A stretch of DNA of 64,000 nucleotides, from the IMG/VR virus record IMGVR_UViG_3300034071_002652, positions 24,440 to 88,439 of that record, one strand, 5' to 3'. Position 1 is the stretch's first letter; every line of letters starts with the position of its first letter. This DNA comes from a virus. The notes below the pieces were generated by a model, which was given only the letters and a program-made list of their open reading frames with translations, was not told the origin of the DNA and made no database searches. Position numbers and translations under genes: made by a program. Shown one piece after another: positions 1 to 64,000 of this stretch.

Positions 1-295
1 GTTTGTGTTCTCCACCACACTTAAGATAGTTGAACTTACATCCCCAGTCAACAAGTTGCTTCAATGTAAATTCAGTATAATCTAAACCTGAGGTAGACCC
101 CCTCGCCGTCCAATAAACTACAATCCAACCCTCCTCGAAGAGTTTGTTGATTTTTTTTATGTTGTCAAAGTTGGGTTCTGCCAAGTCATACCGACGAATA
201 CCTGAATAAAAACAAATGGTTTCATCAATATCAACGAACGCTGTTTTAGCATTTCCCTCCTCTGTGAATCTTTTTGACTCTTGAAATTCTATCAT
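1..295 (-). CDS. HAD-family phosphatase, 3' part cut by window edge
   Basis: The minus-strand frame is open from an ATG at 295 to the window edge, giving 98 codons. It opens with a classic HAD motif I (FVDIDETIC: two Asp, with Thr after the second acidic pair) near residues 20-28. A motif II-like segment (VVYWTARGS) follows near residues 57-65. This resembles small phage HAD phosphatases and the 3'-phosphatase half of polynucleotide kinases. It overlaps the end of the upstream cREC gene by 50 bases, so the true start could be a later non-ATG codon. Placement beside a cREC protein suggests work on phosphate ends, but that is inference. The C-terminal motifs III and IV lie outside the window. 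Confidence 0.7.
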   Translation of the reverse strand, partial: MIEFQESKRFTEEGNAKTAFVDIDETICFYSGIRRYDLAEPNFDNIKKINKLFEEGWIVVYWTARGSTSGLDYTEFTLKQLVDWGCKFNYLKCGGEHK

Positions 296-641
296 CTTTT
301 CTGTGATTCTTATAGTTGTTTATGAGTGTTGAAATATTTAATCTTCCGACGGGGTTAGAACTCTGAATTCCGTAAGGTGGAGGATTGAGATTATTATCCA
401 AACAATACTCCACCATCCAAATTGCCGCATCATACCCCGTCTTTTCTTTTTTGGTCTCACCCAAATCGTGGTCAAAACAAACCCCGTCAGGAAGACCATT
501 TATCTTAATCCATGAAATAAACTCTTTGTAATTCTTAACCCATGTAACTTCAACATCTGTTCCAATAGGTGAGAACGAGAGCCAGTTCATATTAGGATCT
601 AAAGGATTTCTCAAATCATCGAGCCAAAGTAGTTTTTTCAT
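246..641 (-). CDS. cREC-type receiver-like protein (cyclic-phosphate processing family)
   Basis: The 131 aa protein starts with LWLDDLRNP and has FDHDLG near residues 57-62. A GYDAAIWMVE helix and an SSNPVGRLNI segment follow, in the order expected for the cREC family, a receiver-like domain predicted to act on cyclic phosphate ends of RNA. The usual His before the Ser of the HSxNPVG motif is Gln here, which may affect activity. It sits head-to-tail with a HAD phosphatase, with which it overlaps. Family membership comes from motif recognition only, and the RNA-end role is a published prediction for the family rather than something seen here. Confidence 0.6.
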   Translation of the reverse strand: MKKLLWLDDLRNPLDPNMNWLSFSPIGTDVEVTWVKNYKEFISWIKINGLPDGVCFDHDLGETKKEKTGYDAAIWMVEYCLDNNLNPPPYGIQSSNPVGRLNISTLINNYKNHRKDDRISRVKKIHRGGKC

Positions 642-698
642 TGGGGTAGTTGTTAGAGGACGTAAAGGTAAGTATTTGAATCCAAAAAAACAAAACCT

Positions 699-806
699 TT
701 AACAAAATAAAATTACCAAAAGTGTCAATGTTATTACTCCGATCATAGCATAATATGCTGTGTCTTCGGAAAATTTAATCTGTCTATCCCTCGTGCTTTT
801 CGACAT
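699..806 (-). CDS. Small single-span membrane protein (35 aa)
   Basis: An ATG at 806 opens 35 codons ending in TAA at 699-701. The protein has a charged N-terminus (MSKSTRDRQ) followed by one strongly hydrophobic stretch (about residues 20-35). Its start overlaps the last 23 bases of the upstream membrane-protein gene, as in translationally coupled phage genes. It fills the gap between 784 and 641. No family is recognised, and the short length leaves real doubt that it is expressed. Confidence 0.4.
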   Translation of the reverse strand: MSKSTRDRQIKFSEDTAYYAMIGVITLTLLVILFC

Positions 807-1161
807 CAGAATTTTTGAAAATCAAAGTTAGGTTCAAAATCAAGAAAGACAAATTCACAATACCTACAATAACTGGTTGTTCCACGAATGCGGCTGTCAA
901 ATTACCGATAATTGCAAAGACCATAATTTCTGTCAAATGGGTTGGGAATAGTGCATTGACCCTTTTGAAGACACTAGCGAGATTAAAATAGATAGCCAAA
1001 GACATTAGAATTGCAAAAACTACTACAAGTCCATAATCTTCGAGTTTCATATAATAACCTAATCCATAACCCATAAGGTATGCCAAGATACTTGAAAGAA
1101 AGTAACGACCGAGAAAAACTGAACCACTAATGGTTCCACTAAGTTGAAGATATTTTTTCAT
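784..1161 (-). CDS. DUF805-like integral membrane protein
   Basis: About 125 aa from the ATG at 1161 (MKKYLQLSG); a GTG 18 bases upstream is a less likely start because it lies inside the preceding lipoprotein gene. Four hydrophobic segments are visible (around residues 15-35, 43-62, 78-95 and 98-115). The opening SGTISGSVFLGRYFLSS and the FNLASVFKRVNALFP loop resemble DUF805 proteins, which are small inner-membrane proteins of unknown role. It lies in a minus-strand run with a lipoprotein and a tiny membrane protein, so a membrane function such as superinfection immunity is conceivable but not shown. Confidence 0.55.
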   Translation of the reverse strand: MKKYLQLSGTISGSVFLGRYFLSSILAYLMGYGLGYYMKLEDYGLVVVFAILMSLAIYFNLASVFKRVNALFPTHLTEIMVFAIIGNLTAAFVEQPVIVGIVNLSFLILNLTLIFKNSDVEKHEG

Positions 1162-1165
1162 ATTA

Positions 1166-1357
1166 TTACCAATGTGCACTACAAGGAACTTCTTTCTTGC
1201 CGAACAAGAAATCTTTAGGTGCGTGACCCGAATGGATCACTTGAACGTCTCGTTGACGAACCATTTTTCGTTTTCCGTTTTGGTATACATATCCGCCCGA
1301 AGCACAGGATTGTAATACCAACATCACCAAACCAAACAACCAAATTGTATATTTCAT
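1166..1357 (-). CDS. Small lipoprotein
   Basis: 63 aa with a lipoprotein signal: a short positive start, a hydrophobic core (IWLFGLVMLVL) and lipobox LQSC with Cys at residue 18. The mature part is only about 45 aa and Lys/Arg-rich, with two further Cys/His near the C-terminus. The gene ends just upstream of the DUF805-like start. The sequence shows lipid anchoring in the envelope. Phage lipoproteins of this size often block receptors or injection, but nothing here proves that. Confidence 0.6.
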   Translation of the reverse strand: MKYTIWLFGLVMLVLQSCASGGYVYQNGKRKMVRQRDVQVIHSGHAPKDFLFGKKEVPCSAHW

Positions 1358-1373
1358 ATCAGATCAAGATTAG

Positions 1374-1445
1374 TACCCCCACCTGGACTCGAACCAGGAA
1401 TAGAACTTTAGAAGAATTCGGTTATTTCCCTTTAACTATGGGGGC
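1374..1445 (-). tRNA. tRNA-Arg (anticodon TCT)
   Basis: A full cloverleaf reads on the minus strand. Acceptor is GCCCCCA/TGGGGGT, D-stem GTTA/TAAC, anticodon stem GAATT/AGTTC around loop CTTCTAA, and T-arm CCTGG/CCAGG with loop TTCGAGT. The anticodon TCT reads AGA, a very common codon in this AT-rich genome. CCA is not encoded. Confidence 0.9.
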
Positions 1446-1471
1446 TTATTTTTTTTATGCTTTCAACACGA

Positions 1472-1503
1472 CAAAGTTAGGTGATTTTTTCCAAAAAACC
1501 AAA
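1472..1503 (-). promoter_or_regulatory. Bacteroidota-type promoter for tRNA-Arg
   Basis: On the minus strand TTTG (1500-1503) is followed by 20 bases and TAACTTTG (1472-1479), matching the Bacteroidota consensus TTTG-N(19-22)-TAnnTTTG. The tRNA-Arg 5' end lies 26 bases downstream. Confidence 0.65.
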
Positions 1504-1504
1504 T

Positions 1505-1921
1505 TTATTCTCCTTCAATTTGAAGTTTTTCCAAAAGTTTGTCAATTCGGATCCTACCCTTCTCTCCGATCGGGATTGGATTTCCTTCTTCATCAATCCT
1601 TACGAATCTAATATTGGTTTTCAGAACAACGGTTTGGTGTCCTGTATATACATTATGGGCTCTTGCTTCCATATATAGAGTTATGGATGTTGTTCCGAGT
1701 TTGCTTGGGTATCCATAGATTTTAAGTAATTGACCTTCTTTGGCGGGTCGTTCAAAAAAACATTTATCGATTGATACGGTCACCATTCTTGGTGTGTCAC
1801 ATAATTGCATTGCATAACCCGCCGCTGCTCCGTCAATCCATTTAAGTAATGATCCGCCAAATAAATTCCCGTGAAAACCCAAATCCGACTTTTTGATTGG
1901 GTGTGTTGAAATCAAGTCCAT
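1505..1921 (-). CDS. Acyl-CoA thioesterase, hotdog fold (YciA-like)
   Basis: 138 aa, the usual length for a single hotdog domain. The signature GNLFGGSLLKWIDGAAA near residues 19-33 carries the Asn/Gly-rich turn and the WID helix typical of YciA/BFIT-type acyl-CoA hydrolases. A beta-sheet half (VTVSIDKCFFERPAKEGQLLKIYG) follows. Such enzymes hydrolyse acyl-CoA thioesters in the cytoplasm. The gene abuts the DHFR gene (stop and start share one base), so they are probably co-transcribed. A phage copy may affect lipid or CoA balance; that role is inferred. Confidence 0.8.
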   Translation of the reverse strand: MDLISTHPIKKSDLGFHGNLFGGSLLKWIDGAAAGYAMQLCDTPRMVTVSIDKCFFERPAKEGQLLKIYGYPSKLGTTSITLYMEARAHNVYTGHQTVVLKTNIRFVRIDEEGNPIPIGEKGRIRIDKLLEKLQIEGE

Positions 1922-2298
1922 TAACAGAATCTTTTTGTTATAATTTTTATATTGTTTGGGATAATCGGAAATTTTGTATCACCGATTTGTTCATCATCAA
2001 TAATCGATAGATAGAGTGTGTCAATCAGATCAATTGTTTTGCGATAGATCTCACCCCCACCTATTACAATATCGGGATTTAGTTTCAAAGCATCCTCCAA
2101 CTGAAGTCCACTTTTACTTACCACAATAAGTTCCCTTCCTTTAAGAGGGGGTAGGGATTCAAAGGTCTTTCGTCCGACAAGACATTTTTTCCCCATCGTG
2201 ACTTCTTTGAACCACTTTAAATCATCGGAACATTTCCACATAAGATTTCCATCTTTTCCGATATAACCCAACTTATTGACGGCGACAATCATTTCCAT
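1921..2298 (-). CDS. Dihydrofolate reductase (short form)
   Basis: The chosen start is the ATG at 2298 (MEMIVAVNKLGYIG), because a TATATTTG promoter element ends 4 bases before it; longer frames run through that promoter. Conserved DHFR features are the N-terminal IVAVNKLGYIGKDG strand-turn, MGKKCLVGRKTFESLP (NADPH-binding GRKTFES) and VIGGGEIYRKTI (the GG(G)xxxY motif). At 125 aa it is clearly shorter than the usual 155-165 aa, with the loss mainly after strand E, yet both cofactor motifs remain. It would reduce dihydrofolate for dTMP synthesis. No thymidylate synthase is seen in the window. Confidence 0.85.
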   Translation of the reverse strand: MEMIVAVNKLGYIGKDGNLMWKCSDDLKWFKEVTMGKKCLVGRKTFESLPPLKGRELIVVSKSGLQLEDALKLNPDIVIGGGEIYRKTIDLIDTLYLSIIDDEQIGDTKFPIIPNNIKIITKRFC

Positions 2299-2302
2299 GT
2301 CA

Positions 2303-2310
2303 CAAATATA
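2303..2310 (-). promoter_or_regulatory. Bacteroidota -7 element of the DHFR gene
   Basis: TATATTTG reads on the minus strand and its last base is 4 bases before the DHFR ATG at 2298. That spacing predicts a leaderless or nearly leaderless mRNA. A TTTG box 20 bases upstream is not obvious. Confidence 0.5.
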
Positions 2311-2332
2311 TTCAAAGAAAGTTATTAATCTA

Positions 2333-2339
2333 TATTTAT
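2333..2339 (+). promoter_or_regulatory. TATTTAT putative late promoter of the amidase gene
   Basis: TATTTAT lies 27 bases before the amidase ATG at 2367, one of about 21 such sites in the window that precede genes on the same strand. Confidence 0.4.
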
Positions 2340-2366
2340 TGTAATAAACAACCATATATTAATACG

Positions 2367-3218
2367 ATGTCAGATTTCAATATAACAAAACAAAATCTTC
2401 CTGAAGACGAGTATTTCAAAAACGAAACCAAAAAGACCATTTTGGTTCTTCACCATACCGCCGGTGGTCACAGACCCGATTGGACAATTTCGGGTTGGGA
2501 TAAAGATAAGACATCAAAAAATGAATCCATCAGAATTGCAACTTCTTATGTGATCGGAGGAAAATCTGTAAGAGACGGAAACCAGGATTTTGATGGAAAG
2601 ATATATGAAGCGTTTGAGGATAAGTATTGGGCTCACCATATCGGAATGAAAACCAGTAACAACGCCAATGTAAACAAACATTCCATCGGTATTGAAGTTT
2701 GTAACTACGGACCACTGACCTTAACCAAAGATGGAAAGTTTTTAACTTATGTAAACTCCGTTGTTCCTCAATCAGAAGTTTTGGATCTTGGAAAACCATT
2801 TAGAGGTTACAGATACTGGCACAACTATACCCCAAACCAACTTGAATCTTTGGAATTTTTGATCAAAGATATAATCCAAAGACACGGGATCAACAAAGAG
2901 TTGGGCCTTAAAGAAGTGTTGGGAAAAAAGAAAAACCTCACATCTATGACCGTAAAACAAAAACAAGAATACCTTAATTCCAAAGGATATGTCGGAATGG
3001 ATGGAAAGAAATTATCTACCGACGGGGTGATGGGTGGAAACACAAAATATGCTGAAAGGATGTATAACGACACAAAAAGAGGTGATATAAATGGTTTTGA
3101 ATTTAACGATCTTGCTGTGTTGGGTGGTCACGGAATTTGGTCACATACCTCTTATAGAAAAGACAAGAGTGATATGTATCCTCACCCCAAATTAATTGAA
3201 ATATTAAAAAATTTATAA
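2367..3218 (+). CDS. N-acetylmuramoyl-L-alanine amidase (Amidase_2/PGRP endolysin)
   Basis: 283 aa, cutting the amide bond between MurNAc and L-Ala in peptidoglycan. The Amidase_2 zinc-site motifs are visible: LVLHHTAGG near residues 26-34, a long central sheet with WAHHIG and HSIGIEVCNYG, and a C-terminal GGHGIWSHTSYRKDKSDMYPHP that supplies the last His and the Lys/Asp environment. The domain is stretched by an insert around residues 165-235. No signal peptide is visible, so export would need a holin or the particle. The following HExxH gene starts 3 bases after the stop, suggesting one operon for lysis or wall penetration. Confidence 0.85.
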   Translation: MSDFNITKQNLPEDEYFKNETKKTILVLHHTAGGHRPDWTISGWDKDKTSKNESIRIATSYVIGGKSVRDGNQDFDGKIYEAFEDKYWAHHIGMKTSNNANVNKHSIGIEVCNYGPLTLTKDGKFLTYVNSVVPQSEVLDLGKPFRGYRYWHNYTPNQLESLEFLIKDIIQRHGINKELGLKEVLGKKKNLTSMTVKQKQEYLNSKGYVGMDGKKLSTDGVMGGNTKYAERMYNDTKRGDINGFEFNDLAVLGGHGIWSHTSYRKDKSDMYPHPKLIEILKNL

Positions 3219-3221
3219 GAG

Positions 3222-3815
3222 ATGGGTCTTTTATCTGAAGCGGTCACCGACCAACCAGTTCGTCAAGTTGTTAAGGACATCATAAAGATGGTGAAAACTC
3301 AAGTGAGTGGTGAATATTATTTACCTGAAGAAGTTTCGGAAAATTATATCCCCGAATATAAATTCCGTCAATTACCATTTGGTTTTGATGTAATTCTTGA
3401 TTTTACTATTGAAGACGACATTGAATATTTTACAAACGCCGATCTGTTGGGTGATGACACCATCGGTGTTTTAATCAAGATAAATAAAAAGGATTATCCA
3501 TCGATAATATATACATTAATTGGAGATTTGAATGATCTTATCGCTCACGAGTTAGAACATATCTATCAGAACTATGGATATAGAGACGTGAGTTTGGAAA
3601 AATATCCTGAATATTCACAAACAACAGGAAAAGAATATTACAAACACCCCATTGAAGTTCCCGCTCAGATCAAAGGTTTCCAAAGACAAGCTAGGGTCAC
3701 AGGAAAACCTATCGAGGAATTGATGAGAAATTATTTTGAAAAGAATAAAAAGAGATATGAATTATCGGACGAGGATGTGGAAGATATTATTTCTTATCTC
3801 CTTTCGAAGATTTAA
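3222..3815 (+). CDS. Putative zinc metallopeptidase (HELEH motif)
   Basis: 197 aa with HELEH at residues 109-113 (zincin HExxH pattern). A downstream HPIEVPAQIKGF segment could give the third ligand Glu. Similar phage proteins are annotated only as putative metallopeptidases. The N-terminus MGLLSEAV contains an LxE site like those cut by gp21-type prohead proteases, so it may be packaged in the particle (inference). It follows the amidase by 3 bases. Its last 29 bases overlap, tail to tail, the membrane-protein gene on the other strand. Confidence 0.55.
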   Translation: MGLLSEAVTDQPVRQVVKDIIKMVKTQVSGEYYLPEEVSENYIPEYKFRQLPFGFDVILDFTIEDDIEYFTNADLLGDDTIGVLIKINKKDYPSIIYTLIGDLNDLIAHELEHIYQNYGYRDVSLEKYPEYSQTTGKEYYKHPIEVPAQIKGFQRQARVTGKPIEELMRNYFEKNKKRYELSDEDVEDIISYLLSKI

Positions 3816-4425
3816 GAATATTCGAAAAGAATTCTTTTACCAAATCTCCACCTTTTTCAAAAGAAAACCACAAAAGAATTGCTGCAAATATTTTGAAAAC
3901 ATCGTTGGTTGACATCTCTTGTTCTTGGATCATATTTGTCAACACGGACATCAACGGAACAAGAGCGGAAAACTTAATTATATTGGAATAATTTTTAACC
4001 CCAATTCCAAACTTGGTAAAGAAAGATTCAATCTTTAAGTTTCTTTTTCCCACAAATTCTTCTCCCGATTTTAGTTCATCTTCAAGACCTTTTTCTACAA
4101 TTGAATCGTAAATACCTTTTTTATGGTCTCTTCTTTCAAAGAAAATTGAACTCAAAAGAGAAATAACCAAGAGTGTAATATCTTTTGAATCAAGTTCAGG
4201 GTATCTGAATTCATAAAATTCTGTAAATATTTTGCTAAGTGGTGGAATAGCAGCTCCAAATGTCAAAAGAAACTTCAAATCAACACCTAACTCCACTTCC
4301 TTTTCTTTGATAAAATCTTTTCCATCTTCATATAGATCCTCAAGATATTTTTTTACAGGGGTCACTTTGTTCTCCGACTCCAATATAATTTTTCTTACCT
4401 GAAGATTTTTACTCTCTAATATCAT
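3787..4425 (-). CDS. Multi-span membrane protein of unknown function
   Basis: 212 aa. A charged N-terminal segment (residues 1-48) contains IILES, an LxE-type site. About four hydrophobic segments follow (near 50-65, 80-95, 150-165 and 175-190), separated by Lys/Glu-rich stretches. No family is recognised. It is transcribed away from the 4457 gene, with which it shares a 31-base spacer carrying a TATTTAT motif for each direction. A membrane role in lysis or head-membrane interaction is possible but unsupported. Confidence 0.5.
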   Translation of the reverse strand: MILESKNLQVRKIILESENKVTPVKKYLEDLYEDGKDFIKEKEVELGVDLKFLLTFGAAIPPLSKIFTEFYEFRYPELDSKDITLLVISLLSSIFFERRDHKKGIYDSIVEKGLEDELKSGEEFVGKRNLKIESFFTKFGIGVKNYSNIIKFSALVPLMSVLTNMIQEQEMSTNDVFKIFAAILLWFSFEKGGDLVKEFFSNILKSSKGDKK

Positions 4426-4434
4426 TTGACAATA

Positions 4435-4451
4435 TATTTATAAAATAAATA
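4435..4451. promoter_or_regulatory. Bidirectional pair of TATTTAT motifs
   Basis: The spacer between divergent starts at 4425 and 4457 holds TATTTAT on plus (4435-4441) and on minus (4445-4451), so both genes would fire from one compact promoter region. Confidence 0.5.
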
Positions 4452-4456
4452 TTACC

Positions 4457-4981
4457 ATGAGAGGATATTCAACAATGACCGACGAAGAAAGACAATCAAT
4501 TCTTTCTCAACACAAAACATTTTATAACGGATACCAAGTTCAAAACGTTCCATCATCATATCAACCTATGGAGGAAAAAAGTTATGCCAACGATATGGGA
4601 GGGATAACCGTCAATAACAAAGGTGAGGTTTCTTCTTATAAAAATTATGGAATTAACGAAAATTATCAGTTAAATGAATATGATTTTGAAGATGAGGAAC
4701 CAATCGTTGACCTAAACGACGATATGGAATATGCCGAACTTATGTCAAGCTTGGAAGAGATGCTTGATGAGGCGGGATATGAAGACGAAAATGAGTTTGA
4801 TTATGTTGAATCTGAAGTCGCTGAAAAGTATAAAATAGAAGAAAGAGTTTGTCCTACTTGTGGTCTTACAGAAGAAAAATGTGAGTGTTCTTACGAGAGT
4901 AAAGTTGATGAAGAAATCAAAGAATCTTTTGAAAATCAGAAGTCAAAGATTCATGAAATGATGAAAAGGATGAAGATTTGA
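4457..4981 (+). CDS. Acidic protein with a CPTCG zinc-knuckle
   Basis: 174 aa, not assigned to a family. Residues 1-60 are polar, 75-125 very acidic (Asp/Glu), then CPTCGLTEEKCEC (near 133-145) offers four Cys spaced as a small zinc knuckle. The last 25 aa are basic with a helical KIHEMMKRMKI end. The stop overlaps the M23 peptidase start by 4 bases, so the two are probably translated together. An adaptor or scaffold role is a guess. Confidence 0.5.
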   Translation: MRGYSTMTDEERQSILSQHKTFYNGYQVQNVPSSYQPMEEKSYANDMGGITVNNKGEVSSYKNYGINENYQLNEYDFEDEEPIVDLNDDMEYAELMSSLEEMLDEAGYEDENEFDYVESEVAEKYKIEERVCPTCGLTEEKCECSYESKVDEEIKESFENQKSKIHEMMKRMKI

Positions 4982-5724
4982 TGAAAAAACTTTTGCGTAA
5001 AATATTGTTGGAGTTAGAAATACCAAATCCTGTTCATGGTGCACAAAATTCTACAACAATTTCTTCAGGGTGGGGTGATAGTAGAGGTGATAGAAAACAC
5101 GTTGGGATAGATATACCCGTGAGTTGTGGTACCGTTTTAAAGTCACCCGCAAATGGTAAGGTAATTGAAGCGAGTTTTGAAGATAACGCATGTGGTGGTA
5201 GAATTAAAATTGATCATGGAGGTTATAGTACAAGATATTGTCATTTACAAAAAATTAGTGTTTCAGTAAATGAAAAAGTTTTCAAAGGAGAGAAGATTGG
5301 TGAAGTTGGTGGAAAAAAGGGAACGACCGGTGCTGGTACATCAACTTCGGGTTGTCATTTACACATGGAAGTTCAAAGCCCAATAGGTACTCAAGTGAAC
5401 CCTGAAGATTATGTGAACTTGAGTTTGTCTCCAAAACCAACCTCAAATGAAACTATCGATAAAGAGAGTACTGGAGATCCAATCAAAACACTGAAATGTT
5501 TTTTGAAGAACACAAAATATGGACTTAGAAAGTTGGGCGATGAGGTAGATACCCCTAAAATCGGTCCTAAAACTGAAGAAGCAATAAAAGAATTACAAGA
5601 AGATTTGGGTGTACCAGTAAACGGTAAAATTACGGCAGAGATGATACCCCTCATCAAGGATAAGATACAAGATATGAACCCAACCACAAAAAAACTTATT
5701 CAAAAATGTTATTCTTCTTTTTAA
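4978..5724 (+). CDS. M23 metallopeptidase with C-terminal peptidoglycan-binding domain
   Basis: 248 aa. Residues 1-15 (MMKKLLRKILLELEIP) form a basic helix with an LxE site, shared with other signal-bearing proteins here. The LytM-type M23 domain shows H41xxxD45 and H127xH129 zinc ligands with RYCHL between them. Residues about 175-225 resemble a PG_binding_1 domain (GLRKLG..TPKIGPKTEEAIKELQEDLGVPVNGKI). M23 enzymes cut peptide cross-bridges of the wall. Lack of a signal peptide plus the LxE start fits a virion-associated lysin that opens the wall at entry. It converges with the RmlC gene, overlapping by 4 bases. Confidence 0.8.
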   Translation: MMKKLLRKILLELEIPNPVHGAQNSTTISSGWGDSRGDRKHVGIDIPVSCGTVLKSPANGKVIEASFEDNACGGRIKIDHGGYSTRYCHLQKISVSVNEKVFKGEKIGEVGGKKGTTGAGTSTSGCHLHMEVQSPIGTQVNPEDYVNLSLSPKPTSNETIDKESTGDPIKTLKCFLKNTKYGLRKLGDEVDTPKIGPKTEEAIKELQEDLGVPVNGKITAEMIPLIKDKIQDMNPTTKKLIQKCYSSF

Positions 5725-6320
5725 TTGATCCTTCTATCCATAAATTTTGGTGATTCTAAATCTTTTTGAGATAAAATAAGATCAGTATTTTGTAAAAATA
5801 AATCAAACACTTCTTTGATTGTTGTTTTATTATCAGATACATGTCTAATAATTTCATCAAAGGGGGTAATTGAACCCTCATTTTCTTTTTTATAAAGATT
5901 TCCACACTTGTAGTGAAAAATTGTGTCGTCCTCCAAAGATAAAAATCCGTGTGCGAAGTAAGGAGGTATAAATAATGAAAAACCATTTTTATCATCAAGG
6001 TCAAAATATTCAAACTTACCGAATGTATCCGAGTCTTCCCTTAGATCAACCACAAAATCAATTACTCGACCTTTTAAGACCCTAACTAGCTTCGACTGTG
6101 ACCAATCCCCAACTTGGTAGTGTAATCCCCTGAAAACCCCTTCTTTCGAGTAGGAAATATTGTCTTGAACAAAATATGTTGTTATTAAAGACTCATCAGT
6201 ATTTTGAGTGAATTTGATTATATTTTTCTTATCCGAATATGATATTTCGTCCCAAATTTGTAAAAATTTACCTCGTTCATCTTCATAAATGTTCTCTTTT
6301 ATTAGAAAAACATTGGTCAT
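5721..6320 (-). CDS. dTDP-4-dehydrorhamnose 3,5-epimerase-like (RmlC family)
   Basis: 199 aa from the ATG at 6320 (MTNVFLIKE); an in-frame ATG 21 bases earlier is possible. RmlC landmarks: GVFRGLHYQ with the catalytic His, LVRVLKGRVIDFVVDLR, SDTFGKFEYFDL and the cupin return strand LFIPPYFAHGFLSLEDDTIFHYKC. These enzymes isomerise dTDP-4-keto-6-deoxy-glucose on the way to dTDP-rhamnose. No other rhamnose genes lie in the window, so it may retarget host glycan synthesis or act on a related sugar nucleotide. Confidence 0.8.
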   Translation of the reverse strand: MTNVFLIKENIYEDERGKFLQIWDEISYSDKKNIIKFTQNTDESLITTYFVQDNISYSKEGVFRGLHYQVGDWSQSKLVRVLKGRVIDFVVDLREDSDTFGKFEYFDLDDKNGFSLFIPPYFAHGFLSLEDDTIFHYKCGNLYKKENEGSITPFDEIIRHVSDNKTTIKEVFDLFLQNTDLILSQKDLESPKFMDRRIN

Positions 6321-6440
6321 GGTGGTTTCTTTTATTGTCATTTTTGAATATTTTACTACTAATTTAGTTTAAAATTTGGTTTTTCATAAAAACAAAGATA
6401 TTTCTTTTATATAAAAATAAATAAGAATTTAATTAATCAT

Positions 6441-6755
6441 ATGGAAATTTTAGAAATATACCATTATGAAGTGAATGAACAACTAAAAACTGTTGAAATC
6501 ACATTCAGGTTGACTTCAGATTCTGATGATGAAAGTAGAGTTGATACCTTTGAATTTTCTTTACTAAACGAATATGGTATAGAAATTGGTGATGAGATAG
6601 AAGATTTTGTGTTTGAATCTGAAGAATATGCCGATGAATTAGACGATGAAGAATCTGAAGATTGGATCATGTTAGATGAGGAAGAATTGATTTCATTTCT
6701 AAATGAATATTACACAATTAATCCAAAAAAACTACCTGAAAAAACATTTTTCTGA
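6441..6755 (+). CDS. Small acidic protein, unknown function
   Basis: 104 aa, extremely acidic with clustered Asp/Glu in residues 35-85 and few basic residues. No family is recognised. The composition recalls DNA-mimic or scaffold proteins, but composition alone cannot decide. It is followed after 11 bases by another unknown gene that has its own TATTTAT motif. Confidence 0.45.
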   Translation: MEILEIYHYEVNEQLKTVEITFRLTSDSDDESRVDTFEFSLLNEYGIEIGDEIEDFVFESEEYADELDDEESEDWIMLDEEELISFLNEYYTINPKKLPEKTFF

Positions 6756-6762
6756 TATTTAT
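6756..6762 (+). promoter_or_regulatory. TATTTAT putative late promoter
   Basis: TATTTAT ends 4 bases before the ATG at 6767, overlapping the stop region of the previous gene. The tight spacing implies a very short or absent 5' leader. Confidence 0.45.
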
Positions 6763-6766
6763 TGGT

Positions 6767-7249
6767 ATGAAACCATACTCAGATCAACCCGAAAGAGAAG
6801 ATTATTTGGATAAGTTGAAAAAACTTATCGGAAAGATTACCCTCACCAAAGAGAGGTTTTTGGGTTTGCAATTGGATAAAATAGAGATTTATATTACACC
6901 TTCTTTAAAAATTATTAGAATCAACACCAAACCTGAAAAACTCAGGGGTTCTGTTGGTCTATCTGAGAAGTCAACTTTGGATACACAAAAATTAAAAGAA
7001 TGGGCGGATGAACATGGATATCAGGTTAGTTTTGTGGCGCAATTACCAAAACTCAAGAGACACTTGTTCAACATTTTTGGTGACGTTCTTCAAACGGACG
7101 ACACGTTATCTGAGAGTTATGGCAAAAGAAAAATAGAAATAATAATAAAGGAGGAGGAATTACCTGAAAGCATCAAAGAGTGGGCATATAATAACCCAGA
7201 GAAATTCCTCCAAAACCTTCAAAGAATCAGAGATATCCTCAAGGATTAA
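6767..7249 (+). CDS. Protein of unknown function
   Basis: 160 aa, soluble, mixed alpha/beta, rich in Lys and Glu. Recognisable stretches are KIEIYITPSLKIIRIN and a C-terminal helix ending NLQRIRDILKD. No family match is recalled. It converges with the minus-strand lipoprotein gene, overlapping by 4 bases. Confidence 0.45.
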   Translation: MKPYSDQPEREDYLDKLKKLIGKITLTKERFLGLQLDKIEIYITPSLKIIRINTKPEKLRGSVGLSEKSTLDTQKLKEWADEHGYQVSFVAQLPKLKRHLFNIFGDVLQTDDTLSESYGKRKIEIIIKEEELPESIKEWAYNNPEKFLQNLQRIRDILKD

Positions 7250-7728
7250 GGTCCTTGTCTCTGAAATGTAAGGATGTAGTTATAAGTTGCCGATGAACTG
7301 AGTTCTTGAGTAAAACCCAAAATTAAATACTCAAGACCATCTTCCGTAATTCTGTAAGTTCTTGGTTCTCTACCGGGATAAAGAATGCTTAAGTGTGACC
7401 AAGCACCTGTGATTAGATCTTGATTGATTCTCAATGGATAATTTTCAGACCATTCAACTTGACCATTGAATAGGTAGTCCTTCATATAAATTTCATTACC
7501 CGAAATATGAATCTTTGTCTTGTTGATTTTCAATGTATCCAAAGGTGTGGATGGTAGTTGTGTGAAAACGGTTGTATTTTCACAATGTTCTTCAAAAATA
7601 TCAAGTTCATCACATTCAATAGTCACACAGGTAACTACGTAAGTTCCGTCCAAAGAAGGATAGGAAGGTTGTTCATAAACCAAACAACCAGTGAGAACAC
7701 TACTGAGGAGAAATAGAACTTTTTTCAT
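7246..7728 (-). CDS. Secreted lipoprotein of unknown function
   Basis: 160 aa from the ATG at 7728. The longer upstream frame is rejected because it runs antisense through the 7760 gene. The start MKKVLFLLSSVLTGC is a lipoprotein signal with the lipidated Cys at 15. The mature domain is beta-rich (YVVTCVTIECDEL... THIS... TYRITEDGLEYLILGF) like small lipocalin/META-type domains, though no family can be named. A TATATTTG element lies 6 bases upstream. Confidence 0.6.
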   Translation of the reverse strand: MKKVLFLLSSVLTGCLVYEQPSYPSLDGTYVVTCVTIECDELDIFEEHCENTTVFTQLPSTPLDTLKINKTKIHISGNEIYMKDYLFNGQVEWSENYPLRINQDLITGAWSHLSILYPGREPRTYRITEDGLEYLILGFTQELSSSATYNYILTFQRQGP

Positions 7729-7734
7729 AATCCA

Positions 7735-7751
7735 CAAATATAAGTATTTAT
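7735..7751. promoter_or_regulatory. Divergent promoter pair of two different classes
   Basis: On minus, TATATTTG (7735-7742) ends 6 bases before the lipoprotein ATG. On plus, TATTTAT (7745-7751) ends 8 bases before the ATG at 7760. The two elements almost touch, so the two polymerase forms may exclude each other. Confidence 0.5.
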
Positions 7752-7759
7752 CTGGTAAG

Positions 7760-8026
7760 ATGAAAATTTTAAGAGAAGAAATTTCAAGAATTAAAGAATT
7801 AATGGATCTTGAAGAAGTTGAATTCAGTGGTGATACCGAATCCACTGAAGAACTTGGTGAACAAGAAGATTCAGCTGCGTCCGCACCGGCGGCAAGTTCA
7901 GGTGGTGGAGCACCATCAGTTCCTGTATGGGCGAGTGGAAGAAACTTCGGAAAAACATATATGAATGACCCCAACTATAAATGGGAGTCAGGATTAACGA
8001 GAGGAAAAGCAAATAGTCTTTACTAA
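7760..8026 (+). CDS. Small protein with N-terminal EIxRIKxLM signal
   Basis: 88 aa. The start at 7760 is chosen because it gives MKILREEISRIKELMDLEE, nearly identical in pattern to the starts of the genes at 31250 and 34422. After the signal comes an acidic, low-complexity region (SAASAPAASSGGGAPS) and a short C-terminal tail. The stop shares a base with the start of the tape-measure-like gene (TAATG). It may be a small particle component delivered by the shared signal; the function is unknown. Confidence 0.55.
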   Translation: MKILREEISRIKELMDLEEVEFSGDTESTEELGEQEDSAASAPAASSGGGAPSVPVWASGRNFGKTYMNDPNYKWESGLTRGKANSLY

Positions 8027-10113
8027 TGCCAAGTTTAGCAGAAGATTTAGATGACGCAATAAGATCAGGTGCCGAATCTGCAGGTGAACTAGAAGGTCAT
8101 ATTACCAACGCTAAGGATAAGATTGCCGGTCTTATTCCTGATTTGGGAGGTATGGGTGATATATTGGGAAAAATGGCAACTTCGGTTGGATTTTTGGGAA
8201 CAGGTTTTGCTTCATTGGCCCAAGAAATCGGAGCCGGTAAAGCTTTGGCTTTTCTTTTTAGTAAGACCATAATGGATGTTGAAGATACCACCACCGATAT
8301 GGTGAGAGGTTTTGGTCAAACAAGATATTTTTCTGACGCAATTCAATCGACATTAATAGACGCAAACGTTGAATTATTCGAATTGGGTATTTCTATAGAC
8401 GAAGCGGCTAAAGGTATTGAAGGATTTACTTCGGAGATGGGAAAAATGAATCTTTTGACATCCACTGAAGTAACTAGGATGGGTGTTTTAGCAAAGGCGG
8501 CGGGAGTTGGTACTGAAGAAATCGGAAAGATGGTAGCAGAAATGTCTGATTTAGGGATGGGTACCTCAACAGCGTTAGAAAGTATTGAATCGTTGACAGT
8601 TCAAGCTCAGAATTTAGGACTAAATGTAAATACATTTATTAATTCGATAGGTCAAAGTATCAAACTTGTAAATCAATACGGTTTTGATAAGGGTGTTAAT
8701 GGTTTAGCTAAAATGGTGGCCAAAGCTCAAGCTTTAAGATTTGATATTCAACAGTCTGTTAATCTTGCGGATACAATTTTAGATGGTGGACCAGAAAAAG
8801 CAGTTGAACTTGCTGCGGAACTTGCAACTTTGGGTGGTGATATCGGAGAGTTGGGTGATCCTTTTGCACTTATGTATAACAGTTTGAATGATGTTGGTGC
8901 GATCCAAGATTCTTTAGTTGATCTTGCTAGTGCTGCCGCAACCGTAAACGAAGAAACAGGTCAACTCGAAATTCCATCACAAGCAAGACAAAAATTAAAA
9001 GAACAAGCAAGACTTTTGGGTCTTGATTTCGGAGAATTGACAGATGCGGCCATCAATTCGAGAAAACAAATGATGGCGATGGAGGAGATTGAGTTTAGTG
9101 GTTTGGCAGGGATGTCCGATGAGGACAAACAATTCATTGCTAATATGAGTGAGATTAATGAGAAAGGTGAAATGGTTGTTAAATTGAAAGAAGGTGATGA
9201 GGTGAGAGAAATACAACTAACTGATGAAGCGGGAATAACTCAGGCGATGGATAAGTTGAGAGAACAACAGGCTGAAGAGAGTATGGATCCCCAAGATGTA
9301 TTAAAAGAAAATACAAAATCATTAATATCTTTAAGGGATAGTTTGGATACGTTGACAAGCAAAGAAGCTCTTCTCAAATTAGGTGCAGGTGCATTTGATA
9401 CTCAACCTGTTCAAGATGTAATTCAAGGTCTCAAAGAGTCGGTTAATGATGTTAAACAAACACTCTCAGATACCGCAACGGAAATCGGAAAGATATTTGA
9501 AGATGGTAAAGTAGATGATAAAGAAGTAAAAGGTCTTATAAACACCACAACTGATTCACTAGCTAAAAACGCAATAGATTTTGCAGATAAGGTAGGAATT
9601 TCAAAAACTGCAGTTGAGAGTTTTGTTACGGCATTGGAAAATGCCGCCAAAACAATTGCGGATATAGACATTAATAATAAACCAGGTACTGAAACTCAGG
9701 ACACGGCACCTGGTACTAAAACTATGGAGGGTAAAGATCCCGAAGAACAAGATTTTATATTAAGACCAAATCAAGAACCAATTTCTTTTTCCAAAGATGA
9801 TATAATCATAGGAGGTACAGATTTGTTTGGTACGAAATCACAATCTAATTACGAACCTGCAAACAACCTACCATCAATAATTGAAAAACAATCCTCTGTT
9901 TTAGATAATCTATATAATAACGTATCCACTTCTGTTCAGAAAATTGAACAGACGATGGCAGTGAAAGACATTAATGTTAATGTCAGTGGAACAATATCTG
10001 TCACAGATAGAAATGGTAATATGGTTGATCTTCTCAGAAACTCCGACGTTCAAAATCAAATAGTTATGATCGTAGAGGACGCATTTAAGAGAGGTAAGGA
10101 TCAGTTTGTATAA
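8026..10113 (+). CDS. Tape-measure-like tail protein
   Basis: 695 aa, long and mostly helical. It has repeated Gly/Ala-rich amphipathic stretches (GMGDILGKMATSVGFLGTGFASLAQEIG; GVGTEEIGKMVAEMSDLGMGTSTALESIESL) like those in phage tail tape-measure and related tail proteins. Residues 520-700 are Asp/Asn-rich, ending in a beta-strand domain (INVNVSGTISVTDRNGNMVDLL) and a basic helix. Tape measures set tail length and are ejected ahead of DNA. Against this, the length is modest for a myovirus and no sheath or tube gene lies beside it. Another baseplate or tail-fibre hub role is possible. Confidence 0.5.
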   Translation: MPSLAEDLDDAIRSGAESAGELEGHITNAKDKIAGLIPDLGGMGDILGKMATSVGFLGTGFASLAQEIGAGKALAFLFSKTIMDVEDTTTDMVRGFGQTRYFSDAIQSTLIDANVELFELGISIDEAAKGIEGFTSEMGKMNLLTSTEVTRMGVLAKAAGVGTEEIGKMVAEMSDLGMGTSTALESIESLTVQAQNLGLNVNTFINSIGQSIKLVNQYGFDKGVNGLAKMVAKAQALRFDIQQSVNLADTILDGGPEKAVELAAELATLGGDIGELGDPFALMYNSLNDVGAIQDSLVDLASAAATVNEETGQLEIPSQARQKLKEQARLLGLDFGELTDAAINSRKQMMAMEEIEFSGLAGMSDEDKQFIANMSEINEKGEMVVKLKEGDEVREIQLTDEAGITQAMDKLREQQAEESMDPQDVLKENTKSLISLRDSLDTLTSKEALLKLGAGAFDTQPVQDVIQGLKESVNDVKQTLSDTATEIGKIFEDGKVDDKEVKGLINTTTDSLAKNAIDFADKVGISKTAVESFVTALENAAKTIADIDINNKPGTETQDTAPGTKTMEGKDPEEQDFILRPNQEPISFSKDDIIIGGTDLFGTKSQSNYEPANNLPSIIEKQSSVLDNLYNNVSTSVQKIEQTMAVKDINVNVSGTISVTDRNGNMVDLLRNSDVQNQIVMIVEDAFKRGKDQFV

Positions 10114-10114
10114 A

Positions 10115-10465
10115 TTACCAAAGACTTTTCCAAAAATCAAAAAATTTTGTAACAATTGATTTTTTGGGTTTAGTTTCTTTAACTTGGGTAATTTTGGTTG
10201 AATATGGTGACAGTACTTTTACGAATCTTTCCGCAACATCATTGATTCCTAAAACATCTTGATCAGTATTGATAATATATTGTGAGATGTCATGAAGAGT
10301 AGATTCAAACTCATCAATAAATATGAGTTGATCTTTACAATAAGAAGTATTATCCGTCATGTAAAAAATCTCTTTATCTAAGATTGTTTCATAGTCAGAA
10401 ATTTTTTTAACCTCATTAGAATTAATTAATCTAACTGTTGATCCGATGAGATTTAGATTATTCAT
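10115..10465 (-). CDS. Protein of unknown function
   Basis: 116 aa, N-terminal SH3-like beta segment (MNNLNLIGSTVRLINSNEVKK...) followed by helices and a basic, aromatic C-terminus (KKSIVTKFFDFWKSLW). No family is recognised. TATATTTG sits 4 bases before the start codon, suggesting leaderless early-type expression, unlike the flanking plus-strand structural genes. Confidence 0.5.
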   Translation of the reverse strand: MNNLNLIGSTVRLINSNEVKKISDYETILDKEIFYMTDNTSYCKDQLIFIDEFESTLHDISQYIINTDQDVLGINDVAERFVKVLSPYSTKITQVKETKPKKSIVTKFFDFWKSLW

Positions 10466-10469
10466 ACCA

Positions 10470-10477
10470 CAAATATA
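10470..10477 (-). promoter_or_regulatory. Bacteroidota -7 element
   Basis: TATATTTG on minus ends 4 bases before the ATG at 10465. A TTTG lies about 19 bases upstream, so both boxes of the host-type promoter are present. Confidence 0.55.
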
Positions 10478-10520
10478 CTATATATTTTTTAAAATTCAAA
10501 AAAAATAGATTTTTTTATGA

Positions 10521-10527
10521 TATTTAT
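10521..10527 (+). promoter_or_regulatory. TATTTAT putative late promoter
   Basis: GATATTTATATT followed by an A-rich stretch lies 15 bases before the ATG at 10543. The same 12 bases recur before the minus-strand HNH gene at 15902. Confidence 0.5.
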
Positions 10528-10542
10528 ATTGAAAACATTCTT

Positions 10543-12117
10543 ATGTCGTCGAATCTTTCAAAAGAAATTCAAAGAATTAAATTTTTGAACAACTTTATAA
10601 CTTCTAAACCTCTAACGGAACAAACCAATGATACTCAAGTCCGTCAAGACGCCACAAGAGTTAATGTTCAATTACCAAACAAAACTGAACGACTTACATA
10701 TCCTCAATATTGTAAATACCCTGATAAGGCAATGGAACCACCACCTAAGTATGGTGGTAGTGAATCAGGTTTAATTGATGGTTATTGCGTATATCCTGTT
10801 ACACAACCTGAAACCTCAAAGATAGTAGGTATGTACATACCCGCTGGTTCAACAATTGAATGGAGGAATGAAAATAATATAATCAAATTATTAGAAAGAG
10901 TAAAAACTGAGTATAAAGATGAAGATTTCAAAAATTATATTACGGACGTTTTACCACCTGGAACAGTAGCATCCTTCACCTCAAAAGGAAACATATATAA
11001 AACTAGATTACGAAAAAAAGACTTTCCAGGTAGTAAGTGGAGGTTTATTGGTTATTTTACAAAAGACGGTATTCAATATATACAACCTGAGTGGGAATCA
11101 AAAAGAACTGATTATGAAAGATTTGTAGATGATTGGGGTGTTGCGGTTCAAGTTTCAGTGGCAATTGCTGCTGGAATGTTAATACCAGTAGCGGGATTAG
11201 GATTCACAACAAGTGTTTTACTAGAATTAGCGATTGAATTAGCAGTTGGTTTACCTGTTGCTGTTAGAGAATTCCAAACCAACAAAACAACAAGTGGAAT
11301 TTTTAGTGTTGTTTTTAGTCTTTTACCTCTTATTAAGTTTTCAAAAACAATCAAAGGATTTAATGCTTTAACAAGTGAAAGTTTAAGTAGAAAATTTGCA
11401 GAGTCAGGTTTAAAACAAACGTCATCAGTTGATGAATACATAGAATTTTGGGGTAAGTTATCAGATGAAGAAAAAAATCTTTTATCCGCATTTTTGAAGA
11501 ATGATGAATCATCTGAGTTAATTGGTAAAGAAATTAGTAATCAAATTAAGGACGAACTGAAAGAAGAGATTATTCAACAAATGAAGACCGATATATCCAA
11601 ATTTAGAGAAATAAAATTTTGGAATAGAATGACGGGTAAAGAGTTGAAAACTGTCGGAGCGAGTGTTTTACTATATTTTTATTTGGTATCTATAATAGGC
11701 GAAGAAGAATCAGAATATGAGAAAAATAAAATTGATTTTATAAATAAAAATATTTCTGAAGATTCACAGATTGAATTTGCGTATAATGTATTCCAATTAG
11801 AAAAAGATAAGGTTAAAACCACAATAGACCTTATGTATAATTTAGTCAAAAACCCTCGGAATATAGAACTTATTAGTACGGAGGGTGCTGCTAAAAATTT
11901 CGTTCAATTGTTATCAAAATACGCTGTTGAATCTAATGGAGGTGATTTTGTACCAATGGTAGAAACACAATCCCCTGATGTTGAAGTAGAGATCTTGAAT
12001 AATAATTTTGATGTTAATGATGGTTGGAAACTACTTTCAGAGATAGGTGATGAACCTTGGGATACATTAACCTTTCATCCTCAAACTCTTGATGCGTATG
12101 TCAAACTAAAAAACTGA
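10543..12117 (+). CDS. Large particle-type protein with N-terminal signal and membrane segments
   Basis: 524 aa. The first 35 residues (SKEIQRIKFLNNF... ending in KPLTEQ) match the EIxRI...LxE signal pattern, so cleavage after the Glu of LTE would leave a mature protein starting with Gln. A Gly-rich globular part follows. Residues about 205-245 form a hydrophobic hairpin (VAIAAGMLIPVAGLGF / LLELAIELAVGLPVAV), and another hydrophobic stretch lies near 370-385. The rest is helical and charged. The family is unknown. The membrane-inserting segments fit an ejected or internal virion protein acting at the host envelope (inference). Confidence 0.55.
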   Translation: MSSNLSKEIQRIKFLNNFITSKPLTEQTNDTQVRQDATRVNVQLPNKTERLTYPQYCKYPDKAMEPPPKYGGSESGLIDGYCVYPVTQPETSKIVGMYIPAGSTIEWRNENNIIKLLERVKTEYKDEDFKNYITDVLPPGTVASFTSKGNIYKTRLRKKDFPGSKWRFIGYFTKDGIQYIQPEWESKRTDYERFVDDWGVAVQVSVAIAAGMLIPVAGLGFTTSVLLELAIELAVGLPVAVREFQTNKTTSGIFSVVFSLLPLIKFSKTIKGFNALTSESLSRKFAESGLKQTSSVDEYIEFWGKLSDEEKNLLSAFLKNDESSELIGKEISNQIKDELKEEIIQQMKTDISKFREIKFWNRMTGKELKTVGASVLLYFYLVSIIGEEESEYEKNKIDFINKNISEDSQIEFAYNVFQLEKDKVKTTIDLMYNLVKNPRNIELISTEGAAKNFVQLLSKYAVESNGGDFVPMVETQSPDVEVEILNNNFDVNDGWKLLSEIGDEPWDTLTFHPQTLDAYVKLKN

Positions 12118-12140
12118 TATAATTATAGATAAAATAGAAT

Positions 12141-14045
12141 ATGGAAAATACATTAATAACTGAAATTAACAGAATTCATACATTGATGGGTGTTAGAAGA
12201 AATTTGATAAAAGAGTCAATTGCTAATCCAATCAGAGAGAGTTTGGGATTTCTTTGGGATACTGTCCTTAAAAAAATGTCGGATCAAGTTGATATTGCAA
12301 CTTTTAATACTAAAGAAGATGCTTATGTTATAGACGGGGTTCTGTATCCTAAAAAAGAAATAGAAGAACTACAGTCCTTAGTTGAAGGTGTAAATAATGG
12401 AACTGTAGATAGTACAAATTTTAAAGATATTTTAAAAGGGTTTCCAAAAAGTACTCAATATATTTTAGCGCAGATAATTAAAAAAAGTGAAGGATCTACG
12501 GATGAAATTTACAAGAAATTTATAGAATCAATTTATAATGTCCAAAACTCACCTTTTAAAACCGAAGATCAAGTTTTAAATGCTATAATAAAAATGATGA
12601 ATGATGAGGATAAATCTATTGATGAAGTATTAGATAGTATTTTTACAGAGGATGATTACACATTAAAACAAATTTTGAGAGATAAGATATCAAATAACAT
12701 TAACCTAAAACAACAAGGTAAATTTGCGGCAACGATCCCACCAAAAATTTCTAATGTTGCGGGTAAGATCTTAAGTGATACTGAGATCGCCACTCTTAAT
12801 AGAATAATTACTAAAGATAAAGCAACCGTTTTTTTTGACGATTTATTTAAAGTTTTGTTTCAAGGAAGTGACACTACAATTAAAAACATAGAATCTTTAA
12901 CCAATGGTTTTTATCAAAGTTTTCAAAAAATATTAAAAGACGCTAGTAATACACCAGAAACAATAGATAAAAAAGTAAAAGAACTAACTAACGCATATGC
13001 TTTAAGTTTTAATAGAGAAATAAATGTTCTTATCGCTACAAGTAAAAAAGATGCTTCAACTATATTAAGAGAGTATAACATACCTGAGGAAATTATTGAA
13101 AAATTAGAAAAAAGTGAAGGAGATTATTTTGGTGCTTGGAAAGAAATTCATAACGGAGATCAAAGATTAATAAATAATTTTAAGAATACAGGTGCTAAAT
13201 TTACTAATGATCTTAAGGAAATTGTTGGAGGTAGATTCAGTTCTTTACTTAGATGGAACAATTCAGTTACACAGTTTTTACTTACTGCTCAATTTGATTC
13301 ATGGGGTGCGTGGGTGAGAAGAATAGTGCAAATGAGAGGTAGATCGGATAAAAAAACATTTGCGGAATTTGCGTTTGCAACGTTTTTTGCTATGAATGTA
13401 GGTATAATAATAGGACAGGCGGCTATGTCCACAATTGTTTCCACTTGGTGGATCTTAGAACCTAGTGTTAAGGGAGTTTATAATATTTTTGCACCTGAAG
13501 CGTATGAACTTGAAATAAGTAGAGAAGGAGAAAATACAGAAAGTGTAATCGTAAATTTTCTAACCGTACTTATTGATGATTTCGTTGAAAGAATGAACTC
13601 AGTTTATATGGAAGCGGGGTTAGGAAATATTCTTAACTTATTACCAGGTGGTCTCGGAACTTTTCAAAACTCTTTAGTTGCTTTAATACTTAGCTCATTA
13701 GATAGAGGTACGATTGAGGGAATAGAAGAAGGTATTTATAAAATATGTGGTTTAGAAACTAGCGAAGTCGAAAAGATTGAAGGTGAAGTAGGTCTACCTC
13801 AAGAAGGTGAACAAGCGCCTCAAAGAGAACCTGATGGATCTCCAAGAGAAAATGAAACAAGTACCCAAGAAGAATTCCCTCAAGATTTATTAGATGTTAT
13901 GAATGATGAAAAAGAAAATCAATTAATAAGAGATGGTGAAAATATTTATTGGGGAAATAAAGAATATCCGATAAAAAAGACATCAGATGGTGTTTGGAGA
14001 GTTTATACTAATGGTTCTTGGTATGACATAAATGAAAACATGTAA
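12141..14045 (+). CDS. Large particle-type protein with N-terminal signal and membrane segment
   Basis: 634 aa. N-terminus: LITEINRIHTLMG... NLIKES, again the EIxRIxxLMG...LxE pattern. Residues 60-400 are predicted long helices. Residues about 415-445 carry a strong hydrophobic span (FAFATFFAMNVGIIIGQAAMS), and a second moderate span lies near 495-520. The C-terminal 100 aa are low-complexity, acidic and Pro-rich, then a short beta tail (IYWGNKEYPIKKTSDGVWRVY). It lies 23 bases after the previous gene. The pair probably acts together, but no known family is recognised. Confidence 0.55.
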   Translation: MENTLITEINRIHTLMGVRRNLIKESIANPIRESLGFLWDTVLKKMSDQVDIATFNTKEDAYVIDGVLYPKKEIEELQSLVEGVNNGTVDSTNFKDILKGFPKSTQYILAQIIKKSEGSTDEIYKKFIESIYNVQNSPFKTEDQVLNAIIKMMNDEDKSIDEVLDSIFTEDDYTLKQILRDKISNNINLKQQGKFAATIPPKISNVAGKILSDTEIATLNRIITKDKATVFFDDLFKVLFQGSDTTIKNIESLTNGFYQSFQKILKDASNTPETIDKKVKELTNAYALSFNREINVLIATSKKDASTILREYNIPEEIIEKLEKSEGDYFGAWKEIHNGDQRLINNFKNTGAKFTNDLKEIVGGRFSSLLRWNNSVTQFLLTAQFDSWGAWVRRIVQMRGRSDKKTFAEFAFATFFAMNVGIIIGQAAMSTIVSTWWILEPSVKGVYNIFAPEAYELEISREGENTESVIVNFLTVLIDDFVERMNSVYMEAGLGNILNLLPGGLGTFQNSLVALILSSLDRGTIEGIEEGIYKICGLETSEVEKIEGEVGLPQEGEQAPQREPDGSPRENETSTQEEFPQDLLDVMNDEKENQLIRDGENIYWGNKEYPIKKTSDGVWRVYTNGSWYDINENM

Positions 14046-14053
14046 TTTTTAAA

Positions 14054-15070
14054 ATGAATTTTAAAAAAATAATTATTGAACAAGGTCCTGATGTTGATGG
14101 TCAGGCACCATCAGAGTATGTTGAGTTCTCAAACGATACTTCTCTTAAAGATATTAAAGATCAAGCTAGTTTAAAAAATATATCAGATTCTTTTGGTATA
14201 GTACCTGATTTTTTAGTTGACGAAAGAGAAGGTATTAAGTTTTATCAATCCGAAAAAGATAAAAATATTTATTTAACTACCAATCAGTCAAAAAATGAAA
14301 TCAAATTAATAAAAAATATTGAAGGTGATACTGAATTAACAAATAATACGACTTGGAATAAGGACAGTTTTACGAGTTTCATAAAAGACGCAAGTAAAAC
14401 TCAAATGGCGTTCAAAAGAATTCAAAATTCTGTAAAACAGACATCTGAATCTAAAAATAAAACAATGAAAAACATTTTAAAAGAAGAATTCCAAAAAAAA
14501 GAAAATGATAAGAATATCATATCCAAAAGATTTAATATTCTTTCAGAATCCAAAAAGACTTGGACGGCATCAAATCTAATATCCGAAGTTAGTTATTTGA
14601 AAAAACAGAATTACAGTTCCGTTCTTATCAAAGAAGGATTGGTAGAATTGATGAAATCTTTATATGATGATGATCCGACTTTCATACCAAAAATCAAAGA
14701 TTCTTACAAAGGGTGGTTGATGAAGAAGTTACCAAATGAAAGTGAACTATTCAAAAAGAGTTTGGAAACAAGTATTGAAGATTTAGAAAATGATTCTGTA
14801 CCAGCTTTATTTACAGATTGTAATAAAGTTGTTGAGATGATGTATGAAGCAATGGTCAAAGGAATGGTAGATGAAAAATTTGATGTCGTTGGTGTTCCAA
14901 AAGATATTGAAGATCTATTAAGATCTGAAATAATTGACAACATAAAAAAGGATGAATTCAAATCAAAGGTCAAACAACAGTTGACAAATAAGATTTGTCC
15001 TCAATATGGTGATTTGTTAAAGAACACACAGAAGACATTTGACGATATCAAAAACAAGTTGGTATCTTAA
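14054..15070 (+). CDS. Particle-type protein with short LxE-like N-terminal signal
   Basis: 338 aa. It starts MNFKKIIIEQ, a shortened version of the signal ending in IxE followed by Gln. An internal stretch near residues 135-165 repeats the theme (MKNILKEEF... ILSES). The C-terminal half is helical and highly charged, with two Cys. It is the last gene of the 10.5-15.1 kb set and is followed by a clear terminator. Function unknown. Confidence 0.5.
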   Translation: MNFKKIIIEQGPDVDGQAPSEYVEFSNDTSLKDIKDQASLKNISDSFGIVPDFLVDEREGIKFYQSEKDKNIYLTTNQSKNEIKLIKNIEGDTELTNNTTWNKDSFTSFIKDASKTQMAFKRIQNSVKQTSESKNKTMKNILKEEFQKKENDKNIISKRFNILSESKKTWTASNLISEVSYLKKQNYSSVLIKEGLVELMKSLYDDDPTFIPKIKDSYKGWLMKKLPNESELFKKSLETSIEDLENDSVPALFTDCNKVVEMMYEAMVKGMVDEKFDVVGVPKDIEDLLRSEIIDNIKKDEFKSKVKQQLTNKICPQYGDLLKNTQKTFDDIKNKLVS

Positions 15071-15137
15071 TCGTGTTGTGAGACTAACCACCTCACATCA
15101 TAAACCAATCAATAAAAAGGAGATAAAATACCTTGGT

Positions 15138-15902
15138 TTAGAAGGAGTCAGAGATGACTCCTTTTTTAATCTTCATACTCTCCGTTCCACATGTTAAATT
15201 AATTTGATATTTTTCACACCATTTTCTAATTGTATTATCACTGACAGAAAAAAACTTACCAACCTGTACATAAGATTTAAGTTCATTTATTATTCCCAAT
15301 AATATTTCTTTGTTTGGTATATTTTTTTTAGATGATTGATTTTTACATTCAATTGAACAATATTTTTGTTGTTTTCTTCCATTGAATTTTTCACTACAAA
15401 ATTTACAAATCTGATCTATTTTGGTTTCTTTATTCTTCAGATTTAATTTTTTGGGTTCTTTTATTTTGTTATTGTAATCATGTATTAACATATGACAATT
15501 AGGACATAATATCATCAAATTTTCCAATTTATTATTGTAATGATTATTGTCAATGTGATGTAATTCTAAAGGTATGTTTTTCCCCATCCATTTGTGTAAA
15601 TGACATATTTCACATTTTGATTCTTTAACACCTTGTTCTATTAATTTCAAACGTAGTTGTGATGATGAAATACTCTTTCCATTTTCAGTGTATTCCTTAT
15701 ATGAAGTTCTTTGTTCATAATGAGGTAATCCTTTTCTTGAGGGATTACCTGAATAATTTAAATTATATTTTTTTAGATACTTTTCAAGGGTAGAAGGTTT
15801 AACATTCAAAAATCTACATATGTTTGCTTTAGTATCATTTTCACTAATCATTTTTTTTATCAGCGAGAGGTTATCATAAATTTTTTTTTCAGTATTATTC
15901 AT
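15138..15902 (-). CDS. HNH endonuclease flanked by helix-turn-helix domains (homing type)
   Basis: 254 aa. An N-terminal HTH (residues 20-45, ANICRFLNVKPSTLEKYLKKY) is followed by an HNH core with CEICHLHKW, IPLELHHIDNNHYNNKLENLMILCPNCHMLIH (two CxxC and the HH/N/H catalytic set). A second zinc knuckle (CKFCSEKF... YCSIECK) and a C-terminal HTH (VGKFFSVSDNTIRKWCEKY) complete it. This architecture is typical of free-standing homing endonucleases in large phages. It lies between a structural operon and a tRNA pair, the usual kind of invasion site, and has its own GATATTTATATT promoter motif. Confidence 0.85.
   Translation of the reverse strand: MNNTEKKIYDNLSLIKKMISENDTKANICRFLNVKPSTLEKYLKKYNLNYSGNPSRKGLPHYEQRTSYKEYTENGKSISSSQLRLKLIEQGVKESKCEICHLHKWMGKNIPLELHHIDNNHYNNKLENLMILCPNCHMLIHDYNNKIKEPKKLNLKNKETKIDQICKFCSEKFNGRKQQKYCSIECKNQSSKKNIPNKEILLGIINELKSYVQVGKFFSVSDNTIRKWCEKYQINLTCGTESMKIKKGVISDSF
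15142..15167 (+). terminator. Rho-independent terminator after the 10.5-15.1 kb gene set
   Basis: An 8-bp perfect stem (AGGAGTCA/TGACTCCT) with a GAGA tetraloop is followed by six T. It overlaps the 3' codons of the minus-strand HNH gene. Confidence 0.85.
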
Positions 15903-15919
15903 ATTAAGTTGTTTTTAAT

Positions 15920-15926
15920 ATAAATA
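15920..15926 (-). promoter_or_regulatory. TATTTAT motif of the HNH gene
   Basis: GATATTTATATT with an A-rich tail lies 17 bases before the ATG at 15902, matching the motif in front of the 10543 gene base for base over 12 positions. Confidence 0.45.
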
Positions 15927-15986
15927 TCATCCGACTGAAAAAATGACATACACATAAAAAACAATTGTTATATGTGTGTCTTTTTG

Positions 15987-16061
15987 TACCGGTGATAGGA
16001 CTCGAACCTACAATTATCATACACCTAAAATATGTGCGTATACCTATTCCGCCACACCGGC
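15987..16061 (-). tRNA. tRNA-Leu (anticodon TAG)
   Basis: Acceptor GCCGGTG/CACCGGT, D-stem GCG/CGC, anticodon stem CATAT/GTATG with loop TTTAGGT, T-arm GTAGG/CCTAT with TTCGAGT. The anticodon TAG reads CUA. The variable region is only about 6 nt, short for a leucine tRNA. Confidence 0.8.
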
Positions 16062-16071
16062 GAGTTAAAAG

Positions 16072-16154
16072 AGCCAGTAGAGGGATTCGAACCCCCGAGT
16101 CTTTTCAGATCCTGAGTACAAATCAGGTGCAATCGACCACTATGCGACACTGGC
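16072..16154 (-). tRNA. Class-II-shaped tRNA, anticodon reads TGT (identity uncertain)
   Basis: Good acceptor (GCCAGTG/TACTGGC), anticodon stem CCTGA/TCAGG with loop TTTGTAC, and T-arm with TTCGAAT. The variable arm of 14 nt folds as TCT-GAAA-AGA. By position the anticodon is TGT (Thr), yet threonine tRNAs do not have a long variable arm. The D-arm is nearly the same as in the phage tRNA-Tyr at 22782-22861. Confidence 0.65.
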
Positions 16155-16161
16155 TTTTTTT

Positions 16162-16294
16162 GGAGGTTCGTCTCCTCCTATAATAACTCTCATCAGGTTC
16201 CTCGTCAGGTCTGATGTTGGTTCTACGATGACCGCTTACTTTCGTTCACAACATCAACAGATGTCTTACTAGATTTCGGTGATGGTCATCAACC
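16162..16294 (-). ncRNA. Candidate structured RNA upstream of the tRNA pair
   Basis: There is no convincing gene here, but the transcript from the promoter at 16313-16358 would fold well. A 7-bp stem joins 16284-16290 with 16227-16233, enclosing a 5-bp hairpin (16251-16264). Then come a 6-bp hairpin 16191-16196/16211-16216 and a 5-bp hairpin 16162-16166/16074-style GGAGG/CCTCC at 16162-16178, directly before the tRNA. It could be a leader, a processing signal or an independent small RNA; no known family is recognised. Confidence 0.35.
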
Positions 16295-16312
16295 AATCGA
16301 TTTATTTCCTCA

Positions 16313-16358
16313 TTCAAAGAACACCACAAAGATATATCATATTTTTCAATTTTCCAAA
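16313..16358 (-). promoter_or_regulatory. Host-type promoter with boxA-like leader for tRNA pair
   Basis: TTTG (16355-16358), 20-base spacer, TATCTTTG (16327-16334), then TGGTGTTCTTTGAA. GTTCTTTGA (16314-16322) resembles boxA of Bacteroidota rRNA leaders. Transcription would run into the structured RNA and the two tRNAs. Confidence 0.65.
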
Positions 16359-16366
16359 TTTTGAGA

Positions 16367-16753
16367 TCAAATTTTTATCTCAAATCTATTTCTCATCTTT
16401 TCTACAACATCGTCAGGTGGATTGTGAACCGAACTATTTCCGTGTCTATTTTCAACAATTACACTGAATACCTTATATCCGTACTTTTCTGCCAATTCAT
16501 AGTATACATTCATTTCCCACTCTGTAGAGAAGGTGTTTGAAACGACAATCTTAGGTTCGGACCACTTCATCATGTCTTCACATGTATCTTGACACCATTT
16601 GTGTGCATAGATCAGTTTTGATGAGTCAAAATTATACTCACCATTGATTGTGAAATACATATCCGCTTCGATGTGTTTAGATGTTAAAAAAGGTGCAAGG
16701 GTACTTTTACCAGCACCCGGTACACCTCTTACTAAAAATAAAACTCTATCCAT
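16367..16753 (-). CDS. P-loop polynucleotide kinase-like protein (AAA_33)
   Basis: 128 aa. Walker A GVPGAGKST at residues 10-18, a lid/Asp region (AHKWCQDTCEDMM) and IVVSNTFSTEWEMNVYYELAEKYGYKVFSVIVEN match the 5'-kinase fold of T4 PNK and N4BP2-like proteins. These transfer ATP gamma-phosphate to a 5'-OH of RNA or DNA. It is a stand-alone kinase half, while separate HAD phosphatases occur at 1-295 and 25118-25678, so together they could do PNK-type end healing. The substrate is not shown. It lies directly upstream of the promoter for the tRNA pair. Confidence 0.75.
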   Translation of the reverse strand: MDRVLFLVRGVPGAGKSTLAPFLTSKHIEADMYFTINGEYNFDSSKLIYAHKWCQDTCEDMMKWSEPKIVVSNTFSTEWEMNVYYELAEKYGYKVFSVIVENRHGNSSVHNPPDDVVEKMRNRFEIKI

Positions 16754-16773
16754 ACTATAAAATGATATTTATT

Positions 16774-17541
16774 CTATAAACCGTAACGACCTTTTGTTCC
16801 GTTATAAATCGCCGAGATCATTGCAGCTCTATCTGTATTAGTTGTAGATCTCCAAAGAAATGCTTCGGGTATTCTTCCTAACCAAAAATTACCCGTTCCT
16901 GCAGTTCCAGATCCATTCGATGCTCCTATGACGTATCTTTCAAGCGCAACGTTGATGACTGGTTGACTCGTAATAGTCGATGCTGAAACTCCATTTTTAT
17001 ACAGTGTAACGGCATTTGTTGACATGTTGTGTTCAAAACATAAAAAATTCCAAGTATCAGGATTTATTGATGTATTAAAAGGGATTTGAGTTGATTCGTT
17101 ATTCATATATGCCATTATATTATAGACACCACCAGCGGATCTATTAACTGTAAATTGTATTAAATCTGTTGAGGAATCTTCTATCCCAAAGATTTCCCTT
17201 TTTACCAGTGTTGCAGTTGTATCATGCCAAACCCAAGCACCCCAAACCCAATATGTGAATGTGGAGCTGTAAGTATAATTTGTATTACTATAATAAGCAT
17301 CACTTGAACCATCAAGATTAAAATATTTTACATAACCTGCTTGTTGAAATGGAGGATCTCCCTGAACTGTCCATGTTCCACCACCAGGACCTAAAGATGT
17401 CACCGAAGTCCCGGTTCCCACATACGATGCACTACTTGTTAAGTCAATTCTCCATTCCATATTACTATTGTAAGCACTCCAATTATAAGGAGTAAATGCC
17501 CCTTTTAATTTTGGTATAACAGAAAAAATAGAACTTGGCAT
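16774..17541 (-). CDS. LamG/concanavalin-like tail-fibre or adhesin protein
   Basis: 255 aa. The central 150 residues have the alternating beta pattern of a LamG-like jelly roll: YVKYFNLDGSSDAYYSN, FTYWVWGAWVWHD, WNFLCFEHNMSTNAVTLYKNGVSA and FWLGRIPEAFLWRSTTNTDRAAMISAIYNGT. Such domains bind carbohydrate and are common in Bacteroidota phage tail fibres. It is the last of three tail-fibre genes transcribed together (18937 down to 16774), each abutting the next. No signal peptide is present, fitting a virion protein. Confidence 0.7.
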   Translation of the reverse strand: MPSSIFSVIPKLKGAFTPYNWSAYNSNMEWRIDLTSSASYVGTGTSVTSLGPGGGTWTVQGDPPFQQAGYVKYFNLDGSSDAYYSNTNYTYSSTFTYWVWGAWVWHDTTATLVKREIFGIEDSSTDLIQFTVNRSAGGVYNIMAYMNNESTQIPFNTSINPDTWNFLCFEHNMSTNAVTLYKNGVSASTITSQPVINVALERYVIGASNGSGTAGTGNFWLGRIPEAFLWRSTTNTDRAAMISAIYNGTKGRYGL

Positions 17542-17543
17542 AT

Positions 17544-18050
17544 TTAATTATATTGATTTGCTAATCTAAATATTTCATCGATACCTGACTGATCGACACC
17601 CAACAATTGAGCAAAATTGACAATCAACGGGTTATTTTTTTCTATGAGAACGGCATATTCCCAAGTTATTAGAATTCTTTTTCTTTCGTCCAAGTCAGGT
17701 ACTTGACTAATCATGTTAGTAATCGTATCAGGGTCAATTCCGTAGTCTAACAACCCCAACCTAAATTGTCTAGGTGTGCAATCATTATATTTTGGTTTTC
17801 TATCTTCTATTTCTTGAGGTGTTAGATCTCTGACTGAATGTGTTACAAAGAATTTTTTTTGATTCAAGTCCAATAGTTCATTTGTTTCTATTGTTTGTAA
17901 ATTGTGATCAAATATCGGAGTATTGTCTTCACAATACTCAATTTCGACAATATTATCAGGTAACCAACCTGGCAAACCGTCAACCATGTACCTACCTTCT
18001 CGAATGTCACCTATTTGTCCGGTATCTAAAAAATAAAAAAATGTTCTCAT
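17544..18050 (-). CDS. Tail-fibre-associated protein (possible assembly factor)
   Basis: 168 aa from the ATG at 18050, which overlaps the stop of the repeat-fibre gene as ATGA. An N-terminal beta domain (FYFLDTGQIGDIREGRYMV) is followed by a helical C-terminus from about residue 95. The pattern CTPRQFRLGLLDYGIDPDTI...ITWEYAVLIEKNNPLIVNFAQLLGVDQSGIDEIF resembles C-terminal domains of small phage tail and fibre-assembly proteins. Its place between two fibre genes supports a fibre or chaperone role. No named family can be given. Confidence 0.55.
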   Translation of the reverse strand: MRTFFYFLDTGQIGDIREGRYMVDGLPGWLPDNIVEIEYCEDNTPIFDHNLQTIETNELLDLNQKKFFVTHSVRDLTPQEIEDRKPKYNDCTPRQFRLGLLDYGIDPDTITNMISQVPDLDERKRILITWEYAVLIEKNNPLIVNFAQLLGVDQSGIDEIFRLANQYN

Positions 18051-18937
18051 GTTGTTAAATCTCCGAATATTGTCCAAACATTTTGACTTACTCTTTTTAA
18101 ACCAATAACTGAATATTGAGTTCTAGTTTGAGCACTCAAAGAACTATAATTTAATGTTACACCTGAACCTCCACTAAGTGTTACCTTACCAGCTCCCGCT
18201 TGTTCAATAATAATTTCGGTGTCATTGGCCCAAGTGACTGAAGATTGAGGTGGTATTGACGCGGTTATTGCACTGGCATTATTCATCCTAAGATAATCAC
18301 TTGCATCTGCCGTTCCCAAAGTCACAGAAGTTGCAGTGTAACTGACCACAGGAAACGCGTTAATCCCTGAAGAACCTGATGTTCCTGAAGAACCTGATGT
18401 TCCTGAAGAACCTGAATTACCTGTTCGACTAAAGTCTATAGCTAAAGCGGCATTATTAGTAGGTAAAGTTCCACTTATATAAGACACAGGAATTTTATAA
18501 TATCCACTAGCAACTGTAACAGTACTCGTAACTTGAAATTGATTCACTACTGTCCCTGTGTCTCGACTATATAGAGTTACAACACCTCTAGTTGCTGTGG
18601 TTGTACTGTCATCCCATGTATTGAACCACGCAGTCTGAGTATTACCTAACTGGTCTACGTTATCAATATACAAGAATGTAACAGAAGCAATTGTTGCGTT
18701 ATTGTAAGACACAAGACCATTACCTGGATCTGTATCGGTTGTGGTTGCGGTGAAATTATATCTAACACCACCTGCAACTCCTGATGTTCCGCTCGAACCT
18801 GATGTTCCGCTCGAACCTGATGTTCCGCTCGAACCTGATGTTCCGCTCGAACCTGATGTTCCGCTCGAACCTGATGTTCCGCTCGAACCTGATGTTCCTG
18901 AAGATCCACCTGTAAGTGTTACACCATTAATTTTCAT
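18047..18937 (-). CDS. Tail fibre with collagen-like GSSGTS repeats
   Basis: 296 aa. Residues 10-53 are about seven repeats of GSSGTS, with a second block near 176-192. The repeat flanks a beta domain (residues 55-175), and a C-terminal beta domain (TEIIIEQAGAGKVTLSGGSGVTLNYSS...) resembles needle-type fibre tips. Gly-x-y-like repeats form extended trimeric stalks in phage fibres. At the DNA level the main block is six perfect 18-bp copies (18780-18887), so copy number can change by slippage. It starts a three-gene fibre operon with a TATTTAT motif 20 bases upstream. Confidence 0.75.
   Translation of the reverse strand: MKINGVTLTGGSSGTSGSSGTSGSSGTSGSSGTSGSSGTSGSSGTSGSSGTSGVAGGVRYNFTATTTDTDPGNGLVSYNNATIASVTFLYIDNVDQLGNTQTAWFNTWDDSTTTATRGVVTLYSRDTGTVVNQFQVTSTVTVASGYYKIPVSYISGTLPTNNAALAIDFSRTGNSGSSGTSGSSGTSGSSGINAFPVVSYTATSVTLGTADASDYLRMNNASAITASIPPQSSVTWANDTEIIIEQAGAGKVTLSGGSGVTLNYSSLSAQTRTQYSVIGLKRVSQNVWTIFGDLTT
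18780..18905 (-). repeat. Tandem 18-bp coding repeat in the fibre gene
   Basis: Six perfect copies of CCTGATGTTCCGCTCGAA (plus-strand reading) are followed by one diverged copy. Each encodes GSSGTS on the minus strand. A shorter diverged block with GAAGAACCTGATGTTCCT units lies at about 18366-18415. Confidence 0.95.
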
Positions 18938-18957
18938 TAATAAAATTCTATTTTTAT

Positions 18958-18964
18958 ATAAATA
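18958..18964 (-). promoter_or_regulatory. TATTTAT putative late promoter of the fibre operon
   Basis: ATTATATTTATATAAA on minus lies 20 bases before the ATG at 18937. Confidence 0.5.
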
Positions 18965-18980
18965 TAATGAGTTATTAGAA

Positions 18981-19379
18981 TTAAAGAATATTTACGTGAG
19001 TTCTTCCATCACCCCAATAACTATCATCACCATAATATACAAAAATTTCTTCATATTTAAATATTTTCCTATTTGAGATGAATTGAAACGCTTTGAGAGT
19101 CGGATGATCCCTCCAATAAGCATTTGCGTTATTTGAGTGGTTATAGTAGGATGCATATCCCATCCCTAATACTTGTTCTGTCCATTCACCTTGTTGTGGA
19201 TAATTGAAACGATAGTCCAAAAACAAAGAACTGACCTCACCCTTTTGAATAGGTAAGGTCAGGACTAAACATTCTTCAATTATTTCACCTTCTTCGATGT
19301 CTTCAGTTGCAAAGACACCCCACCCTTTACCGAGGGATTCTTTAATCTCAATCTTGGTTGGTGGTTTAATCATCTCCAA
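18981..19379 (-). CDS. SET-domain protein (putative lysine methyltransferase)
   Basis: 132 aa, just the SET core. Visible motifs are KGWGVFATEDIEEGEIIEE (residues 18-36, the SET-N GxG/F and turn), YASYYNHSNNANAYW (NHS at 80-82, SAM-binding knot) and YEEIFVYYGDDSYW (EE..YYG at 110-117, catalytic Tyr). These fit viral minimal SET proteins of the vSET type. They transfer methyl from SAM to protein lysines. There are no pre- or post-SET Cys clusters. A methylated target (host ribosomal or nucleoid protein, or a phage protein) is unknown. Confidence 0.75.
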   Translation of the reverse strand: MEMIKPPTKIEIKESLGKGWGVFATEDIEEGEIIEECLVLTLPIQKGEVSSLFLDYRFNYPQQGEWTEQVLGMGYASYYNHSNNANAYWRDHPTLKAFQFISNRKIFKYEEIFVYYGDDSYWGDGRTHVNIL

Positions 19380-19455
19380 TTTTTGTTGACTTTATTCCAA
19401 TAAGTTTCCCTTTGAAATTTCAACCAAAGAATTCTTATTTTTCTGATAAAATTTT

Positions 19456-19710
19456 TTATATCCATTCTTTTACATCATAAGCATTATAATCATAAAGCTT
19501 CGGTGAAAATTGTGGATACTGTTCACTAACAAAAAAATGAATTAATTTACCTGATTTTAAATTTTTACTTACCCACGTCCAATTTCCGTTTTGATCTTGT
19601 GTTGGAACTTCGATTACTTGACATTTGATGCCAATTGGGCCATCATATTCATAATGAATGTCACCAATTCTGATTTCCTCCACTATAATATTTCCGGCAG
19701 TCTTGGTCAT
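19456..19710 (-). CDS. Small protein of unknown function
   Basis: 84 aa, predicted beta-rich (IRIGDIHYEYDGPIGIKCQVIEV...), acidic. It overlaps the upstream gene's stop by 4 bases, so it is probably translated by coupling. No family is recognised. Confidence 0.5.
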   Translation of the reverse strand: MTKTAGNIIVEEIRIGDIHYEYDGPIGIKCQVIEVPTQDQNGNWTWVSKNLKSGKLIHFFVSEQYPQFSPKLYDYNAYDVKEWI

Positions 19711-20444
19711 GACGAAAGATATGTATACAGATTTATTGCTGATTGTTTTGCTTCAGACAATGTCTTGATCTTTTTTTTTCCTAACCTTGAAAATGGTATG
19801 AAATTTCTGATTCCACCTTCTTCAATCTTTTTTCTTTCGTTGGAATCTTTTGCGTTTTTTATAGATTGAATAAATTCGGAATTGTATTTATTCCATTCAT
19901 TTTCATCATAATCTTGGATGTTTGGAATATAGTCGGATTCAAAGTATCTATCACCGATTTTGAATAATGATTCACCCCTATGTGTTGAAGTTACATATCC
20001 AACTATTTTTGGTGTTCCATATTTTAGAGATGCATAATGAGTTGTTTTTTCAACATCATCGTATTTGATCGCAACACCTTTTGGAAAATCATCACAAACT
20101 TTTAAATTGTTTTGATAATACGACCAACCTGTCCTTAGATCTCCGATCAAAGTTCCATCTTTAGAAACAAATGAGTTTGGAATGTTAAAGGTTTCTCCCG
20201 AGTGAGACCAAGAATATTTCCTGATGTATCCGCCGGTAAATCTGTTAATCTTATAAATTTTGTTAATGTCCGGAATCCATCCATTCTTGTCCTTTTCGGG
20301 AAAAACCCTACTAACCAACTTAACAAATCCGAGATCCAAATGAACTTGGTTCAGGATACTCTTCCCGATATAATTCGGAGATTTTTGGAACCTGAATTTT
20401 ACCTTTCCAAGATATGGTGTTTGATTCTCAATCATGGTTTTCAT
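19707..20444 (-). CDS. Protein of unknown function
   Basis: 245 aa, soluble, Lys-rich, beta-rich middle (NKIYKINRFTGGYIRKYSW...). A helical C-terminus is rich in Lys/Glu (IKNAKDSNERKKIEEGG) and includes GKKKIKTLSEAKQSAINL. No domain is recognised. It forms a two-gene unit with the 84 aa gene downstream. Confidence 0.5.
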   Translation of the reverse strand: MKTMIENQTPYLGKVKFRFQKSPNYIGKSILNQVHLDLGFVKLVSRVFPEKDKNGWIPDINKIYKINRFTGGYIRKYSWSHSGETFNIPNSFVSKDGTLIGDLRTGWSYYQNNLKVCDDFPKGVAIKYDDVEKTTHYASLKYGTPKIVGYVTSTHRGESLFKIGDRYFESDYIPNIQDYDENEWNKYNSEFIQSIKNAKDSNERKKIEEGGIRNFIPFSRLGKKKIKTLSEAKQSAINLYTYLSS

Positions 20445-20496
20445 TCATTTGGTTATTAAAATATAATTCGATTTTGGAAAATGTCAAACTTCGATA

Positions 20497-21084
20497 TTAA
20501 AGAATATCACCATTTACCATATACACAGAGGATCCCTTATGATCGTTGTCCAACGTGTATTGAGGTGCACAAATTTCCCCCTTAAAGAAGATTTTGGAGA
20601 TAAAATCAATCTCGAAATTTGGTGCAACCACTGATCCGCTTACAAATGAAAAATCCGATGGTTGTGGAATTGTATCGGATTCGATATTCAATTCAAAAAG
20701 ACCTCCCTTATATTCGTCAACAAACAACATAACATTTTCGAATTCTTCATCCATCATAATATCGAAAGTTTCTGACAAATCTTCTTCATCCTGAAATTCC
20801 TCATGATTGTTGATTTCAGTTCCGATAAATTCACAAACCACATTATTATCGGAATCTTCAACTTTGAACCAAAGATTTTCAAGATTGAAATGTGGTCGTG
20901 AAATATCCATAAGTTCCATACCAGCAAGACTGAGCATGGTTTCAATTTCTTCATAAACTGACACAATATTATCTGTGTCGTTTTTCATCAAAATATCTTT
21001 GATTGTTTCAATATCAGATTTATCTAACCCGAATGTACGAAAGTGATTCTCCCAACCACTAACAAGAACTCTATAACTTTGCAT
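20497..21084 (-). CDS. Acidic protein of unknown function
   Basis: 195 aa, net acidic, with a central Glu/Asp patch (NNHEEFQDEEDLSETFDIMMDEEFENV). No family is recognised. It is separated from the downstream gene by 53 bases and from tRNA-Lys upstream by about 60 bases. Confidence 0.5.
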   Translation of the reverse strand: MQSYRVLVSGWENHFRTFGLDKSDIETIKDILMKNDTDNIVSVYEEIETMLSLAGMELMDISRPHFNLENLWFKVEDSDNNVVCEFIGTEINNHEEFQDEEDLSETFDIMMDEEFENVMLFVDEYKGGLFELNIESDTIPQPSDFSFVSGSVVAPNFEIDFISKIFFKGEICAPQYTLDNDHKGSSVYMVNGDIL

Positions 21085-21143
21085 TTTTTTTATAAAAATA
21101 TATGTGGAAAAAATTTAATAGACAAATTATTTTGAAAAAAAAA

Positions 21144-21218
21144 GTGACCCCTGGCGGGCTCGAACCGCCGGCCCATACATTAAAAGTGTATTGCTCTACC
21201 AACTGAGCTAAGAGGTCA
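21144..21218 (-). tRNA. tRNA-Lys (anticodon TTT)
   Basis: Acceptor TGACCTC/GGGGTCA, D-arm GCTC/GAGC, anticodon stem ATACA/TGTAT with loop CTTTTAA, T-arm GGCGG/CCGCC with TTCGAGC. A clean cloverleaf. Confidence 0.92.
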
Positions 21219-21225
21219 TTTTTGA

Positions 21226-21891
21226 TTATTGACTATGTTTCCAATGATTATCAATCAAAGACATACCTTCATGTTGTATTGTTACTTTTTCTTTCAGGAT
21301 TCCGAATCGATTCAATCCGTTCCTCCAAAAAATTTCATTGAACCAAATATCTGGTGTATCCCACGAGAATTTTTCTAATGATTCGAACAAAACTCTCTTG
21401 GTTTTTTTTGGAAAGACCAAACAATGGGCCATAATAATTTTGTCAGTTACATAGAAACTTGATTCATCATAAACTTCTTTGAAAGACGATTGTAAAAAAC
21501 CGTTACAATAATTAGATCCAAGTGAAAAGTGTGACAAATTATGTTTTTCCGAAAATTCTATACCTTCTTTTACTTTTTCAACAAATTCCTCAGGTGAACA
21601 GGTAAGAACGCAATCACATTCACACACGATCAATGCGTCCAAATCATCTGTGAAATTATCCAAGAATGCTTGCTTGAATGATTGATAAGCTCCATAATGA
21701 CCAGGACCATGATTTGTATGTTCTGATTGAGTAATTGCAGGTCTTATCTTCCAATCCTCTCCAAGATATCTCGGATTTATTTGTTGTTTATACTCAATCC
21801 CCAAATTACCCAACGGTGACAAAGATAAAATTGAATTTTTTTCTCTTGTTGACTCAATTTCAGTTAGAATGTGAACTAGTTTTATATTCAT
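21226..21891 (-). CDS. Putative glycosyltransferase (GT-A-like)
   Basis: 221 aa. DALIVCECDCVLTCSPEEF near residues 85-103 looks like the nucleotide-sugar strand with a DxD-type acidic/Cys motif. GPGHYGAYQSFKQAF before it and the later MAHCLVFPKK and DTPDIWFNEIFWRNGLNRFGI match the layout of small phage glycosyltransferases. It could decorate phage DNA, capsid or host glycans. The assignment is from pattern only and no named family is claimed. It lies 7 bases upstream of tRNA-Lys in the same direction. Confidence 0.5.
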   Translation of the reverse strand: MNIKLVHILTEIESTREKNSILSLSPLGNLGIEYKQQINPRYLGEDWKIRPAITQSEHTNHGPGHYGAYQSFKQAFLDNFTDDLDALIVCECDCVLTCSPEEFVEKVKEGIEFSEKHNLSHFSLGSNYCNGFLQSSFKEVYDESSFYVTDKIIMAHCLVFPKKTKRVLFESLEKFSWDTPDIWFNEIFWRNGLNRFGILKEKVTIQHEGMSLIDNHWKHSQ

Positions 21892-21917
21892 TTAATTTCA
21901 TTTATTTATTATTTATA

Positions 21918-22202
21918 TCAATCCCGACAATGGTATTTGATCAATACTCGGACATCTTCAATATTCCGATATTTGTTTGCAATCTCATCTGCCTTTGCAG
22001 AAGCTTCTTCGGGTGAAGAATTCATGATAGAAGAGAAACCTACATTATATGAATATTCATATTTCGGAAAAACAGAGTTATCTAGAACCTTACGACTTTT
22101 AAGACCATCGGAATAACTCACTTTCTTACCCAACGCATTGTAGATAGATCGTTTGCGAGGAGAACAAATCTCAACAGAGTAGAAATCAAAAAGGTTTTCC
22201 AT
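21918..22202 (-). CDS. Small protein of unknown function
   Basis: 94 aa, basic N-terminal half (SVEICSPRKRSIYNALGKKV) and helical acidic C-terminus (SPEEASAKADEIANKYRN). No family is recognised. It is probably co-transcribed with the glycosyltransferase-like gene. Confidence 0.5.
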   Translation of the reverse strand: MENLFDFYSVEICSPRKRSIYNALGKKVSYSDGLKSRKVLDNSVFPKYEYSYNVGFSSIMNSSPEEASAKADEIANKYRNIEDVRVLIKYHCRD

Positions 22203-22292
22203 ATCGGTTTTCTTTAGTGAAACTAATATACAACCAATTCACCGAATTACCAAATATTTTAAAGAAAAGGAAGAGTTCTTTTGTTTATTTAT

Positions 22293-22658
22293 TTATTCAC
22301 CCATTATGATTGACCCATAACGATTAGTCAATCGGTTTTCTAGTTTATCTAATCTACTGTCCAAATCACGATTAAAGTTCATCTCAACTTCATCGATTCG
22401 TCTGTGAAGGTGATCTTTTGATAAGTCAAGCTCACGAGACAAGTCATCAACAACTTCTGAAACACGTCTATCCATCATTTCACGATCACGAGCATAGTTG
22501 GAATGATCGTATGACATTTGTTCTCTTATGTCATCTATTTCTTGTTGTTTTTCTTGCAACAATTTGATTTTTTTGTTCACGGAAACTAAAAACACTATCA
22601 AACCAATAAAACCTGATAGTATCATACCCCCCACGAAATTTAATAATTCTATTGTCAT
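22293..22658 (-). CDS. Membrane-anchored coiled-coil protein (spanin-like shape)
   Basis: 121 aa from the ATG at 22658; longer frames read antisense through tRNA-Pro and tRNA-Tyr. One N-terminal transmembrane segment (residues 8-27, GGMILSGFIGLIVFLVSVN) is followed by about 85 residues of continuous charged coiled coil with LEN/LSR heptads. This shape suits an inner spanin or a cell-division or lysis regulator. No partner outer spanin is recognised next to it. It lies directly downstream of the tRNA-Tyr and tRNA-Pro genes on the same strand. Confidence 0.5.
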   Translation of the reverse strand: MTIELLNFVGGMILSGFIGLIVFLVSVNKKIKLLQEKQQEIDDIREQMSYDHSNYARDREMMDRRVSEVVDDLSRELDLSKDHLHRRIDEVEMNFNRDLDSRLDKLENRLTNRYGSIIMGE

Positions 22659-22696
22659 TTTTTTAATTTTTTTTAATGTCAAAGAACTCTTCCTTG

Positions 22697-22771
22697 TCGG
22701 GATACCAAGATTCGAACTTGGGACCTCCTGCTCCCAAAGCAGGCGCGATGACCGGACTACGCTATATCCCG
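22697..22771 (-). tRNA. tRNA-Pro (anticodon TGG)
   Basis: Acceptor CGGGATA/TATCCCG, anticodon stem CCTGC/GCAGG with loop TTTGGGA, T-arm with TTCGAAT. The C1-G72 acceptor pair is typical of proline tRNAs. Confidence 0.92.
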
Positions 22772-22781
22772 ATATAACTTG

Positions 22782-22861
22782 TGGGGGTAGATGGACTCGA
22801 ACCACCGAACCGTTAGGAGCTGATTTACAGTCAGCCGCAATTGCCACTATGCGATACCCCC
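22782..22861 (-). tRNA. tRNA-Tyr (anticodon GTA)
   Basis: Acceptor GGGGGTA/TACCCCC, anticodon stem GCTGA/TCAGC with loop CTGTAAA, variable arm about 12 nt as expected for bacterial tyrosine tRNAs, T-loop TTCGAGT. Confidence 0.9.
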
Positions 22862-22869
22862 AAAATGAC

Positions 22870-22973
22870 CGTTTTTTCCCCCATTACCCCACCCAAGAGA
22901 GGGACCTTGTGATGGATTTTAGTTCAGGAAGTCTGACAGGGTTTCCCCCATCAGACCGTTACCACGGACAAAC
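22870..22973 (-). ncRNA. Candidate structured RNA between phosphoesterase gene and tRNA-Tyr
   Basis: No gene is seen in this stretch. It holds a strong hairpin at 22931-22956 (GTCTGA/TCAGAC outer stem, GGG/CCC inner stem, GAAA tetraloop on minus), a CCGT/ACGG hairpin at 22956-22967 and a weaker CAAG/CTTG hairpin. As part of the same transcript it may guide tRNA processing or terminate the phosphoesterase mRNA. Confidence 0.3.
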
Positions 22974-23684
22974 CTACCCATTTACAACACCAATCATAAA
23001 ATAATTTTCCTCGTAGATCAAGTAATTACCAACGGGCAAAGCATCAATTAGAAATAATTTATTTTTCAACATCAATTTCATTGGCATTTCTTTAACTTCT
23101 GTATGACCTACAACTTGAATATATTGATCATTTAAAAAAGTATTTTTATTTCCCGACATCAAACTTCTTGGACGAATCCAAATCGGTGTTTGCATGATAT
23201 CATCACCTGTTGGATCAAATATTCCGTTGAACTCAAAATTTCGTGGTTTGTATTTCCAAATTTCATTTACAAAGTTAGAGATAGGTTCTCCTTCCTTGTA
23301 TCTATTTTGATTTACCAACCAATCATAACCAATACCCGCATGTGAACACAAAATATTATCCATCTCATAACACATTTGAAAGTGGTGTAGGTTTTCTTTA
23401 ATGAGAAGTTGAATTGCTGGTCCTGCACTCCGTTGAAATCCACTATACACTTCGTAAGTGTTAATATAATGGAAATCATGATTACCAATCAACATAATGA
23501 CCTCACATTCACCTTTTTCTTTGAACTCAATAATTTCCTTGAAATTATATTGTTGTTCTGCTGATCCAATGTCGAAACTGTCAAAATAATCCCCGATGAA
23601 AAGAACCCGATCAGCTTTTTCACTTTCTACGATTTTTTTCCATATGTCTCGACCATGAATGTCTCCGATAAAGATTGTTTTCAT
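22974..23684 (-). CDS. Metallophosphoesterase (PPP/calcineurin type)
   Basis: 236 aa with all five phosphoesterase blocks in order: GDIHG (7-11), GDYFDS (about 30-35), GNHDFHY, CSHAGIGYDW and VVGHTEV. These bind the two metals and the phosphate, as in lambda phosphatase and ApaH-like enzymes. Substrate could be phosphoproteins or nucleotides. The family is well known in large phages as a possible reverser of host phosphorylation. The tRNA-like gene at 23701 lies 16 bases upstream on the same strand. Confidence 0.9.
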   Translation of the reverse strand: MKTIFIGDIHGRDIWKKIVESEKADRVLFIGDYFDSFDIGSAEQQYNFKEIIEFKEKGECEVIMLIGNHDFHYINTYEVYSGFQRSAGPAIQLLIKENLHHFQMCYEMDNILCSHAGIGYDWLVNQNRYKEGEPISNFVNEIWKYKPRNFEFNGIFDPTGDDIMQTPIWIRPRSLMSGNKNTFLNDQYIQVVGHTEVKEMPMKLMLKNKLFLIDALPVGNYLIYEENYFMIGVVNG

Positions 23685-23700
23685 TAGTTTATTATTTTAG

Positions 23701-23798
23701 TAGTCAGGACAGGACTCGAACCTGTACGTATAGGATTAGCGCGTAGCCTATACACATCTTATTTGAGGAGTGCGTCTAACCAATTCCGCCACCTGACT
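23701..23798 (-). tRNA. tRNA-Leu-like gene of unusual length (98 nt)
   Basis: Acceptor AGTCAGG/CCTGACT, a leucine-type D-arm (GCGGAATTGGTTAGACGC) and a perfect T-arm are clear. The region between them is 46 nt. The anticodon stem is poor: CAC-TC/GA-GTG only with a bulge and a 9-nt loop containing CAA. A 7-bp variable hairpin (GTATAGG/CCTATAC) is larger than normal. The anticodon is tentatively CAA. It may be non-functional or specially processed. Confidence 0.55.
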
Positions 23799-23804
23799 GT
23801 GTTT

Positions 23805-24008
23805 TTAGTCTTTAAACTCTCGATAAACAAACATGAAAAAACAAATGTAACTAAGGGTCAACCCACCCACTAGAGAGTATCTGATTAGGTCGTGAAGTAG
23901 GGTACCGTCGAGTGGCACATCCCAAAGGATACAAGTTAAAAATACAATAAATGACAGGATGAAGAGTGTGAGTGACGCAAATCCTGTGATGTTGATTAGT
24001 TTTTTCAT
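23805..24008 (-). CDS. Small two-span membrane protein
   Basis: 67 aa with two hydrophobic segments (residues 7-28 and 42-61) separated by a short acidic/His loop and a charged C-terminus (YREFKD). The size and shape fit a holin or an antiholin-like protein, but no family is recognised. It lies between two tRNA units. Confidence 0.5.
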   Translation of the reverse strand: MKKLINITGFASLTLFILSFIVFLTCILWDVPLDGTLLHDLIRYSLVGGLTLSYICFFMFVYREFKD

Positions 24009-24035
24009 AGTGATTTAGATAATTTTTATTTTTTG

Positions 24036-24109
24036 CTCTCCCTCTTGGGCTTGAACCAAGGACCTATTGATTAACAGTCAACCGCTCTAACCGACTGAGC
24101 TAAGGGAGA
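24036..24109 (-). tRNA. tRNA-Asn (anticodon GTT)
   Basis: Acceptor TCTCCCT/AGGGAGA with G73, D-arm GCTC/GAGC, anticodon stem GTTGA/TCAAT with loop CTGTTAA, T-arm CTTGG/CCAAG with TTCAAGC. Confidence 0.92.
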
Positions 24110-24111
24110 AA

Positions 24112-24280
24112 AAGGGTCGAGTTCAACACGCCAGGAAGGGCCCAACAAGCCTCTTTCACAGAAGAGGAAAGGCCCAACAAGCCTGTAGGTGAAGAACTTT
24201 CGACCTGTAAGAAGGAGACAAATTTGAATTCTCAATCTTGGAAGGTAATAATCTACCAATTGAGATATAGAGTCAAATAG
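24112..24280 (-). pseudogene. Decayed tRNA-Gly-like sequence and hairpin repeats
   Basis: Between tRNA-Ile2 and tRNA-Asn the minus strand shows a D-arm-like TCTCAATTGGTAGA and a glycine-type loop CTTCCAA, but the anticodon stem is unpaired and no matching acceptor 3' half exists. Downstream are two direct copies of GGCCCAACAAGCCT (24139-24152 and 24171-24184, plus reading) with a CCTCTT/AAGAGG hairpin between them. Confidence 0.45.
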
Positions 24281-24354
24281 TCCTCCCACTTGGACTTGAA
24301 CCAAGAACCTGCGGATTATGAGTCCGACGCTCTAACCGATTGAGCTATGGGAGG
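24281..24354 (-). tRNA. tRNA with CAT anticodon, probably tRNA-Ile2 (lysidine-modified)
   Basis: Acceptor CCTCCCA/TGGGAGG, anticodon stem TCGGA/TCCGC with loop CTCATAA, T-arm CTTGG/CCAAG. The first lies only 52 bases downstream of a tilS-like gene. Positions 4 and 5 are both C paired to G, which in E. coli are positive determinants for TilS and distinguish tRNA-Ile2 from elongator tRNA-Met. This favours isoleucine (AUA) over methionine. Confidence 0.85.
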
Positions 24355-24372
24355 GTTTTATTATTCCGACAT

Positions 24373-24418
24373 TTCAAAGAACACCACAAAGATATTACAT
24401 ATTTCTCAATTCACCAAA
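24373..24418 (-). promoter_or_regulatory. Host-type promoter with boxA-like leader for tRNA-Ile2/Asn unit
   Basis: TTTG (24415-24418), 20 bases, TATCTTTG (24387-24394), then GTTCTTTGA (24374-24382). The layout is identical to the site at 16313-16358, including the bases between the two elements. Confidence 0.65.
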
Positions 24419-25005
24419 TCTTTTTTGATCATTTTTTTCACAACAGTTTTAAGACCGGGGTTGACCTTTAGAAGTTCGGGAATAATATTATGTCTGATTC
24501 TATTTCTTGAATATTCCACCGAGTTATTTGATTCGTCTTGAATAAAAGGTACGTTTTTCCTTTTACACCAACTTTCGAACTCAGACTTTTCAGTCAAAAG
24601 AAAAGGACGAATAACATTCTCCTTACGATAAGGGATGACCGATTGAAATCCCCTCGTCATAGTGAAAATATATGTTTCAACACAATCATCCAAATGGTGA
24701 CACGTTACGATTGGAAAATCAAATGATCGAAAAAACTCATACCTCAAATCAGACCACATCTTTTCCTTGTTGGATTTTGGTTTTTGATCTGTCCTTCCAA
24801 CAAACAAACTCAAACCGTTTTCCTCACAATATTTGGTGATAAACTTTTCAGCATCATCACCGTGTTCTGTATTGTGATTGAAATAAAGGACGTGTGGATT
24901 ATAATTTGATCTTCTCAAAAAATCCAAAACGGCCATAGAGTCAACCCCTCCCGAACAAGCAAGTCCAAATTCAGAGGTTGGAATATTTCCGAGTACTTTG
25001 ATCAT
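24406..25005 (-). CDS. tilS: tRNA(Ile)-lysidine synthase
   Basis: 199 aa from the ATG at 25005; a longer frame runs into tRNA-Ser. The PP-loop SGGVDS is at residues 18-23, followed by HVLYFNHNTEHGDDAEKF, CHHLDDCVETYIFTMTRG and the TilS hallmark DESNNSVEYSRNRIRHNIIPEL. TilS adenylates C34 of tRNA-Ile(CAU) and replaces its carbonyl with lysine, switching it from AUG to AUA reading. This is only the catalytic N-terminal half; the C-terminal domains of E. coli TilS are missing, as in short TilS forms. Its likely substrate gene lies immediately downstream. Confidence 0.88.
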   Translation of the reverse strand: MIKVLGNIPTSEFGLACSGGVDSMAVLDFLRRSNYNPHVLYFNHNTEHGDDAEKFITKYCEENGLSLFVGRTDQKPKSNKEKMWSDLRYEFFRSFDFPIVTCHHLDDCVETYIFTMTRGFQSVIPYRKENVIRPFLLTEKSEFESWCKRKNVPFIQDESNNSVEYSRNRIRHNIIPELLKVNPGLKTVVKKMIKKDLVN

Positions 25006-25020
25006 AACATTATTTTTTTG

Positions 25021-25108
25021 TGGAAGGTGTGGGGCTCGAACCCACGCGACGATTCCTCGCCCTATTTGTTTAGCAAACAAACCCCTTCACCAACTTGGGT
25101 AACCTTCC
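25021..25108 (-). tRNA. tRNA-Ser (anticodon GCT)
   Basis: Acceptor GGAAGGT/ACCTTCC, anticodon stem TTTGT/ACAAA with loop TTGCTAA, long variable arm (GGCGAGGAATCGTCGC) and T-arm GTGGG/CCCAC. A standard class II serine tRNA. Confidence 0.92.
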
Positions 25109-25117
25109 AACTTATTG

Positions 25118-25678
25118 TCACAATATAAGAACCGGTTGATTCAAATATTCGATCAATAAGGTTTTAACTTCGGAATTACAAATTCCATTTTTGTGATCTG
25201 TTGACAAAACAAAATGTTCCAAACCCCACCCCTGTTCTCCAAGTCTCATATCATCGATTGCGACCCATGATACGACGTGAGGATGGTTGTTCAACCATTT
25301 TCTGATTTCCAAAACTCGGGTTTGGTTTAACCCAAGACCCATCTTGAATTCGAACTCAGGTGGAACTTCACTTCGATCGATGAAAGGGGTAAAACCGATT
25401 GGTTTTTTGATGATCCCCTGACTTTCATAATATTCACCGATTTCTTCCAAAGTTGCCCAAGTTCTCCAATCAGAAGAAATTACAATCTCACAATCGGTGT
25501 CTCTGATGACCTGATTTAGACATTCAACACAACTATGATTGAAGTTGTCAAACCTATCCAAGATTGGGATTTCTTTGATGGTGGGGCGTGGATCATATTT
25601 CTTTTGTTTATCGAATCTTGAACCCCATTCAGATTCCAAACAGATCACACCATCGTGATCCATAAAAATTACTTTCAT
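25118..25678 (-). CDS. HAD phosphatase of the RNA-repair type (HAD_SAK_2-like)
   Basis: 186 aa from the ATG at 25678. MDHDGVICL (HAD motif I), VISSDWRTWATLEEIGEYY (motif II with SSDWR) and VSWVAIDDMRLG (motif IV DD) match the HAD branch found in Swiss-army-knife RNA repair proteins. These are predicted to remove phosphates from RNA ends. It lies between tRNA-Ser and tRNA-Leu, a suggestive place for a tRNA-repair enzyme. No RNA ligase is visible in this window. Confidence 0.75.
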   Translation of the reverse strand: MKVIFMDHDGVICLESEWGSRFDKQKKYDPRPTIKEIPILDRFDNFNHSCVECLNQVIRDTDCEIVISSDWRTWATLEEIGEYYESQGIIKKPIGFTPFIDRSEVPPEFEFKMGLGLNQTRVLEIRKWLNNHPHVVSWVAIDDMRLGEQGWGLEHFVLSTDHKNGICNSEVKTLLIEYLNQPVLIL

Positions 25679-25696
25679 TTGTTTTAATTGTTGCGG

Positions 25697-25782
25697 TAGC
25701 CGGAGCGGGGCTCGAACCCGCACGGACCCTTCGGTCCATTTGATTTTAAGTCAAACATGTATACCAATTTCATCATCCGGCC
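25697..25782 (-). tRNA. tRNA-Leu (anticodon TAA)
   Basis: Acceptor GGCCGGA/TCCGGCT, anticodon stem TTTGA/TCAAA with loop CTTAAAA, long variable arm (GGACCGAAGGGTCC), T-arm GCGGG/CCCGC. Its first 10 bases also encode the end of the GIY-YIG gene. Confidence 0.92.
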
Positions 25783-26426
25783 ATGGACGTGTTTTCTCTA
25801 TAAAAATCTATAAAATCAATATCATTATATGGGGACCAACCATTTTTTATTTTTTTAATAAGACATCTTGAGGTCCCTTGAGAGATATCATATCTTTTTT
25901 GTAACATAAGTCTTCCGAATCCATATTTAGTGAAATCCCAACTTTCATTGATGTAATCGTCAAATATTTGAAAAGACTTCATCCATGATTGGACATCACT
26001 ATTTACATTTCTCCAAGATGGTTTCATATAATTTGGATTTTTCTCGCCTTTTTTTGATTCTACGATTTTTGATCTATAATTAGGGTCCTCCCACCTATGT
26101 TGCATCGAGTTAGAAAGTTTTTTTAATAAAAATTCGTCCCAAATAGTGCATTTACCAATTGCACGGTTAAGACATAAGTCATCATTTATTGACTTTTTAA
26201 TTAATTCATATTCTAATTGTAATGCCTCTTCTCTCGTGTTCAGAATTTTAATTATTTCTCCTGAAAAGAAATCAACACCATTTTTACTCATAATTTCTTT
26301 TATGTAATCGGATGATGTAAAATACTTTACTAATAAGTCGTCTTCAGGACTACCGAAGTAATTCCATCTTACACCATAGTAATAGGTGTTATTTTTACCC
26401 GTTATTTTATATACATATGGTTTCAT
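25773..26426 (-). CDS. GIY-YIG homing endonuclease (Seg-like)
   Basis: 217 aa. YVYKITGKNNTYYYGVRW at the N-terminus is the GIY-YIG strand pair. An Arg helix and the catalytic Glu region (REEALQLEYELI) follow at the usual distance. The C-terminal part has NUMOD-like DNA-binding segments (WDEFLLKKLSNSMQHRWED, GEKNPNY, SQGTSRCLIKKIKNGWSPYNDI). The stop codon lies inside tRNA-Leu(TAA), so the gene sits against the tRNA 5' end between it and a stable-RNA promoter. That looks like insertion of a selfish gene at the tRNA. TATTTAT lies 5 bases before the ATG. Confidence 0.8.
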   Translation of the reverse strand: MKPYVYKITGKNNTYYYGVRWNYFGSPEDDLLVKYFTSSDYIKEIMSKNGVDFFSGEIIKILNTREEALQLEYELIKKSINDDLCLNRAIGKCTIWDEFLLKKLSNSMQHRWEDPNYRSKIVESKKGEKNPNYMKPSWRNVNSDVQSWMKSFQIFDDYINESWDFTKYGFGRLMLQKRYDISQGTSRCLIKKIKNGWSPYNDIDFIDFYRENTSMAG

Positions 26427-26431
26427 AATAT

Positions 26432-26438
26432 ATAAATA
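26432..26438 (-). promoter_or_regulatory. TATTTAT motif of the GIY-YIG gene
   Basis: ATATATTTATATATT on minus ends 5 bases before the start codon at 26426. Confidence 0.45.
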
Positions 26439-26475
26439 TATTCGTCTACCATTTTTTGTATACCTATTTCAATAT

Positions 26476-26520
26476 TTCAAAGAACACCCAAAACATACAA
26501 CAAATCTTCTGAAGTTTCAA
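26476..26520 (-). promoter_or_regulatory. Host-type promoter with boxA-like leader
   Basis: TTG (26518-26520), 20 bases, TATGTTTTG and then GTTCTTTGA (26477-26485). The -7 box is one base off consensus. Downstream on minus are the GIY-YIG gene and tRNA-Leu, tRNA-Ser. Confidence 0.55.
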
Positions 26521-26553
26521 CCCCTCCCTCTATTCTATATTTTTGGGGAGGGG
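26521..26553 (-). terminator. Putative terminator of the 26888 gene
   Basis: CCCCTCCC pairs with GGGAGGGG across a 16-base A/T-rich loop. It lies just downstream of the stop at 26568 and just upstream of the next promoter. Confidence 0.5.
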
Positions 26554-26567
26554 AGAGGAGCCTACTA

Positions 26568-26888
26568 TTAGTAGGCGTCCATCTCATCAATCACGTAAGC
26601 CACGTTTACGTTTACCTTGTCTTCGTGGTTTCGGATGTCCACAATGAACCCACCCATCCCGAAGTTGGTCACTCCTTCCTGTTCGTAGGAAGTGAATGCT
26701 TGGTTCATCACGACGGTGGTATAGTCCTTGAGTGTTTGGACGTTGAAAGAGTCGGGTGACACTTCCAACCAAGAAGTATACATCGCCTCACGGTTCAGAG
26801 CCTTTACGACCTTCGCTACGGTTTCGTAGTCGAAGTTGTTGGTTACACGGCCGATCCGTTTTTGGGGGTTGGAGATGACGTTTTTCAT
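26568..26888 (-). CDS. Protein of unknown function
   Basis: 106 aa, with a visibly higher G+C content and more balanced codon use than its neighbours. The sequence has an N-terminal helix (FDYETVAKVVKALNREAMYTSWLEV) and a beta-rich end (FGMGGFIVDIRNHEDKVNVNVAYVIDEMDAY). No family is recognised. A complete host-type promoter precedes it, so early and strong expression is likely. Confidence 0.6.
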   Translation of the reverse strand: MKNVISNPQKRIGRVTNNFDYETVAKVVKALNREAMYTSWLEVSPDSFNVQTLKDYTTVVMNQAFTSYEQEGVTNFGMGGFIVDIRNHEDKVNVNVAYVIDEMDAY

Positions 26889-26909
26889 GGTGTGTTTGTT
26901 TTAACACCA

Positions 26910-26941
26910 CAAAGGTATGGCAAGAGATTGATCTTTCCAAA
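26910..26941 (-). promoter_or_regulatory. Bacteroidota-type promoter
   Basis: TTTG (26938-26941), 20-base spacer, TACCTTTG (26910-26917), 21 bases before the ATG at 26888. The leader begins TGGTGTT like the stable-RNA promoters but lacks the boxA continuation. Confidence 0.65.
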
Positions 26942-26992
26942 TTTTGATGTGACTTTTTTCGATCTACGTAAATTAATCTTTAACTGAAGGTG

Positions 26993-28264
26993 TTAATAGA
27001 TTGTAGGTTTTTCAAAATGTGTCACTTCACTACCTCCACCACCTACTTCATAGTTTTTATTAGGGAAAACATATACCTTACCACCTATTTTTGCATAAAC
27101 AATATAATCAATTTTTTTACTTTTATAGTCCTTCTTCATACCATAAGTTTTAACAAAATATTTACCGTCTTTTACGAGGAGACCAGATAAAGGTTTTATT
27201 TGAAAACTCTGACCCCCAATAATCATGTCTATTGAACCGTATCGGTCAATTATAGAACCAGGAGGGAACAACTCAAGATTACCTGGTATATGATTAGAAA
27301 TTACTTCTGAGGCATATATCTCAGTATTATAACCATTTTCTATTGACCTCCATTGGATATCCAATAACTCTTTCATAAAATTGTTGTCGTTTTTAAATAC
27401 ATCAACTAACCATTCCTCTAAATCTCCTTCACCTTCATTATTCCATTTTTGTGATATTTTTTTTTGTACTTCTTTTTTTGTATCAAAATAATTCATAATT
27501 GACCATGACTCGCCCTTACCCGTTCTTTCACCTATTGTATTTATATCTCTAATACCTGCGCTATATATTTCATCTCGTTCTTTCCAATTATTTGGAAACG
27601 CCTTTTTTAACGCACTCCTAATTAAAGTTGAATTTACTTCTCCACTATTCCTACTACCGAACAAAATTTCACGAATATCAGGTTTTATTTCTTCAAGTTT
27701 GTAAAGCTTAACGTAACCCGATTTTCCATCTTCCGTAAAATTAAAATCTGTAGGATTAATACCTCTCAACTCAACATCATTTCCAATCAAATCTATATAT
27801 GTATTTTTACCATGTGAATATTGGCCTTTTTTGGTTTCTAAGTTATTAAAGTATACCCTCCACGGACCGTATGTTGGTTTATAAGCTTTCATATCACGAA
27901 AACTAAAGGTTACAGGACCGACACCTGATTTTACTTTTCCACTATCCTTACTACCGAACAAAATTTCACGAATATCAGGTTTTATTTCTTCAAGTTTGTA
28001 AAGGTCAACGTAACCCGATTTTCCATCACTCATAAAATCTATAGGATTAATACCTCTCAACTCAACATCATTTCCAATCAAATCTATATATGTATTTTCA
28101 CCATGTGAATATTGACCATCTTTTATTTTTAAACCATTAAAGTATACCCTCCACGGAGCATTAGTGTATGTTGGTTTAAAAGCCTTCATATCACGAAAAC
28201 TAAAGGTTACGGAACCGTCACCTGAAAATAATTCTTTTAGAATTTTGCGTATTTGCTCTCTCAC
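26993..28264 (-). CDS. Duplicated-domain protein with possible nuclease C-terminus and N-terminal LxE signal
   Basis: 423 aa starting with GTG (28262-28264), supported by a TATTTAT motif 4 bases upstream. MREQIRKILKELFSGDG resembles the basic-helix LxE signals. Residues about 18-106 and 116-207 are two near-identical repeats (VTFSFRDMKA.KPTY, YIDLIGNDVELRGINP, YKLEEIKPDIREILFGS). The C-terminal part contains SIDMIIGGQSFQIKPLSG, a D...QxK pattern as in PD-(D/E)xK nucleases, with an ordered beta-strand context. It may be a nuclease packaged in the head and injected, but this is inference from motifs alone. Confidence 0.5.
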   Translation of the reverse strand: MREQIRKILKELFSGDGSVTFSFRDMKAFKPTYTNAPWRVYFNGLKIKDGQYSHGENTYIDLIGNDVELRGINPIDFMSDGKSGYVDLYKLEEIKPDIREILFGSKDSGKVKSGVGPVTFSFRDMKAYKPTYGPWRVYFNNLETKKGQYSHGKNTYIDLIGNDVELRGINPTDFNFTEDGKSGYVKLYKLEEIKPDIREILFGSRNSGEVNSTLIRSALKKAFPNNWKERDEIYSAGIRDINTIGERTGKGESWSIMNYFDTKKEVQKKISQKWNNEGEGDLEEWLVDVFKNDNNFMKELLDIQWRSIENGYNTEIYASEVISNHIPGNLELFPPGSIIDRYGSIDMIIGGQSFQIKPLSGLLVKDGKYFVKTYGMKKDYKSKKIDYIVYAKIGGKVYVFPNKNYEVGGGGSEVTHFEKPTIY

Positions 28265-28268
28265 GTAA

Positions 28269-28275
28269 ATAAATA
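28269..28275 (-). promoter_or_regulatory. TATTTAT motif before the GTG-start gene
   Basis: AATATTTATTTAC on minus ends 4 bases before GTG at 28264 and helps to fix that start. Confidence 0.5.
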
Positions 28276-28362
28276 TTCCTAAATTAAGAAATGTTTAATC
28301 AAACCTTTTATCCCACAAACTAAAGATTTGTGGGTTTTTCGGTGGAGTTAATAAAACAAATG

Positions 28363-28434
28363 CGGTCTATGAGGGTTCCGACCCCTCTACTCCTGCGTGA
28401 CAGGCAGGTATGATAGCCACTTCACCAATAGACC
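28363..28434 (-). tRNA. tRNA-Asp (anticodon GTC)
   Basis: Acceptor GGTCTAT/ATAGACC with G73, anticodon stem CCTGC/GCAGG with loop CTGTCAC, T-stem GAGGG/CCCTC. The T-loop is GTCGGAA rather than the usual TTCGAAT. Confidence 0.85.
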
Positions 28435-28442
28435 TTTATTAG

Positions 28443-28514
28443 TAGCCCATCCCGGTAACGCTCCGAGATTTTTTGGATGAAAACCAAATGTCCTTACTTT
28501 TAGACGAATGGGCC
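28443..28514 (-). tRNA. tRNA-Glu (anticodon TTC)
   Basis: Acceptor GGCCCAT/ATGGGCT, D-stem GTC/GAC, anticodon stem TTTGG/CCAAA with loop TTTTCAT, T-stem CTCGG/CCGGG. The T-loop AGCGTTA lacks the conserved TTC, so the gene may be partly decayed or unusual. Confidence 0.75.
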
Positions 28515-28538
28515 ATTTTATAATTAATTATATATTAG

Positions 28539-28628
28539 AGTGTGGGTGAGAATCGAACTCAGACTCTCCGAATTTCTCCGAAGTTGGGAAACCAACCCGC
28601 CTTTGTTTATTTGTGGTCATGCCCACAC
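28539..28628 (-). tRNA. Atypical tRNA-like gene (90 nt, identity unclear)
   Basis: A perfect 7-bp acceptor (GTGTGGG/CCCACAC) and a T-arm with TTCGATT are present. The anticodon region folds as GTTGG-TTTC-CCAAC, leaving a loop too short for a normal anticodon. A long arm with two TTCGGAGA copies follows. Gly (TCC/CCC) is one reading. It may be degenerate. Confidence 0.5.
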
Positions 28629-28644
28629 CTAATATATAACATTG

Positions 28645-28715
28645 TTTCCCCATCAGGACTCGAACCTAAAACCACGGAACCAAAATCCGTTGTTTTACCA
28701 TTATACTATGGAGAA
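28645..28715 (-). tRNA. tRNA-Gln (anticodon TTG)
   Basis: Acceptor TTCTCCA/TGGGGAA, anticodon stem ACGGA/TCCGT with loop TTTTGGT, T-loop TTCGAGT. The weak U1-A72 pair is typical of glutamine tRNAs. Confidence 0.92.
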
Positions 28716-28719
28716 GTAG

Positions 28720-28790
28720 AGGTCGGAACTGGATTCGAACCAGTGTTAAATCTTTTGCAGAGATTCACCTAACCACTCGGACATCCGACC
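28720..28790 (-). tRNA. tRNA-Cys (anticodon GCA)
   Basis: Acceptor GGTCGGA/TCCGACC, anticodon stem AATCT/AGATT with loop CTGCAAA, T-arm CTGG/CCAG with TTCGAAT. U73 fits the cysteine identity set. Confidence 0.92.
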
Positions 28791-28797
28791 TTATTGG

Positions 28798-28870
28798 CAC
28801 GTCAGGTAGGACTCGAACCCACAACTTGTTACTTTGGAGATAACCACTCTACCAATTGAGTTACTGACGC
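28798..28870 (-). tRNA. tRNA-Trp (anticodon CCA)
   Basis: Acceptor GCGTCAG/CTGACGT with G73, D-arm ACTC/GAGT, anticodon stem GTTAT/GTAAC with loop CTCCAAA, T-arm GTGGG/CCTAC. Confidence 0.92.
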
Positions 28871-28876
28871 ATTTTG

Positions 28877-28977
28877 AAGTCAGGACAGGATTCGAACCTG
28901 CAATGTGGCCTCGTAAAGAGGATCATACCTTTTCGACTTACCGAGCTTGAGCCCGCTTACATATCCACTACCTGACT
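28877..28977 (-). tRNA. tRNA-Val-like gene of unusual length (101 nt)
   Basis: Acceptor AGTCAGG/CCTGACT and T-arm GCAGG/CCTGT are intact and nearly the same as in the 23701-23798 gene. About 27 extra bases lie in the D-arm region. The anticodon loop reads CTTTACG (TAC) on a stem with only three good pairs. It may carry an insertion or be decaying. Confidence 0.5.
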
Positions 28978-28984
28978 ATTTTTG

Positions 28985-29056
28985 AGCAATGGATGGGATT
29001 CGAACCCACAACATCCAGTTTGGAAGACTGGAACTCTACCATTGAGCTACCATTGC
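28985..29056 (-). tRNA. tRNA-Gly (anticodon TCC)
   Basis: Acceptor GCAATGG/CCATTGC, D-arm GCTC/GAGT, anticodon stem CCAGT/ACTGG with loop CTTCCAA, T-arm GTGGG/CCCAT with TTCGAAT. First tRNA of the seven-gene array after the promoter at 29074. Confidence 0.92.
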
Positions 29057-29073
29057 TTTTTTTTTCCTCATAT

Positions 29074-29095
29074 ATCAAAGAACAACACAAATATA
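29074..29095 (-). promoter_or_regulatory. Host-type -7 element plus boxA-like leader for the tRNA array
   Basis: TATATTTG (29088-29095) is followed by TGTTGTTCTTTGAT, with GTTCTTTGA at 29075-29083, 18 bases before tRNA-Gly. The -33 region overlaps the preceding terminator and is unclear. Confidence 0.6.
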
Positions 29096-29099
29096 CAAC

Positions 29100-29128
29100 A
29101 AAAAACCCGAACTTTTGTTGTTCGGGTT
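29100..29128 (-). terminator. Rho-independent terminator upstream of the tRNA array
   Basis: A 9-bp stem AACCCGAAC/GTTCGGGTT with a 7-base loop, then a T run on the minus strand. It insulates the tRNA array promoter from the upstream genes. Confidence 0.85.
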
Positions 29129-29152
29129 ACATTTTTTTTAAAAATATACTTT

Positions 29153-29236
29153 TTATACCCGAACAAATGGACATGGTGGTTCCTGCTGCCAATCACAGCC
29201 GTTAAATCCTTTGATATGTCCTTTTTTGTTGAGCAT
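29153..29236 (-). CDS. Possible 27-aa peptide gene
   Basis: ATG at 29236 to TAA at 29153, encoding a short peptide with NGCDWQQEPPCPF in its middle (two Cys, Trp and Pro). It is preceded by ATATATTTATAA (TATTTAT at 29254-29260) and followed by a terminator, so it has its own transcription unit. That context is the only support. Confidence 0.35.
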   Translation of the reverse strand: MLNKKGHIKGFNGCDWQQEPPCPFVRV

Positions 29237-29280
29237 TGTTTTAAATTCTGATTATAAATATATGAATTATTCTAAAAAAA

Positions 29281-29775
29281 TCAATAAGAGAAACTTGTCA
29301 TAAACTCATTATACATTTTTTCTGCTTCAACTGTAAAGATCCCACAGAAAGTTTTGGGTACTTCAACCTTTTTTACAAATTTCATATTTGCTTCTTCAGG
29401 AGTTCTATTCCCCTTCCTTGAATTACATTTCTTGCAACAAGTCACAAGATTTGCCCAAGTATTCCCTCCTCCCCTTGATTTTGGAATTACGTGATCGATG
29501 GATAGATCATTTTTGGTTCCACAATAAACACATTCATGATTATCTCTTTTGTATATCTTGTGTCTTGAGATACGTGATTTCACGGGTCTAAAACTTACAT
29601 AATGCAAAAGACGAATGATCAACGGTCTGATAAAATTTCCGATCGAAGTTGCGATGGGTTTTTCTCCTCCTTTCAAAATTTCAGCCTTTCCTTTATGTAC
29701 CAAGACGAATCCCCTCGTTAAAGTTGTTGTATTGATGGGTGTATAATCTGCGTTTAAAACCAAAACAGCTTCCAT
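29281..29775 (-). CDS. HNH endonuclease
   Basis: 164 aa. An N-terminal domain (VLVLNADYTPINTTTLTRGFVLVHKGKAEIL) typical of this HNH group is followed by YKRDNHECVYCGTKNDLSIDHVIPKSRGGGNTWANLVTCCKKCNSRKGNRTPEEA. That supplies CxxC, the DH catalytic pair, the Asn and a second CxxC. This type is widespread in bacteria and phages; cleavage of DNA with a zinc-stabilised beta-beta-alpha-metal site is expected. It could be homing-like or part of packaging or host DNA breakdown. Confidence 0.85.
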   Translation of the reverse strand: MEAVLVLNADYTPINTTTLTRGFVLVHKGKAEILKGGEKPIATSIGNFIRPLIIRLLHYVSFRPVKSRISRHKIYKRDNHECVYCGTKNDLSIDHVIPKSRGGGNTWANLVTCCKKCNSRKGNRTPEEANMKFVKKVEVPKTFCGIFTVEAEKMYNEFMTSFSY

Positions 29776-29820
29776 AATTAAAATTTTAAATGAATTATAG
29801 TTTATTTTAATTTTATAATC

Positions 29821-29851
29821 AAAAAAAACCCTCCACTTTTTGGTGGAGGGC
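29821..29851 (-). terminator. Rho-independent terminator after the two-span membrane gene
   Basis: CCCTCCAC/GTGGAGGG stem with a CAAAAA loop followed by eight T on the minus strand, 10 bases after the stop at 29861. Confidence 0.85.
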
Positions 29852-29860
29852 TTCAGGTGT

Positions 29861-30094
29861 TTAACCGTTTTGTTCTTCCTTATTCGACAGTTGGAACCGG
29901 TCTTTGTTTCTCAAGAAACCAAAGACGACCAATACAAAACCGACAAGGACTTCGATAGCTTGGACTGTTCCGTCCAAGTTCTCCGTTAGATAATCAACCA
30001 AAGGAACATAACTGTTCAATCCAAAGAATACCAATAAGGTACCGATAGCTGTGAGAGCGTGTCTTACAACTGATTTAAATTTTTCTGTGTTCAT
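29861..30094 (-). CDS. Two-span membrane protein (holin-like)
   Basis: 77 aa with two hydrophobic segments (residues 14-31 and 44-60) joined by an acidic loop and a charged hydrophilic tail (RNKDRFQLSNKEEQ). The size, short N-terminal basic stretch and two spans fit class II/III holins or T4-type antiholins, but no family is certain. It has its own TATTTAT promoter motif (30116-30122) and terminator. Confidence 0.5.
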   Translation of the reverse strand: MNTEKFKSVVRHALTAIGTLLVFFGLNSYVPLVDYLTENLDGTVQAIEVLVGFVLVVFGFLRNKDRFQLSNKEEQNG

Positions 30095-30115
30095 GGGCTT
30101 TTTTGTTTTATATTA

Positions 30116-30122
30116 ATAAATA
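30116..30122 (-). promoter_or_regulatory. TATTTAT motif of the 30094 gene
   Basis: GAATATTTATTAATAT on minus, 21 bases before the start codon. Confidence 0.45.
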
Positions 30123-30123
30123 T

Positions 30124-30279
30124 TCATGAACTTCTAAAATTCTTAATTAAGTTATCGATTAATATAATTCCTCCAAGAAGCAACAAACCTCCAGGAAGAA
30201 AAAAAACCATCAAAGTTAACGTTTTGATAAACCAATTCTGTGATTTATAATTCTCAAGGTATTTATAAAAAGTATTCAT
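30124..30279 (-). CDS. Small single-span membrane protein (51 aa)
   Basis: ATG at 30279, stop TGA at 30124-30126. MNTFYKYLENYKSQNW is followed by a hydrophobic span (residues 20-41, with PGGLLLLGG) and a short basic tail. It lies directly upstream of the two-span membrane gene in the same direction, so the two may form a lysis or membrane pair. Not assigned to a family. Confidence 0.5.
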   Translation of the reverse strand: MNTFYKYLENYKSQNWFIKTLTLMVFFLPGGLLLLGGIILIDNLIKNFRSS

Positions 30280-30300
30280 TTTATCTATGAAATTTTATCT

Positions 30301-30738
30301 ATGAAATTTTATCTAAACGAAAAACCATCGGTTGAATTTGACAAAAAATATGGAACAAATGTTTCATATGTATATGATTTTCATCCGTATGATGATCAAT
30401 ATCTTTGGAATGTTTTTATTAACTGTTTGGATGAGGATGATGAGGATGCTTGTGAAGAAATGAATGAATTGTTGCCCTTTATTTTAAGTAAGTTTCCCGA
30501 TGAAGGATTTGAATCCATTTTTGGAAGTGAACCCATGACCGTTGTCTTTGGTATGTTGAGCGGATATCATCCAAAAGATATAATTCAATATGTCTCAGGT
30601 ATTACATATAAGAATAATATCGAAGCCAAAGAATTTGAAGAAAATATGAGGGAACAGGTAGATCCGGATTTTAATTTCAACGGATGGGTTCCCTCATATT
30701 ATACTCTGAAAAAACTCAACAAGTTTTTCAATTTTTAA
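30301..30738 (+). CDS. Acidic protein of unknown function
   Basis: 145 aa, acidic (CLDEDDEDACEEMNELLPF), soluble, predicted mostly helical. No family is recognised. The start region lies in a 14-base tandem repeat (ATTTTATCTATGAA, about 2.4 copies at 30278-30313), which offers two out-of-frame ATGs; the second at 30301 gives this frame. It converges with the zinc-finger gene, overlapping by 4 bases. Confidence 0.5.
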   Translation: MKFYLNEKPSVEFDKKYGTNVSYVYDFHPYDDQYLWNVFINCLDEDDEDACEEMNELLPFILSKFPDEGFESIFGSEPMTVVFGMLSGYHPKDIIQYVSGITYKNNIEAKEFEENMREQVDPDFNFNGWVPSYYTLKKLNKFFNF

Positions 30739-31157
30739 ACGAGAACATTGACGAGCATCGATGCATCCCCTTCCCATTTGTCAATCTGACTCTTCGGGAT
30801 TTTGATTTCAAATTCACCAAGAGATTCGATCTTGTTTTCAATTTCTTGACGGAACGATTCAACTTGGTTCTGTGTGGTTGGGAACTTCACTCCCAAGTGT
30901 TTGGAACATACCGGTCCGATGCTGGTGAGTTGTGACATTGGTGTCTTGAGGGTTGCCCCGCAACAACGGCAAACCTTTCCATTTTCTTTGGTGAGCTTGA
31001 TCACCAAGTTCATGTTGGTTTTGTCAAGGTCAACCAATCCAACCACATCCACAACTCGGGGAAAAAAGGTCAATCCATATTTTTCCTTGATCTGCATTCC
31101 GAACTTGCGGTTCATTTTGATCGTGTTGCCAACACCCAAGTTGAATACCTTTTTCAT
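30735..31157 (-). CDS. Zinc-finger protein, DUF6011-like
   Basis: 140 aa. VCRCCGATLKTPMSQLTSIGPVCSKHLG (residues about 60-87) matches the CxxC...S.GiGP.C pattern of DUF6011 zinc fingers common in phage proteins. The rest is basic beta-strand sequence and a charged helical C-terminus. Possibly nucleic-acid binding. A complete TTTG-N20-TATATTTG promoter lies 20-52 bases upstream. Confidence 0.6.
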   Translation of the reverse strand: MKKVFNLGVGNTIKMNRKFGMQIKEKYGLTFFPRVVDVVGLVDLDKTNMNLVIKLTKENGKVCRCCGATLKTPMSQLTSIGPVCSKHLGVKFPTTQNQVESFRQEIENKIESLGEFEIKIPKSQIDKWEGDASMLVNVLV

Positions 31158-31177
31158 GTTGTTGTTTTTTCAGAACA

Positions 31178-31209
31178 CAAATATATGAATTGTTTTTCAA
31201 TAAACCAAA
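31178..31209 (-). promoter_or_regulatory. Bacteroidota-type promoter
   Basis: TTTG (31206-31209), 20 bases, TATATTTG (31178-31185), 20 bases before the ATG at 31157. Confidence 0.65.
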
Positions 31210-31229
31210 TTTTTTTCGAAACGCATAGG

Positions 31230-31236
31230 TATTTAT
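31230..31236 (+). promoter_or_regulatory. TATTTAT putative late promoter
   Basis: GGTATTTATTAAGAAAAA lies 13 bases before the ATG at 31250; the same bases recur before the scaffold gene at 54033. Confidence 0.5.
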
Positions 31237-31249
31237 TAAGAAAAATCAT

Positions 31250-32503
31250 ATGGAAAGGAAAGTTTTATCCGAAATATATCGTATTAGAGAGATGATGGGG
31301 TTTGTAAATGAACAAACTCCTGGTGATGTGGTCGGTCAAAGGAAAGTTAAAAAATATAGAAGAAGAAAAAAGGATCTCCCTTACAGTTGGAAGAATAGAG
31401 ATAGTGGTACTTTGAACTTTTCCGTTTTGGACGGCAAACCTCTTGCGTATTATGTTGGTGAAGAGGGATTTGTTGTTCGAGAATATGTTTATAACTCTCA
31501 GGTAAAAAAAGATTCCACAGAAAAAATTACGGAACCTTCAGAGGAAATGACTTTAGAAAAATTTACACTTCAAGGTGGTGATTTACCATATGCGGATAAT
31601 ATGGTTAAACCATACTTTGATAAGTATCCTGAGGCACTTGATAAATTTAAACAAATTGTTAAATTATTCACTGAATATATAAAAATGGGTGGAGGTAATA
31701 AATTAACTAATGTAACGATACAGGGAAGCGCAGACTCTGCCACACCAACACTGAAGGTCCCACAGGGTTACAGTTCTTTAGATCATCCTGATCCAAAACC
31801 GTATAATGGTGAAACAGATCCTAAAAAGATGAACCAATATTTGGCAGATAATAGAGCTAATGAATATGCTAAAGTATTAATAGAAAAAATCAAAGAAGCT
31901 ACCGGTTTTGACTTAAAGATTAATGTTTTACCGGGTATAAATTATTATGGACAACCAAATAGAAGAGGTGAAGAATTTAGAACAATTGTTCTCAATCCAA
32001 ACGCTGAAGTTTTGGTGGTTAATCGGCCACTGCCTTCAGATGACGAAGCAACGAAAAAATCAGAGGTTGGAACCCTTCCGAAGAATCAAAGTGTCAAGGT
32101 TGAATTATTCAAGGAAGGTCGTAGAGAATTTATTGACGGTTATTTGGTCTACGATAAGAGAGGTAATGAAGGTACGTTCATTTCCTATGAATTGGCAAAA
32201 AGTTTAAATATACCAAAGTTGAGTGGTCAAATGAAAGCTTCGATAAGTGAAGATAAGTTTTATGTAGGTAACAATTTAGTTGGTACCATAGAACCAAAAA
32301 ATCAATATGCTCCTGATTTTAATAATGTACCAAGAGATTTTTATTGGGTAGGTCCAATGACAACTCAAAATACAAGATATGGTGGTGATGACGCTATAGA
32401 AGTTCATGTAGTTGATGGAAAACAAATAAAAATGATTAGATTATCGAAAAGTTATTTTGTTTTCTATATCCCCGACGATCAACCTAATTATCGAGCAAGA
32501 TAA
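31250..32503 (+). CDS. Particle-type protein with EIxRIxxMMG signal and OmpA-like segment
   Basis: 417 aa. Residues 1-23 (VLSEIYRIREMMGFVNEQ) are the clearest form of the shared signal, with predicted cleavage after the Glu of VNE. Residues about 120-215 resemble an OmpA-like peptidoglycan-binding fold (KLTNVTIQGSAD...; LADNRANEYAKVLIEKIKEA). The C-terminal half is beta-rich. A mature virion protein that touches peptidoglycan would fit a role in entry. There is no secretion signal. The paralogue-like gene at 34422 shares the signal and OmpA-like part. Confidence 0.6.
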   Translation: MERKVLSEIYRIREMMGFVNEQTPGDVVGQRKVKKYRRRKKDLPYSWKNRDSGTLNFSVLDGKPLAYYVGEEGFVVREYVYNSQVKKDSTEKITEPSEEMTLEKFTLQGGDLPYADNMVKPYFDKYPEALDKFKQIVKLFTEYIKMGGGNKLTNVTIQGSADSATPTLKVPQGYSSLDHPDPKPYNGETDPKKMNQYLADNRANEYAKVLIEKIKEATGFDLKINVLPGINYYGQPNRRGEEFRTIVLNPNAEVLVVNRPLPSDDEATKKSEVGTLPKNQSVKVELFKEGRREFIDGYLVYDKRGNEGTFISYELAKSLNIPKLSGQMKASISEDKFYVGNNLVGTIEPKNQYAPDFNNVPRDFYWVGPMTTQNTRYGGDDAIEVHVVDGKQIKMIRLSKSYFVFYIPDDQPNYRAR

Positions 32504-32546
32504 AATTTTTTAACACTGATAGATTTCTAAGGATTGGAGTAAGATT

Positions 32547-33077
32547 TCAACATCTTTCATATCTACCTTGGAATATTTGTACTACAATAATCCAATTATT
32601 TTTTTTGTCAAAAATAATACTATGTCCGTAATTATATTCTGGTTTATTTTCAGAAAAGACGCAAGTTAGGTCATTCATTACAATTAGTGAGTGACCTTTC
32701 GACTTCATAAAATTATTATGGGCACGTAAGGCGGTTAATAGTTCACCTTCACTTGGACGATACGTAAAAACTGTAATATTTTCAAAAATAGAAGTAGAAA
32801 TATCCCCTCTTTTCAAACTCAAGTAACGTTGATCAGGTTCTTCCAACGATTTATTGGGATGTGAATGGGTAACATCACCAATATTACTAAGAGTGGCCAA
32901 GTAAGTTGATTGAATCTCAGCGGTTCTATCCAAGATATCTAAATGAATAACCTCATTCAAACCCGCCTTTGTCCTTTCTTCTTGGATAAGTCGAAGTAAT
33001 TCTTTTTCAATTAAACTAACATCTTGTGAAAACGCAGTGTGAACACAAGTAATCATCAACAGAAGTAACTTTTTCAT
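32547..33077 (-). CDS. Secreted CAP-domain protein, copy 1
   Basis: 176 aa with a cleavable signal peptide (MKKLLLLMITCVHTAFS) and a CAP/SCP domain: LLRLIQEERTKAGLNEV, THSHPNKS, IFENITVF, AHNNFMKSKGHSLIV and YNYGHSIIF. CAP proteins are extracellular; their roles include lipid binding and protease-like activity. It is about 80 percent identical by eye to copy 2 (33239-33763). Its start overlaps a remnant of a third-type CAP gene, showing tandem duplication of the block. Confidence 0.75.
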   Translation of the reverse strand: MKKLLLLMITCVHTAFSQDVSLIEKELLRLIQEERTKAGLNEVIHLDILDRTAEIQSTYLATLSNIGDVTHSHPNKSLEEPDQRYLSLKRGDISTSIFENITVFTYRPSEGELLTALRAHNNFMKSKGHSLIVMNDLTCVFSENKPEYNYGHSIIFDKKNNWIIVVQIFQGRYERC

Positions 33078-33145
33078 CTTCTAACATTTACAGTTGAGTA
33101 AAACCTTCTTTGTTCTTTGTCATAAGGAGTGGATATTGAAATGGT
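33074..33145 (-). pseudogene. Remnant of a CAP-type gene 3' end
   Basis: Just upstream of copy 1 the minus strand still encodes SIST.YD...RRFYSTVNVR followed by a stop that overlaps the next ATG, exactly as at the end of the 33760-34350 gene. The rest of the gene is lost, leaving the trace of an unequal duplication. Confidence 0.75.
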
Positions 33146-33238
33146 TATTCTACAAGATTCTTATTTTGTCTTTTATTAAGGATTTCACACCTAATAATAG
33201 ATAATGACATTCCAAGTGTTTTTGGAAATACATCTAAA

Positions 33239-33763
33239 TTATTTAAAACTAATTTGAAATACTTGAACCACGATAATCCAGTTATTTTTTTTGTCGTATA
33301 CAATACTGTGTCCGTAATTATAAGGTAATCTATCTTTGGTAAAAATACAGGTTGGATCATCCATCACACGAAGAGCGTGACCTTTCGACTTCATAAAATT
33401 ATTATGAGCACGTAAGGCGGTTAATAGTTCACCTTCAGATGCTCGGTATGTGAAAACTGTGATATTTTCAAAAATAAGAGTATAATCATTATATTTTCTC
33501 AAACTCATGTACCGTTGTTCAGGTTCTTCCAACGATTTATTGGGATGTGAATGGGTTACATCACCAATATAACTAAGAGTTGACAGATAAGCGGATTGAA
33601 TATCTGCGGTTCTATCCAAAATATCTAAATGAATAACCTCATTTAAACCCGCCTTTGTCCTTTCTTCTTGGATAAGTCGAAGTAATTCTTTTTCAATTAA
33701 ACTAACATCTTGTGAAAACGCGGTGTTAACACAAGTAATCATTAACAAAAATAACTTTTTCAT
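33239..33763 (-). CDS. Secreted CAP-domain protein, copy 2
   Basis: 174 aa, close paralogue of copy 1 with the same signal peptide and motifs (HIDILDRTADIQSAYL, THSHPNKSLEEPEQRYMSL, NNFMKSKGHALRV, YNYGHSIVYDKKNNWIIVVQ). It starts within the stop of the upstream CAP gene (ATGA overlap). The C-terminal 4-5 residues differ from copy 1. The pair's divergence is spread over the gene, so the duplication is not very recent. Confidence 0.75.
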   Translation of the reverse strand: MKKLFLLMITCVNTAFSQDVSLIEKELLRLIQEERTKAGLNEVIHLDILDRTADIQSAYLSTLSYIGDVTHSHPNKSLEEPEQRYMSLRKYNDYTLIFENITVFTYRASEGELLTALRAHNNFMKSKGHALRVMDDPTCIFTKDRLPYNYGHSIVYDKKNNWIIVVQVFQISFK

Positions 33764-34350
33764 TTTCTAACATTTACAGTTGAGTAAAACCTTCTTTTAT
33801 CTTGATCATAAAGGGTGGAGATTGAAATATAATTGTATTTTGGATCGGTAAGAATTTTCCAATGAGAAGGACTATCCCGATATTGAGTTAGAAACATACT
33901 TTCTTGGGTTTCATCAAATCTAAAATTGTATGCCACACATTCTCCAATACCGTTGTATCCGTAATATTCAAATCTTTCAGATAATGTTAAGTTACCTTCA
34001 CTATGTGAAACTTTTGCATTTTTAACTTGCCATAAGTTGTGAGGATGAGTTAAGAGGATAAACATAGAAGAATCATAAGATAATGTACTCAAATTCAAAT
34101 CTCTCCTTACTTTGTTCAAGTGGTTATGAAAATTCAAACTCATTTGATGACAGAGTGAATCGATATTAGTTTTATTAGGATCCAAGTTACGGGTATTTGA
34201 GATGATGTGAGGATGTTCTTCACAAGGAACAATAATCGTGTCTTTCCCCTCTAATTCAAAACAGGTGTAGATCTTTGGAGTCATACCTGTGATTTGGGAT
34301 TTCATCGATAACGAGAAGAACAAAAGAGGGATGAGGGTCAAAAATTTCAT
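33760..34350 (-). CDS. Secreted CAP-like protein, divergent type
   Basis: 196 aa, signal peptide MKFLTLIPLLFFSLSMKS. Mature part: a Cys pair (TCFELEGKDTIIVPCEEH), NFHNHLNKVRRDLNLSTL, THPHNLWQVKNAKVSHSEG and YRDSPSHWKILTDPKYNYISIS, the last matching the WxxSxxHxxxL block of CAP proteins. It is the first gene of a coupled CAP operon (33760 and 33239 share ATGA). Bacteroidota CAP proteins are exported to periplasm or surface; why a phage carries several is unknown. Confidence 0.65.
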   Translation of the reverse strand: MKFLTLIPLLFFSLSMKSQITGMTPKIYTCFELEGKDTIIVPCEEHPHIISNTRNLDPNKTNIDSLCHQMSLNFHNHLNKVRRDLNLSTLSYDSSMFILLTHPHNLWQVKNAKVSHSEGNLTLSERFEYYGYNGIGECVAYNFRFDETQESMFLTQYRDSPSHWKILTDPKYNYISISTLYDQDKRRFYSTVNVRK

Positions 34351-34400
34351 GTGTTATCAAAATTTTTACGAATATACAACCGTTTTTATAATTATACAAC

Positions 34401-34407
34401 TATTTAT
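34401..34407 (+). promoter_or_regulatory. TATTTAT putative late promoter
   Basis: CTATTTATTGAGAAAA lies 14 bases before the ATG at 34422; the similar TATTTATTGAAAAA precedes the portal gene. Confidence 0.5.
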
Positions 34408-34421
34408 TGAGAAAATTCAGT

Positions 34422-36104
34422 ATGAAAAAGGATATTATTGTTGAAATCAGTAGAATTAAAGAAATGATGGGTTTGATTTCAGAGCAACAACAACCCTCAT
34501 TCGGAAGTAAAGAACAAACTAAAGTAAGTACAAAAACCTCAACAGAAAGTTTAAAAATAGACGTAGGATCTAATAATTTTGAACAAGGTAAGTATAAATT
34601 TACCTCTTTATCTCCAGAGTCTCAAGAAAAAATTAAAACTGGTTTAGAAAATATAGCCCGATTTTTAAAAGAAAATCCAAACGCTAAAGTAACCATAAAC
34701 CTCGAGGTTGGTGAATCGGCGGTTACTAATTATGATAGAGAAAAATGTCCACCAAAAGAATATACTGATCGTTGTAGAATGGAACCGGGCGCATTAGCAA
34801 AAGCAAGAGCACAGACCTTAGTTAATTATCTCAATGAGATATTTGATAGTTATGTGACAAATGGCATTATCAAAACAAAACCGATAATCCCTCAACCTAA
34901 AACAAACGTAGAGTTAGGTACACAAAAACATAAGTACGATAGAACTAAAGAAGAAGATCGAAAAAACGCAAATGACCCGAAATATAAAGAGGATCAATAT
35001 ATAAAATTCGATATCAGTGTGGAGTCAATAAAAACCGAAGATGTATATGAAGATACATGTTTGATTGATTTTGAGATTGATGTAAGTTATTATAAAAAGT
35101 ATGACAGTAAATTTCCTTGTCGAGGGGGACATTCATGTGATGAGGCTAAGTTTCAAGTATTCATAAATGAAACTTTGATAGGTGTGGCTGATTTAAATAA
35201 TGGTTCAGGAAAAGATGTGGGTGGAGATAGAGTTGCTAAACTAAAAGTCACACCTGACTTAGTAGAACAAATAATGAAAGGTTATTACTTCCAAGATAAT
35301 GAACGATTGGTTTTATTTACTAAATGTATGTCAAATAATTGTCATACTAGTACACAAGAAGTCAAATTATCTAATAAAAAGGGAGAAATACTTTATCACC
35401 AATGTGTCAATCCAAAGGCTGATAGAGGTAATAAAGAAAATAAAATTTTAGCAGTAATGGATAAATGTGGTAATGTAATTCAAAATTACACCGCAACTAA
35501 AGAGGAAATGGATAAACTTGTCGATACGGAGAAAATGGTATCTAGATATGGTGGTGTGGAAGGGTATGAAAATTATAGGAGTGAAGAAAAACAAGACTTT
35601 GTGGAAAAAGTTGAAAATACAGAAAGTACCGTAATATTCCCTAATCCCGTATTGTTCGATATTGTTTCAGATAAATCAGTCATGAAAGTAATTGGTAATA
35701 AATTAGAAGGAAGTATATTACTACTTAATGTTAAGAATAACAGTGAAGAAGGTTATAGTGTTAAATTAGGTGTTGATAGAGTTTCAGAAATGTATGTTAT
35801 AAAACCCGGACAAGAACTCAAAACAAATGTTAGGTATAAAGAAATCAAAGTTAATGAACAAAGGAAGGACAAATTTTTGAATGTCTTAAGTACCTTATAT
35901 GGTGAGGGTAAAGATAGAGAGATAATACAAATAACTGAAGGTCCATTTAGAGGATATTACTTTTTTAAACAAGGTAGACAAAAAGCAGAAATAACATTCA
36001 GCGGAAAAATTGAGGGTGTAATTCCTGATAATGAAAGAGTCAATGGATATACTTTCGTTGATAGTAATTCACTTATTAAAGTTACTTATATAGGTAGTAA
36101 ATAA
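34422..36104 (+). CDS. Particle-type protein with EISRIKEMMG signal and OmpA-like segment
   Basis: 560 aa from the ATG at 34422, chosen over one 15 bases upstream because it aligns with the shared signal and spares the TATTTAT motif. The signal reads IVEISRIKEMMGLISEQ, with an LxE site before Gln. Residues about 50-150 look OmpA-like (NPNAKVTINLEVGESA; GALAKARAQTLVNYLNEI). A middle Cys-rich domain (about 215-330, at least eight Cys) may bind metal or form disulfides. The C-terminus is beta-rich. No known family; probably a virion protein. Confidence 0.6.
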   Translation: MKKDIIVEISRIKEMMGLISEQQQPSFGSKEQTKVSTKTSTESLKIDVGSNNFEQGKYKFTSLSPESQEKIKTGLENIARFLKENPNAKVTINLEVGESAVTNYDREKCPPKEYTDRCRMEPGALAKARAQTLVNYLNEIFDSYVTNGIIKTKPIIPQPKTNVELGTQKHKYDRTKEEDRKNANDPKYKEDQYIKFDISVESIKTEDVYEDTCLIDFEIDVSYYKKYDSKFPCRGGHSCDEAKFQVFINETLIGVADLNNGSGKDVGGDRVAKLKVTPDLVEQIMKGYYFQDNERLVLFTKCMSNNCHTSTQEVKLSNKKGEILYHQCVNPKADRGNKENKILAVMDKCGNVIQNYTATKEEMDKLVDTEKMVSRYGGVEGYENYRSEEKQDFVEKVENTESTVIFPNPVLFDIVSDKSVMKVIGNKLEGSILLLNVKNNSEEGYSVKLGVDRVSEMYVIKPGQELKTNVRYKEIKVNEQRKDKFLNVLSTLYGEGKDREIIQITEGPFRGYYFFKQGRQKAEITFSGKIEGVIPDNERVNGYTFVDSNSLIKVTYIGSK

Positions 36105-36116
36105 TAACTTCATCAT

Positions 36117-36446
36117 TCAATCATCGCAACAAGTCTCTAAAAAATTTTTGTGAGTTTCCTCAGTAATTCTATGAAGTTCTTTCAAAAAAACTTTTTCTTC
36201 TTTTTTGGATTGTTTACGTGCTTTACGCTCTTGTCTTTCCCACTGATTATTGAATCTACGAATTTCTGCGTCAGTCATCAAACATTCACTTCCTTTAAAA
36301 ACCTCAACCCCATCAGGATACCCATCAACACCATACTTGATGAAAGATTCTCCTTCATCAACACGTGATCGATTTACGGTGTTTTTAACACCAACACAAG
36401 ACGTTAAGATTGTTACCGACAGGAGGATGTAAACTAATTTTTTCAT
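36117..36446 (-). CDS. Small lipoprotein, copy 1
   Basis: 109 aa. Signal MKKLVYILLSVTILTSC with lipidated Cys at 17. The mature part begins VGVKNTVNRSRVDEGESFIKYG and ends in a basic/acidic coiled helix (WERQERKARKQSKKEEKV). It is a paralogue of the 37271-37591 gene. A host-type promoter precedes it. Membrane anchoring with a helical tail suits an envelope-spanning or exclusion role, not proven. Confidence 0.65.
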   Translation of the reverse strand: MKKLVYILLSVTILTSCVGVKNTVNRSRVDEGESFIKYGVDGYPDGVEVFKGSECLMTDAEIRRFNNQWERQERKARKQSKKEEKVFLKELHRITEETHKNFLETCCDD

Positions 36447-36468
36447 TTTTATGAGTTCATTCGTTTCA

Positions 36469-36500
36469 CAAATATAGTGAATATTATCTACTATTCCAAA
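36469..36500 (-). promoter_or_regulatory. Bacteroidota-type promoter of lipoprotein copy 1
   Basis: TTTG (36497-36500), 20 bases, TATATTTG (36469-36476), 22 bases before the ATG at 36446. Confidence 0.65.
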
Positions 36501-36675
36501 TCAAGACGTTGACAATCAAAAAATTTATAGATTCAGTAATAAACCCAAAATTATTCCATTACTCATTCAAAGAGAAGAAATCAAAAAATAGACTCGATTG
36601 AATAGAATATACATGTACCTAATTTATTTTTTGGTAAATACGAAATGTGTACGGCTCATTGGTAATTAGGTTGAT

Positions 36676-37200
36676 TTATTCGAACACAGTAAAAGTCGCG
36701 CATAAGACCCATTTGTTTCTTGCTGCAGGATCATATTTCATTTTATATAGTACGATAAAAGTTTGATAATCCCAATCATCTCGTTTGGACCATTTTTTAT
36801 CACTTATCATGACATAATAGTGACCTTTTGGTGAGTTTTTCCAACGAGTAAAAAATTCATAAGCAATCTGTTTCGGGTCAACATACTGACTTGAAAAATC
36901 ATAAGGACTATATGTTGCTAAAAAGTTTTCAATATTTGTTGTTGTGTGAGGAAAGTAACTTCCTGTGTACATAAGATCATCAACACATCTATCCAGGTGT
37001 TCAAGGGGATTAATAAATTTCGTGACATCTGTCTCAATAGTAACTTTATTTAAATCAGACCTCTGATGAAGGCGAATACTGTCTCTATCATGATTGAGTA
37101 AAATATTGAAGTAGTAATTTACAGAATCAATATCTGATTGAGATTGAGAAAAGACACATATTGGTGTCAACAGAAAAAAAAGGCAGATTAAATTTTTCAT
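36676..37200 (-). CDS. Secreted CAP-like protein, divergent copy
   Basis: 174 aa with signal peptide (MKNLICLFFLLTPICVFS). FTRWKNSPKGHYYVMISDKKW matches the WxxSPxH block of CAP domains; the N-terminal half (DIDSVNYYFNILLNHDRDSIRL) fits the first CAP helix. It lies between two paralogous lipoprotein genes. That makes a local set of at least four CAP-like genes from 32.5 to 37.2 kb. Confidence 0.55.
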   Translation of the reverse strand: MKNLICLFFLLTPICVFSQSQSDIDSVNYYFNILLNHDRDSIRLHQRSDLNKVTIETDVTKFINPLEHLDRCVDDLMYTGSYFPHTTTNIENFLATYSPYDFSSQYVDPKQIAYEFFTRWKNSPKGHYYVMISDKKWSKRDDWDYQTFIVLYKMKYDPAARNKWVLCATFTVFE

Positions 37201-37270
37201 ATTTTAAATAAATGAAGGAACTTACAGTCATCAAAATAATAAAATTAATGTTTGACAATACAGTTACTTG

Positions 37271-37591
37271 TTATTCCGATTTTTTGAATTGTCTTGTGGT
37301 TTGTCTAGTTACTCTTTTTATTTTTCTTTTTATTTTATTCAGTTCTTTGTTTTTTTCTTTTTCAAGTCGACGTTCTTGTTTCTCCCATTTTCTGTTAAAT
37401 CGACGAATCTCTGCATCTGTCTTTAAACATTCACTTCCTTTTAAAACCTCAATCCCATCAGGGTGTCCATCAACACCGTACTTGATAAAAGATTCACCTT
37501 TTTCAACACGTGCTCGATTTACGGTGTTTTTAATTCCGACGCAAGAAGTTAAGAATGTTACTGACAGGAGAATGTAAAGAATTTTTTTCAT
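37271..37591 (-). CDS. Small lipoprotein, copy 2
   Basis: 106 aa. Signal MKKILYILLSVTFLTSC, then VGIKNTVNRARVEKGESFIKYG, very close to copy 1 at the N-terminus. The C-terminal helix differs (LEKEKNKELNKIKRKIKRV), so the paralogues share the anchor and domain but not the tail. It ends near 37271 and lies just downstream of the tmRNA. Confidence 0.65.
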   Translation of the reverse strand: MKKILYILLSVTFLTSCVGIKNTVNRARVEKGESFIKYGVDGHPDGIEVLKGSECLKTDAEIRRFNRKWEKQERRLEKEKNKELNKIKRKIKRVTRQTTRQFKKSE

Positions 37592-37614
37592 TTTTGAAAA
37601 TTAAGTTTATTTAG

Positions 37615-38004
37615 TGAAGGCGGGCGGACTCGAACCGCCGTCCCTAGTATCTCAAACAGAGAGTACTACACGTTTAGGTCATTATTAATTCACAATAATC
37701 CGAAATATCTGAATTCTCACACCGTTCAGCCACGGTGGTAATACTTTAAGATGTACTACAACCTTTGGTTATTAAGGTAACCAACCTTCAGTGGACTTCT
37801 GTTCATAGGTATATGTCCTGACCGACCCGTAGGTTTTCGGAGCCTTAGGCTGCGTAAACCTCTTCAGTTTGGATCAAACCAATAGACTGAAGTTTTGCGA
37901 AAGTTTCGCCAGTTGTTTTTGAAACCGTAGATTAAAGTGATAGATCTCATCTCACTACGTGCACTCTGTGCCTGACCATACCGGTCAAATCCAAAATCGC
38001 CCCC
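37615..38004 (-). ncRNA. ssrA: Transfer-messenger RNA
   Basis: 390 nt. The 5' end GGGGGCGATTTTGGATTTGA pairs with the 3' CGCCTTC plus A. The 3' T-arm GGCGG-TTCGAGT-CCGCC is perfect. The internal tag frame runs 37910-37848 on minus (stop 37845-37847), encoding 21 residues that start GETFAKL and end TEEVYAA, the hydrophobic Ala-Ala end needed for proteolysis. CCA is not encoded. It would rescue stalled ribosomes and tag the products. A promoter with boxA-like leader precedes it by 6 bases. Confidence 0.92.
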
Positions 38005-38009
38005 ATAAT

Positions 38010-38056
38010 ATCAAAGAACACTACAAATATACATATTCTTTTTAGATAAAATCAAA
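38010..38056 (-). promoter_or_regulatory. Host-type promoter with boxA-like leader for the tmRNA
   Basis: TTTG (38053-38056), 21 bases, TATATTTG (38024-38031), then TAGTGTTCTTTGAT with GTTCTTTGA at 38011-38019. The tmRNA 5' end follows within 6 bases. Confidence 0.7.
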
Positions 38057-38079
38057 TTTTCAAAAAAATATTCTACAAG

Positions 38080-38113
38080 TTTGTTAATAAATAGATTTTT
38101 TTTGATATATTTG
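38080..38113 (+). promoter_or_regulatory. Bacteroidota-type promoter of the M20 gene
   Basis: TTTG (38080-38083), 22 bases, TATATTTG (38106-38113), ending only 4 bases before the ATG at 38118, so the message may be leaderless. Confidence 0.6.
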
Positions 38114-38117
38114 TATA

Positions 38118-38903
38118 ATGAAACAACAAGATTTAGATTTTTTCAAAACACTACTCAGTGTCCCATCTAAAACTTATCAAGAAGATCTGATGGTGAGTTT
38201 CATCACGGATTTTTTGTATAGCAGAGGATATGAATTTTACACGGATGATTTATCAAATATCTATGTAACCAAAGGTATTGCAGAATATTATCCTTGTTTT
38301 GTATCCCACCTCGATACTGTACATTCTATGACCCCTATCCGAGTTGTAGAAAAGATGTTACCAAATGATAATGGAGAGATGAAACTTGCTTTGCAGGGGT
38401 ACTCCATGTTTAATGATCAACATGTCGGTATTGGTGGTGATGACAAGTGTGGTATTTATGTGTGTTTGAAGTTACTCGAATCTTTGGATAACGTCAAGAT
38501 TGCCTTTTTTGTGTCCGAAGAAGTCGGATGTATCGGATCCTCTGAAGCGGATAATTACTTTTTCTCCGATGTCGGATATGTGGTTCAGTTTGACGCTCCT
38601 TCGAACTATATGGTGAGTGAATATTGTTCAGGTGTCCAATTGTTTGACCGTAACTCTGAATTCTTTACTCGTATGGAACCCGTCTTAAGTGAAACATTCA
38701 ATCCTGAATTCAAGTTACAAAAACATCCTTATACTGATGTGAAGGCCCTTAAGGAATTATTCCCTCACATCAACATGATTAATCTATCTTGTGGTTATCA
38801 CAGGTATCATACACCTAATGAATATATCATTGTTGAGGAAGTCGAGAATGCTGTTAATACAGGTATTGAAATCTACGATAAGTTAGGATGTGAAAGGATC
38901 TAA
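38118..38903 (+). CDS. M20-family metallopeptidase (PepT-like)
   Basis: 261 aa. M20 ligands are in order: SHLDTVH (H64, D66), GGDDKCGI (D108/D109), FFVSEEVGCIGS (E134, E135), HPYTDVKALKELF and CGYHRYHTPNEY near the C-terminus (last His). The enzyme is shorter than bacterial PepT (about 410 aa) because the lid/dimerisation domain is missing or reduced. It would trim small peptides, perhaps recycling amino acids from products of the nearby ClpC-like unfoldase with host ClpP (inference). Confidence 0.8.
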   Translation: MKQQDLDFFKTLLSVPSKTYQEDLMVSFITDFLYSRGYEFYTDDLSNIYVTKGIAEYYPCFVSHLDTVHSMTPIRVVEKMLPNDNGEMKLALQGYSMFNDQHVGIGGDDKCGIYVCLKLLESLDNVKIAFFVSEEVGCIGSSEADNYFFSDVGYVVQFDAPSNYMVSEYCSGVQLFDRNSEFFTRMEPVLSETFNPEFKLQKHPYTDVKALKELFPHINMINLSCGYHRYHTPNEYIIVEEVENAVNTGIEIYDKLGCERI

Positions 38904-38904
38904 A

Positions 38905-38935
38905 GAAAAAAGTGGGATTTCTCCCACTTTTTTTT
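38905..38935. terminator. Bidirectional terminator between M20 and ClpC-like genes
   Basis: AGTGGGA/TCCCACT stem with a short TTTC-type loop, flanked by A6 on the left and T8 on the right, so it can stop transcription from both convergent genes. Confidence 0.85.
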
Positions 38936-40952
38936 ATCTCTTTTTTCTTAAGGTCACTTTGTCCTCTTTCATATATAGTTCGTATTTTTTATCAAGAACT
39001 ATATTTTTCCTTAACACATTTTCGGATATAAAATCTTCAATCTGTTCTTGTATTGCTCTTTTTAGGGGTCGTGCTCCGAATTCCTCATCATATCCAATTT
39101 TTGAGATATGTTTGTATATACTATCATCGAAGTTGATGTAATAACCAAGTTCATCTAATCTATCTTTGAGTTGAACAAACTCGATCTCAATAATTTTGTG
39201 AATGTCGTTTTCATTTAGAGAATTAAAGAGAACGATCTCATCGACACGATTCAAAAACTCAGGTGAAAAGTAATTTTTGACTTCTTTTTTTAGAATATCC
39301 CTTTTTATTTCCTCTGTGTTTGCAGCTCTTGATGCTGTATTGAAACCAACACCTGTTCCAAATTCCATCAATTTTTTAACACCCAAGTTGGAAGTCATAA
39401 TGATCAAAGTATTCTTGAAGTTGATGTGCCGTCCTGTGGAGTCGGTGATGTATCCGTCATCCAAGATTTGTAACATCAAAGAGAATATGTCTTTGTTAGC
39501 CTTTTCAACTTCATCAAACAAAATAACAGAATATGGTTTATTTTTAACTTGTTCTGTTAGTTGTCCACCTTCATTGTATCCGACATAACCCGGTGGTGAT
39601 CCAATCAATCTACTGAGAGAATGTTTTTCTTGGAATTCACTCATATCAACCCTGATCAAAGAATTTGCATCACCAAAAACTTGTTTTGCAAGTTGTTTTG
39701 CTAGATATGTTTTTCCAACCCCTGTAGACCCCAAGAAAATGAATGAACCAATCGGTCTGTTTGGGTCTTTGATTCCAAGACGGTTTCTTCTGATTGCTTT
39801 TGAAATCTTTTCAACCGCATCATGTTGACCAATCACCTTTTCGTTGAGATTATTTTCCAAGTTTATCAGAGCGTCAACATCATCAGCCGATAATTTTGAT
39901 ACTGGTATCTTGGTGATTGATGCAACGACATCATATACCATATCTTCAGATATCTCTTTTCTTATTGTGTTTTGTTCTTTTTCAAACTTGTTCTTTTGGT
40001 CTTCAAGTTCTTTCAAGACTTTTTTCTCTCTATCCCTCAAATTTGCGGCTTCTTCATATCTTTGAGCCTTAACCACTTCAAGTTTTAGTTTTTTGATATC
40101 CGCAGCTTCTTCTTTTAATTTTTCAATGGACTCGGGAAGTTTTGTTGTTACCTGACTTCTAGCACCAAGTTCATCCAAAATATCAATTGCCTTATCAGGA
40201 AATTCTCTATTTGTAATATATCTGTCCGCCAAACGAACACAGGCGGTTATTGCGTCATCGTGATATATTACTTTATGGAAATCCTCATATTTGTCTTTGA
40301 TATTCATGAGAATCTGAATCGTTTCTTTCACTGATGGTGGTTCAACAACAACCTTTTGGAATCTCCTTTCTAACGCTCCGTCTTTTTCAATATTTTGTCT
40401 ATATTCATCTAATGTCGTAGCTCCTATACATTGAATTTCACCACGAGCTAAAGCAGGTTTAAAGATATTGGAAGCATCCAAAGATCCCGAACTATTTCCC
40501 GCGCCCACGATGTTATGTATCTCGTCGATGAATACGATAACTTCTTTGGTTTCCTGAAGTTCCTCCAAGATCACCTTTAATCTCTCTTCAAATTGTCCTC
40601 TGTATTTTGTTCCTGCAACTATGGATGTCATATCCAAAGAAACGATTCTTTTGTCACATAAGTTTCTTGGACAATCCCCTTCAAAAATCTTTTGAGCAAG
40701 ACCCTCAACTATGGCGGTTTTACCACAACCGGGCTCACCAATTATAATTGGATTGTTTTTCTTTCTTCTTGAAAGAATTTGTGCAATCCGTAAAATTTCT
40801 TCATCTCTTCCTACAACAGGATCCAAGGCTCCAACTTCCGCAAGTTTGGATAAATCTCTTGAGAAATTATCTAATACAGGGGTTTTTGAGTTTGGATTTT
40901 GTTTTGGTTTTCTTTCCTTTTTGGATTCGCTTGGGTCGATATCTTCAATCAT
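38934..40952 (-). CDS. ClpC-like AAA+ unfoldase lacking the N-domain
   Basis: 672 aa, versus about 810-850 for bacterial ClpC. Residues 1-25 are a charged Pro-rich tail in place of the Clp-N repeats. AAA-1 has Walker A GEPGCGKT (72-79) and Walker [14 protein letters not shown]-type helix pair ([21 protein letters not shown]) near 300-325 marks the ClpC class, and AAA-2 has GSTGVGKTY and [14 protein letters not shown] tripeptide sits where ClpC/ClpX carry the ClpP-docking [LIV]G[FL] loop, so docking to host ClpP is plausible. Without the N-domain it would need other adaptors; a UVR protein is encoded divergently. Confidence 0.88.
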
Positions 40953-41110
40953 TTTTTTTATTTTAAGAATATATGTTTTTCATGAAAAAATCAATATTTG
41001 TAATTTTGTCAGGTTTTTTTTATTTGTATGACATTTTGTCAGTTTGTGAAGTTTGGCACAAATTTGATAAGTAGTGATTTTCAGAAATAAACTAATAAAA
41101 AAATAATAAA

Positions 41111-41548
41111 ATGTTACGTAAAAAAATTAACTTTAACAATTTGTTTTCTGAATTTGATTCTTTGTTTGAAGATTTCGGTTCATTTACTTCACCTTATATG
41201 ATCAGAGGTAAAAGGAACGTGGAATCGGGAGATGATGAAAATGGATCTTGGACCAAAGAATCATTTGTATCAGAAGACGGATCATTTCAGGTGACTACAA
41301 TATATAAAACATCTGATGATAACAGTAAACCTTCAGGTGAAAGATGGGATCTCAAAAAACAACTTGAAAGTGCTGTTGAAAAACAAGATTATGAAACCGC
41401 GGCTAAGTTGAGGGATAAAATAAAATCTATTGAATCCAACAAAGAAAAAATCAAAGAGTTAGAAACAAAATTGAATAATTCTGTAACCAAACAAGATTTC
41501 GAATCGGCGATAAAATATAGGGATGAAATAAAAAAGTTGAAATCGTAA
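41111..41548 (+). CDS. UVR-motif protein (McsA-like adaptor candidate)
   Basis: 145 aa. The N-terminus is acidic and aromatic (FNNLFSEFDSLFEDFGSF). Then come two UVR helices in tandem: LESAVEKQDYETAAKLRDKIKSIE (82-105) and LNNSVTKQDFESAIKYRDEIKKLK (about 118-141). UVR motifs mediate ClpC and UvrB contacts, as in the adaptor McsA. It is divergent from the ClpC-like gene across a 158-base spacer and has its own terminator. Pairing of the two as a targeted unfolding system is a strong but untested inference. Confidence 0.7.
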   Translation: MLRKKINFNNLFSEFDSLFEDFGSFTSPYMIRGKRNVESGDDENGSWTKESFVSEDGSFQVTTIYKTSDDNSKPSGERWDLKKQLESAVEKQDYETAAKLRDKIKSIESNKEKIKELETKLNNSVTKQDFESAIKYRDEIKKLKS

Positions 41549-41553
41549 AATTG

Positions 41554-41580
41554 AAACCCCTCCCTCACGGAGGGGTTTTT
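41554..41580 (+). terminator. Rho-independent terminator after the UVR gene
   Basis: CCCCTCC/GGAGGGG stem with a CTCAC loop and five T. Confidence 0.85.
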
Positions 41581-41591
41581 AATTCTTGATA

Positions 41592-41598
41592 TATTTAT
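41592..41598 (+). promoter_or_regulatory. TATTTAT motif
   Basis: GATATATTTATAATC ends 4 bases before the ATG at 41603, directly after the UVR-gene terminator. Confidence 0.5.
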
Positions 41599-41602
41599 AA
41601 TC

Positions 41603-41905
41603 ATGAATATTAACGATTATTTATCTTCTACAACGGACGACTCGGTCCTTCTTTCCGAATATAGAAACTTCAGGACTTTGTTTAATGACCTTTGTGAGAA
41701 AGGTGTGGATCTGACATCCGAGTCAGATAATACTGAAGTATTAAGAAATCAACTGAACAAAATTCAGGACGAAATTTTAAATTTTAAAAATATTATCCAA
41801 AATAATGGGTTTGATATTTCCGATAACAAATTTTTTGAGCATATTTATTCAAAATTCAATATAATAGAAGAAGAAATACCTTTCAAAAATGGCAATAATA
41901 TCTGA
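41603..41905 (+). CDS. Protein of unknown function
   Basis: 100 aa, acidic, helical, with no recognised motif. It overlaps the KTSC gene by 17 bases and starts a run of three overlapping genes (41603-42886), suggesting coupled translation. Confidence 0.5.
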   Translation: MNINDYLSSTTDDSVLLSEYRNFRTLFNDLCEKGVDLTSESDNTEVLRNQLNKIQDEILNFKNIIQNNGFDISDNKFFEHIYSKFNIIEEEIPFKNGNNI

Positions 41906-42131
41906 AAAAATAGAAGGAACAAGGATTTTAAATGAGATTGAATCCTCAAACATCAATCAAACAATTTATGACACCAAAACTCAAAACCTTGAGGTGACAT
42001 TTAAAAATGGATTGGTGTATTCTTATGAAGAGGTTCCACATCAAATTTATACAAAATTTAGAATGGCAGAATCACAAGGATCGTTTTTTAATAAAGAAAT
42101 CGCCAAAACTTTCAAATATACTAAAAAATGA
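41889..42131 (+). CDS. KTSC-domain protein
   Basis: 80 aa. The pattern LEVTFKNGLVYSYEEVPHQIYTKFRMAESQGSFFNKEIAKTFKYTKK fits the KTSC domain: a short beta sheet with Y-V-P and S-x-G-x-F-F-N-x-x-I-K. This small domain is often fused to nucleases or lysyl-tRNA synthetases; stand-alone copies occur in phages. Function unknown, possibly RNA binding. It overlaps the nucleotidyltransferase gene by 4 bases. Confidence 0.75.
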   Translation: MAIISEKIEGTRILNEIESSNINQTIYDTKTQNLEVTFKNGLVYSYEEVPHQIYTKFRMAESQGSFFNKEIAKTFKYTKK

Positions 42132-42886
42132 ATTCAATTAATCAGGTTGTTGACACCTTGTTATATAAGGATGAGTTGAATCCCAAGTTTTGGGACAATC
42201 CTCAAACACCTGATAATTCAACTTTGAAAGAAAATATCAAAAAACAACTCATGAAAATTAGTGAAGAGTTTTTTGAATATTTAGATCTTGATATATTTTT
42301 GTCTGATATCACAATGACAGGATCCTTAGCAAATTTCAACTGGTCTGATTTATCAGATGTTGATTTACATTTTATTTTAGATTTTAAACAATTGGAAGGA
42401 AACGAAGAATTATATAAAGAATATTTTAATCTCAAAAAAACATTATTTAACAGCACTCATGATATTACAATTTATGGACATGATGTGGAAGTTTATATCC
42501 AAGATATATTGGAGCCTCATCATTCTTCTGGTGTATACAGTATCTTACATAATGATTGGGTTGAAATACCCAAAAAAGAAGAAACACAGATTGACAAAGA
42601 TATTTTAAAGAGAAAAATTAAGAATGTTATTTCACAATTTGATGACGTATTTTTGAATTTAAATGACGAGGAACCCAAAAAAGCTATAGAAATATTGGAT
42701 AATTTTAAAGATAAATTGAAAAAATATAGATCCGCAGGATTACTCAAAGGTGGGGAAAAATCATATGAAAACCTCGTTTTTAAATATATGAGGAGGGCTG
42801 GATATATTCAAAAACTATTTGATGCTAAAAATAAAATTATAGACAAAACACTTTCTTTAGAATCACATAGTAGGAAAAAAAGATAA
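42128..42886 (+). CDS. Nucleotidyltransferase-fold protein
   Basis: 252 aa. TGSLANFNWSDLSDVDLHFIL (residues about 63-83) contains GS followed by DxD, and DVEVYIQ gives the third acidic residue, as in pol-beta-type nucleotidyltransferases (MNT/CCA-adding/kanamycin type). The C-terminal half is helical and basic (KSYENLVFKYMRRAGY). It could add nucleotides to tRNA or protein; T4-like phages of marine bacteria carry similar genes. Its substrate cannot be told from sequence. Confidence 0.65.
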   Translation: MNSINQVVDTLLYKDELNPKFWDNPQTPDNSTLKENIKKQLMKISEEFFEYLDLDIFLSDITMTGSLANFNWSDLSDVDLHFILDFKQLEGNEELYKEYFNLKKTLFNSTHDITIYGHDVEVYIQDILEPHHSSGVYSILHNDWVEIPKKEETQIDKDILKRKIKNVISQFDDVFLNLNDEEPKKAIEILDNFKDKLKKYRSAGLLKGGEKSYENLVFKYMRRAGYIQKLFDAKNKIIDKTLSLESHSRKKR

Positions 42887-42902
42887 TTTGTATTTATCTC
42901 TA

Positions 42903-42909
42903 TATTTAT
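42903..42909 (+). promoter_or_regulatory. TATTTAT motif before the head-gene run
   Basis: TCTATATTTATTTATAAAA lies 15 bases before the ATG at 42925. Confidence 0.5.
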
Positions 42910-42924
42910 TTATAAAAAACTATA

Positions 42925-43110
42925 ATGGCAATAACCGCTTGTACTCAATCAAACTACGCTAACGTAAACAGAATAAGTGTGGCAAGAAATGACGCAGCTC
43001 CTTTCTACTCAATTCCTACTCCATTATGGACAGAGGGAGATAATACAACAGAAATTGCATATCAATGTAACGCCGTTACTCTTGGAGGTTTTCGAGGGTT
43101 AAATTCATAA
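42925..43110 (+). CDS. Small protein of unknown function
   Basis: 61 aa, neutral, with VNRISVARNDAAPFYSIPTPLWTEG and a Cys. The text resembles small head-decoration or completion proteins only in size and placement. A TATTTAT motif 15 bases upstream suggests strong late expression. Start of the 42.9-50.7 kb head operon. Confidence 0.5.
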   Translation: MAITACTQSNYANVNRISVARNDAAPFYSIPTPLWTEGDNTTEIAYQCNAVTLGGFRGLNS

Positions 43111-43135
43111 AATTAAAAATTAACAAAAAATACAA

Positions 43136-44380
43136 ATGTCAGATTTGAGACCATTAGGAAGCGAAAGACTTCAAGGGGATGAAAAAATCAGAAGAATCTT
43201 GGAGATCGCAAGATATAAAGAAGTTCCAAAGCAGGTAGTTAACGAAGTATCTAGCGTGGAATATTCCAAAACATTAAGTGATGGTGTAAAGTATGTCATA
43301 GCCAAAGAAAAGCTTGGATATATTATAAAAAAATCTATCAACGAAGGTGTTGAGGAATACATTGAGCCTATGAAGAATAGACGATATTATAATTCGTATT
43401 CTCAAGCACTTAAGAGATTGAATTTGTTGGCTCGTGAGGTTAACTATACTCAAGGTGTGAATGAAGAAACAAATCTTTTTGGTGAACAAAAGAAATTTGT
43501 TTTAAAAACACCCAAATCCGCACCTGAACCAACATATGATGAACCATCTGCAGATCTTGGCATGGACGCAGGATTAGAAGCTCAAACTGACTTGGAGATG
43601 CCGGCAGAACCATCTATGGATGCAGGATCTGACACAGGATCCGAATTAGATTTCGATTTAGGTATGGACGCCGGTACAGAGAAAACTCCTGACATGGGAA
43701 TGGAAACACCATCAGGTGAAGAAGGAACCGACTTCAAAACAATTCAAAAAATTACAGGCAAACTCTCTCAAAAATTAAGAGAATTGGATTCTACCCAAGG
43801 GTTGGACTCTTCGAATATGAAATATGTTATTAATTCGATTCTTTCGGCGATGGATTTAGAAAAATTCAAAGAAGAAGATAAAGATGAAGTTATTGAAAGA
43901 TTGGAGGGTGAAATTGATTATGGTTTGGAGGATACATCTGTTGACGTTACCGCGGATGAAGATGGGGGTGGAATGGATATGGAATTAGATATGGAAATGG
44001 GTACTGAAGAAACACCAGAATCTCCTGAAAAAACAGAGGAGCTAGGTGAGGGCGGTGATTATATGATGGAGAAACCAAAAAGTGACTTAGATAAGATTAT
44101 GGATTCAATATTTGCAGAATCGAAGGTTGAAAAAACTATTAACAAATACTTGAGTGAATCCGTTATTCAGGAAACCAAAATCAAAAACGAAAAAAAGAAA
44201 CAACTTATGATTGAGTCAGTCAACAAAATGGCTACAACATATGAACAAGAAGTTGCTTCCAAAAAAATCATCAAGGAATTCAAAGAGGTTGAGTTAATCG
44301 GAAGAACAAACAAGAAAAATATCGTTGTCAAGATTAATGGTGAAGAATTCAAAATTAATCAAAAAGGATTTTTGGAATGA
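43136..44380 (+). CDS. Acidic head-operon protein with C-terminal helices
   Basis: 414 aa. N-terminal domain (1-130) basic and helical. Middle (140-330) low-complexity acidic with many Met/Asp/Glu/Pro (GMDAG, DMELDMEMG). The C-terminal helical region contains LSESVIQETK, an LxE-like site. The overall design parallels the scaffold at 54069, suggesting a core or scaffold-like function in prohead assembly. It overlaps the next gene by 4 bases. Confidence 0.5.
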   Translation: MSDLRPLGSERLQGDEKIRRILEIARYKEVPKQVVNEVSSVEYSKTLSDGVKYVIAKEKLGYIIKKSINEGVEEYIEPMKNRRYYNSYSQALKRLNLLAREVNYTQGVNEETNLFGEQKKFVLKTPKSAPEPTYDEPSADLGMDAGLEAQTDLEMPAEPSMDAGSDTGSELDFDLGMDAGTEKTPDMGMETPSGEEGTDFKTIQKITGKLSQKLRELDSTQGLDSSNMKYVINSILSAMDLEKFKEEDKDEVIERLEGEIDYGLEDTSVDVTADEDGGGMDMELDMEMGTEETPESPEKTEELGEGGDYMMEKPKSDLDKIMDSIFAESKVEKTINKYLSESVIQETKIKNEKKKQLMIESVNKMATTYEQEVASKKIIKEFKEVELIGRTNKKNIVVKINGEEFKINQKGFLE

Positions 44381-44772
44381 AACTCGTTTATGTGAATGAA
44401 CTTGGACCTGACTATAAAGGAAATAACACATACGAATTTATTTTCTCAAAAAACGAAGAGGTCTACGGTGAAGATTGGGATGTAAGTCCCGCCTCAGGGA
44501 GACCATTTCCTCCCCTATTGGAGTTCATTCATTGTGTTTTAAAACTGAGCAGTTCCGACATCAAGTTGGAACTTGTTCGTAATTCTGATTACTTCAATAT
44601 GTACGATGCCGTTGATGGTGTCATTTCTTTGGCTTGGGAATCTGAAGATTCGGGATATGAAGGAAACCAAAGATTGGTCTTTAGATTTGGAGATGATATT
44701 TCTATAATAAAGGATAAATTTTACGAAAGAGATATAGTTCTTTCAGAGGAAAAAATATTACAAACACCATGA
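44377..44772 (+). CDS. Protein of unknown function
   Basis: 131 aa, acidic and beta-rich (FIFSKNEEVYGEDWDVSPASGRPFPPLLEFIHCV). No family is recognised. It is coupled to both neighbours by 4-base overlaps inside the head operon. Confidence 0.5.
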   Translation: MKLVYVNELGPDYKGNNTYEFIFSKNEEVYGEDWDVSPASGRPFPPLLEFIHCVLKLSSSDIKLELVRNSDYFNMYDAVDGVISLAWESEDSGYEGNQRLVFRFGDDISIIKDKFYERDIVLSEEKILQTP

Positions 44773-45758
44773 ACAAAAAAAATATCAAAGTCTTACTTGA
44801 TGAAGGTTTTTCAATCAAAACAATTCGTTCTTTAAGTGAAAACCAAAGAAATATTTTGGCAAAAAAAATATTGAATGAAGCTCAAACTTCTGTTGTGAAA
44901 AAAACAACTTATACAAAAGGGGAAGTTGAAGCTATGAAAAATAAAGGAACAGGATTGGCTGTGAATAATGGTGAAGTTGTTCCAGGTCAAGATGGATCTT
45001 TGACTGTTGTTTCGGGTGAGGGTGAAATGAAAGAAAATCAGGATGATTTGACTGCTCTCACAAGACAAGATTATACAGGTCAACAAGGACCACATGATGC
45101 TGACGACATGGCACCTGATGGTATGGATGATGATTCGGACAATAATAGATCAATGATGAATGAGTTATCTGATGAAGAAATTGATCTTATGTTAGACATC
45201 ATTAAATCAAAAAAATCAAATGGTGAAAAGGGTGAAATTGAAGAAAAATTTCAAAGCAAATCACAACAAAAATACTTTTTTGCCAAATGTAACGATGAAT
45301 CATTAAGTAAAAAAGAAAGAAATAAATGGTGTAATATGGCTGACGAATTTGCTCAACACACTAACTTCAAAAAACTACCCGAAAAAGTGAAAGAAGATAA
45401 TCTCAAATCTTTGGAGGAAAGTGTAATGAAAATTGTTAAAAAACATATTCCTGCGAGTATTACCAAAGGTGACTTAGTTAAATTAGTTAATGAAGCACCT
45501 TTAACAAAACCCGCACCTGTAAAGGAACCTGGTGTTGTTCCGTCGAGACCTGAAAGAAAAACACCTTTCCAACCAAAACACAAACCAAAACCAAAGGCAG
45601 GAAAAGAATTACCTGATTGGATGAGTTATTCAGAAATTTTTGAATCTGAACCATTTACAAAACCGGCGCCTGTTAAACCAGATGTCGCACCATCCAAACC
45701 TGAAAGAAAAACTCCATTTCAACCAAAGCATAAACCAAAACCAAAGGCGGAGAAATAA
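44769..45758 (+). CDS. Head-operon protein with LxE sites and a duplicated Pro/Lys tail
   Basis: 329 aa. The start contains a helix with LLDEG and ILNEAQ, both (L/I)xE sites for a gp21-type protease. Residues 100-160 are acidic. FFAKCNDESLSKKERNKWCNMADEF resembles a DUF-type phage zinc/Cys segment. The C-terminus has two copies of KPAPVK....PS.PERKTPFQPKHKPKPKA, a basic Pro-rich linker that could bind DNA or span the shell. Probably an internal head protein; no family is recognised. Confidence 0.5.
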   Translation: MNKKNIKVLLDEGFSIKTIRSLSENQRNILAKKILNEAQTSVVKKTTYTKGEVEAMKNKGTGLAVNNGEVVPGQDGSLTVVSGEGEMKENQDDLTALTRQDYTGQQGPHDADDMAPDGMDDDSDNNRSMMNELSDEEIDLMLDIIKSKKSNGEKGEIEEKFQSKSQQKYFFAKCNDESLSKKERNKWCNMADEFAQHTNFKKLPEKVKEDNLKSLEESVMKIVKKHIPASITKGDLVKLVNEAPLTKPAPVKEPGVVPSRPERKTPFQPKHKPKPKAGKELPDWMSYSEIFESEPFTKPAPVKPDVAPSKPERKTPFQPKHKPKPKAEK

Positions 45759-47047
45759 TGAGACAGGATTTAAAAAATACAGTAAGAAAGGCTTTATTAG
45801 AGGCTCCGATAAGATATGATGGTCCTGAAAGAATGGATCCTTCTTTGGAAGATCTTTTTAACAGGGGGGAAACACCTTATAGTAAAAATCCCGCACTTCC
45901 CGATAAAAATAACGATGGAATACCTGATTCTTTCGAACAAATTATTGCGAGTAAAAGATTTAAGGATGTTATCGAAAACTTGAAACGTCTTACAGGTGTA
46001 AGAAATTTATCGGGAATGAATGGTATGATGCAGTTACAGACTTTGGTTATGGGTGCATCGAATAGAATTCTACAGATTCAATCTAGTCACAAAGAATATT
46101 TGGAAAATTTAGCAATTGATTTAGTAAAGAAGGAGACCGGTATTACAGATCAAGTAAATTTTGAAGCGGACTTAGTTAGTCCCGGTGAAATTTCAAAACA
46201 AGGTATGAGTTCTAAACCAGAAGAGTACGATGAGGATGAAATTGAAAAACAATTCGGAGGTGAAGAGGACGAAGAAGAAGATTTTCAAGATGACTTTATG
46301 TCATTTATGAATTCTATGGAGAATTTTAACGCGGAAACCGCAAAAAGAAGAATTTTAAATGCGTTGATTCAGGGTGGTGCAAAAAAAGGTCACTACATGT
46401 ATCAACTTGTAGTTCCAGAATTAGATAGATTGAATCCTGATTTGGTAAGATTATATGGTGTTATAATGTCATATGCTGACTATCTATATTGGATTATGCC
46501 TAACCAACAAATGTTGAATATGGCAGGTAGTGGTGAAGGAATGATGGGTAAAGAGGAAGTTGACGAAACTACAGATCCTCCAACCGTAAAAGCACAGGCC
46601 ACATGGTTTCCACTTTTAATTCATGAATTACTTAAAGGTGTGAACGATTTGGTTATGACTCAGGGTTTACCTGACGATCCAAGATCGGCAGAAATGGTTA
46701 TGGGGGTTGCAGACACTTTACCAGATGAAATTTGGGATATGAGAGTCGGACCGATCATTTATGAAAAATTGGTAAATGCATATCCTGATGAACTATTTGA
46801 CGAAGACAAGAAAATCATTCAGTTCTATCTCAAATCGAGAATTGCCTCTCTGAGTACTGACGAGTTTTTCAAGACTATGAAAGAAATTCTCGCAGAAACA
46901 CCAAAAGGTAAGCAAATTGTAGACAAAATGGTAAAAGAGATAATTCAGGAACTTAAAGATCAAGAATATGAAGATGCTATGGGTTCAGAAGATGATGATG
47001 AAGACTTGGATAATTTCCTCTCTAATCTCGGAATAAGTTTAAATTAA
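45758..47047 (+). CDS. Head-operon protein with an N-terminal LxE signal
   Basis: 429 aa. MRQDLKNTVRKALLEAPIR gives an LLE site early. DKNNDGIPDSFEQ near residue 50 looks like a calcium-binding EF-hand-type loop. A central acidic stretch and long helices follow (residues 200-420). It directly precedes the terminase gene. Position and signal suggest a virion or assembly protein. Its function is not recognised. Confidence 0.5.
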   Translation: MRQDLKNTVRKALLEAPIRYDGPERMDPSLEDLFNRGETPYSKNPALPDKNNDGIPDSFEQIIASKRFKDVIENLKRLTGVRNLSGMNGMMQLQTLVMGASNRILQIQSSHKEYLENLAIDLVKKETGITDQVNFEADLVSPGEISKQGMSSKPEEYDEDEIEKQFGGEEDEEEDFQDDFMSFMNSMENFNAETAKRRILNALIQGGAKKGHYMYQLVVPELDRLNPDLVRLYGVIMSYADYLYWIMPNQQMLNMAGSGEGMMGKEEVDETTDPPTVKAQATWFPLLIHELLKGVNDLVMTQGLPDDPRSAEMVMGVADTLPDEIWDMRVGPIIYEKLVNAYPDELFDEDKKIIQFYLKSRIASLSTDEFFKTMKEILAETPKGKQIVDKMVKEIIQELKDQEYEDAMGSEDDDEDLDNFLSNLGISLN

Positions 47048-47050
47048 TGG

Positions 47051-48820
47051 ATGGGTTTAACAAGAGAACAGGTATTATTAGAATATGCCAAATGTGTCAA
47101 AAGTCCTGAATATGCCTTAAAAACATATTTGAAAACTTATGATCAAACAGTTCAGGGGTTCGTACCCCTGAAGTTGTTTCCTGACCAAGTGAAATTGATT
47201 GAGGATTTCGAAAAATTTGAGGAAAATATTGCATTAAAATATAGACAGGCGGGAGTTTCCACTGTCACCGCAGCTTGGATTTCCAAAAAGTTGATCACGG
47301 CTCCGAAGGGAAAACCTGAAAAGATATTGATCATCGCAAACAAACTTGATACTGCCGTCGGTATGGCAGATAAGATCAGATCGTTCCAAGAGCAATGGCC
47401 CGATTGGTTTGGCGTTAGTTTTTCATCGGAAAAAAACTCCCAACGTCACTTCAGATTGACAAATGGTTGTGAAGTAAAAGCGGTTGCAACATCAAAAGAC
47501 GCATTGAGAGGTTATACCCCAACTATTCTTGTATTCGACGAGGCGGCATATATTGAAGCTGATGATGATTTCTGGGCGGCTTGTATGGCCTCACTCTCAA
47601 CGGGTGGTAAAGTTATAGTTATTTCAACCCCCAACGGATTTGATCAAATTTATTATTCAATTTACGATCAAGCTTTACGGGGTATGAATGATTTCAAAAT
47701 ATCTGAAATGTATTGGTATAGAGATCCAAGATATACCAAAGACCTTTATTTAGTAAAAACCAAAGATATAGTTCATTATTTGTTAAATAAAGAAGAATAT
47801 TCTGAAGAGGAACACGTAATTAGGTTGGATGGTGCGGGTTGGGATTTGGATCTTGAATTTGTTATTCAAAAAATCAATGAAGGTTATAAACCTTGTTCTT
47901 CTTGGTTTGAAACTATGGTTAAGAAGTTGAAATACGATAGAAGAAAGGTGTCTCAAGAATTGGAGTGTAACTTTCTTGGTTCGGGTGACAATGTCATTGA
48001 CTCTGGAACTATGGAAAAAATCAAGAAAAATGATATTAAAGAACCCAAAGACAAGATGATGGGAGGGGCGTTATGGGTTTGGGAGGATCCAATATTGGAT
48101 CACAAATATATTATGGGTGTGGATGTGTCAAGAGGTGATTCAGAGGACTTTACAACCTTTAATATAGTTGATTTTGATACAAGAGAACAGGTTGTTGAAT
48201 TTTTGGACAAAGTTCCACCTGATATTGCCGCTGAAATTGCCTTAAAATGGGCACAAAGATACAACGCATTTGTGGTTATTGACATTACGGGTGGTATGGG
48301 TGTATCAACTGCAAGGAAGATGCAAGAGTTGGGGTATAAAAACCTTTATATTGATGGTCAAGTATCAACTGATATATGGAAATATGATCCAAAAGCACAA
48401 GAGAAAATACCGGGAATTAATTTTAACAACAAAAGGGTTCAGATTATTGCAACTTTTGAAGAATATATTAGACACGGGTTTAAGATAAGATCATCAAGAT
48501 TATATAATGAATTACTGACGTTTGTTTACATAAACGGAAGACCCGACCATATCAAAGGACAACATGACGACTTGATTATGTCTGTTGCTATGGCTTTATA
48601 TGTTGGTGAAAGTAGTTTTTCCAAACTCACAAAGGTTACCGAACAAGCAAAAGCAATGATTGATTCTTGGACGGTAAATGAAAGTGTAAAATATAAAACT
48701 GACTTTATGAATCCGAGTGTTCCATCGTATTATGGTCAAACAAATAACGATTCCAATCGAAGTTACAATCAGAAAGACGTAGAGAAATATTTATGGCTCT
48801 TCGGAGGAATGAGAAGATAA
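47051..48820 (+). CDS. Terminase large subunit (gp17-like)
   Basis: 589 aa. The ATPase domain has KYRQAGVST (63-71, the R-Q-x-G-x-S-T form of Walker A), the Walker B strand LVFDEAAYI (160-168) and a coupling motif STPNG. The RNase H-like nuclease shows GVDVSRGDSEDF, VVIDITGG and GQHDDLIMSVAMAL with the three catalytic acids. It pumps DNA into the prohead and cuts it, bound to the portal encoded next. No small subunit is recognised. The start at 47051 is used; an ATG 4 bases earlier is out of frame. Confidence 0.95.
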   Translation: MGLTREQVLLEYAKCVKSPEYALKTYLKTYDQTVQGFVPLKLFPDQVKLIEDFEKFEENIALKYRQAGVSTVTAAWISKKLITAPKGKPEKILIIANKLDTAVGMADKIRSFQEQWPDWFGVSFSSEKNSQRHFRLTNGCEVKAVATSKDALRGYTPTILVFDEAAYIEADDDFWAACMASLSTGGKVIVISTPNGFDQIYYSIYDQALRGMNDFKISEMYWYRDPRYTKDLYLVKTKDIVHYLLNKEEYSEEEHVIRLDGAGWDLDLEFVIQKINEGYKPCSSWFETMVKKLKYDRRKVSQELECNFLGSGDNVIDSGTMEKIKKNDIKEPKDKMMGGALWVWEDPILDHKYIMGVDVSRGDSEDFTTFNIVDFDTREQVVEFLDKVPPDIAAEIALKWAQRYNAFVVIDITGGMGVSTARKMQELGYKNLYIDGQVSTDIWKYDPKAQEKIPGINFNNKRVQIIATFEEYIRHGFKIRSSRLYNELLTFVYINGRPDHIKGQHDDLIMSVAMALYVGESSFSKLTKVTEQAKAMIDSWTVNESVKYKTDFMNPSVPSYYGQTNNDSNRSYNQKDVEKYLWLFGGMRR

Positions 48821-48828
48821 TAATATTG

Positions 48829-48835
48829 TATTTAT
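48829..48835 (+). promoter_or_regulatory. TATTTAT motif before the portal gene
   Basis: TGTATTTATTGAAAAAA lies 25 bases before the ATG at 48861. Confidence 0.5.
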
Positions 48836-48860
48836 TGAAAAAACTACTATTTTAATTACT

Positions 48861-50738
48861 ATGGCACAAACTAATCAACAATATACAATTTGGCAACGAC
48901 TTTCAAGGGTCTTTGGACCAGATTCCACATTGGATCAACAAGTTCCTCAATATAGGTTTGATAAAAAAGAAATTTTAAGAACCAAATCCAAAGGGGAATA
49001 CGAGAAGGAAAAACTTCAAGCTCAACAGAGTTTGTATTTGGCAAACCAATGGTCAAAGGTTGAAAACAATCTTTACACACAAGCCGTATATTATGAACCA
49101 ACAAGGTTGGCTTCATATTATGACTATGAATCTATGGAGTTTACACCCGAAATATCCGCAGCGTTGGACATTTATGCCGAGGAATCAACCACTCCGAACG
49201 AAAATGGATTTATTCTTCAAATATATTCAGAATCTAATAGAATCAAAAGTATTTTGGCCGACTTGTTCAATAACAAGTTGGACATCAACACCAACTTACC
49301 TATGTGGACAAGAAACACTTGTAAGTATGGTGATAATTTTCTCTACTTAAAGATTGATCCTGAACAAGGTGTTGTCGGAGCACAACAACTACCAAATATT
49401 GAAATCGAAAGATTTGAGAGGGGTATGGTTGTTAATACCGTTGCAATGAATACCGGTGTTGAAAACACTCACTTGACTTTCACATGGAAAAATAAAAATA
49501 TAGAATTCAATACGTGGGAGGTTGCTCACTTTAGACTTTTGGGTGACGACTCAAAATTACCTTATGGAACTTCTATGTTAGAAAAAGCAAGAAGGGTTTG
49601 GAAACAACTTCTTTTGTCTGAAGATGCGATGTTGATCTATAGAACATCAAGAGCACCTGAAAGAAGGGTTTTTAAAGTTTTTGTTGGAAATATGGATGAC
49701 AAAGATGTGGAAGCGTATGTACAGAGAGTTGCCAACAAATTCAAGAGAGACCAAATTGTGGATCCCAAGAATGGTAATGTTGATATGAGATATAATCAGA
49801 TGGCTGTAGACCAAGATTATTTTATTCCTGTTCGTGATCCAAACGCACCAAATCCAATTGATACTTTACCGGGTGCTCAAAATCTGAGTGAAATTGCGGA
49901 TATTGAATATATTCAAAAGAAATTGTTAACTGCTTTGAGAATACCAAAAGCATTCCTTGGTTTTGAAGAAGTGGTTGGTGATGGTAAGAATCTTTCTCTT
50001 TTGGATATTAGATTCTCAAGAACCATTAATAGAATTCAACAAGCGATGATTCAAGAATTGAATAAAATCGCGATTATTCATCTATATATCTTGGGATTTG
50101 AGGACGAACTTAATAACTTCACTTTGGGTCTAACAAACCCATCAACACAACAGGATATGTTGAAGATTGAACAACTTCAATCTAAAATTGCACTTTACAG
50201 AGACGCGGTTACTGATCCTGGAAATGGTATTCAAGCGGTATCTGCTTCTTGGGCTAAGAAACACATTCTTGGATTCAGTGATGAAGAAATTAAGTTGGAT
50301 ATTCAACAACAAAGAATTGAAAAAGCTGTAGCTAAGGAACTTGAGGAAACTCCGAATGTAATTACTAAAACAGGTATATTTGACAATATTGACAAGTTAT
50401 ACGGTAATGGAAAACCAAAGGAGGAAGGTGAAGCGGGTGCTGGTGAGGCAACAACACCCGGTGGTGGAGAAACAACAAGTCCTGATTTAAGTGGTTTTGG
50501 TGATTTAGGTGGCGGAACCACAACACCCGAACCCGCATCTGAAACAGGTGGTGCTGAAACAGGTGGTGCTGAAACAGAAACTCCCACCGCAGAAGTAACT
50601 CCCGAATCCAAGGAAAGAGATGAGAATTTAATCCTTGAAGATAGTATGTTAAACGGTGTTGTTGAACTAAACATTAACAAAGCTAAAAAATCTTTAGAGG
50701 AGATTGATCAAAAATTGAACGAGTTACTAAAATCATAA
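48861..50738 (+). CDS. Portal protein (T4 gp20-like)
   Basis: 625 aa. The N-terminal crown of the family is clear: YTRLASYYDYESMEFTPEISAALDIYAEEST-type text near residues 75-105, then WTRNTCKYGDNFLYLKID, PYGTSMLEKARRVWKQLLLSEDAMLIYR and SLLDIRFSRTINRIQQAMIQELNKIAI. The protein forms the dodecameric DNA channel at one head vertex. The last 100 residues are Gly/Thr/Pro/Glu-rich low-complexity linker and a short helix, an extension beyond typical gp20. Confidence 0.9.
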   Translation: MAQTNQQYTIWQRLSRVFGPDSTLDQQVPQYRFDKKEILRTKSKGEYEKEKLQAQQSLYLANQWSKVENNLYTQAVYYEPTRLASYYDYESMEFTPEISAALDIYAEESTTPNENGFILQIYSESNRIKSILADLFNNKLDINTNLPMWTRNTCKYGDNFLYLKIDPEQGVVGAQQLPNIEIERFERGMVVNTVAMNTGVENTHLTFTWKNKNIEFNTWEVAHFRLLGDDSKLPYGTSMLEKARRVWKQLLLSEDAMLIYRTSRAPERRVFKVFVGNMDDKDVEAYVQRVANKFKRDQIVDPKNGNVDMRYNQMAVDQDYFIPVRDPNAPNPIDTLPGAQNLSEIADIEYIQKKLLTALRIPKAFLGFEEVVGDGKNLSLLDIRFSRTINRIQQAMIQELNKIAIIHLYILGFEDELNNFTLGLTNPSTQQDMLKIEQLQSKIALYRDAVTDPGNGIQAVSASWAKKHILGFSDEEIKLDIQQQRIEKAVAKELEETPNVITKTGIFDNIDKLYGNGKPKEEGEAGAGEATTPGGGETTSPDLSGFGDLGGGTTTPEPASETGGAETGGAETETPTAEVTPESKERDENLILEDSMLNGVVELNINKAKKSLEEIDQKLNELLKS

Positions 50739-50745
50739 TATTTAT
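50739..50745 (+). promoter_or_regulatory. TATTTAT motif
   Basis: AATATTTATTTAGT ends 5 bases before the ATG at 50751 and overlaps the end of the portal gene. Confidence 0.5.
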
Positions 50746-50750
50746 TTAGT

Positions 50751-51422
50751 ATGAAAACATTAGGAAGTTATATCACCCAACTCGAAAATGAATTGGTGGA
50801 AGGTTATAAAAAAGGAACCTTCAAAAGTTCATTTACCAAATTTAAGAATCACGTCTTAAAAAATAAGAACTTGAAAGAGGCGACAAATATCTATTATGAA
50901 TTGTCATTCAAAAAAGGATATGACAAGGAATTCAGTGAAATGTTCCTTAATGAATCTATTGATAGATTAAAAGAATTATATAAAAGAAAAGATATTCAAA
51001 AGTATTTGTCTGAGGGATTCAATAACTACGAATCTATTGATAATTTGATCTTTTCAACAAACATAGAAAAAAAGGTTCAGACAAAACTTTCTTTGTTGGA
51101 AAATCTTCAAAAAAAAGATGAGGTAAACGAAACCATTTATCTTCCTTTATCTATGCAAGTGGATATTGCAAATTCCAAAATCAAACCAATCTTAGAAAGT
51201 CTTTCAGAGGAAGAACTTTCATTACTCAAAGAAATGAAGGAATTAACTGAAGGTGATTTGACAAACTTAATTGAGGAAACTAAATCTGAAATTGTTTCTG
51301 TATTTGAGAAAAATACTATAGAAGAAGATAAATTGGATCAGTTGAAATCAAAGTTGGGGTCCTATGATAAATCCCACCGTTCATTGTTTGAACTCAGGAA
51401 ATTCTTGAACGAGATAGTTTAA
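50751..51422 (+). CDS. Helical protein of unknown function in the head operon
   Basis: 223 aa, Lys/Glu-rich and almost all helical, with an internal KELTEGDL LxE site and two more. The opening MKTLGSYITQLENELVEGY is an amphipathic helix like capsid-targeting peptides of T4 core proteins. Located between portal and protease, where T4 carries core genes, so a prohead core role is reasonable. No family match is recalled. Confidence 0.5.
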   Translation: MKTLGSYITQLENELVEGYKKGTFKSSFTKFKNHVLKNKNLKEATNIYYELSFKKGYDKEFSEMFLNESIDRLKELYKRKDIQKYLSEGFNNYESIDNLIFSTNIEKKVQTKLSLLENLQKKDEVNETIYLPLSMQVDIANSKIKPILESLSEEELSLLKEMKELTEGDLTNLIEETKSEIVSVFEKNTIEEDKLDQLKSKLGSYDKSHRSLFELRKFLNEIV

Positions 51423-51604
51423 TCTTTCTTAAACTTGTCGTTTACATAGATGGCCTTATTCATCTTTTCTCTGTTTTTCACTGAATCTTTAATATATTCT
51501 TTATTTTCCCACAGTTTTTTGTGAACTTGGGTCTTATAAACTTTATATTTATAAGTTTTCAGAGCGGCCTCTATATTTTTTTTATTTACCTCTACTATTA
51601 TCAT
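51419..51604 (-). CDS. rpsU: Ribosomal protein bS21
   Basis: 61 aa from the ATG at 51604. MIIVEVNKKNIEAALKTYKYK and the tail SVKNREKMNKAIYVNDKF match Bacteroidota bS21 along the whole length, including the conserved Tyr near the C-terminus (Y53). In Bacteroidota this protein sits at the 16S rRNA 3' end and helps hide the anti-Shine-Dalgarno; phage bS21 proteins are known from other phages. The gene is antisense within the head operon with only 4 bases of overlap to the upstream gene, and no Shine-Dalgarno precedes it. Confidence 0.85.
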   Translation of the reverse strand: MIIVEVNKKNIEAALKTYKYKVYKTQVHKKLWENKEYIKDSVKNREKMNKAIYVNDKFKKD

Positions 51605-51714
51605 AAGTTGTATTTGTAACGATAAATACAAACGAATTTACGAAATTTTGACAATAACCCTTATTTTTATTATGTTTTTCGAAAAATAAACGTTTTTACA
51701 TATGAAGGAATTTT

Positions 51715-52167
51715 ATGAAGAAGGGAAAATCAATTAAGATTAATGGATTTAAAGATTTCAAAATAAATTATGGAACGGTAGATTTTAAATCTATGAAATC
51801 AATTTATTTGGTCATTCAGGCGTGGGTGGAGCCAATAACGGATCTTGAATCGTGGTCATCGGTGGTCAATACATTAAGAAGGGACATTAAACACAAATTA
51901 TTGGATTCAATAGATCTGAATATATTCAACGGAAGAACAATCGTCGATTTGGATCTTAGAACCTCAGGAATTCAGGAAGGGAAGAGGAGTTTTATGAATT
52001 TGGAAATCACATTATTTTTGGATGAATATATTGATTTCAAATCAGAACAATTAAAAAAATCATTAACAACAATCTGTAAATATATTACAAAAAATAGTTT
52101 TAAATCCAACAGGTATTTTTCATTTCATCTTTCAAAGATGGAAACACCCGTAAAATTGTTGGTGTAA
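51715..52167 (+). CDS. Protein of unknown function
   Basis: 150 aa, Lys-rich, beta/alpha (YLVIQAWVEPITDLESWSSVVNTLRRDIKHKLL). An AAGGA sequence lies about 9 bases before the ATG, one of the few Shine-Dalgarno-like sites in the window. No family is recognised. It is the first plus-strand gene after bS21. Confidence 0.45.
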   Translation: MKKGKSIKINGFKDFKINYGTVDFKSMKSIYLVIQAWVEPITDLESWSSVVNTLRRDIKHKLLDSIDLNIFNGRTIVDLDLRTSGIQEGKRSFMNLEITLFLDEYIDFKSEQLKKSLTTICKYITKNSFKSNRYFSFHLSKMETPVKLLV

Positions 52168-52171
52168 ATTA

Positions 52172-52178
52172 TATTTAT
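52172..52178 (+). promoter_or_regulatory. TATTTAT motif
   Basis: ATTATATTTATTTAT ends 4 bases before the ATG at 52183. Confidence 0.5.
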
Positions 52179-52182
52179 TTAT

Positions 52183-53028
52183 ATGATTGAAAAATTTATT
52201 GAGTTATCACAAGAAACCGATAAAAGTCTCGTAGAATTTATCGAGGCTTTTTTCGGTGGTAATATTGAAGTTTTTTATAAAAAAATTAAATCGAGTGGTG
52301 ATTCAATTCCTACCTCTATTTTACTTGATCTATATCACCAATATCCAGCATCAACATTAAAATATGTTACATCTGTCGGTGATCAGGAACTTAATGAACT
52401 TATATTCGAAGTGTTGGATGATCATAGTAGGGGTTTATCAAAGGATGGTGATGAATATTTCTATCGTATTGATAAGTTAAGAGATTTTGAGATATTCTTT
52501 GATCGTGAGACAAAAGAAGATAGATGGTTAACACAAGGGTTTTGGGACATAGATTGTTATGATTATTGGAATGATGTAATATCTTCTGAAAACAAAAAAA
52601 ATATTAAGAATTTTTCGGATTATGAAAAATCTATAATTTGTATATTCATAGAAACAGCAATTAAAATTTCAATAAAAGATAAAATAAATTCCAAAATATT
52701 TCAGACAATCAGTGATTATTTGGGATACCCCGATGGATCGGGTGTTCGTGAAGATGGAAATGGATATATTTTAAATGTCACCAAAATGATTTCTCAATTG
52801 GCTGAGGACACAAAAGAGTTAATCGAAAATGGTGAAGTTGACAATTCAACACAGCTTGCTTGGGACAACGGAATGTTTTATTTAATACGTTTTACTGTCT
52901 CTATTGAGGTTGAATTCGGTTCATTAGTTGACGAAAACTCGATAAGAAAAGTCTCAAAAGACATTAATAATTATATTACAACATATTTATCTAGTAAAAA
53001 AAATGAAAGAACAACTAAGAGTACTTGA
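52183..53028 (+). CDS. Protein of unknown function upstream of the prohead protease
   Basis: 281 aa, acidic, helical, with aromatic-rich middle (RWLTQGFWDIDCYDYWNDV). No motif is recognised. Its last 26 bases overlap the start of the protease gene, so the two are probably made together. A protease regulator or core protein is possible. Confidence 0.5.
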   Translation: MIEKFIELSQETDKSLVEFIEAFFGGNIEVFYKKIKSSGDSIPTSILLDLYHQYPASTLKYVTSVGDQELNELIFEVLDDHSRGLSKDGDEYFYRIDKLRDFEIFFDRETKEDRWLTQGFWDIDCYDYWNDVISSENKKNIKNFSDYEKSIICIFIETAIKISIKDKINSKIFQTISDYLGYPDGSGVREDGNGYILNVTKMISQLAEDTKELIENGEVDNSTQLAWDNGMFYLIRFTVSIEVEFGSLVDENSIRKVSKDINNYITTYLSSKKNERTTKST

Positions 53029-53731
53029 GGCTCACGAAACCGGTAAAGGTATTTTGGTAGAGCATGACGCGGGATATATCTCACCAAATCATCCTGAAAA
53101 CGAAAAGGTTATCATGGAATCCAAGTCAATGAGAGATCATTCCAGACCATTTATATTCTATGCTGTTCTTCAAAAGTTTGATACTCCAAATAGAAACGGA
53201 AGATTATATCCCGAAAAAATATTAAAAAGAGAAGCAGAAAATTATAAGAGAATGATTCAAAAGGGAACTTCCCTTTCAGAATTGAATCACCCCGAATCAT
53301 CTATTGTAGATTTGGAAAGAGTTTCACACATTATTGATGATGTATGGTGGGACGGAAATACCTTGATGGGTAAATTAAGACTTCTAACCTCACCAGCGTT
53401 TCACGAAACAGGTATTGTTTCTACACCTGGTGACATCGCAGCAAACCTTATGAGACAAGGATGTACGATGGGTATATCTTCAAGAGGGGTGGGGACTTTA
53501 AAAAAGAAGGGAGAACAAAATGAAGTACAAGACGACTTTGAGTTAATCTGTTTTGATTTAGTTAGTTCACCATCCACACCAGGAGCATATCTTTTTGACA
53601 AACCTGAAGATAAATTCAACTTTGAGGAAAACATAGAAGAAGAAAGAAATTTAAGAAAACCAGAATCTGAAAAAGGATTGGGTAAGTCTCTTGATTTAAT
53701 GAACAAACTTTCCGATTTTTTAGGAAGATAA
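53003..53731 (+). CDS. Prohead protease (T4 gp21-like)
   Basis: 242 aa. Matches the gp21-type serine protease family: FIFYAVLQKFDTPNRNGRLYPEKIL, SELNHPESSIVDLERVSHII (His96 candidate), and CTMGISSRGVGTL (Ser159/160 candidate), followed by FDLVSSPSTPGAYLF. The known T4 enzyme cuts core, scaffold and capsid proteins after (L/I)xE, removing N-terminal targeting peptides during maturation. The many LxE sites in this window are its likely substrates. Confidence 0.88.
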   Translation: MKEQLRVLEAHETGKGILVEHDAGYISPNHPENEKVIMESKSMRDHSRPFIFYAVLQKFDTPNRNGRLYPEKILKREAENYKRMIQKGTSLSELNHPESSIVDLERVSHIIDDVWWDGNTLMGKLRLLTSPAFHETGIVSTPGDIAANLMRQGCTMGISSRGVGTLKKKGEQNEVQDDFELICFDLVSSPSTPGAYLFDKPEDKFNFEENIEEERNLRKPESEKGLGKSLDLMNKLSDFLGR

Positions 53732-53741
53732 ATAATTAATT

Positions 53742-53954
53742 ATGGACGAAAAATATTTCATTGCAAAAATCCAATTTGAAACAGTAGATATTCAAACTGG
53801 TAAAACCAAAAAAACAAGAGAAGAGAAATTGGTGAGGGGTTTTAGTGTAACCGATGTTGAAGCAAAAGTTACAAAGATTTTTGAAAGGTACACTGAAGAT
53901 TGGAGAATCACAAGTGTAATTGAAAGTAAAATCAACGAAGTAATTGAAAAATAA
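53742..53954 (+). CDS. DUF4494 protein
   Basis: 70 aa. FIAKIQFETVDIQTGKTKKTREEKLVRGFSVTDVEAKVTKIFERY fits DUF4494, a small family found in Bacteroidota and their phages with unknown function. It has an N-terminal beta hairpin and C-terminal helix. Placed between protease and scaffold and ended by a strong terminator. Confidence 0.7.
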   Translation: MDEKYFIAKIQFETVDIQTGKTKKTREEKLVRGFSVTDVEAKVTKIFERYTEDWRITSVIESKINEVIEK

Positions 53955-53957
53955 AAG

Positions 53958-53981
53958 AGGGGTCAAATGACCCCTTTTTTT
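53958..53981 (+). terminator. Rho-independent terminator after DUF4494
   Basis: AGGGGTCA/TGACCCCT perfect 8-bp stem, AA loop, seven T. Confidence 0.88.
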
Positions 53982-54032
53982 ATTTAATTTTATCAATATA
54001 CAAAAAAAATTAAATTTTTCTATAGATAGGTA

Positions 54033-54039
54033 TATTTAT
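54033..54039 (+). promoter_or_regulatory. TATTTAT motif before the scaffold gene
   Basis: TAGGTATATTTATTAAGAAA lies 29 bases before the ATG at 54069, directly after a terminator, so the capsid genes have an independent promoter. Confidence 0.55.
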
Positions 54040-54068
54040 TAAGAAAAATAAATCTACTTAAATAGAAA

Positions 54069-55316
54069 ATGAACAAAAAAGAAATTCTATTAGACGATAC
54101 ACTCTTACAGTTGAAGAACTTAGAAGAGTCTATTGCAAAAAACACAAAAGGAATACTTGCTTCAGTTATGAAGGAAGAAATCAAGTCTTTAGTAAAAGAA
54201 TCTTTAGGTGGTGACACTGAAGAGGTTAAAGAACAGGAAGAGGAAGATGAACTTGATCTTGAACTCGACACCGAGATGGGGGATGAGGGAGAAGAAGAAG
54301 TTGAACTCGACCTTGATGATGAAGAGGAAATGGACGTTGACCTTCCTGCAGAATTCGGAGACGAGGATTTGGAATCTATGGATGACGAAGAACTCGAAAT
54401 GGATTTTGAAGATGAAATGGAAGACGAAGATTTAATCGACATCACAAACATGAGTGATGAAGAACTCGTAAAGGTTTTCAAATTGATGGGTGACCAAGAT
54501 GGAGTTATCGTCCAAAAGGAAGATGACGAAATTCACTTGAAAGATGAAAATGCAGATGTAGAATATGAAATTCAATTGGAAGGTGAAGATCACGAATTGG
54601 AAGAAATGATGGACCTTGACGAAATGGAAGACATGGATGAATCTGAAGAAGAAATGGATGTTTCTGAAATGGAGGACATGGAAGTTTCTGAAATGGAAGA
54701 CATGGATGAAGAAGAAGTGATGTACGAAATTGAATTTGACGAAGAAGAAGACGAAGAAGAAGAGGAAGAAGTTGAGTTAGAAGAAACATACGAAGAGGCT
54801 CACGAAGGTGAGGCACACAAAGAAGAAGCCAAGGAAGCAGCTAGAACCTTGGGTAATGGAAGAGCTTTTGGAAGAAAAGGTTTACCAAAACCAAAAGCAG
54901 CACCTCGTCATTTAGAGGTAGAATCTTATAAGAAACAAATAAGTCAACTCAAAGAAAAGAATGAAGAGTACAAAAAGGCTCTCGATCTTTTCAGAACTAA
55001 ATTGAACGAGGTTGCGATTTTCAACTCGAATTTAGCTTACGCTACCAGATTGTTCACTGAACATTCTACAACCAAACAGGAGAAGATCAATATTCTTAAA
55101 AGATTTGACAACGTAGAGACATTAAAGGAATCAAAAAATCTCTATAAGTCAATTAAGAATGAATTGGTTTCCTCTACAAATGTTGTAACCGAATCTGTGG
55201 TAAACAAAGTTCAAAAAACACCACAAAAAGGTTCAACAAACTTAGTTGAATCTAAAACATACGAGAACGCTCAGTTCTTGAGAATGAAAGATTTGATGAG
55301 TAAAATAAACAAATAA
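54069..55316 (+). CDS. Scaffold/prohead core protein (gp22-like)
   Basis: 415 aa. Residues 1-55 are helical, with LVKESLGG as an LxxE-like end. Residues 55-250 are an extreme Glu/Asp low-complexity region (EMDVSEMED, VELDLDDEE). Residues 270-415 form a coiled coil (SYKKQISQLKEKNEEYKKALDLF... YATRLFTEHSTTKQEKINILKRFD) like cyanophage and T4 gp22 cores. It sits between protease and capsid gene, the gp21-gp22-gp23 order of T4. It is expected to be digested by the protease as the head matures. Confidence 0.8.
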   Translation: MNKKEILLDDTLLQLKNLEESIAKNTKGILASVMKEEIKSLVKESLGGDTEEVKEQEEEDELDLELDTEMGDEGEEEVELDLDDEEEMDVDLPAEFGDEDLESMDDEELEMDFEDEMEDEDLIDITNMSDEELVKVFKLMGDQDGVIVQKEDDEIHLKDENADVEYEIQLEGEDHELEEMMDLDEMEDMDESEEEMDVSEMEDMEVSEMEDMDEEEVMYEIEFDEEEDEEEEEEVELEETYEEAHEGEAHKEEAKEAARTLGNGRAFGRKGLPKPKAAPRHLEVESYKKQISQLKEKNEEYKKALDLFRTKLNEVAIFNSNLAYATRLFTEHSTTKQEKINILKRFDNVETLKESKNLYKSIKNELVSSTNVVTESVVNKVQKTPQKGSTNLVESKTYENAQFLRMKDLMSKINK

Positions 55317-55336
55317 ACTAAACAAAAAAATTTAAC

Positions 55337-57190
55337 ATGGGAGCATTATTAGAAAGTGGTTTAGTTGGTAACATTGGTCTTAAGCACCTTAAAGTTATCA
55401 AAGAAGACACTATAAACAAATGGGACAAACTTGGTTTCTTGGAAGGATTGGGCGGACACCTAAAAGAAAACATGGCTCAACTTTATGAGAACCAAGCATC
55501 TCACTTAATTAACGAAGCGGCATCAACAGATTCTTCAGGTTCATTCGAAACTGTTGTATTCCCTATCATCAGAAGAGTTTTCTCAAAACTTTTGGCTAAT
55601 GATATCGTTTCTGTTCAGGCGATGAACTTACCAATCGGTAAACTTTTCTACTTCGTACCTAAGATTCAGGCTTATGAGGTTGGTGGAACTAATGCTGATG
55701 GAGGTGGTATTCACTACGGACCTATCGGTGCTGTTGACGGACCAACTCAAGCAGAATCAAGTGCTGGTTACAATAACAACCAAAAAAACCTTTACGATAG
55801 ATTCTACGAAGGTAATGAGGCAGCTTTAGATCCTCCTGGTCTTTTTGATTATTCAAAAGGAGCGTTCTCCGCGATCACTAAAAACGCAACAACTGTTGTT
55901 TGGTCTAACGGTACATTAATACCAGGGGCTTACACTTTGACAGGTGGACAAGTTGCTGCAACAGGTGCGGACGGAGGTCCTGTTTACAGAAAAGCTTTGA
56001 TTGTTATGTCAGGTTTCTCTTCAGCAGGTGCTGGTAAATTGATCGGACCTGATGGTCAAGAAATGGACAACGAATCTTTCCTTTCTGACTTGAGAGTCAA
56101 TGCAAAATCAACAGGTGCGTTCTCAGGTATGGGATCTGGTGATCTTCTTTTCAGAGTTGTTACTCAGAAGTATGGTAAGGGTATTGTTCAATACGGATCA
56201 CAACAATCAACAACCTTCTACAGTGGTTCTTACCCTGGAAACGGTGGTGCGTACGACAACCTCTGTGACGCTACAGGATTGATCTACTTGGAAGTTGATC
56301 TACAACAACCATGTGCTATCGGAGCGGCATCATTGGATGGTTACTCGGGTCTCACTTTGACCGTTGCAGGTACTGCAACCGCAGGATCTCAATTTGAATG
56401 TACTTTCAGAGTTTATCAGGAATTGGAATTTGAAGATAAGATTGGTGAAGTTTCATTTGATCTTGAATCAGTTACCGTTTCTGTAACCGAAAGAAAGTTG
56501 AGAGCACAATGGTCACCTGAACTCGCTCAAGACGTTGCCGCTTTCCACAACATTGACGCTGAGGCTGAATTGACAGCGTTGTTGTCAGAACAAGTCGCAG
56601 CTGAAATCGATAGAGAAATCTTGAGAGACTTGAGAAAAGGTGCAGCGTGGCAGTTGAGATGGGACTACAACGGTTGGAAGAGAGGTACAACCGCTAACCC
56701 ATTGACACAGTACACACAGAAGGATTGGAACCAAACATTGATCACTGCGATCAACCAACTTTCTGCACAAATCCACAAATCAACATTGAGAGGTGGTGCT
56801 AACTGGATCGTTGTTTCGTCCGAAGTTTCAGCTATTTTTGATGACTTGGAATACTTCCACGTTTCAAACGCAGCTCCTGAACAGGATCAATACAACATGG
56901 GTATTGAAAGAGTTGGTACATTGTCTGGTAGATACCAGGTTTACCGTGACCCATACTTCCCACCAAACCAAATCTTGATTGGTCACAAGGGAACGTCATT
57001 ACTTGACACAGGTTACGTTTACGCACCATACGTACCACTTCAGTTGACACCAACTATGTATAACCCATTCAACTTCACCCCAATCAAGGGTATCATGACT
57101 AGATACGCTAAGAAGATGGTGAACAACAGATTCTATGGTAGAATCACAGTTGATGGTGTTAGAACATTTGACCTTAGAGAATTGAGATAA
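55337..57190 (+). CDS. Major capsid protein (T4 gp23-like)
   Basis: 617 aa. The N-terminal propeptide is MGALLESG...; LYENQASHLINEAASTDSSGSFETVVFPIIRRVF matches the gp23 cleavage region. The likely cut is after Glu60 in LINE, as T4 gp23 is cut after its 65-residue propeptide. A long insertion (about 110-330) corresponds to the gp23 insertion domain. The C-terminal HK97 core (LTALLSEQVAAEIDREILRDLRKGA... YAPYVPLQLTPTMYNPFNFTP) is typical. Better-balanced codon use than neighbours fits very high expression. Confidence 0.93.
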   Translation: MGALLESGLVGNIGLKHLKVIKEDTINKWDKLGFLEGLGGHLKENMAQLYENQASHLINEAASTDSSGSFETVVFPIIRRVFSKLLANDIVSVQAMNLPIGKLFYFVPKIQAYEVGGTNADGGGIHYGPIGAVDGPTQAESSAGYNNNQKNLYDRFYEGNEAALDPPGLFDYSKGAFSAITKNATTVVWSNGTLIPGAYTLTGGQVAATGADGGPVYRKALIVMSGFSSAGAGKLIGPDGQEMDNESFLSDLRVNAKSTGAFSGMGSGDLLFRVVTQKYGKGIVQYGSQQSTTFYSGSYPGNGGAYDNLCDATGLIYLEVDLQQPCAIGAASLDGYSGLTLTVAGTATAGSQFECTFRVYQELEFEDKIGEVSFDLESVTVSVTERKLRAQWSPELAQDVAAFHNIDAEAELTALLSEQVAAEIDREILRDLRKGAAWQLRWDYNGWKRGTTANPLTQYTQKDWNQTLITAINQLSAQIHKSTLRGGANWIVVSSEVSAIFDDLEYFHVSNAAPEQDQYNMGIERVGTLSGRYQVYRDPYFPPNQILIGHKGTSLLDTGYVYAPYVPLQLTPTMYNPFNFTPIKGIMTRYAKKMVNNRFYGRITVDGVRTFDLRELR

Positions 57191-57210
57191 TTAATTCATA
57201 ACACAAAGAA

Positions 57211-57236
57211 AAAGGGAACTTCGGTTCCCTTTTTTT
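57211..57236. terminator. Bidirectional terminator after the capsid gene
   Basis: AAGGGAAC/GTTCCCTT stem with a TTCG tetraloop and seven T on plus; an A-rich left side also serves the convergent minus gene. Confidence 0.88.
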
Positions 57237-57459
57237 ATTCCTCAGAATTTCTGATTTTTCTTATAGATTTACTTATAATTTCAGCCTCTTCCAAACTCAG
57301 AATACCCTTCCCCTGTGCGTATTCACAGCACCACATCAAACAGAACATGGATTGTTCAACAGTAAGATTATCTATAAACTTATTCAAATCATCAATTGTG
57401 TAATAATTCAGAGTATTGAATAAAATACCGAGTGGTTTTTGTTCTTCTTGATTTTCCAT
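57235..57459 (-). CDS. Small protein of unknown function
   Basis: 74 aa from the ATG at 57459 (MENQEEQKP). Acidic, with LTVEQSMFCLMWCCEYAQGKGILSLEEAEIISKSIRKI forming two helices and three Cys. No family is recognised. It is divergent from the 57503 gene. Confidence 0.5.
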   Translation of the reverse strand: MENQEEQKPLGILFNTLNYYTIDDLNKFIDNLTVEQSMFCLMWCCEYAQGKGILSLEEAEIISKSIRKIRNSEE

Positions 57460-57484
57460 AGGTAAAAAATACAATTTTTCGTTA

Positions 57485-57491
57485 TATTTAT
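57485..57491 (+). promoter_or_regulatory. TATTTAT motif
   Basis: GTTATATTTATCAATAAA lies 11 bases before the ATG at 57503. Confidence 0.5.
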
Positions 57492-57502
57492 CAATAAAAA
57501 AG

Positions 57503-58405
57503 ATGTCTCAGTTAAAAGAAGATTTAGCGGTTTGGTTTGGTAAAAAGAAAAAATCTAAAGGATCAAAACAACCACAAGGTCCGTGGGTAAATATATGTAA
57601 AAAAAAGGAAGGTGGTGGTCATCCCCCCTGTGGAAGAGATGAGGGTGAAACAAAAGGTTATCCTGTATGTAGGGCTAGATCTGTGGCTTCCAAAATGAGT
57701 GAAGAAGAAAAGAAATCCGCTTGTGCAAGAAAAAGAGCAAAAGAAAAGAAAGATCCTCAATCAGGGAAGGGACAAAAACCAACAAGAATTCAAATAAAAG
57801 GATACAAAAAAGAATCAGTTATGGATAAAAAGCCAATTTTTGAGTGGAAAACTCTCAACGAAAATAAGATTGTTTTGAGTGAAGAAATGAAATATCATAT
57901 AGATAATAATATTTCAATTCACGAAAATGTTTTTAGGATGGGATCTGACAAATATTTCTCTTTATTTAGAGAGGCAAGAAGTTTAGGTTATGAAAACTTC
58001 ACCAATCAAGTGGACAGATGGTTAATCAAAAATACTGATATCGGATTGTTTGAACTTTATGAAGGGGAATTGGTTCCTTTGGATGTCCCGATGTTGTATG
58101 AAGCTGAATATCAGGGAAAAAAGGTTCAATTAAATAAACCTATGAGAGGTGGTAGTGGTGGAAAAAAGTTCAAGGTTTATGTAAAAGATCCAAAGACGGG
58201 TAATGTAAAAAAAGTTTCCTTTGGTGCAGCCGGAGGTGGTGGATCTTTGGCCGTTAAATTAAAAGATCCTGCGGCTAAGAGATCATTTGCTGCAAGACAC
58301 AAGTGTCATACAACCAAAGACAAAACAACTGCATCTTATTGGGCTTGTCGTTTACCAAGATATGCAAAGTCTTTAGGATTAAGTGGTGGTGGAACATGGT
58401 GGTAA
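57503..58405 (+). CDS. Phage protein with DUF5872-like N-terminus and conserved Cys/Trp C-terminus
   Basis: 300 aa. The N-terminal 75 residues are basic with GPWVNICKKKEGGGHPPCGR and KGYPVCRARSVASKMSEEEK, a Cys pattern like DUF5872. The C-terminal 80 residues (KLKDPAAKRSFAARHKCHTTKDKTTASYWACRLPRY) are a small Cys/Trp domain seen in many T4-like marine phages. The middle contains LNENK and a helical linker. It follows the capsid operon; a virion protein is likely. The cupin gene starts 10 bases before its stop. Confidence 0.6.
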   Translation: MSQLKEDLAVWFGKKKKSKGSKQPQGPWVNICKKKEGGGHPPCGRDEGETKGYPVCRARSVASKMSEEEKKSACARKRAKEKKDPQSGKGQKPTRIQIKGYKKESVMDKKPIFEWKTLNENKIVLSEEMKYHIDNNISIHENVFRMGSDKYFSLFREARSLGYENFTNQVDRWLIKNTDIGLFELYEGELVPLDVPMLYEAEYQGKKVQLNKPMRGGSGGKKFKVYVKDPKTGNVKKVSFGAAGGGGSLAVKLKDPAAKRSFAARHKCHTTKDKTTASYWACRLPRYAKSLGLSGGGTWW

Positions 58406-58665
58406 ATCCTTATCAGGAAGAAGTAAATGACAGTATAATCACTCGTGTTTTCAAAGAAAATGTTGAGAGTGATGAACTGGTATGGCATCGTGATAGAAAC
58501 GACCGTATCGTGGAGATATTGGAGTCTGACGGGTGGTATTTTCAATTTGAAGATCAACTACCAACAGAAATGAAAAAAGGGGATGTATTGAACATCCCCA
58601 AAGAAAGTTATCACCGAATTATCAAAGGTTCAAATGATTTGATTGTGAAGATTTACGAAATTTGA
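58396..58665 (+). CDS. Cupin-like small protein
   Basis: 89 aa from the ATG at 58396. VWHRDRNDRIVEILESDGWYFQFEDQLPTEMKKGDVLNIPKESYHRIIKGSNDLIVKIYEI gives the two cupin motifs: an HxD strand and a late PxxxxH strand. Single-domain cupins bind metals or small ligands; similar cupins are common in phage genomes near structural genes. The role is unknown. It overlaps the end of the previous gene and converges with the 58622 gene. Confidence 0.65.
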   Translation: MVVNPYQEEVNDSIITRVFKENVESDELVWHRDRNDRIVEILESDGWYFQFEDQLPTEMKKGDVLNIPKESYHRIIKGSNDLIVKIYEI

Positions 58666-58798
58666 TTTGGTAGTGTGATGAAGACATTAGATCTTCGTGA
58701 AATAAATTAAAATAATCTAATGCTGAATCCGCAGATTGAGCCTCTGTTTGGTTAATAACTTTTCCTTCCTTAATTAGTTCATAGGTCCGATAATTCAT
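58622..58798 (-). CDS. Small protein of unknown function
   Basis: 58 aa from the ATG at 58798 (MNYRTYELIKEGKVIN), polar and basic at the end. A TATTTATTGA motif (58816-58822) lies 17 bases before it. It overlaps the cupin gene tail by 44 bases. No family is recognised. Confidence 0.45.
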   Translation of the reverse strand: MNYRTYELIKEGKVINQTEAQSADSALDYFNLFHEDLMSSSHYQIKFRKSSQSNHLNL

Positions 58799-58845
58799 TG
58801 TTATGGGATTTGTCAATAAATACACAAAAATCTGTAATATTTACA

Positions 58846-61629
58846 TCAGTTGAAATTATATTTCAAACTAAAGTTGACATTTGACCCCATCCTTGTTTCT
58901 TGCCATCTGTTGTCCCCCTCATCCAATTTTTCATTACCGTTAAGATCTTGGAACATTACCAAATCTTGTGAGAGTAAATCTCTAACATTAAACTTCATTT
59001 CAACATTTCCGAATTTTTTGGAAACCTGAAGATCAATCAAATTTCTTCCATTTTCCCAAACCGATGGTTCTTGAATATTTCCGACGATGAAGATTCTCGG
59101 ACCAACCATATTGTAACTTGCGGAAATATTCCAATTATTTTGTGTGTTATATAACAAACCGAAGTTATAAACATAAGGTGATTGACCTTGTAGTGGTCTT
59201 CCATTTTCAGATCCTTCAAATCCATTCAAATCAACTTCAGATTGAACCAATGAAACATTGGATGTAAGATTTAGATTGTCAATCAGATTTATTTTACCTT
59301 CAAATTCAATACCTCTGATAAACGCACTTTGAACATTTGAATAATAAATCTCTGGTGCTCCTGAAACACCAGTTCTATTAATCAATTCAATTGGATTGGT
59401 CAGGTTTTTGTTGAATATTGAAATAGAAAAAATATCATTTAGATCGGGATAAAACTCAAACCTTACTTCTTGGTTATTTATTTTGGTTCTCTCCAAATAT
59501 GGATTTCCTGTTATAATATTATCTTGAATAAAGTTGTAGAAGGTGAAGGGTGCAAGTTCTCTAAATTCAGGTCTTGAAACACTTGAATATAGGGACGACC
59601 TGAGTTGGGTCTTGTCATTTATTGTATAAACAAAATTAAATGAAGGTAAGAAGTCAGTTATATTACTATTGATATGAATTGGTTTATTTGAACCAAATTC
59701 TGTGTAGAAAAAGTTTTGATTGTAATTTTCAACTCTTAACCCATATATAAATCTGAATGATCTATATTTTGTATCAAATGATGTATATCCCACCCCTAAT
59801 GTGGAGTTTGCGTTATAACTATCATCCACGTTGGTTGATTCATCTAATTTGAATCCACCCATCCCATTATCCAATAGTCCCATATTTTCTTGTGAAAAAA
59901 TCTGACTTGGATCCAATAGAAGTAATGAACTATCAAAATAACCGTTTTGTGGTTTGTATTGTGAATAACCTAAGTTACGGGAGATAAAATTTCTATCTCT
60001 GTGTTGATATATCCCTCCTATCTTCACTTCATTTTCAAATGAACCGAGTGTTATATTTCTTGACCAATCTAATTTTCCTGAATATAGATCTTCATCTGAA
60101 TAAGACCAAAACATATTTCCCGCAGCGGTGGGAATAGTTCCATTTGATTGTATAACTGCGGTATATTGTGTATTTGAATCATCTTCATTCAAAGAATATT
60201 TTCGATAAACTATTCTTCTTAAGTTTGGAATATCTCTTTTAACATTGTTGTAACTCAAATTCCAATTCAACTTTGAATTTATGATGTTGTGAGTTCCAAT
60301 TAACTGTTGTGATAAAAAGTTATTTTGTGTGTACCAAAAATTTGTGGATTTTTCCCATTGTCTTGGGTCATTATCCATTTCCCTTACACCTTGTCTTACA
60401 TTGACTCTATCTTCAGAATTTATGGTGTAAAAGTTCTTTAATTTTATGGTATTGTTAGGATTTAATAACAAAGAAAAATTAAGAAGACCACTGTTTGCAA
60501 TATTGTGAACAAAAACTGAATCATTAAGTTCCATCTTTTGAACAACTTCCAAACTTTGTTCTTCAAAATCTCTTCTTGTTGTAGTGGTAGTATTGAACTG
60601 ACTTGAATAATTATAAGCTCCACTTAAAAGAAGGGTTCTACTTCCAAATGAATAATTTTTTCCTACTGAATATTGAAAAGTAGAAGATACAGGTGCTTTT
60701 CTTGAATATGTTGACCAATCGGTTTGAATCAACGATGCAAGTTCGGACCTTTCTTGTTTGGATAAATTTACAAACTCAGAAGTGTTTGGAATATTGTCGG
60801 GTAAACATCTAAATTCCGATCCCAACCCAATTGGATCCATCGGACTCCCTCTGTAAGTTCCAAAGTCTTGGAAGGTGGTCATCGTATTGAATGATGTTCC
60901 GATCTGAAAATTCTGATATGTCACTTCCTTCGGATCTGTTGTATTGATGTTAATTAAACCACCTGAGAATTCACCAGAGAGATCAGGTGAAGACGATTTA
61001 TTAACATACAAGTTGTCAATCATATTGGAAGGAAACAAATCAAATGAAAATGCTCTTCTATCTGATTCGGTTGAAGGAAGAGGAGTTCCGTTGATATAAG
61101 CGAAGTTATATCTATCGTTTAAACCTCTGATAATCACAAATTTATTTTCTTGTATCGTTACACCCCCCACTCTTTTGAATACATCGGATGCTTTAGCGTC
61201 GGGTGTTTTACTGAAAACCTCCGAAGAAACACCATCAATAACTGATGCTGATCTTTTTTGTAAAGCAATCATCTGTGTTGTTGATTGTTGATTCGCTTGA
61301 GCAACAACTGTAGCCTCACCTATTTCCAAAAAGACGGGGTTGAGAGATACATCAACAACCCCACTTTTTCCAACCATATTTATACTTTGAACCGAAGTGT
61401 CATAACCGATAAAACTGAATCTAACATTATAAACCCCTGAAGGAATATTTTGAATTGAGAAGTTTCCATCAAGGTCACTCATCGTTCCTTTACCTAATTC
61501 CTCAATATATACCGTTGCACCAATCAACGACTCCCGTGATTGAGAGTCGTTGACCGTGCCAGATAAATTATATTGTGAAAATAAACAAAAAGGTAAGAAT
61601 AAAAATATAAATAAGTTGAAGTATTTCAT
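58846..61629 (-). CDS. TonB-dependent outer-membrane receptor with carboxypeptidase-like N-terminal domain
   Basis: 927 aa. Signal peptide about 1-18 (FLFLPFCLFSQ). A CarboxypepD_reg-like domain (about 20-105) reads LSGTVNDSQSRESLIGATVYIEELGKGTMSDLDGNFSIQNIPSG. A plug domain (about 115-230) has SDVFKRVGGVTIQENKFVIIRGLNDRYN and FPSNMIDNLYVNKSSSPDLSGEFSGGLININT. The 22-strand-type barrel runs to the C-terminal aromatic (KYNFN). Such receptors import large nutrients with TonB. It follows the T9SS cargo by 1 base. It is flanked by phage genes, an unusual cargo for a lytic-type phage. Confidence 0.9.
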   Translation of the reverse strand: MKYFNLFIFLFLPFCLFSQYNLSGTVNDSQSRESLIGATVYIEELGKGTMSDLDGNFSIQNIPSGVYNVRFSFIGYDTSVQSINMVGKSGVVDVSLNPVFLEIGEATVVAQANQQSTTQMIALQKRSASVIDGVSSEVFSKTPDAKASDVFKRVGGVTIQENKFVIIRGLNDRYNFAYINGTPLPSTESDRRAFSFDLFPSNMIDNLYVNKSSSPDLSGEFSGGLININTTDPKEVTYQNFQIGTSFNTMTTFQDFGTYRGSPMDPIGLGSEFRCLPDNIPNTSEFVNLSKQERSELASLIQTDWSTYSRKAPVSSTFQYSVGKNYSFGSRTLLLSGAYNYSSQFNTTTTTRRDFEEQSLEVVQKMELNDSVFVHNIANSGLLNFSLLLNPNNTIKLKNFYTINSEDRVNVRQGVREMDNDPRQWEKSTNFWYTQNNFLSQQLIGTHNIINSKLNWNLSYNNVKRDIPNLRRIVYRKYSLNEDDSNTQYTAVIQSNGTIPTAAGNMFWSYSDEDLYSGKLDWSRNITLGSFENEVKIGGIYQHRDRNFISRNLGYSQYKPQNGYFDSSLLLLDPSQIFSQENMGLLDNGMGGFKLDESTNVDDSYNANSTLGVGYTSFDTKYRSFRFIYGLRVENYNQNFFYTEFGSNKPIHINSNITDFLPSFNFVYTINDKTQLRSSLYSSVSRPEFRELAPFTFYNFIQDNIITGNPYLERTKINNQEVRFEFYPDLNDIFSISIFNKNLTNPIELINRTGVSGAPEIYYSNVQSAFIRGIEFEGKINLIDNLNLTSNVSLVQSEVDLNGFEGSENGRPLQGQSPYVYNFGLLYNTQNNWNISASYNMVGPRIFIVGNIQEPSVWENGRNLIDLQVSKKFGNVEMKFNVRDLLSQDLVMFQDLNGNEKLDEGDNRWQETRMGSNVNFSLKYNFN

Positions 61630-61630
61630 T

Positions 61631-63223
61631 TTACTTTTGTATTACAAACTTCTGAACATCGTTGGATGTTTGAATGAAATAAATTCCATCTTCAAAGTTT
61701 GAAAGATTGATTGTGGTTGGTGCATAATCCTCATAAACTCTTTGACCCACCTGATTCATCACGAAGATAGGAGTTCTATTTGGTGAAACAACATTCAAAA
61801 AGTCAGATGTTGGGTTGGGGTAAATTGTGAAGTTGGATGTGGGTTCATCTTCAACACCGATCACAACAGGGTTAGATAAAAGTGGATGTGTGAAATCCGC
61901 TCCCAAAGCTGGTGAATTGCTTTCGCTAAGTCTAGCATCAGGAGTCAAACCCAAATCAACAAACAAATTAACCCAATCAATTTGTTCAATTGTTGTTGTT
62001 GAGTCGTTGTTGTTTACACCAAAGAATGAATTGTAAAAATCTTCCGTTCCTGAAACACAATTTGAACCAACAGGAAGATCTGCCAAAATATTGTTAGCAA
62101 AAACCAAATCTCCGTTTGTTACATTGACTTGGGTTGAAGTGCCCTCAATAGAAACACCTTTTTCCCAACCTGTAACCAAAGAGTTGAATACAGAAGTTGA
62201 AGTGTTTCTTCTTAATCTAAAAGCCTTCTCAAAAGTTTCTCCGTTTGGAAGGTCATCGGTGATATCATCACCAAACGGCCCAACCAAAGTTACATTAGAA
62301 AAAACAGGTGAGGTTAGGGGTTCATTAGCAGATCCTTGACCATCGTTGTCTGATTCAAATGCGTTGGAGTCACCGACTGCATCATACATATATTTGTTTC
62401 TGATGGACAAAACAAATTGAACTTTTCCTCTGTAACCAAAGTCGGTATCAAAATCATCATCAATACCACTATAAGCGATGAGGTGTTTGCAATTTACAGT
62501 TCCACCGAACCATTCAAATGAATCATCACCTGAATAAGATACTTGAAGATTATTCACATAAGTTCCTGAACCTACAGAACCAAAGGTAATTCCGTTGATT
62601 TCTTTGTTTGGTTCAAGAGCGATACCACAAAATTCTACTCTAACATATTCTAATATACCTGAGTTGTCATTATCATCAGTTCCACCGTATTCAGTATCCA
62701 AAGAGGCTGGAATACCTTCAATATTTGCAATACCGCCAGGTTGATTGTTGATCGCATTACCCAAAATAACTAATCCTCCCCAATCACCCTCAGCTCTCTC
62801 ACCCACAGGTTGATTGGATGTAAAAACGATGGGTTGGTCTTGTGTCCCTTGTGCAATAATTTTTGAACCTTTTGTTACAATCAAAGTTGCTTGTGTGGAT
62901 GCGTCTCCTCTGATAATTGTTCCTGGTTGAATTGTCAAAACCGCACCATTCTTGACATATACTTTGTTTTGGAGTTCAACAACACCTCCGATGGTTGTAT
63001 TTACCGTAATATCTGAAGAAAGGATCATAGACGGGGTTGGGTATTCTGTGTTTTGTGGATCCCAATTTGTCCATCCATAAGTCCAATCAGTTGCTGTTGT
63101 GTTGTCAGTTACAGGGAAGGCACCTCTGTAGTTTACATAATCCCAAGTCCATTCTTGAGCATTAGTTGTCAAAAGACCCATAAATAGTGACAGGGTCAGC
63201 AAAATTTGTTTTCTCATAATCAT
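61631..63223 (-). CDS. Secreted protein with T9SS type A sorting domain
   Basis: 530 aa. Signal peptide MRKQILLTLSLFMGLLTTNA. The body is beta-helix/beta-rich repeats of Asn/Gly turns (EYPTPSMILSSDITVNTTIGGVVELQNKVYVKNGAVL). The C-terminal 75 residues start with SNFTIYPNPTSDFLNVV and end DGIYFIQTSNDVQKFVIQK, the T9SS type A sorting signature. The protein would be exported across the Bacteroidota outer membrane. It stands directly upstream of the TonB receptor; such secreted-protein plus receptor pairs are common in Flavobacteriia. The likely start is the second or third Met. Confidence 0.85.
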   Translation of the reverse strand: MIMRKQILLTLSLFMGLLTTNAQEWTWDYVNYRGAFPVTDNTTATDWTYGWTNWDPQNTEYPTPSMILSSDITVNTTIGGVVELQNKVYVKNGAVLTIQPGTIIRGDASTQATLIVTKGSKIIAQGTQDQPIVFTSNQPVGERAEGDWGGLVILGNAINNQPGGIANIEGIPASLDTEYGGTDDNDNSGILEYVRVEFCGIALEPNKEINGITFGSVGSGTYVNNLQVSYSGDDSFEWFGGTVNCKHLIAYSGIDDDFDTDFGYRGKVQFVLSIRNKYMYDAVGDSNAFESDNDGQGSANEPLTSPVFSNVTLVGPFGDDITDDLPNGETFEKAFRLRRNTSTSVFNSLVTGWEKGVSIEGTSTQVNVTNGDLVFANNILADLPVGSNCVSGTEDFYNSFFGVNNNDSTTTIEQIDWVNLFVDLGLTPDARLSESNSPALGADFTHPLLSNPVVIGVEDEPTSNFTIYPNPTSDFLNVVSPNRTPIFVMNQVGQRVYEDYAPTTINLSNFEDGIYFIQTSNDVQKFVIQK

Positions 63224-63316
63224 CTTTTTTTAAATTTATTGTAAATTATACGTCTATAATTACAATAGGTCAAAAGAAGGTTGTTAAGAGAAAGTTAAGT
63301 AAATAATAATAAGGGG

Positions 63317-63571
63317 TTATTTTTTACCTTTACAGTAGGATCCTGAACATCTTTTCTTACCATCAAGACCTGGCATCCTTCCTTTACACACTTGAACCGC
63401 ATATCCATTAGCATATGCACTTGGATATACATCATATTTTGCTTTAGCTGCTGATATACCACGAGAACATAACTTATTTGATTTTTTCTTCTTCTCGGTA
63501 ATGTAAGCTTCAATAAGGAATCTTCTCAAGATTTCTTTCATATCTTCATTATTTAAAATAATTTTACTCAT
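63317..63571 (-). CDS. Small phage protein with conserved YPSAYANGYA domain and LxE start
   Basis: 84 aa. The helix MKEILRRFLIEAYITEKKKK has an LIE site and a basic tail. Then KYDVYPSAYANGYAVQVCKGRMPGLDG matches a short Cys-containing domain that is frequent in proteins of large marine phages. The last 20 residues are Lys/Cys-rich. It confirms phage sequence on the far side of the receptor genes. It overlaps the upstream gene stop by 4 bases. Confidence 0.65.
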   Translation of the reverse strand: MSKIILNNEDMKEILRRFLIEAYITEKKKKSNKLCSRGISAAKAKYDVYPSAYANGYAVQVCKGRMPGLDGKKRCSGSYCKGKK

Positions 63572-64000
63572 TTTTTATTTACGACTTGGAAATTTATTTC
63601 GTTTTTGTATGTGACAACATTGTTATTTTGATTTAGTTGTAAATCAATAAAATATTCATTTGGAATCTTGTCTTTTAGATCTAATATGAAGAAGTATTCT
63701 TGTGGGGTTCTATTAAGTTCAGTCCAATCTGTAACTTGAACCTCTGTTTGACCCTCCTTTACATATATTCTATATTGAACATCAATATCTTCCACAATAT
63801 GTGACTTTGTATATGCTTTTTTAGGTATAACCGATATTTTTCTTTGATCGGTGTTCAATATTTTCTCAGCGTATTGAATTCCATAGAATGTAAATCCGTA
63901 CTCTTGAGTGTCGGGTAATGAGGTGTCATATTGTAAACTATCACTATATGATTTGAGTTCAAATTCATTATCAATATTGGATAAAGCAACACTATTTAAC
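63568..64000 (-). CDS. Phage protein of unknown function, 5' part cut by window edge
   Basis: The frame is open to the window edge, so only the last 143 codons are seen. The visible part is beta-rich: YGFTFYGIQYAEKIL, KAYTKSHIVEDIDVQYRIYVKEG, NVVTYKNEINFQVVNKK. An internal TTG start at 63858 is possible but the frame continues without stop. Coupling by a 4-base overlap with the next gene suggests one phage operon. No family is recognised. Confidence 0.55.
   Translation of the reverse strand, partial: LNSVALSNIDNEFELKSYSDSLQYDTSLPDTQEYGFTFYGIQYAEKILNTDQRKISVIPKKAYTKSHIVEDIDVQYRIYVKEGQTEVQVTDWTELNRTPQEYFFILDLKDKIPNEYFIDLQLNQNNNVVTYKNEINFQVVNKK

Follow-up and report, generated by a model that had tools for sequence, protein, structure and literature searches.

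A gene pair of bacterial type in a T4-like phage genome

The window analysed here, a stretch of 64,000 nucleotides, forms the right end of a virus record of 88,439 bases and carries, among phage genes, a TonB-dependent receptor gene and a partner gene whose product is called BP in the following. The relevant features are:

47051–48820, plus strand: terminase large subunit (phage context)
48861–50738, plus strand: T4-like portal protein Gp20 (PF07230, 5.1e-81; phage context)
53003–53731, plus strand: head maturation protease (phage context)
55337–57190, plus strand: major capsid protein Gp23 (PF07068, 1.8e-72; phage context)
57503–58405, plus strand: g116, flanking phage ORF (phrog_7595, a PHROG whose function is not known)
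58622–58825, minus strand: g118, small ORF downstream of the receptor, retained in related records
58846–61629, minus strand: TonB-dependent receptor, 927 aa, second gene of the pair; intact ORF with CarbopepD_reg_2, Plug and beta-barrel
61631–63223, minus strand: BP, 530 aa, leading gene of the pair, separated from the receptor by 1 bp; intact ORF, FII family, T9SS type A sorting domain
63239–63265, minus strand: A+T-rich imperfect inverted repeat, conserved in the alignment, located downstream of the Pho-box-like repeat and ahead of the start codon
63283–63298, minus strand: Pho-box-like direct repeat (TTAAC-N6-TTAAC) with an 11-bp period, a pattern present nowhere else in the window
63317–63571, minus strand: g121, flanking phage ORF (phrog_27331, without known function)
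63568–63999, minus strand: g122, flanking phage ORF truncated by the record end (marginal PHROG match)

With the head genes at 47–57 kb, the receptor and BP lie in a T4-like phage neighbourhood, and the truncated g122 corresponds to the C-terminal portion of an ORF with 499 aa in L034, a related record. A search of the PHROGs gave no match for g117, the receptor or BP. The receptor contains the Pfam domains PF07715 (Plug, 6.9e-9), PF13715 (4e-19) and PF14905 (4.4e-27) as well as a signal peptide, judged by eye from the sequence, and BP combines a signal peptide, likewise judged by eye, with a type A sorting domain (PF18962 Por_Secre_tail, 2.7e-9; TIGR04183 above cut-off), as is characteristic of T9SS cargo. 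The ORFs, these domains and the head genes thus bear out the sequence-only reading of this DNA, which had described an intact receptor and a T9SS-sorted protein within a phage genome. The modelled tail of BP resembles that of a solved T9SS substrate (8glk_D; TM normalised to the target 0.75, E 8e-3 in Foldseek), and the Foldseek search of the BP model against solved structures returned no match at E 1e-3 or better. By sequence, the solved relatives of BP are tail matches only (7pzj at 0.0021, 8glj at 0.41), and for the receptor nothing was found beyond the N-terminal domain of the SusC homolog 9hfj.

Occurrence in other phages and descent

The order g121–BP–receptor–g118, and hence both junctions of the pair, recurs in seven further IMG/VR records (L002, L003, L004, L005, L006, L009 and L012), which stem from seven different metagenomes and show a receptor identity of 80–100%, while the left junction alone is present in five more (L007, L008, L010, L011 and L027), bringing its total to 12. 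The search of other phage genomes for the pair, which the earlier reading had proposed, yielded 22 viral contigs with both genes. Overall, BP was found on at least 64 viral contigs and the receptor at no fewer than 26 viral loci, both numbers being lower bounds counted by contig, as the viral scans used one protein query each. No receptor is visible on 42 of the 64 BP contigs, three of which end inside BP; in a set of 30 BP-bearing records, all receptors found (10) adjoin BP. Both genes also occur in three records of the phage collection, and the 634-kb phage LR745206 encodes a BP homolog with a receptor directly behind it. Two of the three collection records, MT838075 and MT837092, are short, marked as unverified and show the host gene order; they probably represent bacterial DNA and were not counted as phage examples.

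Among seven phage pairs for each protein, dN/dS amounts to 0.06–0.13 for BP and 0.05–0.20 for the receptor, and this purifying selection indicates, at the level of sequence, that the phages keep both proteins working. In the BP tree (112 rows), the phage copies need five label changes, at least four of which are forced by starred branches, so that BP probably entered phages several times. The window's clade comprises 19 phage rows and clusters with 15 rows from hosts, for the most part labelled Flavobacteriales, and the direction of transfer would have been from host to phage. The methods used (quick for BP, fasttree for the receptor) treat gain and loss alike, and in the receptor tree, which lacks a row for LR745206, long branches of hosts are joined at one point in a way that looks false.

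The host-type genes and the position of the window at a record end had raised the concern that host and phage DNA were joined during assembly. Because both junctions recur in independent assemblies, such a join is excluded for practical purposes and the receptor and BP are genuinely phage-borne; against it also stand the gene order, which is BP then receptor on all 22 phage contigs with both genes and receptor then BP in 65 of the 80 host loci (best 80 of 550), and the phage copies forming clades of their own in the trees.

Host relatives and a Pho-box-like promoter

A scan of Bacteroidota genomes gave at least 550 BP loci, the best 80 of which served as the host set. A homologous receptor is located at most two ORFs from BP in 71 of these 80 loci, and in 65 of the 71 it lies upstream of BP on the same strand. 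Regulators that share 45% identity or more over 180 aa with the one in L097 were counted as PhoB-like. Such a gene lies no farther than 6 kb from BP in 30 of the best 80 of 550 loci (21 of the 43 whose flanks are complete), and the remaining 50 have none within that distance, some for short flanks. Similarly, one of the genome's two best hits to the PhoB model TIGR02154 falls within 6 kb of BP in 17 of 30 genomes, picked after some neighbours were already visible, compared with 0.24 expected by chance, and in 10 of these 17 genomes the hit immediately follows BP. The best models at four loci identify five regulators as PhoB-type and three kinases as PnpS/PhoR, the PhoB and PhoR matches falling below the curated cut-offs.

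In the PhoBR operon of F. johnsoniae, Fjoh_0545 (TBDT) and Fjoh_0546 (FII, IPR011050) are both up under Pi depletion (8.02 and 9.91 in the FC column), and these TBDTs are termed induced under Pi depletion only (PMC8115612). That the two phage genes correspond to this known host pair from a PhoBR locus is a point that the sequence-only reading had missed. As in the TBDT-FII pair (PUSIV), a receptor, here with all Pfam domains listed for Fjoh_0545 (pf07715, pf13715, pf14905), is encoded adjacent to a partner of pectin-lyase type, and the host relatives stand next to PhoB-like regulators, with the Pho-box-like repeat common to host and phage. In the Flavobacterium MAG L118, a PF04101 glycosyltransferase, a histidine kinase, the genome's best PhoB hit, the receptor and BP follow one another in the order of Fjoh_0541–0546 minus the OprP gene. 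Judged by its domains and this synteny, the phage pair is the match of the F. johnsoniae TBDT-FII pair, with membership in FII assessed via relatives, namely L118, the BP core match in 38 of 41 Flavobacterium genomes and the beta-helix model. The phage arrangement differs in that BP precedes the receptor, with 1 bp between them and no PhoB/PhoR alongside (no regulator look-alike was present among the phage neighbours g113–g118, g121 and g122), and in that the phage BP has a T9SS tail whereas Fjoh_0546 is called a lipoprotein.

The Pho-box-like repeat sits in the 93-bp gap at 63224–63316, ahead of the pair, and also matches the opposite strand, shifted by one base. The motif was first spotted by eye and counted afterwards: a period-11 repeat precedes 8 of 23 non-redundant phage BP copies compared with 6 of 371 other phage ORFs (Fisher 9e-8), and 20 of 59 host receptors compared with 10 of 556 other host ORFs (Fisher 2e-15). 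Among the other periods between 7 and 24, none exceeds 2 of 23 in phages, and in hosts period 22, with 10 of 59, is the only one to exceed 3 of 59. All eight strict phage matches belong to a single BP clade, and 15 of the 23 phage promoters are without the motif (e.g., L068, L074, L078, L079, L081, L082 and L089). In six aligned phage copies, the core of the repeat is invariant save for one spacer base while the upstream flank varies; the conserved A+T-rich inverted repeat downstream of it is perhaps a promoter or operator. Since the site count of the window does not exceed chance (two strand-wise matches with 1.19 expected; 33 of 100 shuffles reach two), only the location of the repeat is telling. 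In the record's initial 20 kb the motif is absent (0.45 expected), the search of the record having covered all but 4.4 kb between L028 and the window.

Of the background matches, those ahead of PhoB (L115, L161) and of a PF07396 porin (L163) were discounted as independent evidence, since these genes diverge from the receptor and have their promoter region in common with it. Three others precede receptors of this family (L105, L109, L126), and one in L097, ahead of a GDPD-type gene at a distance of five ORFs, is independent. Like Pho-controlled viral genes of the cyanophage pstS kind, the pair has a Pho box upstream, recognised here by its sequence motif, and binding of host PhoB to it is a prediction; one study cautions against relying on predicted Pho boxes in phages (PMC10976474).

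A candidate role in phosphorus acquisition

From our point of view, the pair is probably the viral version of the TBDT-FII surface pair in the Bacteroidota Pho regulon and serves phosphorus acquisition at the outer membrane, run by the PhoB of the host. Upon infection of a phosphate-starved cell, host PhoB would bind the repeat at 63283–63298 and switch on the two-gene operon. BP would then be exported to the cell surface through the Sec and type IX systems of the host and could bind, or help to process, some phosphorus compound, which the receptor would carry across the outer membrane on TonB energy. In this way, the phosphorus supply for phage DNA synthesis might be maintained during host gene shutdown. 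Among the roles imagined earlier, feeding of the infected cell is hence the best supported, the nutrient presumably being phosphorus.

TonB-dependent receptors are common phage receptors, and an outer-surface location is predicted for both proteins. A phage-made receptor together with a surface beta-helix protein could also block or mislead other phages by superinfection exclusion or receptor masking. However, this would predict neither a Pho-box-like promoter nor homologs beside PhoB-like regulators, and neither BP without receptor (42 of 64 contigs, three of them ending inside BP) nor strong conservation of the receptor, and we regard it as unlikely. Replacement of a surface receptor, as well as reshaping of the surface, had been suggested from the sequence, and both lack support; Pho-regulon homologs, a Pho-box-like promoter and many BP-only phages are not what replacement predicts.

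Similarly improbable is that BP is an enzyme that cuts surface glycans, with a pectate lyase/tailspike fold and an incidental link to phosphorus. The BP model is a right-handed beta-helix, and tailspikes, epimerases and polysaccharide lyases are among the 50 structural matches listed by VIA (Z 17.5–21.9); for FI–FIII, glycan binding or hydrolysis is suggested in the F. johnsoniae paper (PMC8115612). The modelled fold is, however, common to many functions and so uninformative on the role of BP, and the host FII is, according to that paper, strongly Pho-induced (PMC8115612). In addition, ElpS, a Caulobacter lipoprotein to which FI–FIII are reported there to be 31–36% identical at 50–54% coverage (PMC8115612), is tied to phosphatase activity in a Caulobacter study (PMC2996285). 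By the description given there, the ElpS–Cc0171 system of Caulobacter crescentus resembles the phage pair in that a phosphate-starvation-induced surface protein is encoded next to a TonB-dependent receptor, but ElpS is a lipoprotein whose release is helped by a type II system, the gene is cellular and Cc0171 is reported to be constitutive (PMC2996285).

The one paper found to describe a phage TonB-dependent receptor reads the 'SusC' of the megaphages Mar_Mega_1 and LR745206 as serving carbohydrate uptake (PMC9723777). The SusC/RagA model TIGR04056 matches the window receptor with 54 bits, far under its cut-off of 368 and with the best stretch confined to residues 22–151, and BP, although SusCD systems likewise pair a receptor with a surface partner in Bacteroidota, shows no SusD domain in the profile search. 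We therefore rejected a SusC role for the receptor; with host homologs adjoining PhoB-like regulators and the LR745206 receptor directly behind a BP homolog, sugar import seems very unlikely, and our evidence points to phosphorus.

The best-known viral phosphorus-uptake genes are those of cyanophages. Cyanophage pstS and phoA are likewise host-derived, and the pstS cases cited in one study are under host PhoBR (PMC10976474), but PstS is a periplasmic binding protein, whereas the Bacteroidota phages encode an importer of the outer membrane plus a protein of the cell surface. Neither pstS (PF12849) nor alkaline phosphatase (PF00245) was detected in 30 BP records, many of them fragments (0/30), and neither domain matches the receptor or BP; therefore, the same kind of strategy would be pursued with other proteins. 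The pair would be a Bacteroidota counterpart of the cyanophage genes; in a literature search that covered subscription titles poorly, we found no report of the pair in phages or of a link to phosphate.

Tentatively, and with less confidence than we place in phosphorus acquisition by the pair, one could imagine a modular, PhoB-switched outer-membrane phosphorus kit with BP as its core, an optional receptor and sometimes a PlcP-like metallophosphoesterase and a glycosyltransferase that would free phosphate from host phospholipids, acquired at least four times. Some phages encode a metallophosphoesterase homologous (36–42% identity) to one that stands beside BP in 3 of the 80 host loci (best 80 of 550); its best NCBIfam matches are weak and to LpxH-type models. 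As the likeness to PlcP is only putative and the glycosyltransferase families differ (PF00535 in phage, PF13528 in host), lipid remodelling is kept only within this broader reading.

Such a kit, if it exists, would be the first viral means of importing phosphorus through the outer membrane, and the megaphage 'SusC' receptor would need a new reading. Overall, if the pair serves phosphorus acquisition, host-controlled viral phosphorus acquisition would extend to large Bacteroidota phages, and from the periplasm to the outer membrane. This would provide a functional, testable frame for the uncharacterised FII/ElpS family and gives a clear prediction for a megaphage receptor previously read as a sugar importer.

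Position and spread of the pair among phages

The two genes belong to the phage. In the window, their region contains the following features:

61631-63223, minus strand: secreted beta-helix protein of 530 aa with a T9SS sorting domain (BP)
58846-61629, minus strand: TonB-dependent receptor of 927 aa
63283-63298: Pho-box-like repeat TTAAC-N6-TTAAC
63239-63265: imperfect inverted repeat, conserved and rich in A+T, with the BP start codon on one side and the Pho-box-like repeat on the other

Both ORFs are intact and run from BP to receptor, with one base separating the BP stop codon from the receptor start codon, and the plus-strand genes at lower coordinates include those for terminase, portal, head maturation protease and Gp23 major capsid protein. 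The window spans 24440-88439 of the 88,439-base record, and the two share their right end. In a near-identical record (L012/L034), phage sequence runs on beyond this point, with phoH, encoded on the BP strand, some 9.5 kb away from BP, and none of the five ORFs scanned there had a PHROG match.

The window phage also encodes a tmRNA (37614-38004), 16 tRNAs (across 1373-29056) and, in adjacent ORFs (32547-33077 and 33239-33763), two 82% identical proteins whose starts resemble signal peptides, the first being without a Pfam match. Left of the window, the same record holds two exported-looking phage proteins (L029:296-2434 and L028:16883-18982), of which one has a type IX signal domain (CHU_C) and the other is an M43-type peptidase.

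In IMG/VR, matches to the receptor were found on 26 other loci and matches to BP on 64. Both junctions are kept in seven further records and the left one alone in five more, and the pair also occurs in other phage backgrounds with a receptor identity of 54-59% (L013-L026, L058-L060, L066). Of the 64 contigs with BP, 22 have a receptor adjoining it, always downstream and on the same strand; the other 42 show none, three of them stopping within BP. Two of the loci, L036:8500-13800 and L058:6800-14700, represent a natural presence/absence pair for the receptor in one phage neighbourhood: since they share surroundings of 90-96% identical DNA yet differ in the receptor and the BP 3' end, the receptor is an optional part. 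Among 30 of these 64 BP contigs, picked mainly by length and scanned for marker domains, Gp23 was found in 13, PhoH in 14, a receptor plug domain in 10 and a PstS-type or alkaline phosphatase domain in none. PhoH is widespread in phages, and its presence is weak evidence.

Among phage copies, dN/dS is 0.06-0.13 for BP and 0.05-0.20 for the receptor (seven pairs each), and both proteins are therefore under selection to be kept in phages. On a BP tree of 112 rows, built by a quick method, the phage label needs five changes of inferred direction, four of them forced by starred branches. The clade that contains the window BP has 19 phage rows and is grouped with 15 host rows; most of these host rows bear Flavobacteriales names, and many show the TBDR-BP-PhoB-PhoR arrangement. 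In a receptor tree, ten phage receptors fall together in a single clade, the receptor of the 634-kb phage LR745206 not being among the rows.

Host counterparts and the fold of BP

A single genome scan yielded at least 550 BP relatives, the best 80 of which were fetched. Of these 80 host loci, 71 have a receptor homolog no more than two ORFs from BP, and in 65 of the 71 it is upstream on the same strand; six of the nine loci without a receptor have less than 1 kb of upstream DNA. A PhoB-like regulator stands at most 6 kb from BP in 30 of these best 80 loci, and in 21 of the 43 with full flanks. Of 30 genomes selected from the 80 for a PhoB-model search after their neighbours were known, hence not a fair sample, 17 have one of their two best matches no further than 6 kb from BP, versus 0.24 expected; among the unchosen loci, 13 of 50 have a PhoB-like neighbour. 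In four loci, five regulators and three kinases were scanned; their best models were PhoB-type and PnpS/PhoR, with scores below the curated cut-offs. Two loci carry non-Bacteroidota names, Glaciecola amylolytica (L112) and Candidatus Planktophila (L128), with BPs within Bacteroidota clades, that of L112 adjoining Fluviicola; these records are perhaps misnamed or mixed.

According to PMC8115612, the PhoBR operon of F. johnsoniae contains such a pair, Fjoh_0545 and 0546, which responds to phosphate depletion with induction but does not do so when nitrogen or iron is limiting. The same gene order is seen in L118, a Flavobacterium MAG, its receptor being split into three ORFs. The same paper places the F. 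johnsoniae partner-protein family FII and a low-phosphate Caulobacter lipoprotein in one family. We take the latter to be ElpS, which adjoins a TonB-dependent receptor (PMC2996285). In PMC9723777, a megaphage receptor was read as a sugar importer; since the LR745206 receptor lies directly behind a BP homolog, that reading needs a second look.

A model of BP, built from a 55-row alignment and with a mean pLDDT of 89, consists mostly of beta structure; its middle part resembles the right-handed beta-helices of tailspikes, epimerases and polysaccharide lyases, and its tail matches solved T9SS substrate tails. This likeness fits a 'polygalacturonase' note in PMC8115612 but does not indicate function. 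The conserved acidic region around the stretches GDDSFEWFGG, DDDFDTDFGY and FESDND varies little and would be the natural candidate binding site.

Signals of probable phosphorus control

Pho boxes have an 11-bp period. A direct repeat, TTAA[CG]-N6-TTAA[CG], was spotted by eye in the upstream sequences and counted afterwards, and period 11 stands out among the spacings. It occurs in 8/23 non-redundant phage BP promoters versus 6/371 other ORFs of the same loci (Fisher 9e-8) and in 20/59 host receptor promoters versus 10/556 others (Fisher 2e-15), in a post hoc test on related rows. All eight phage matches fall into one BP clade, in which 8 of 10 promoters carry the repeat. The host background matches are partly the receptor promoter region read from a divergent gene, namely PhoB (L115, L161) or a porin (L163); as this region is shared with the receptor, they were dropped as separate support on recheck. 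Three further ones belong to receptors of the same family, and the independent match is one GDPD-type gene (L097). The 93-bp gap ahead of BP is the sole place in the window that shows the pattern; the site count in 64 kb is not above chance, and it is the position that carries the signal. The cyanobacterial Pho box given in PMC10976474 has the same TTAA core.

Several phages encode a calcineurin-like metallophosphoesterase near BP:

L058:12566-13998, metallophosphoesterase
L036:11710-13142, metallophosphoesterase
L089:9149-9883, metallophosphoesterase
L087:3896-4573, metallophosphoesterase
L085:232-1658, metallophosphoesterase

It is about 9 kb from BP in L085 and between 58 bp and 3.4 kb away in the others, and in some of these phages a glycosyltransferase is also nearby. 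The enzyme is homologous to that adjoining host BP loci (L097, L167, L110) and possibly serves PlcP-type lipid remodelling.

With some counts corrected and the shared-promoter matches no longer used as an argument, the odds for a role in phosphorus acquisition are unchanged, because the PhoB-like neighbour count over all loci and the period-11 enrichment hold. Overall, the pair most likely represents auxiliary genes that were borrowed from hosts, serve to acquire phosphorus at the outer membrane and are still under host PhoB control, a strategy like that of cyanophage pstS but with different proteins, at a different membrane and in a different host phylum.
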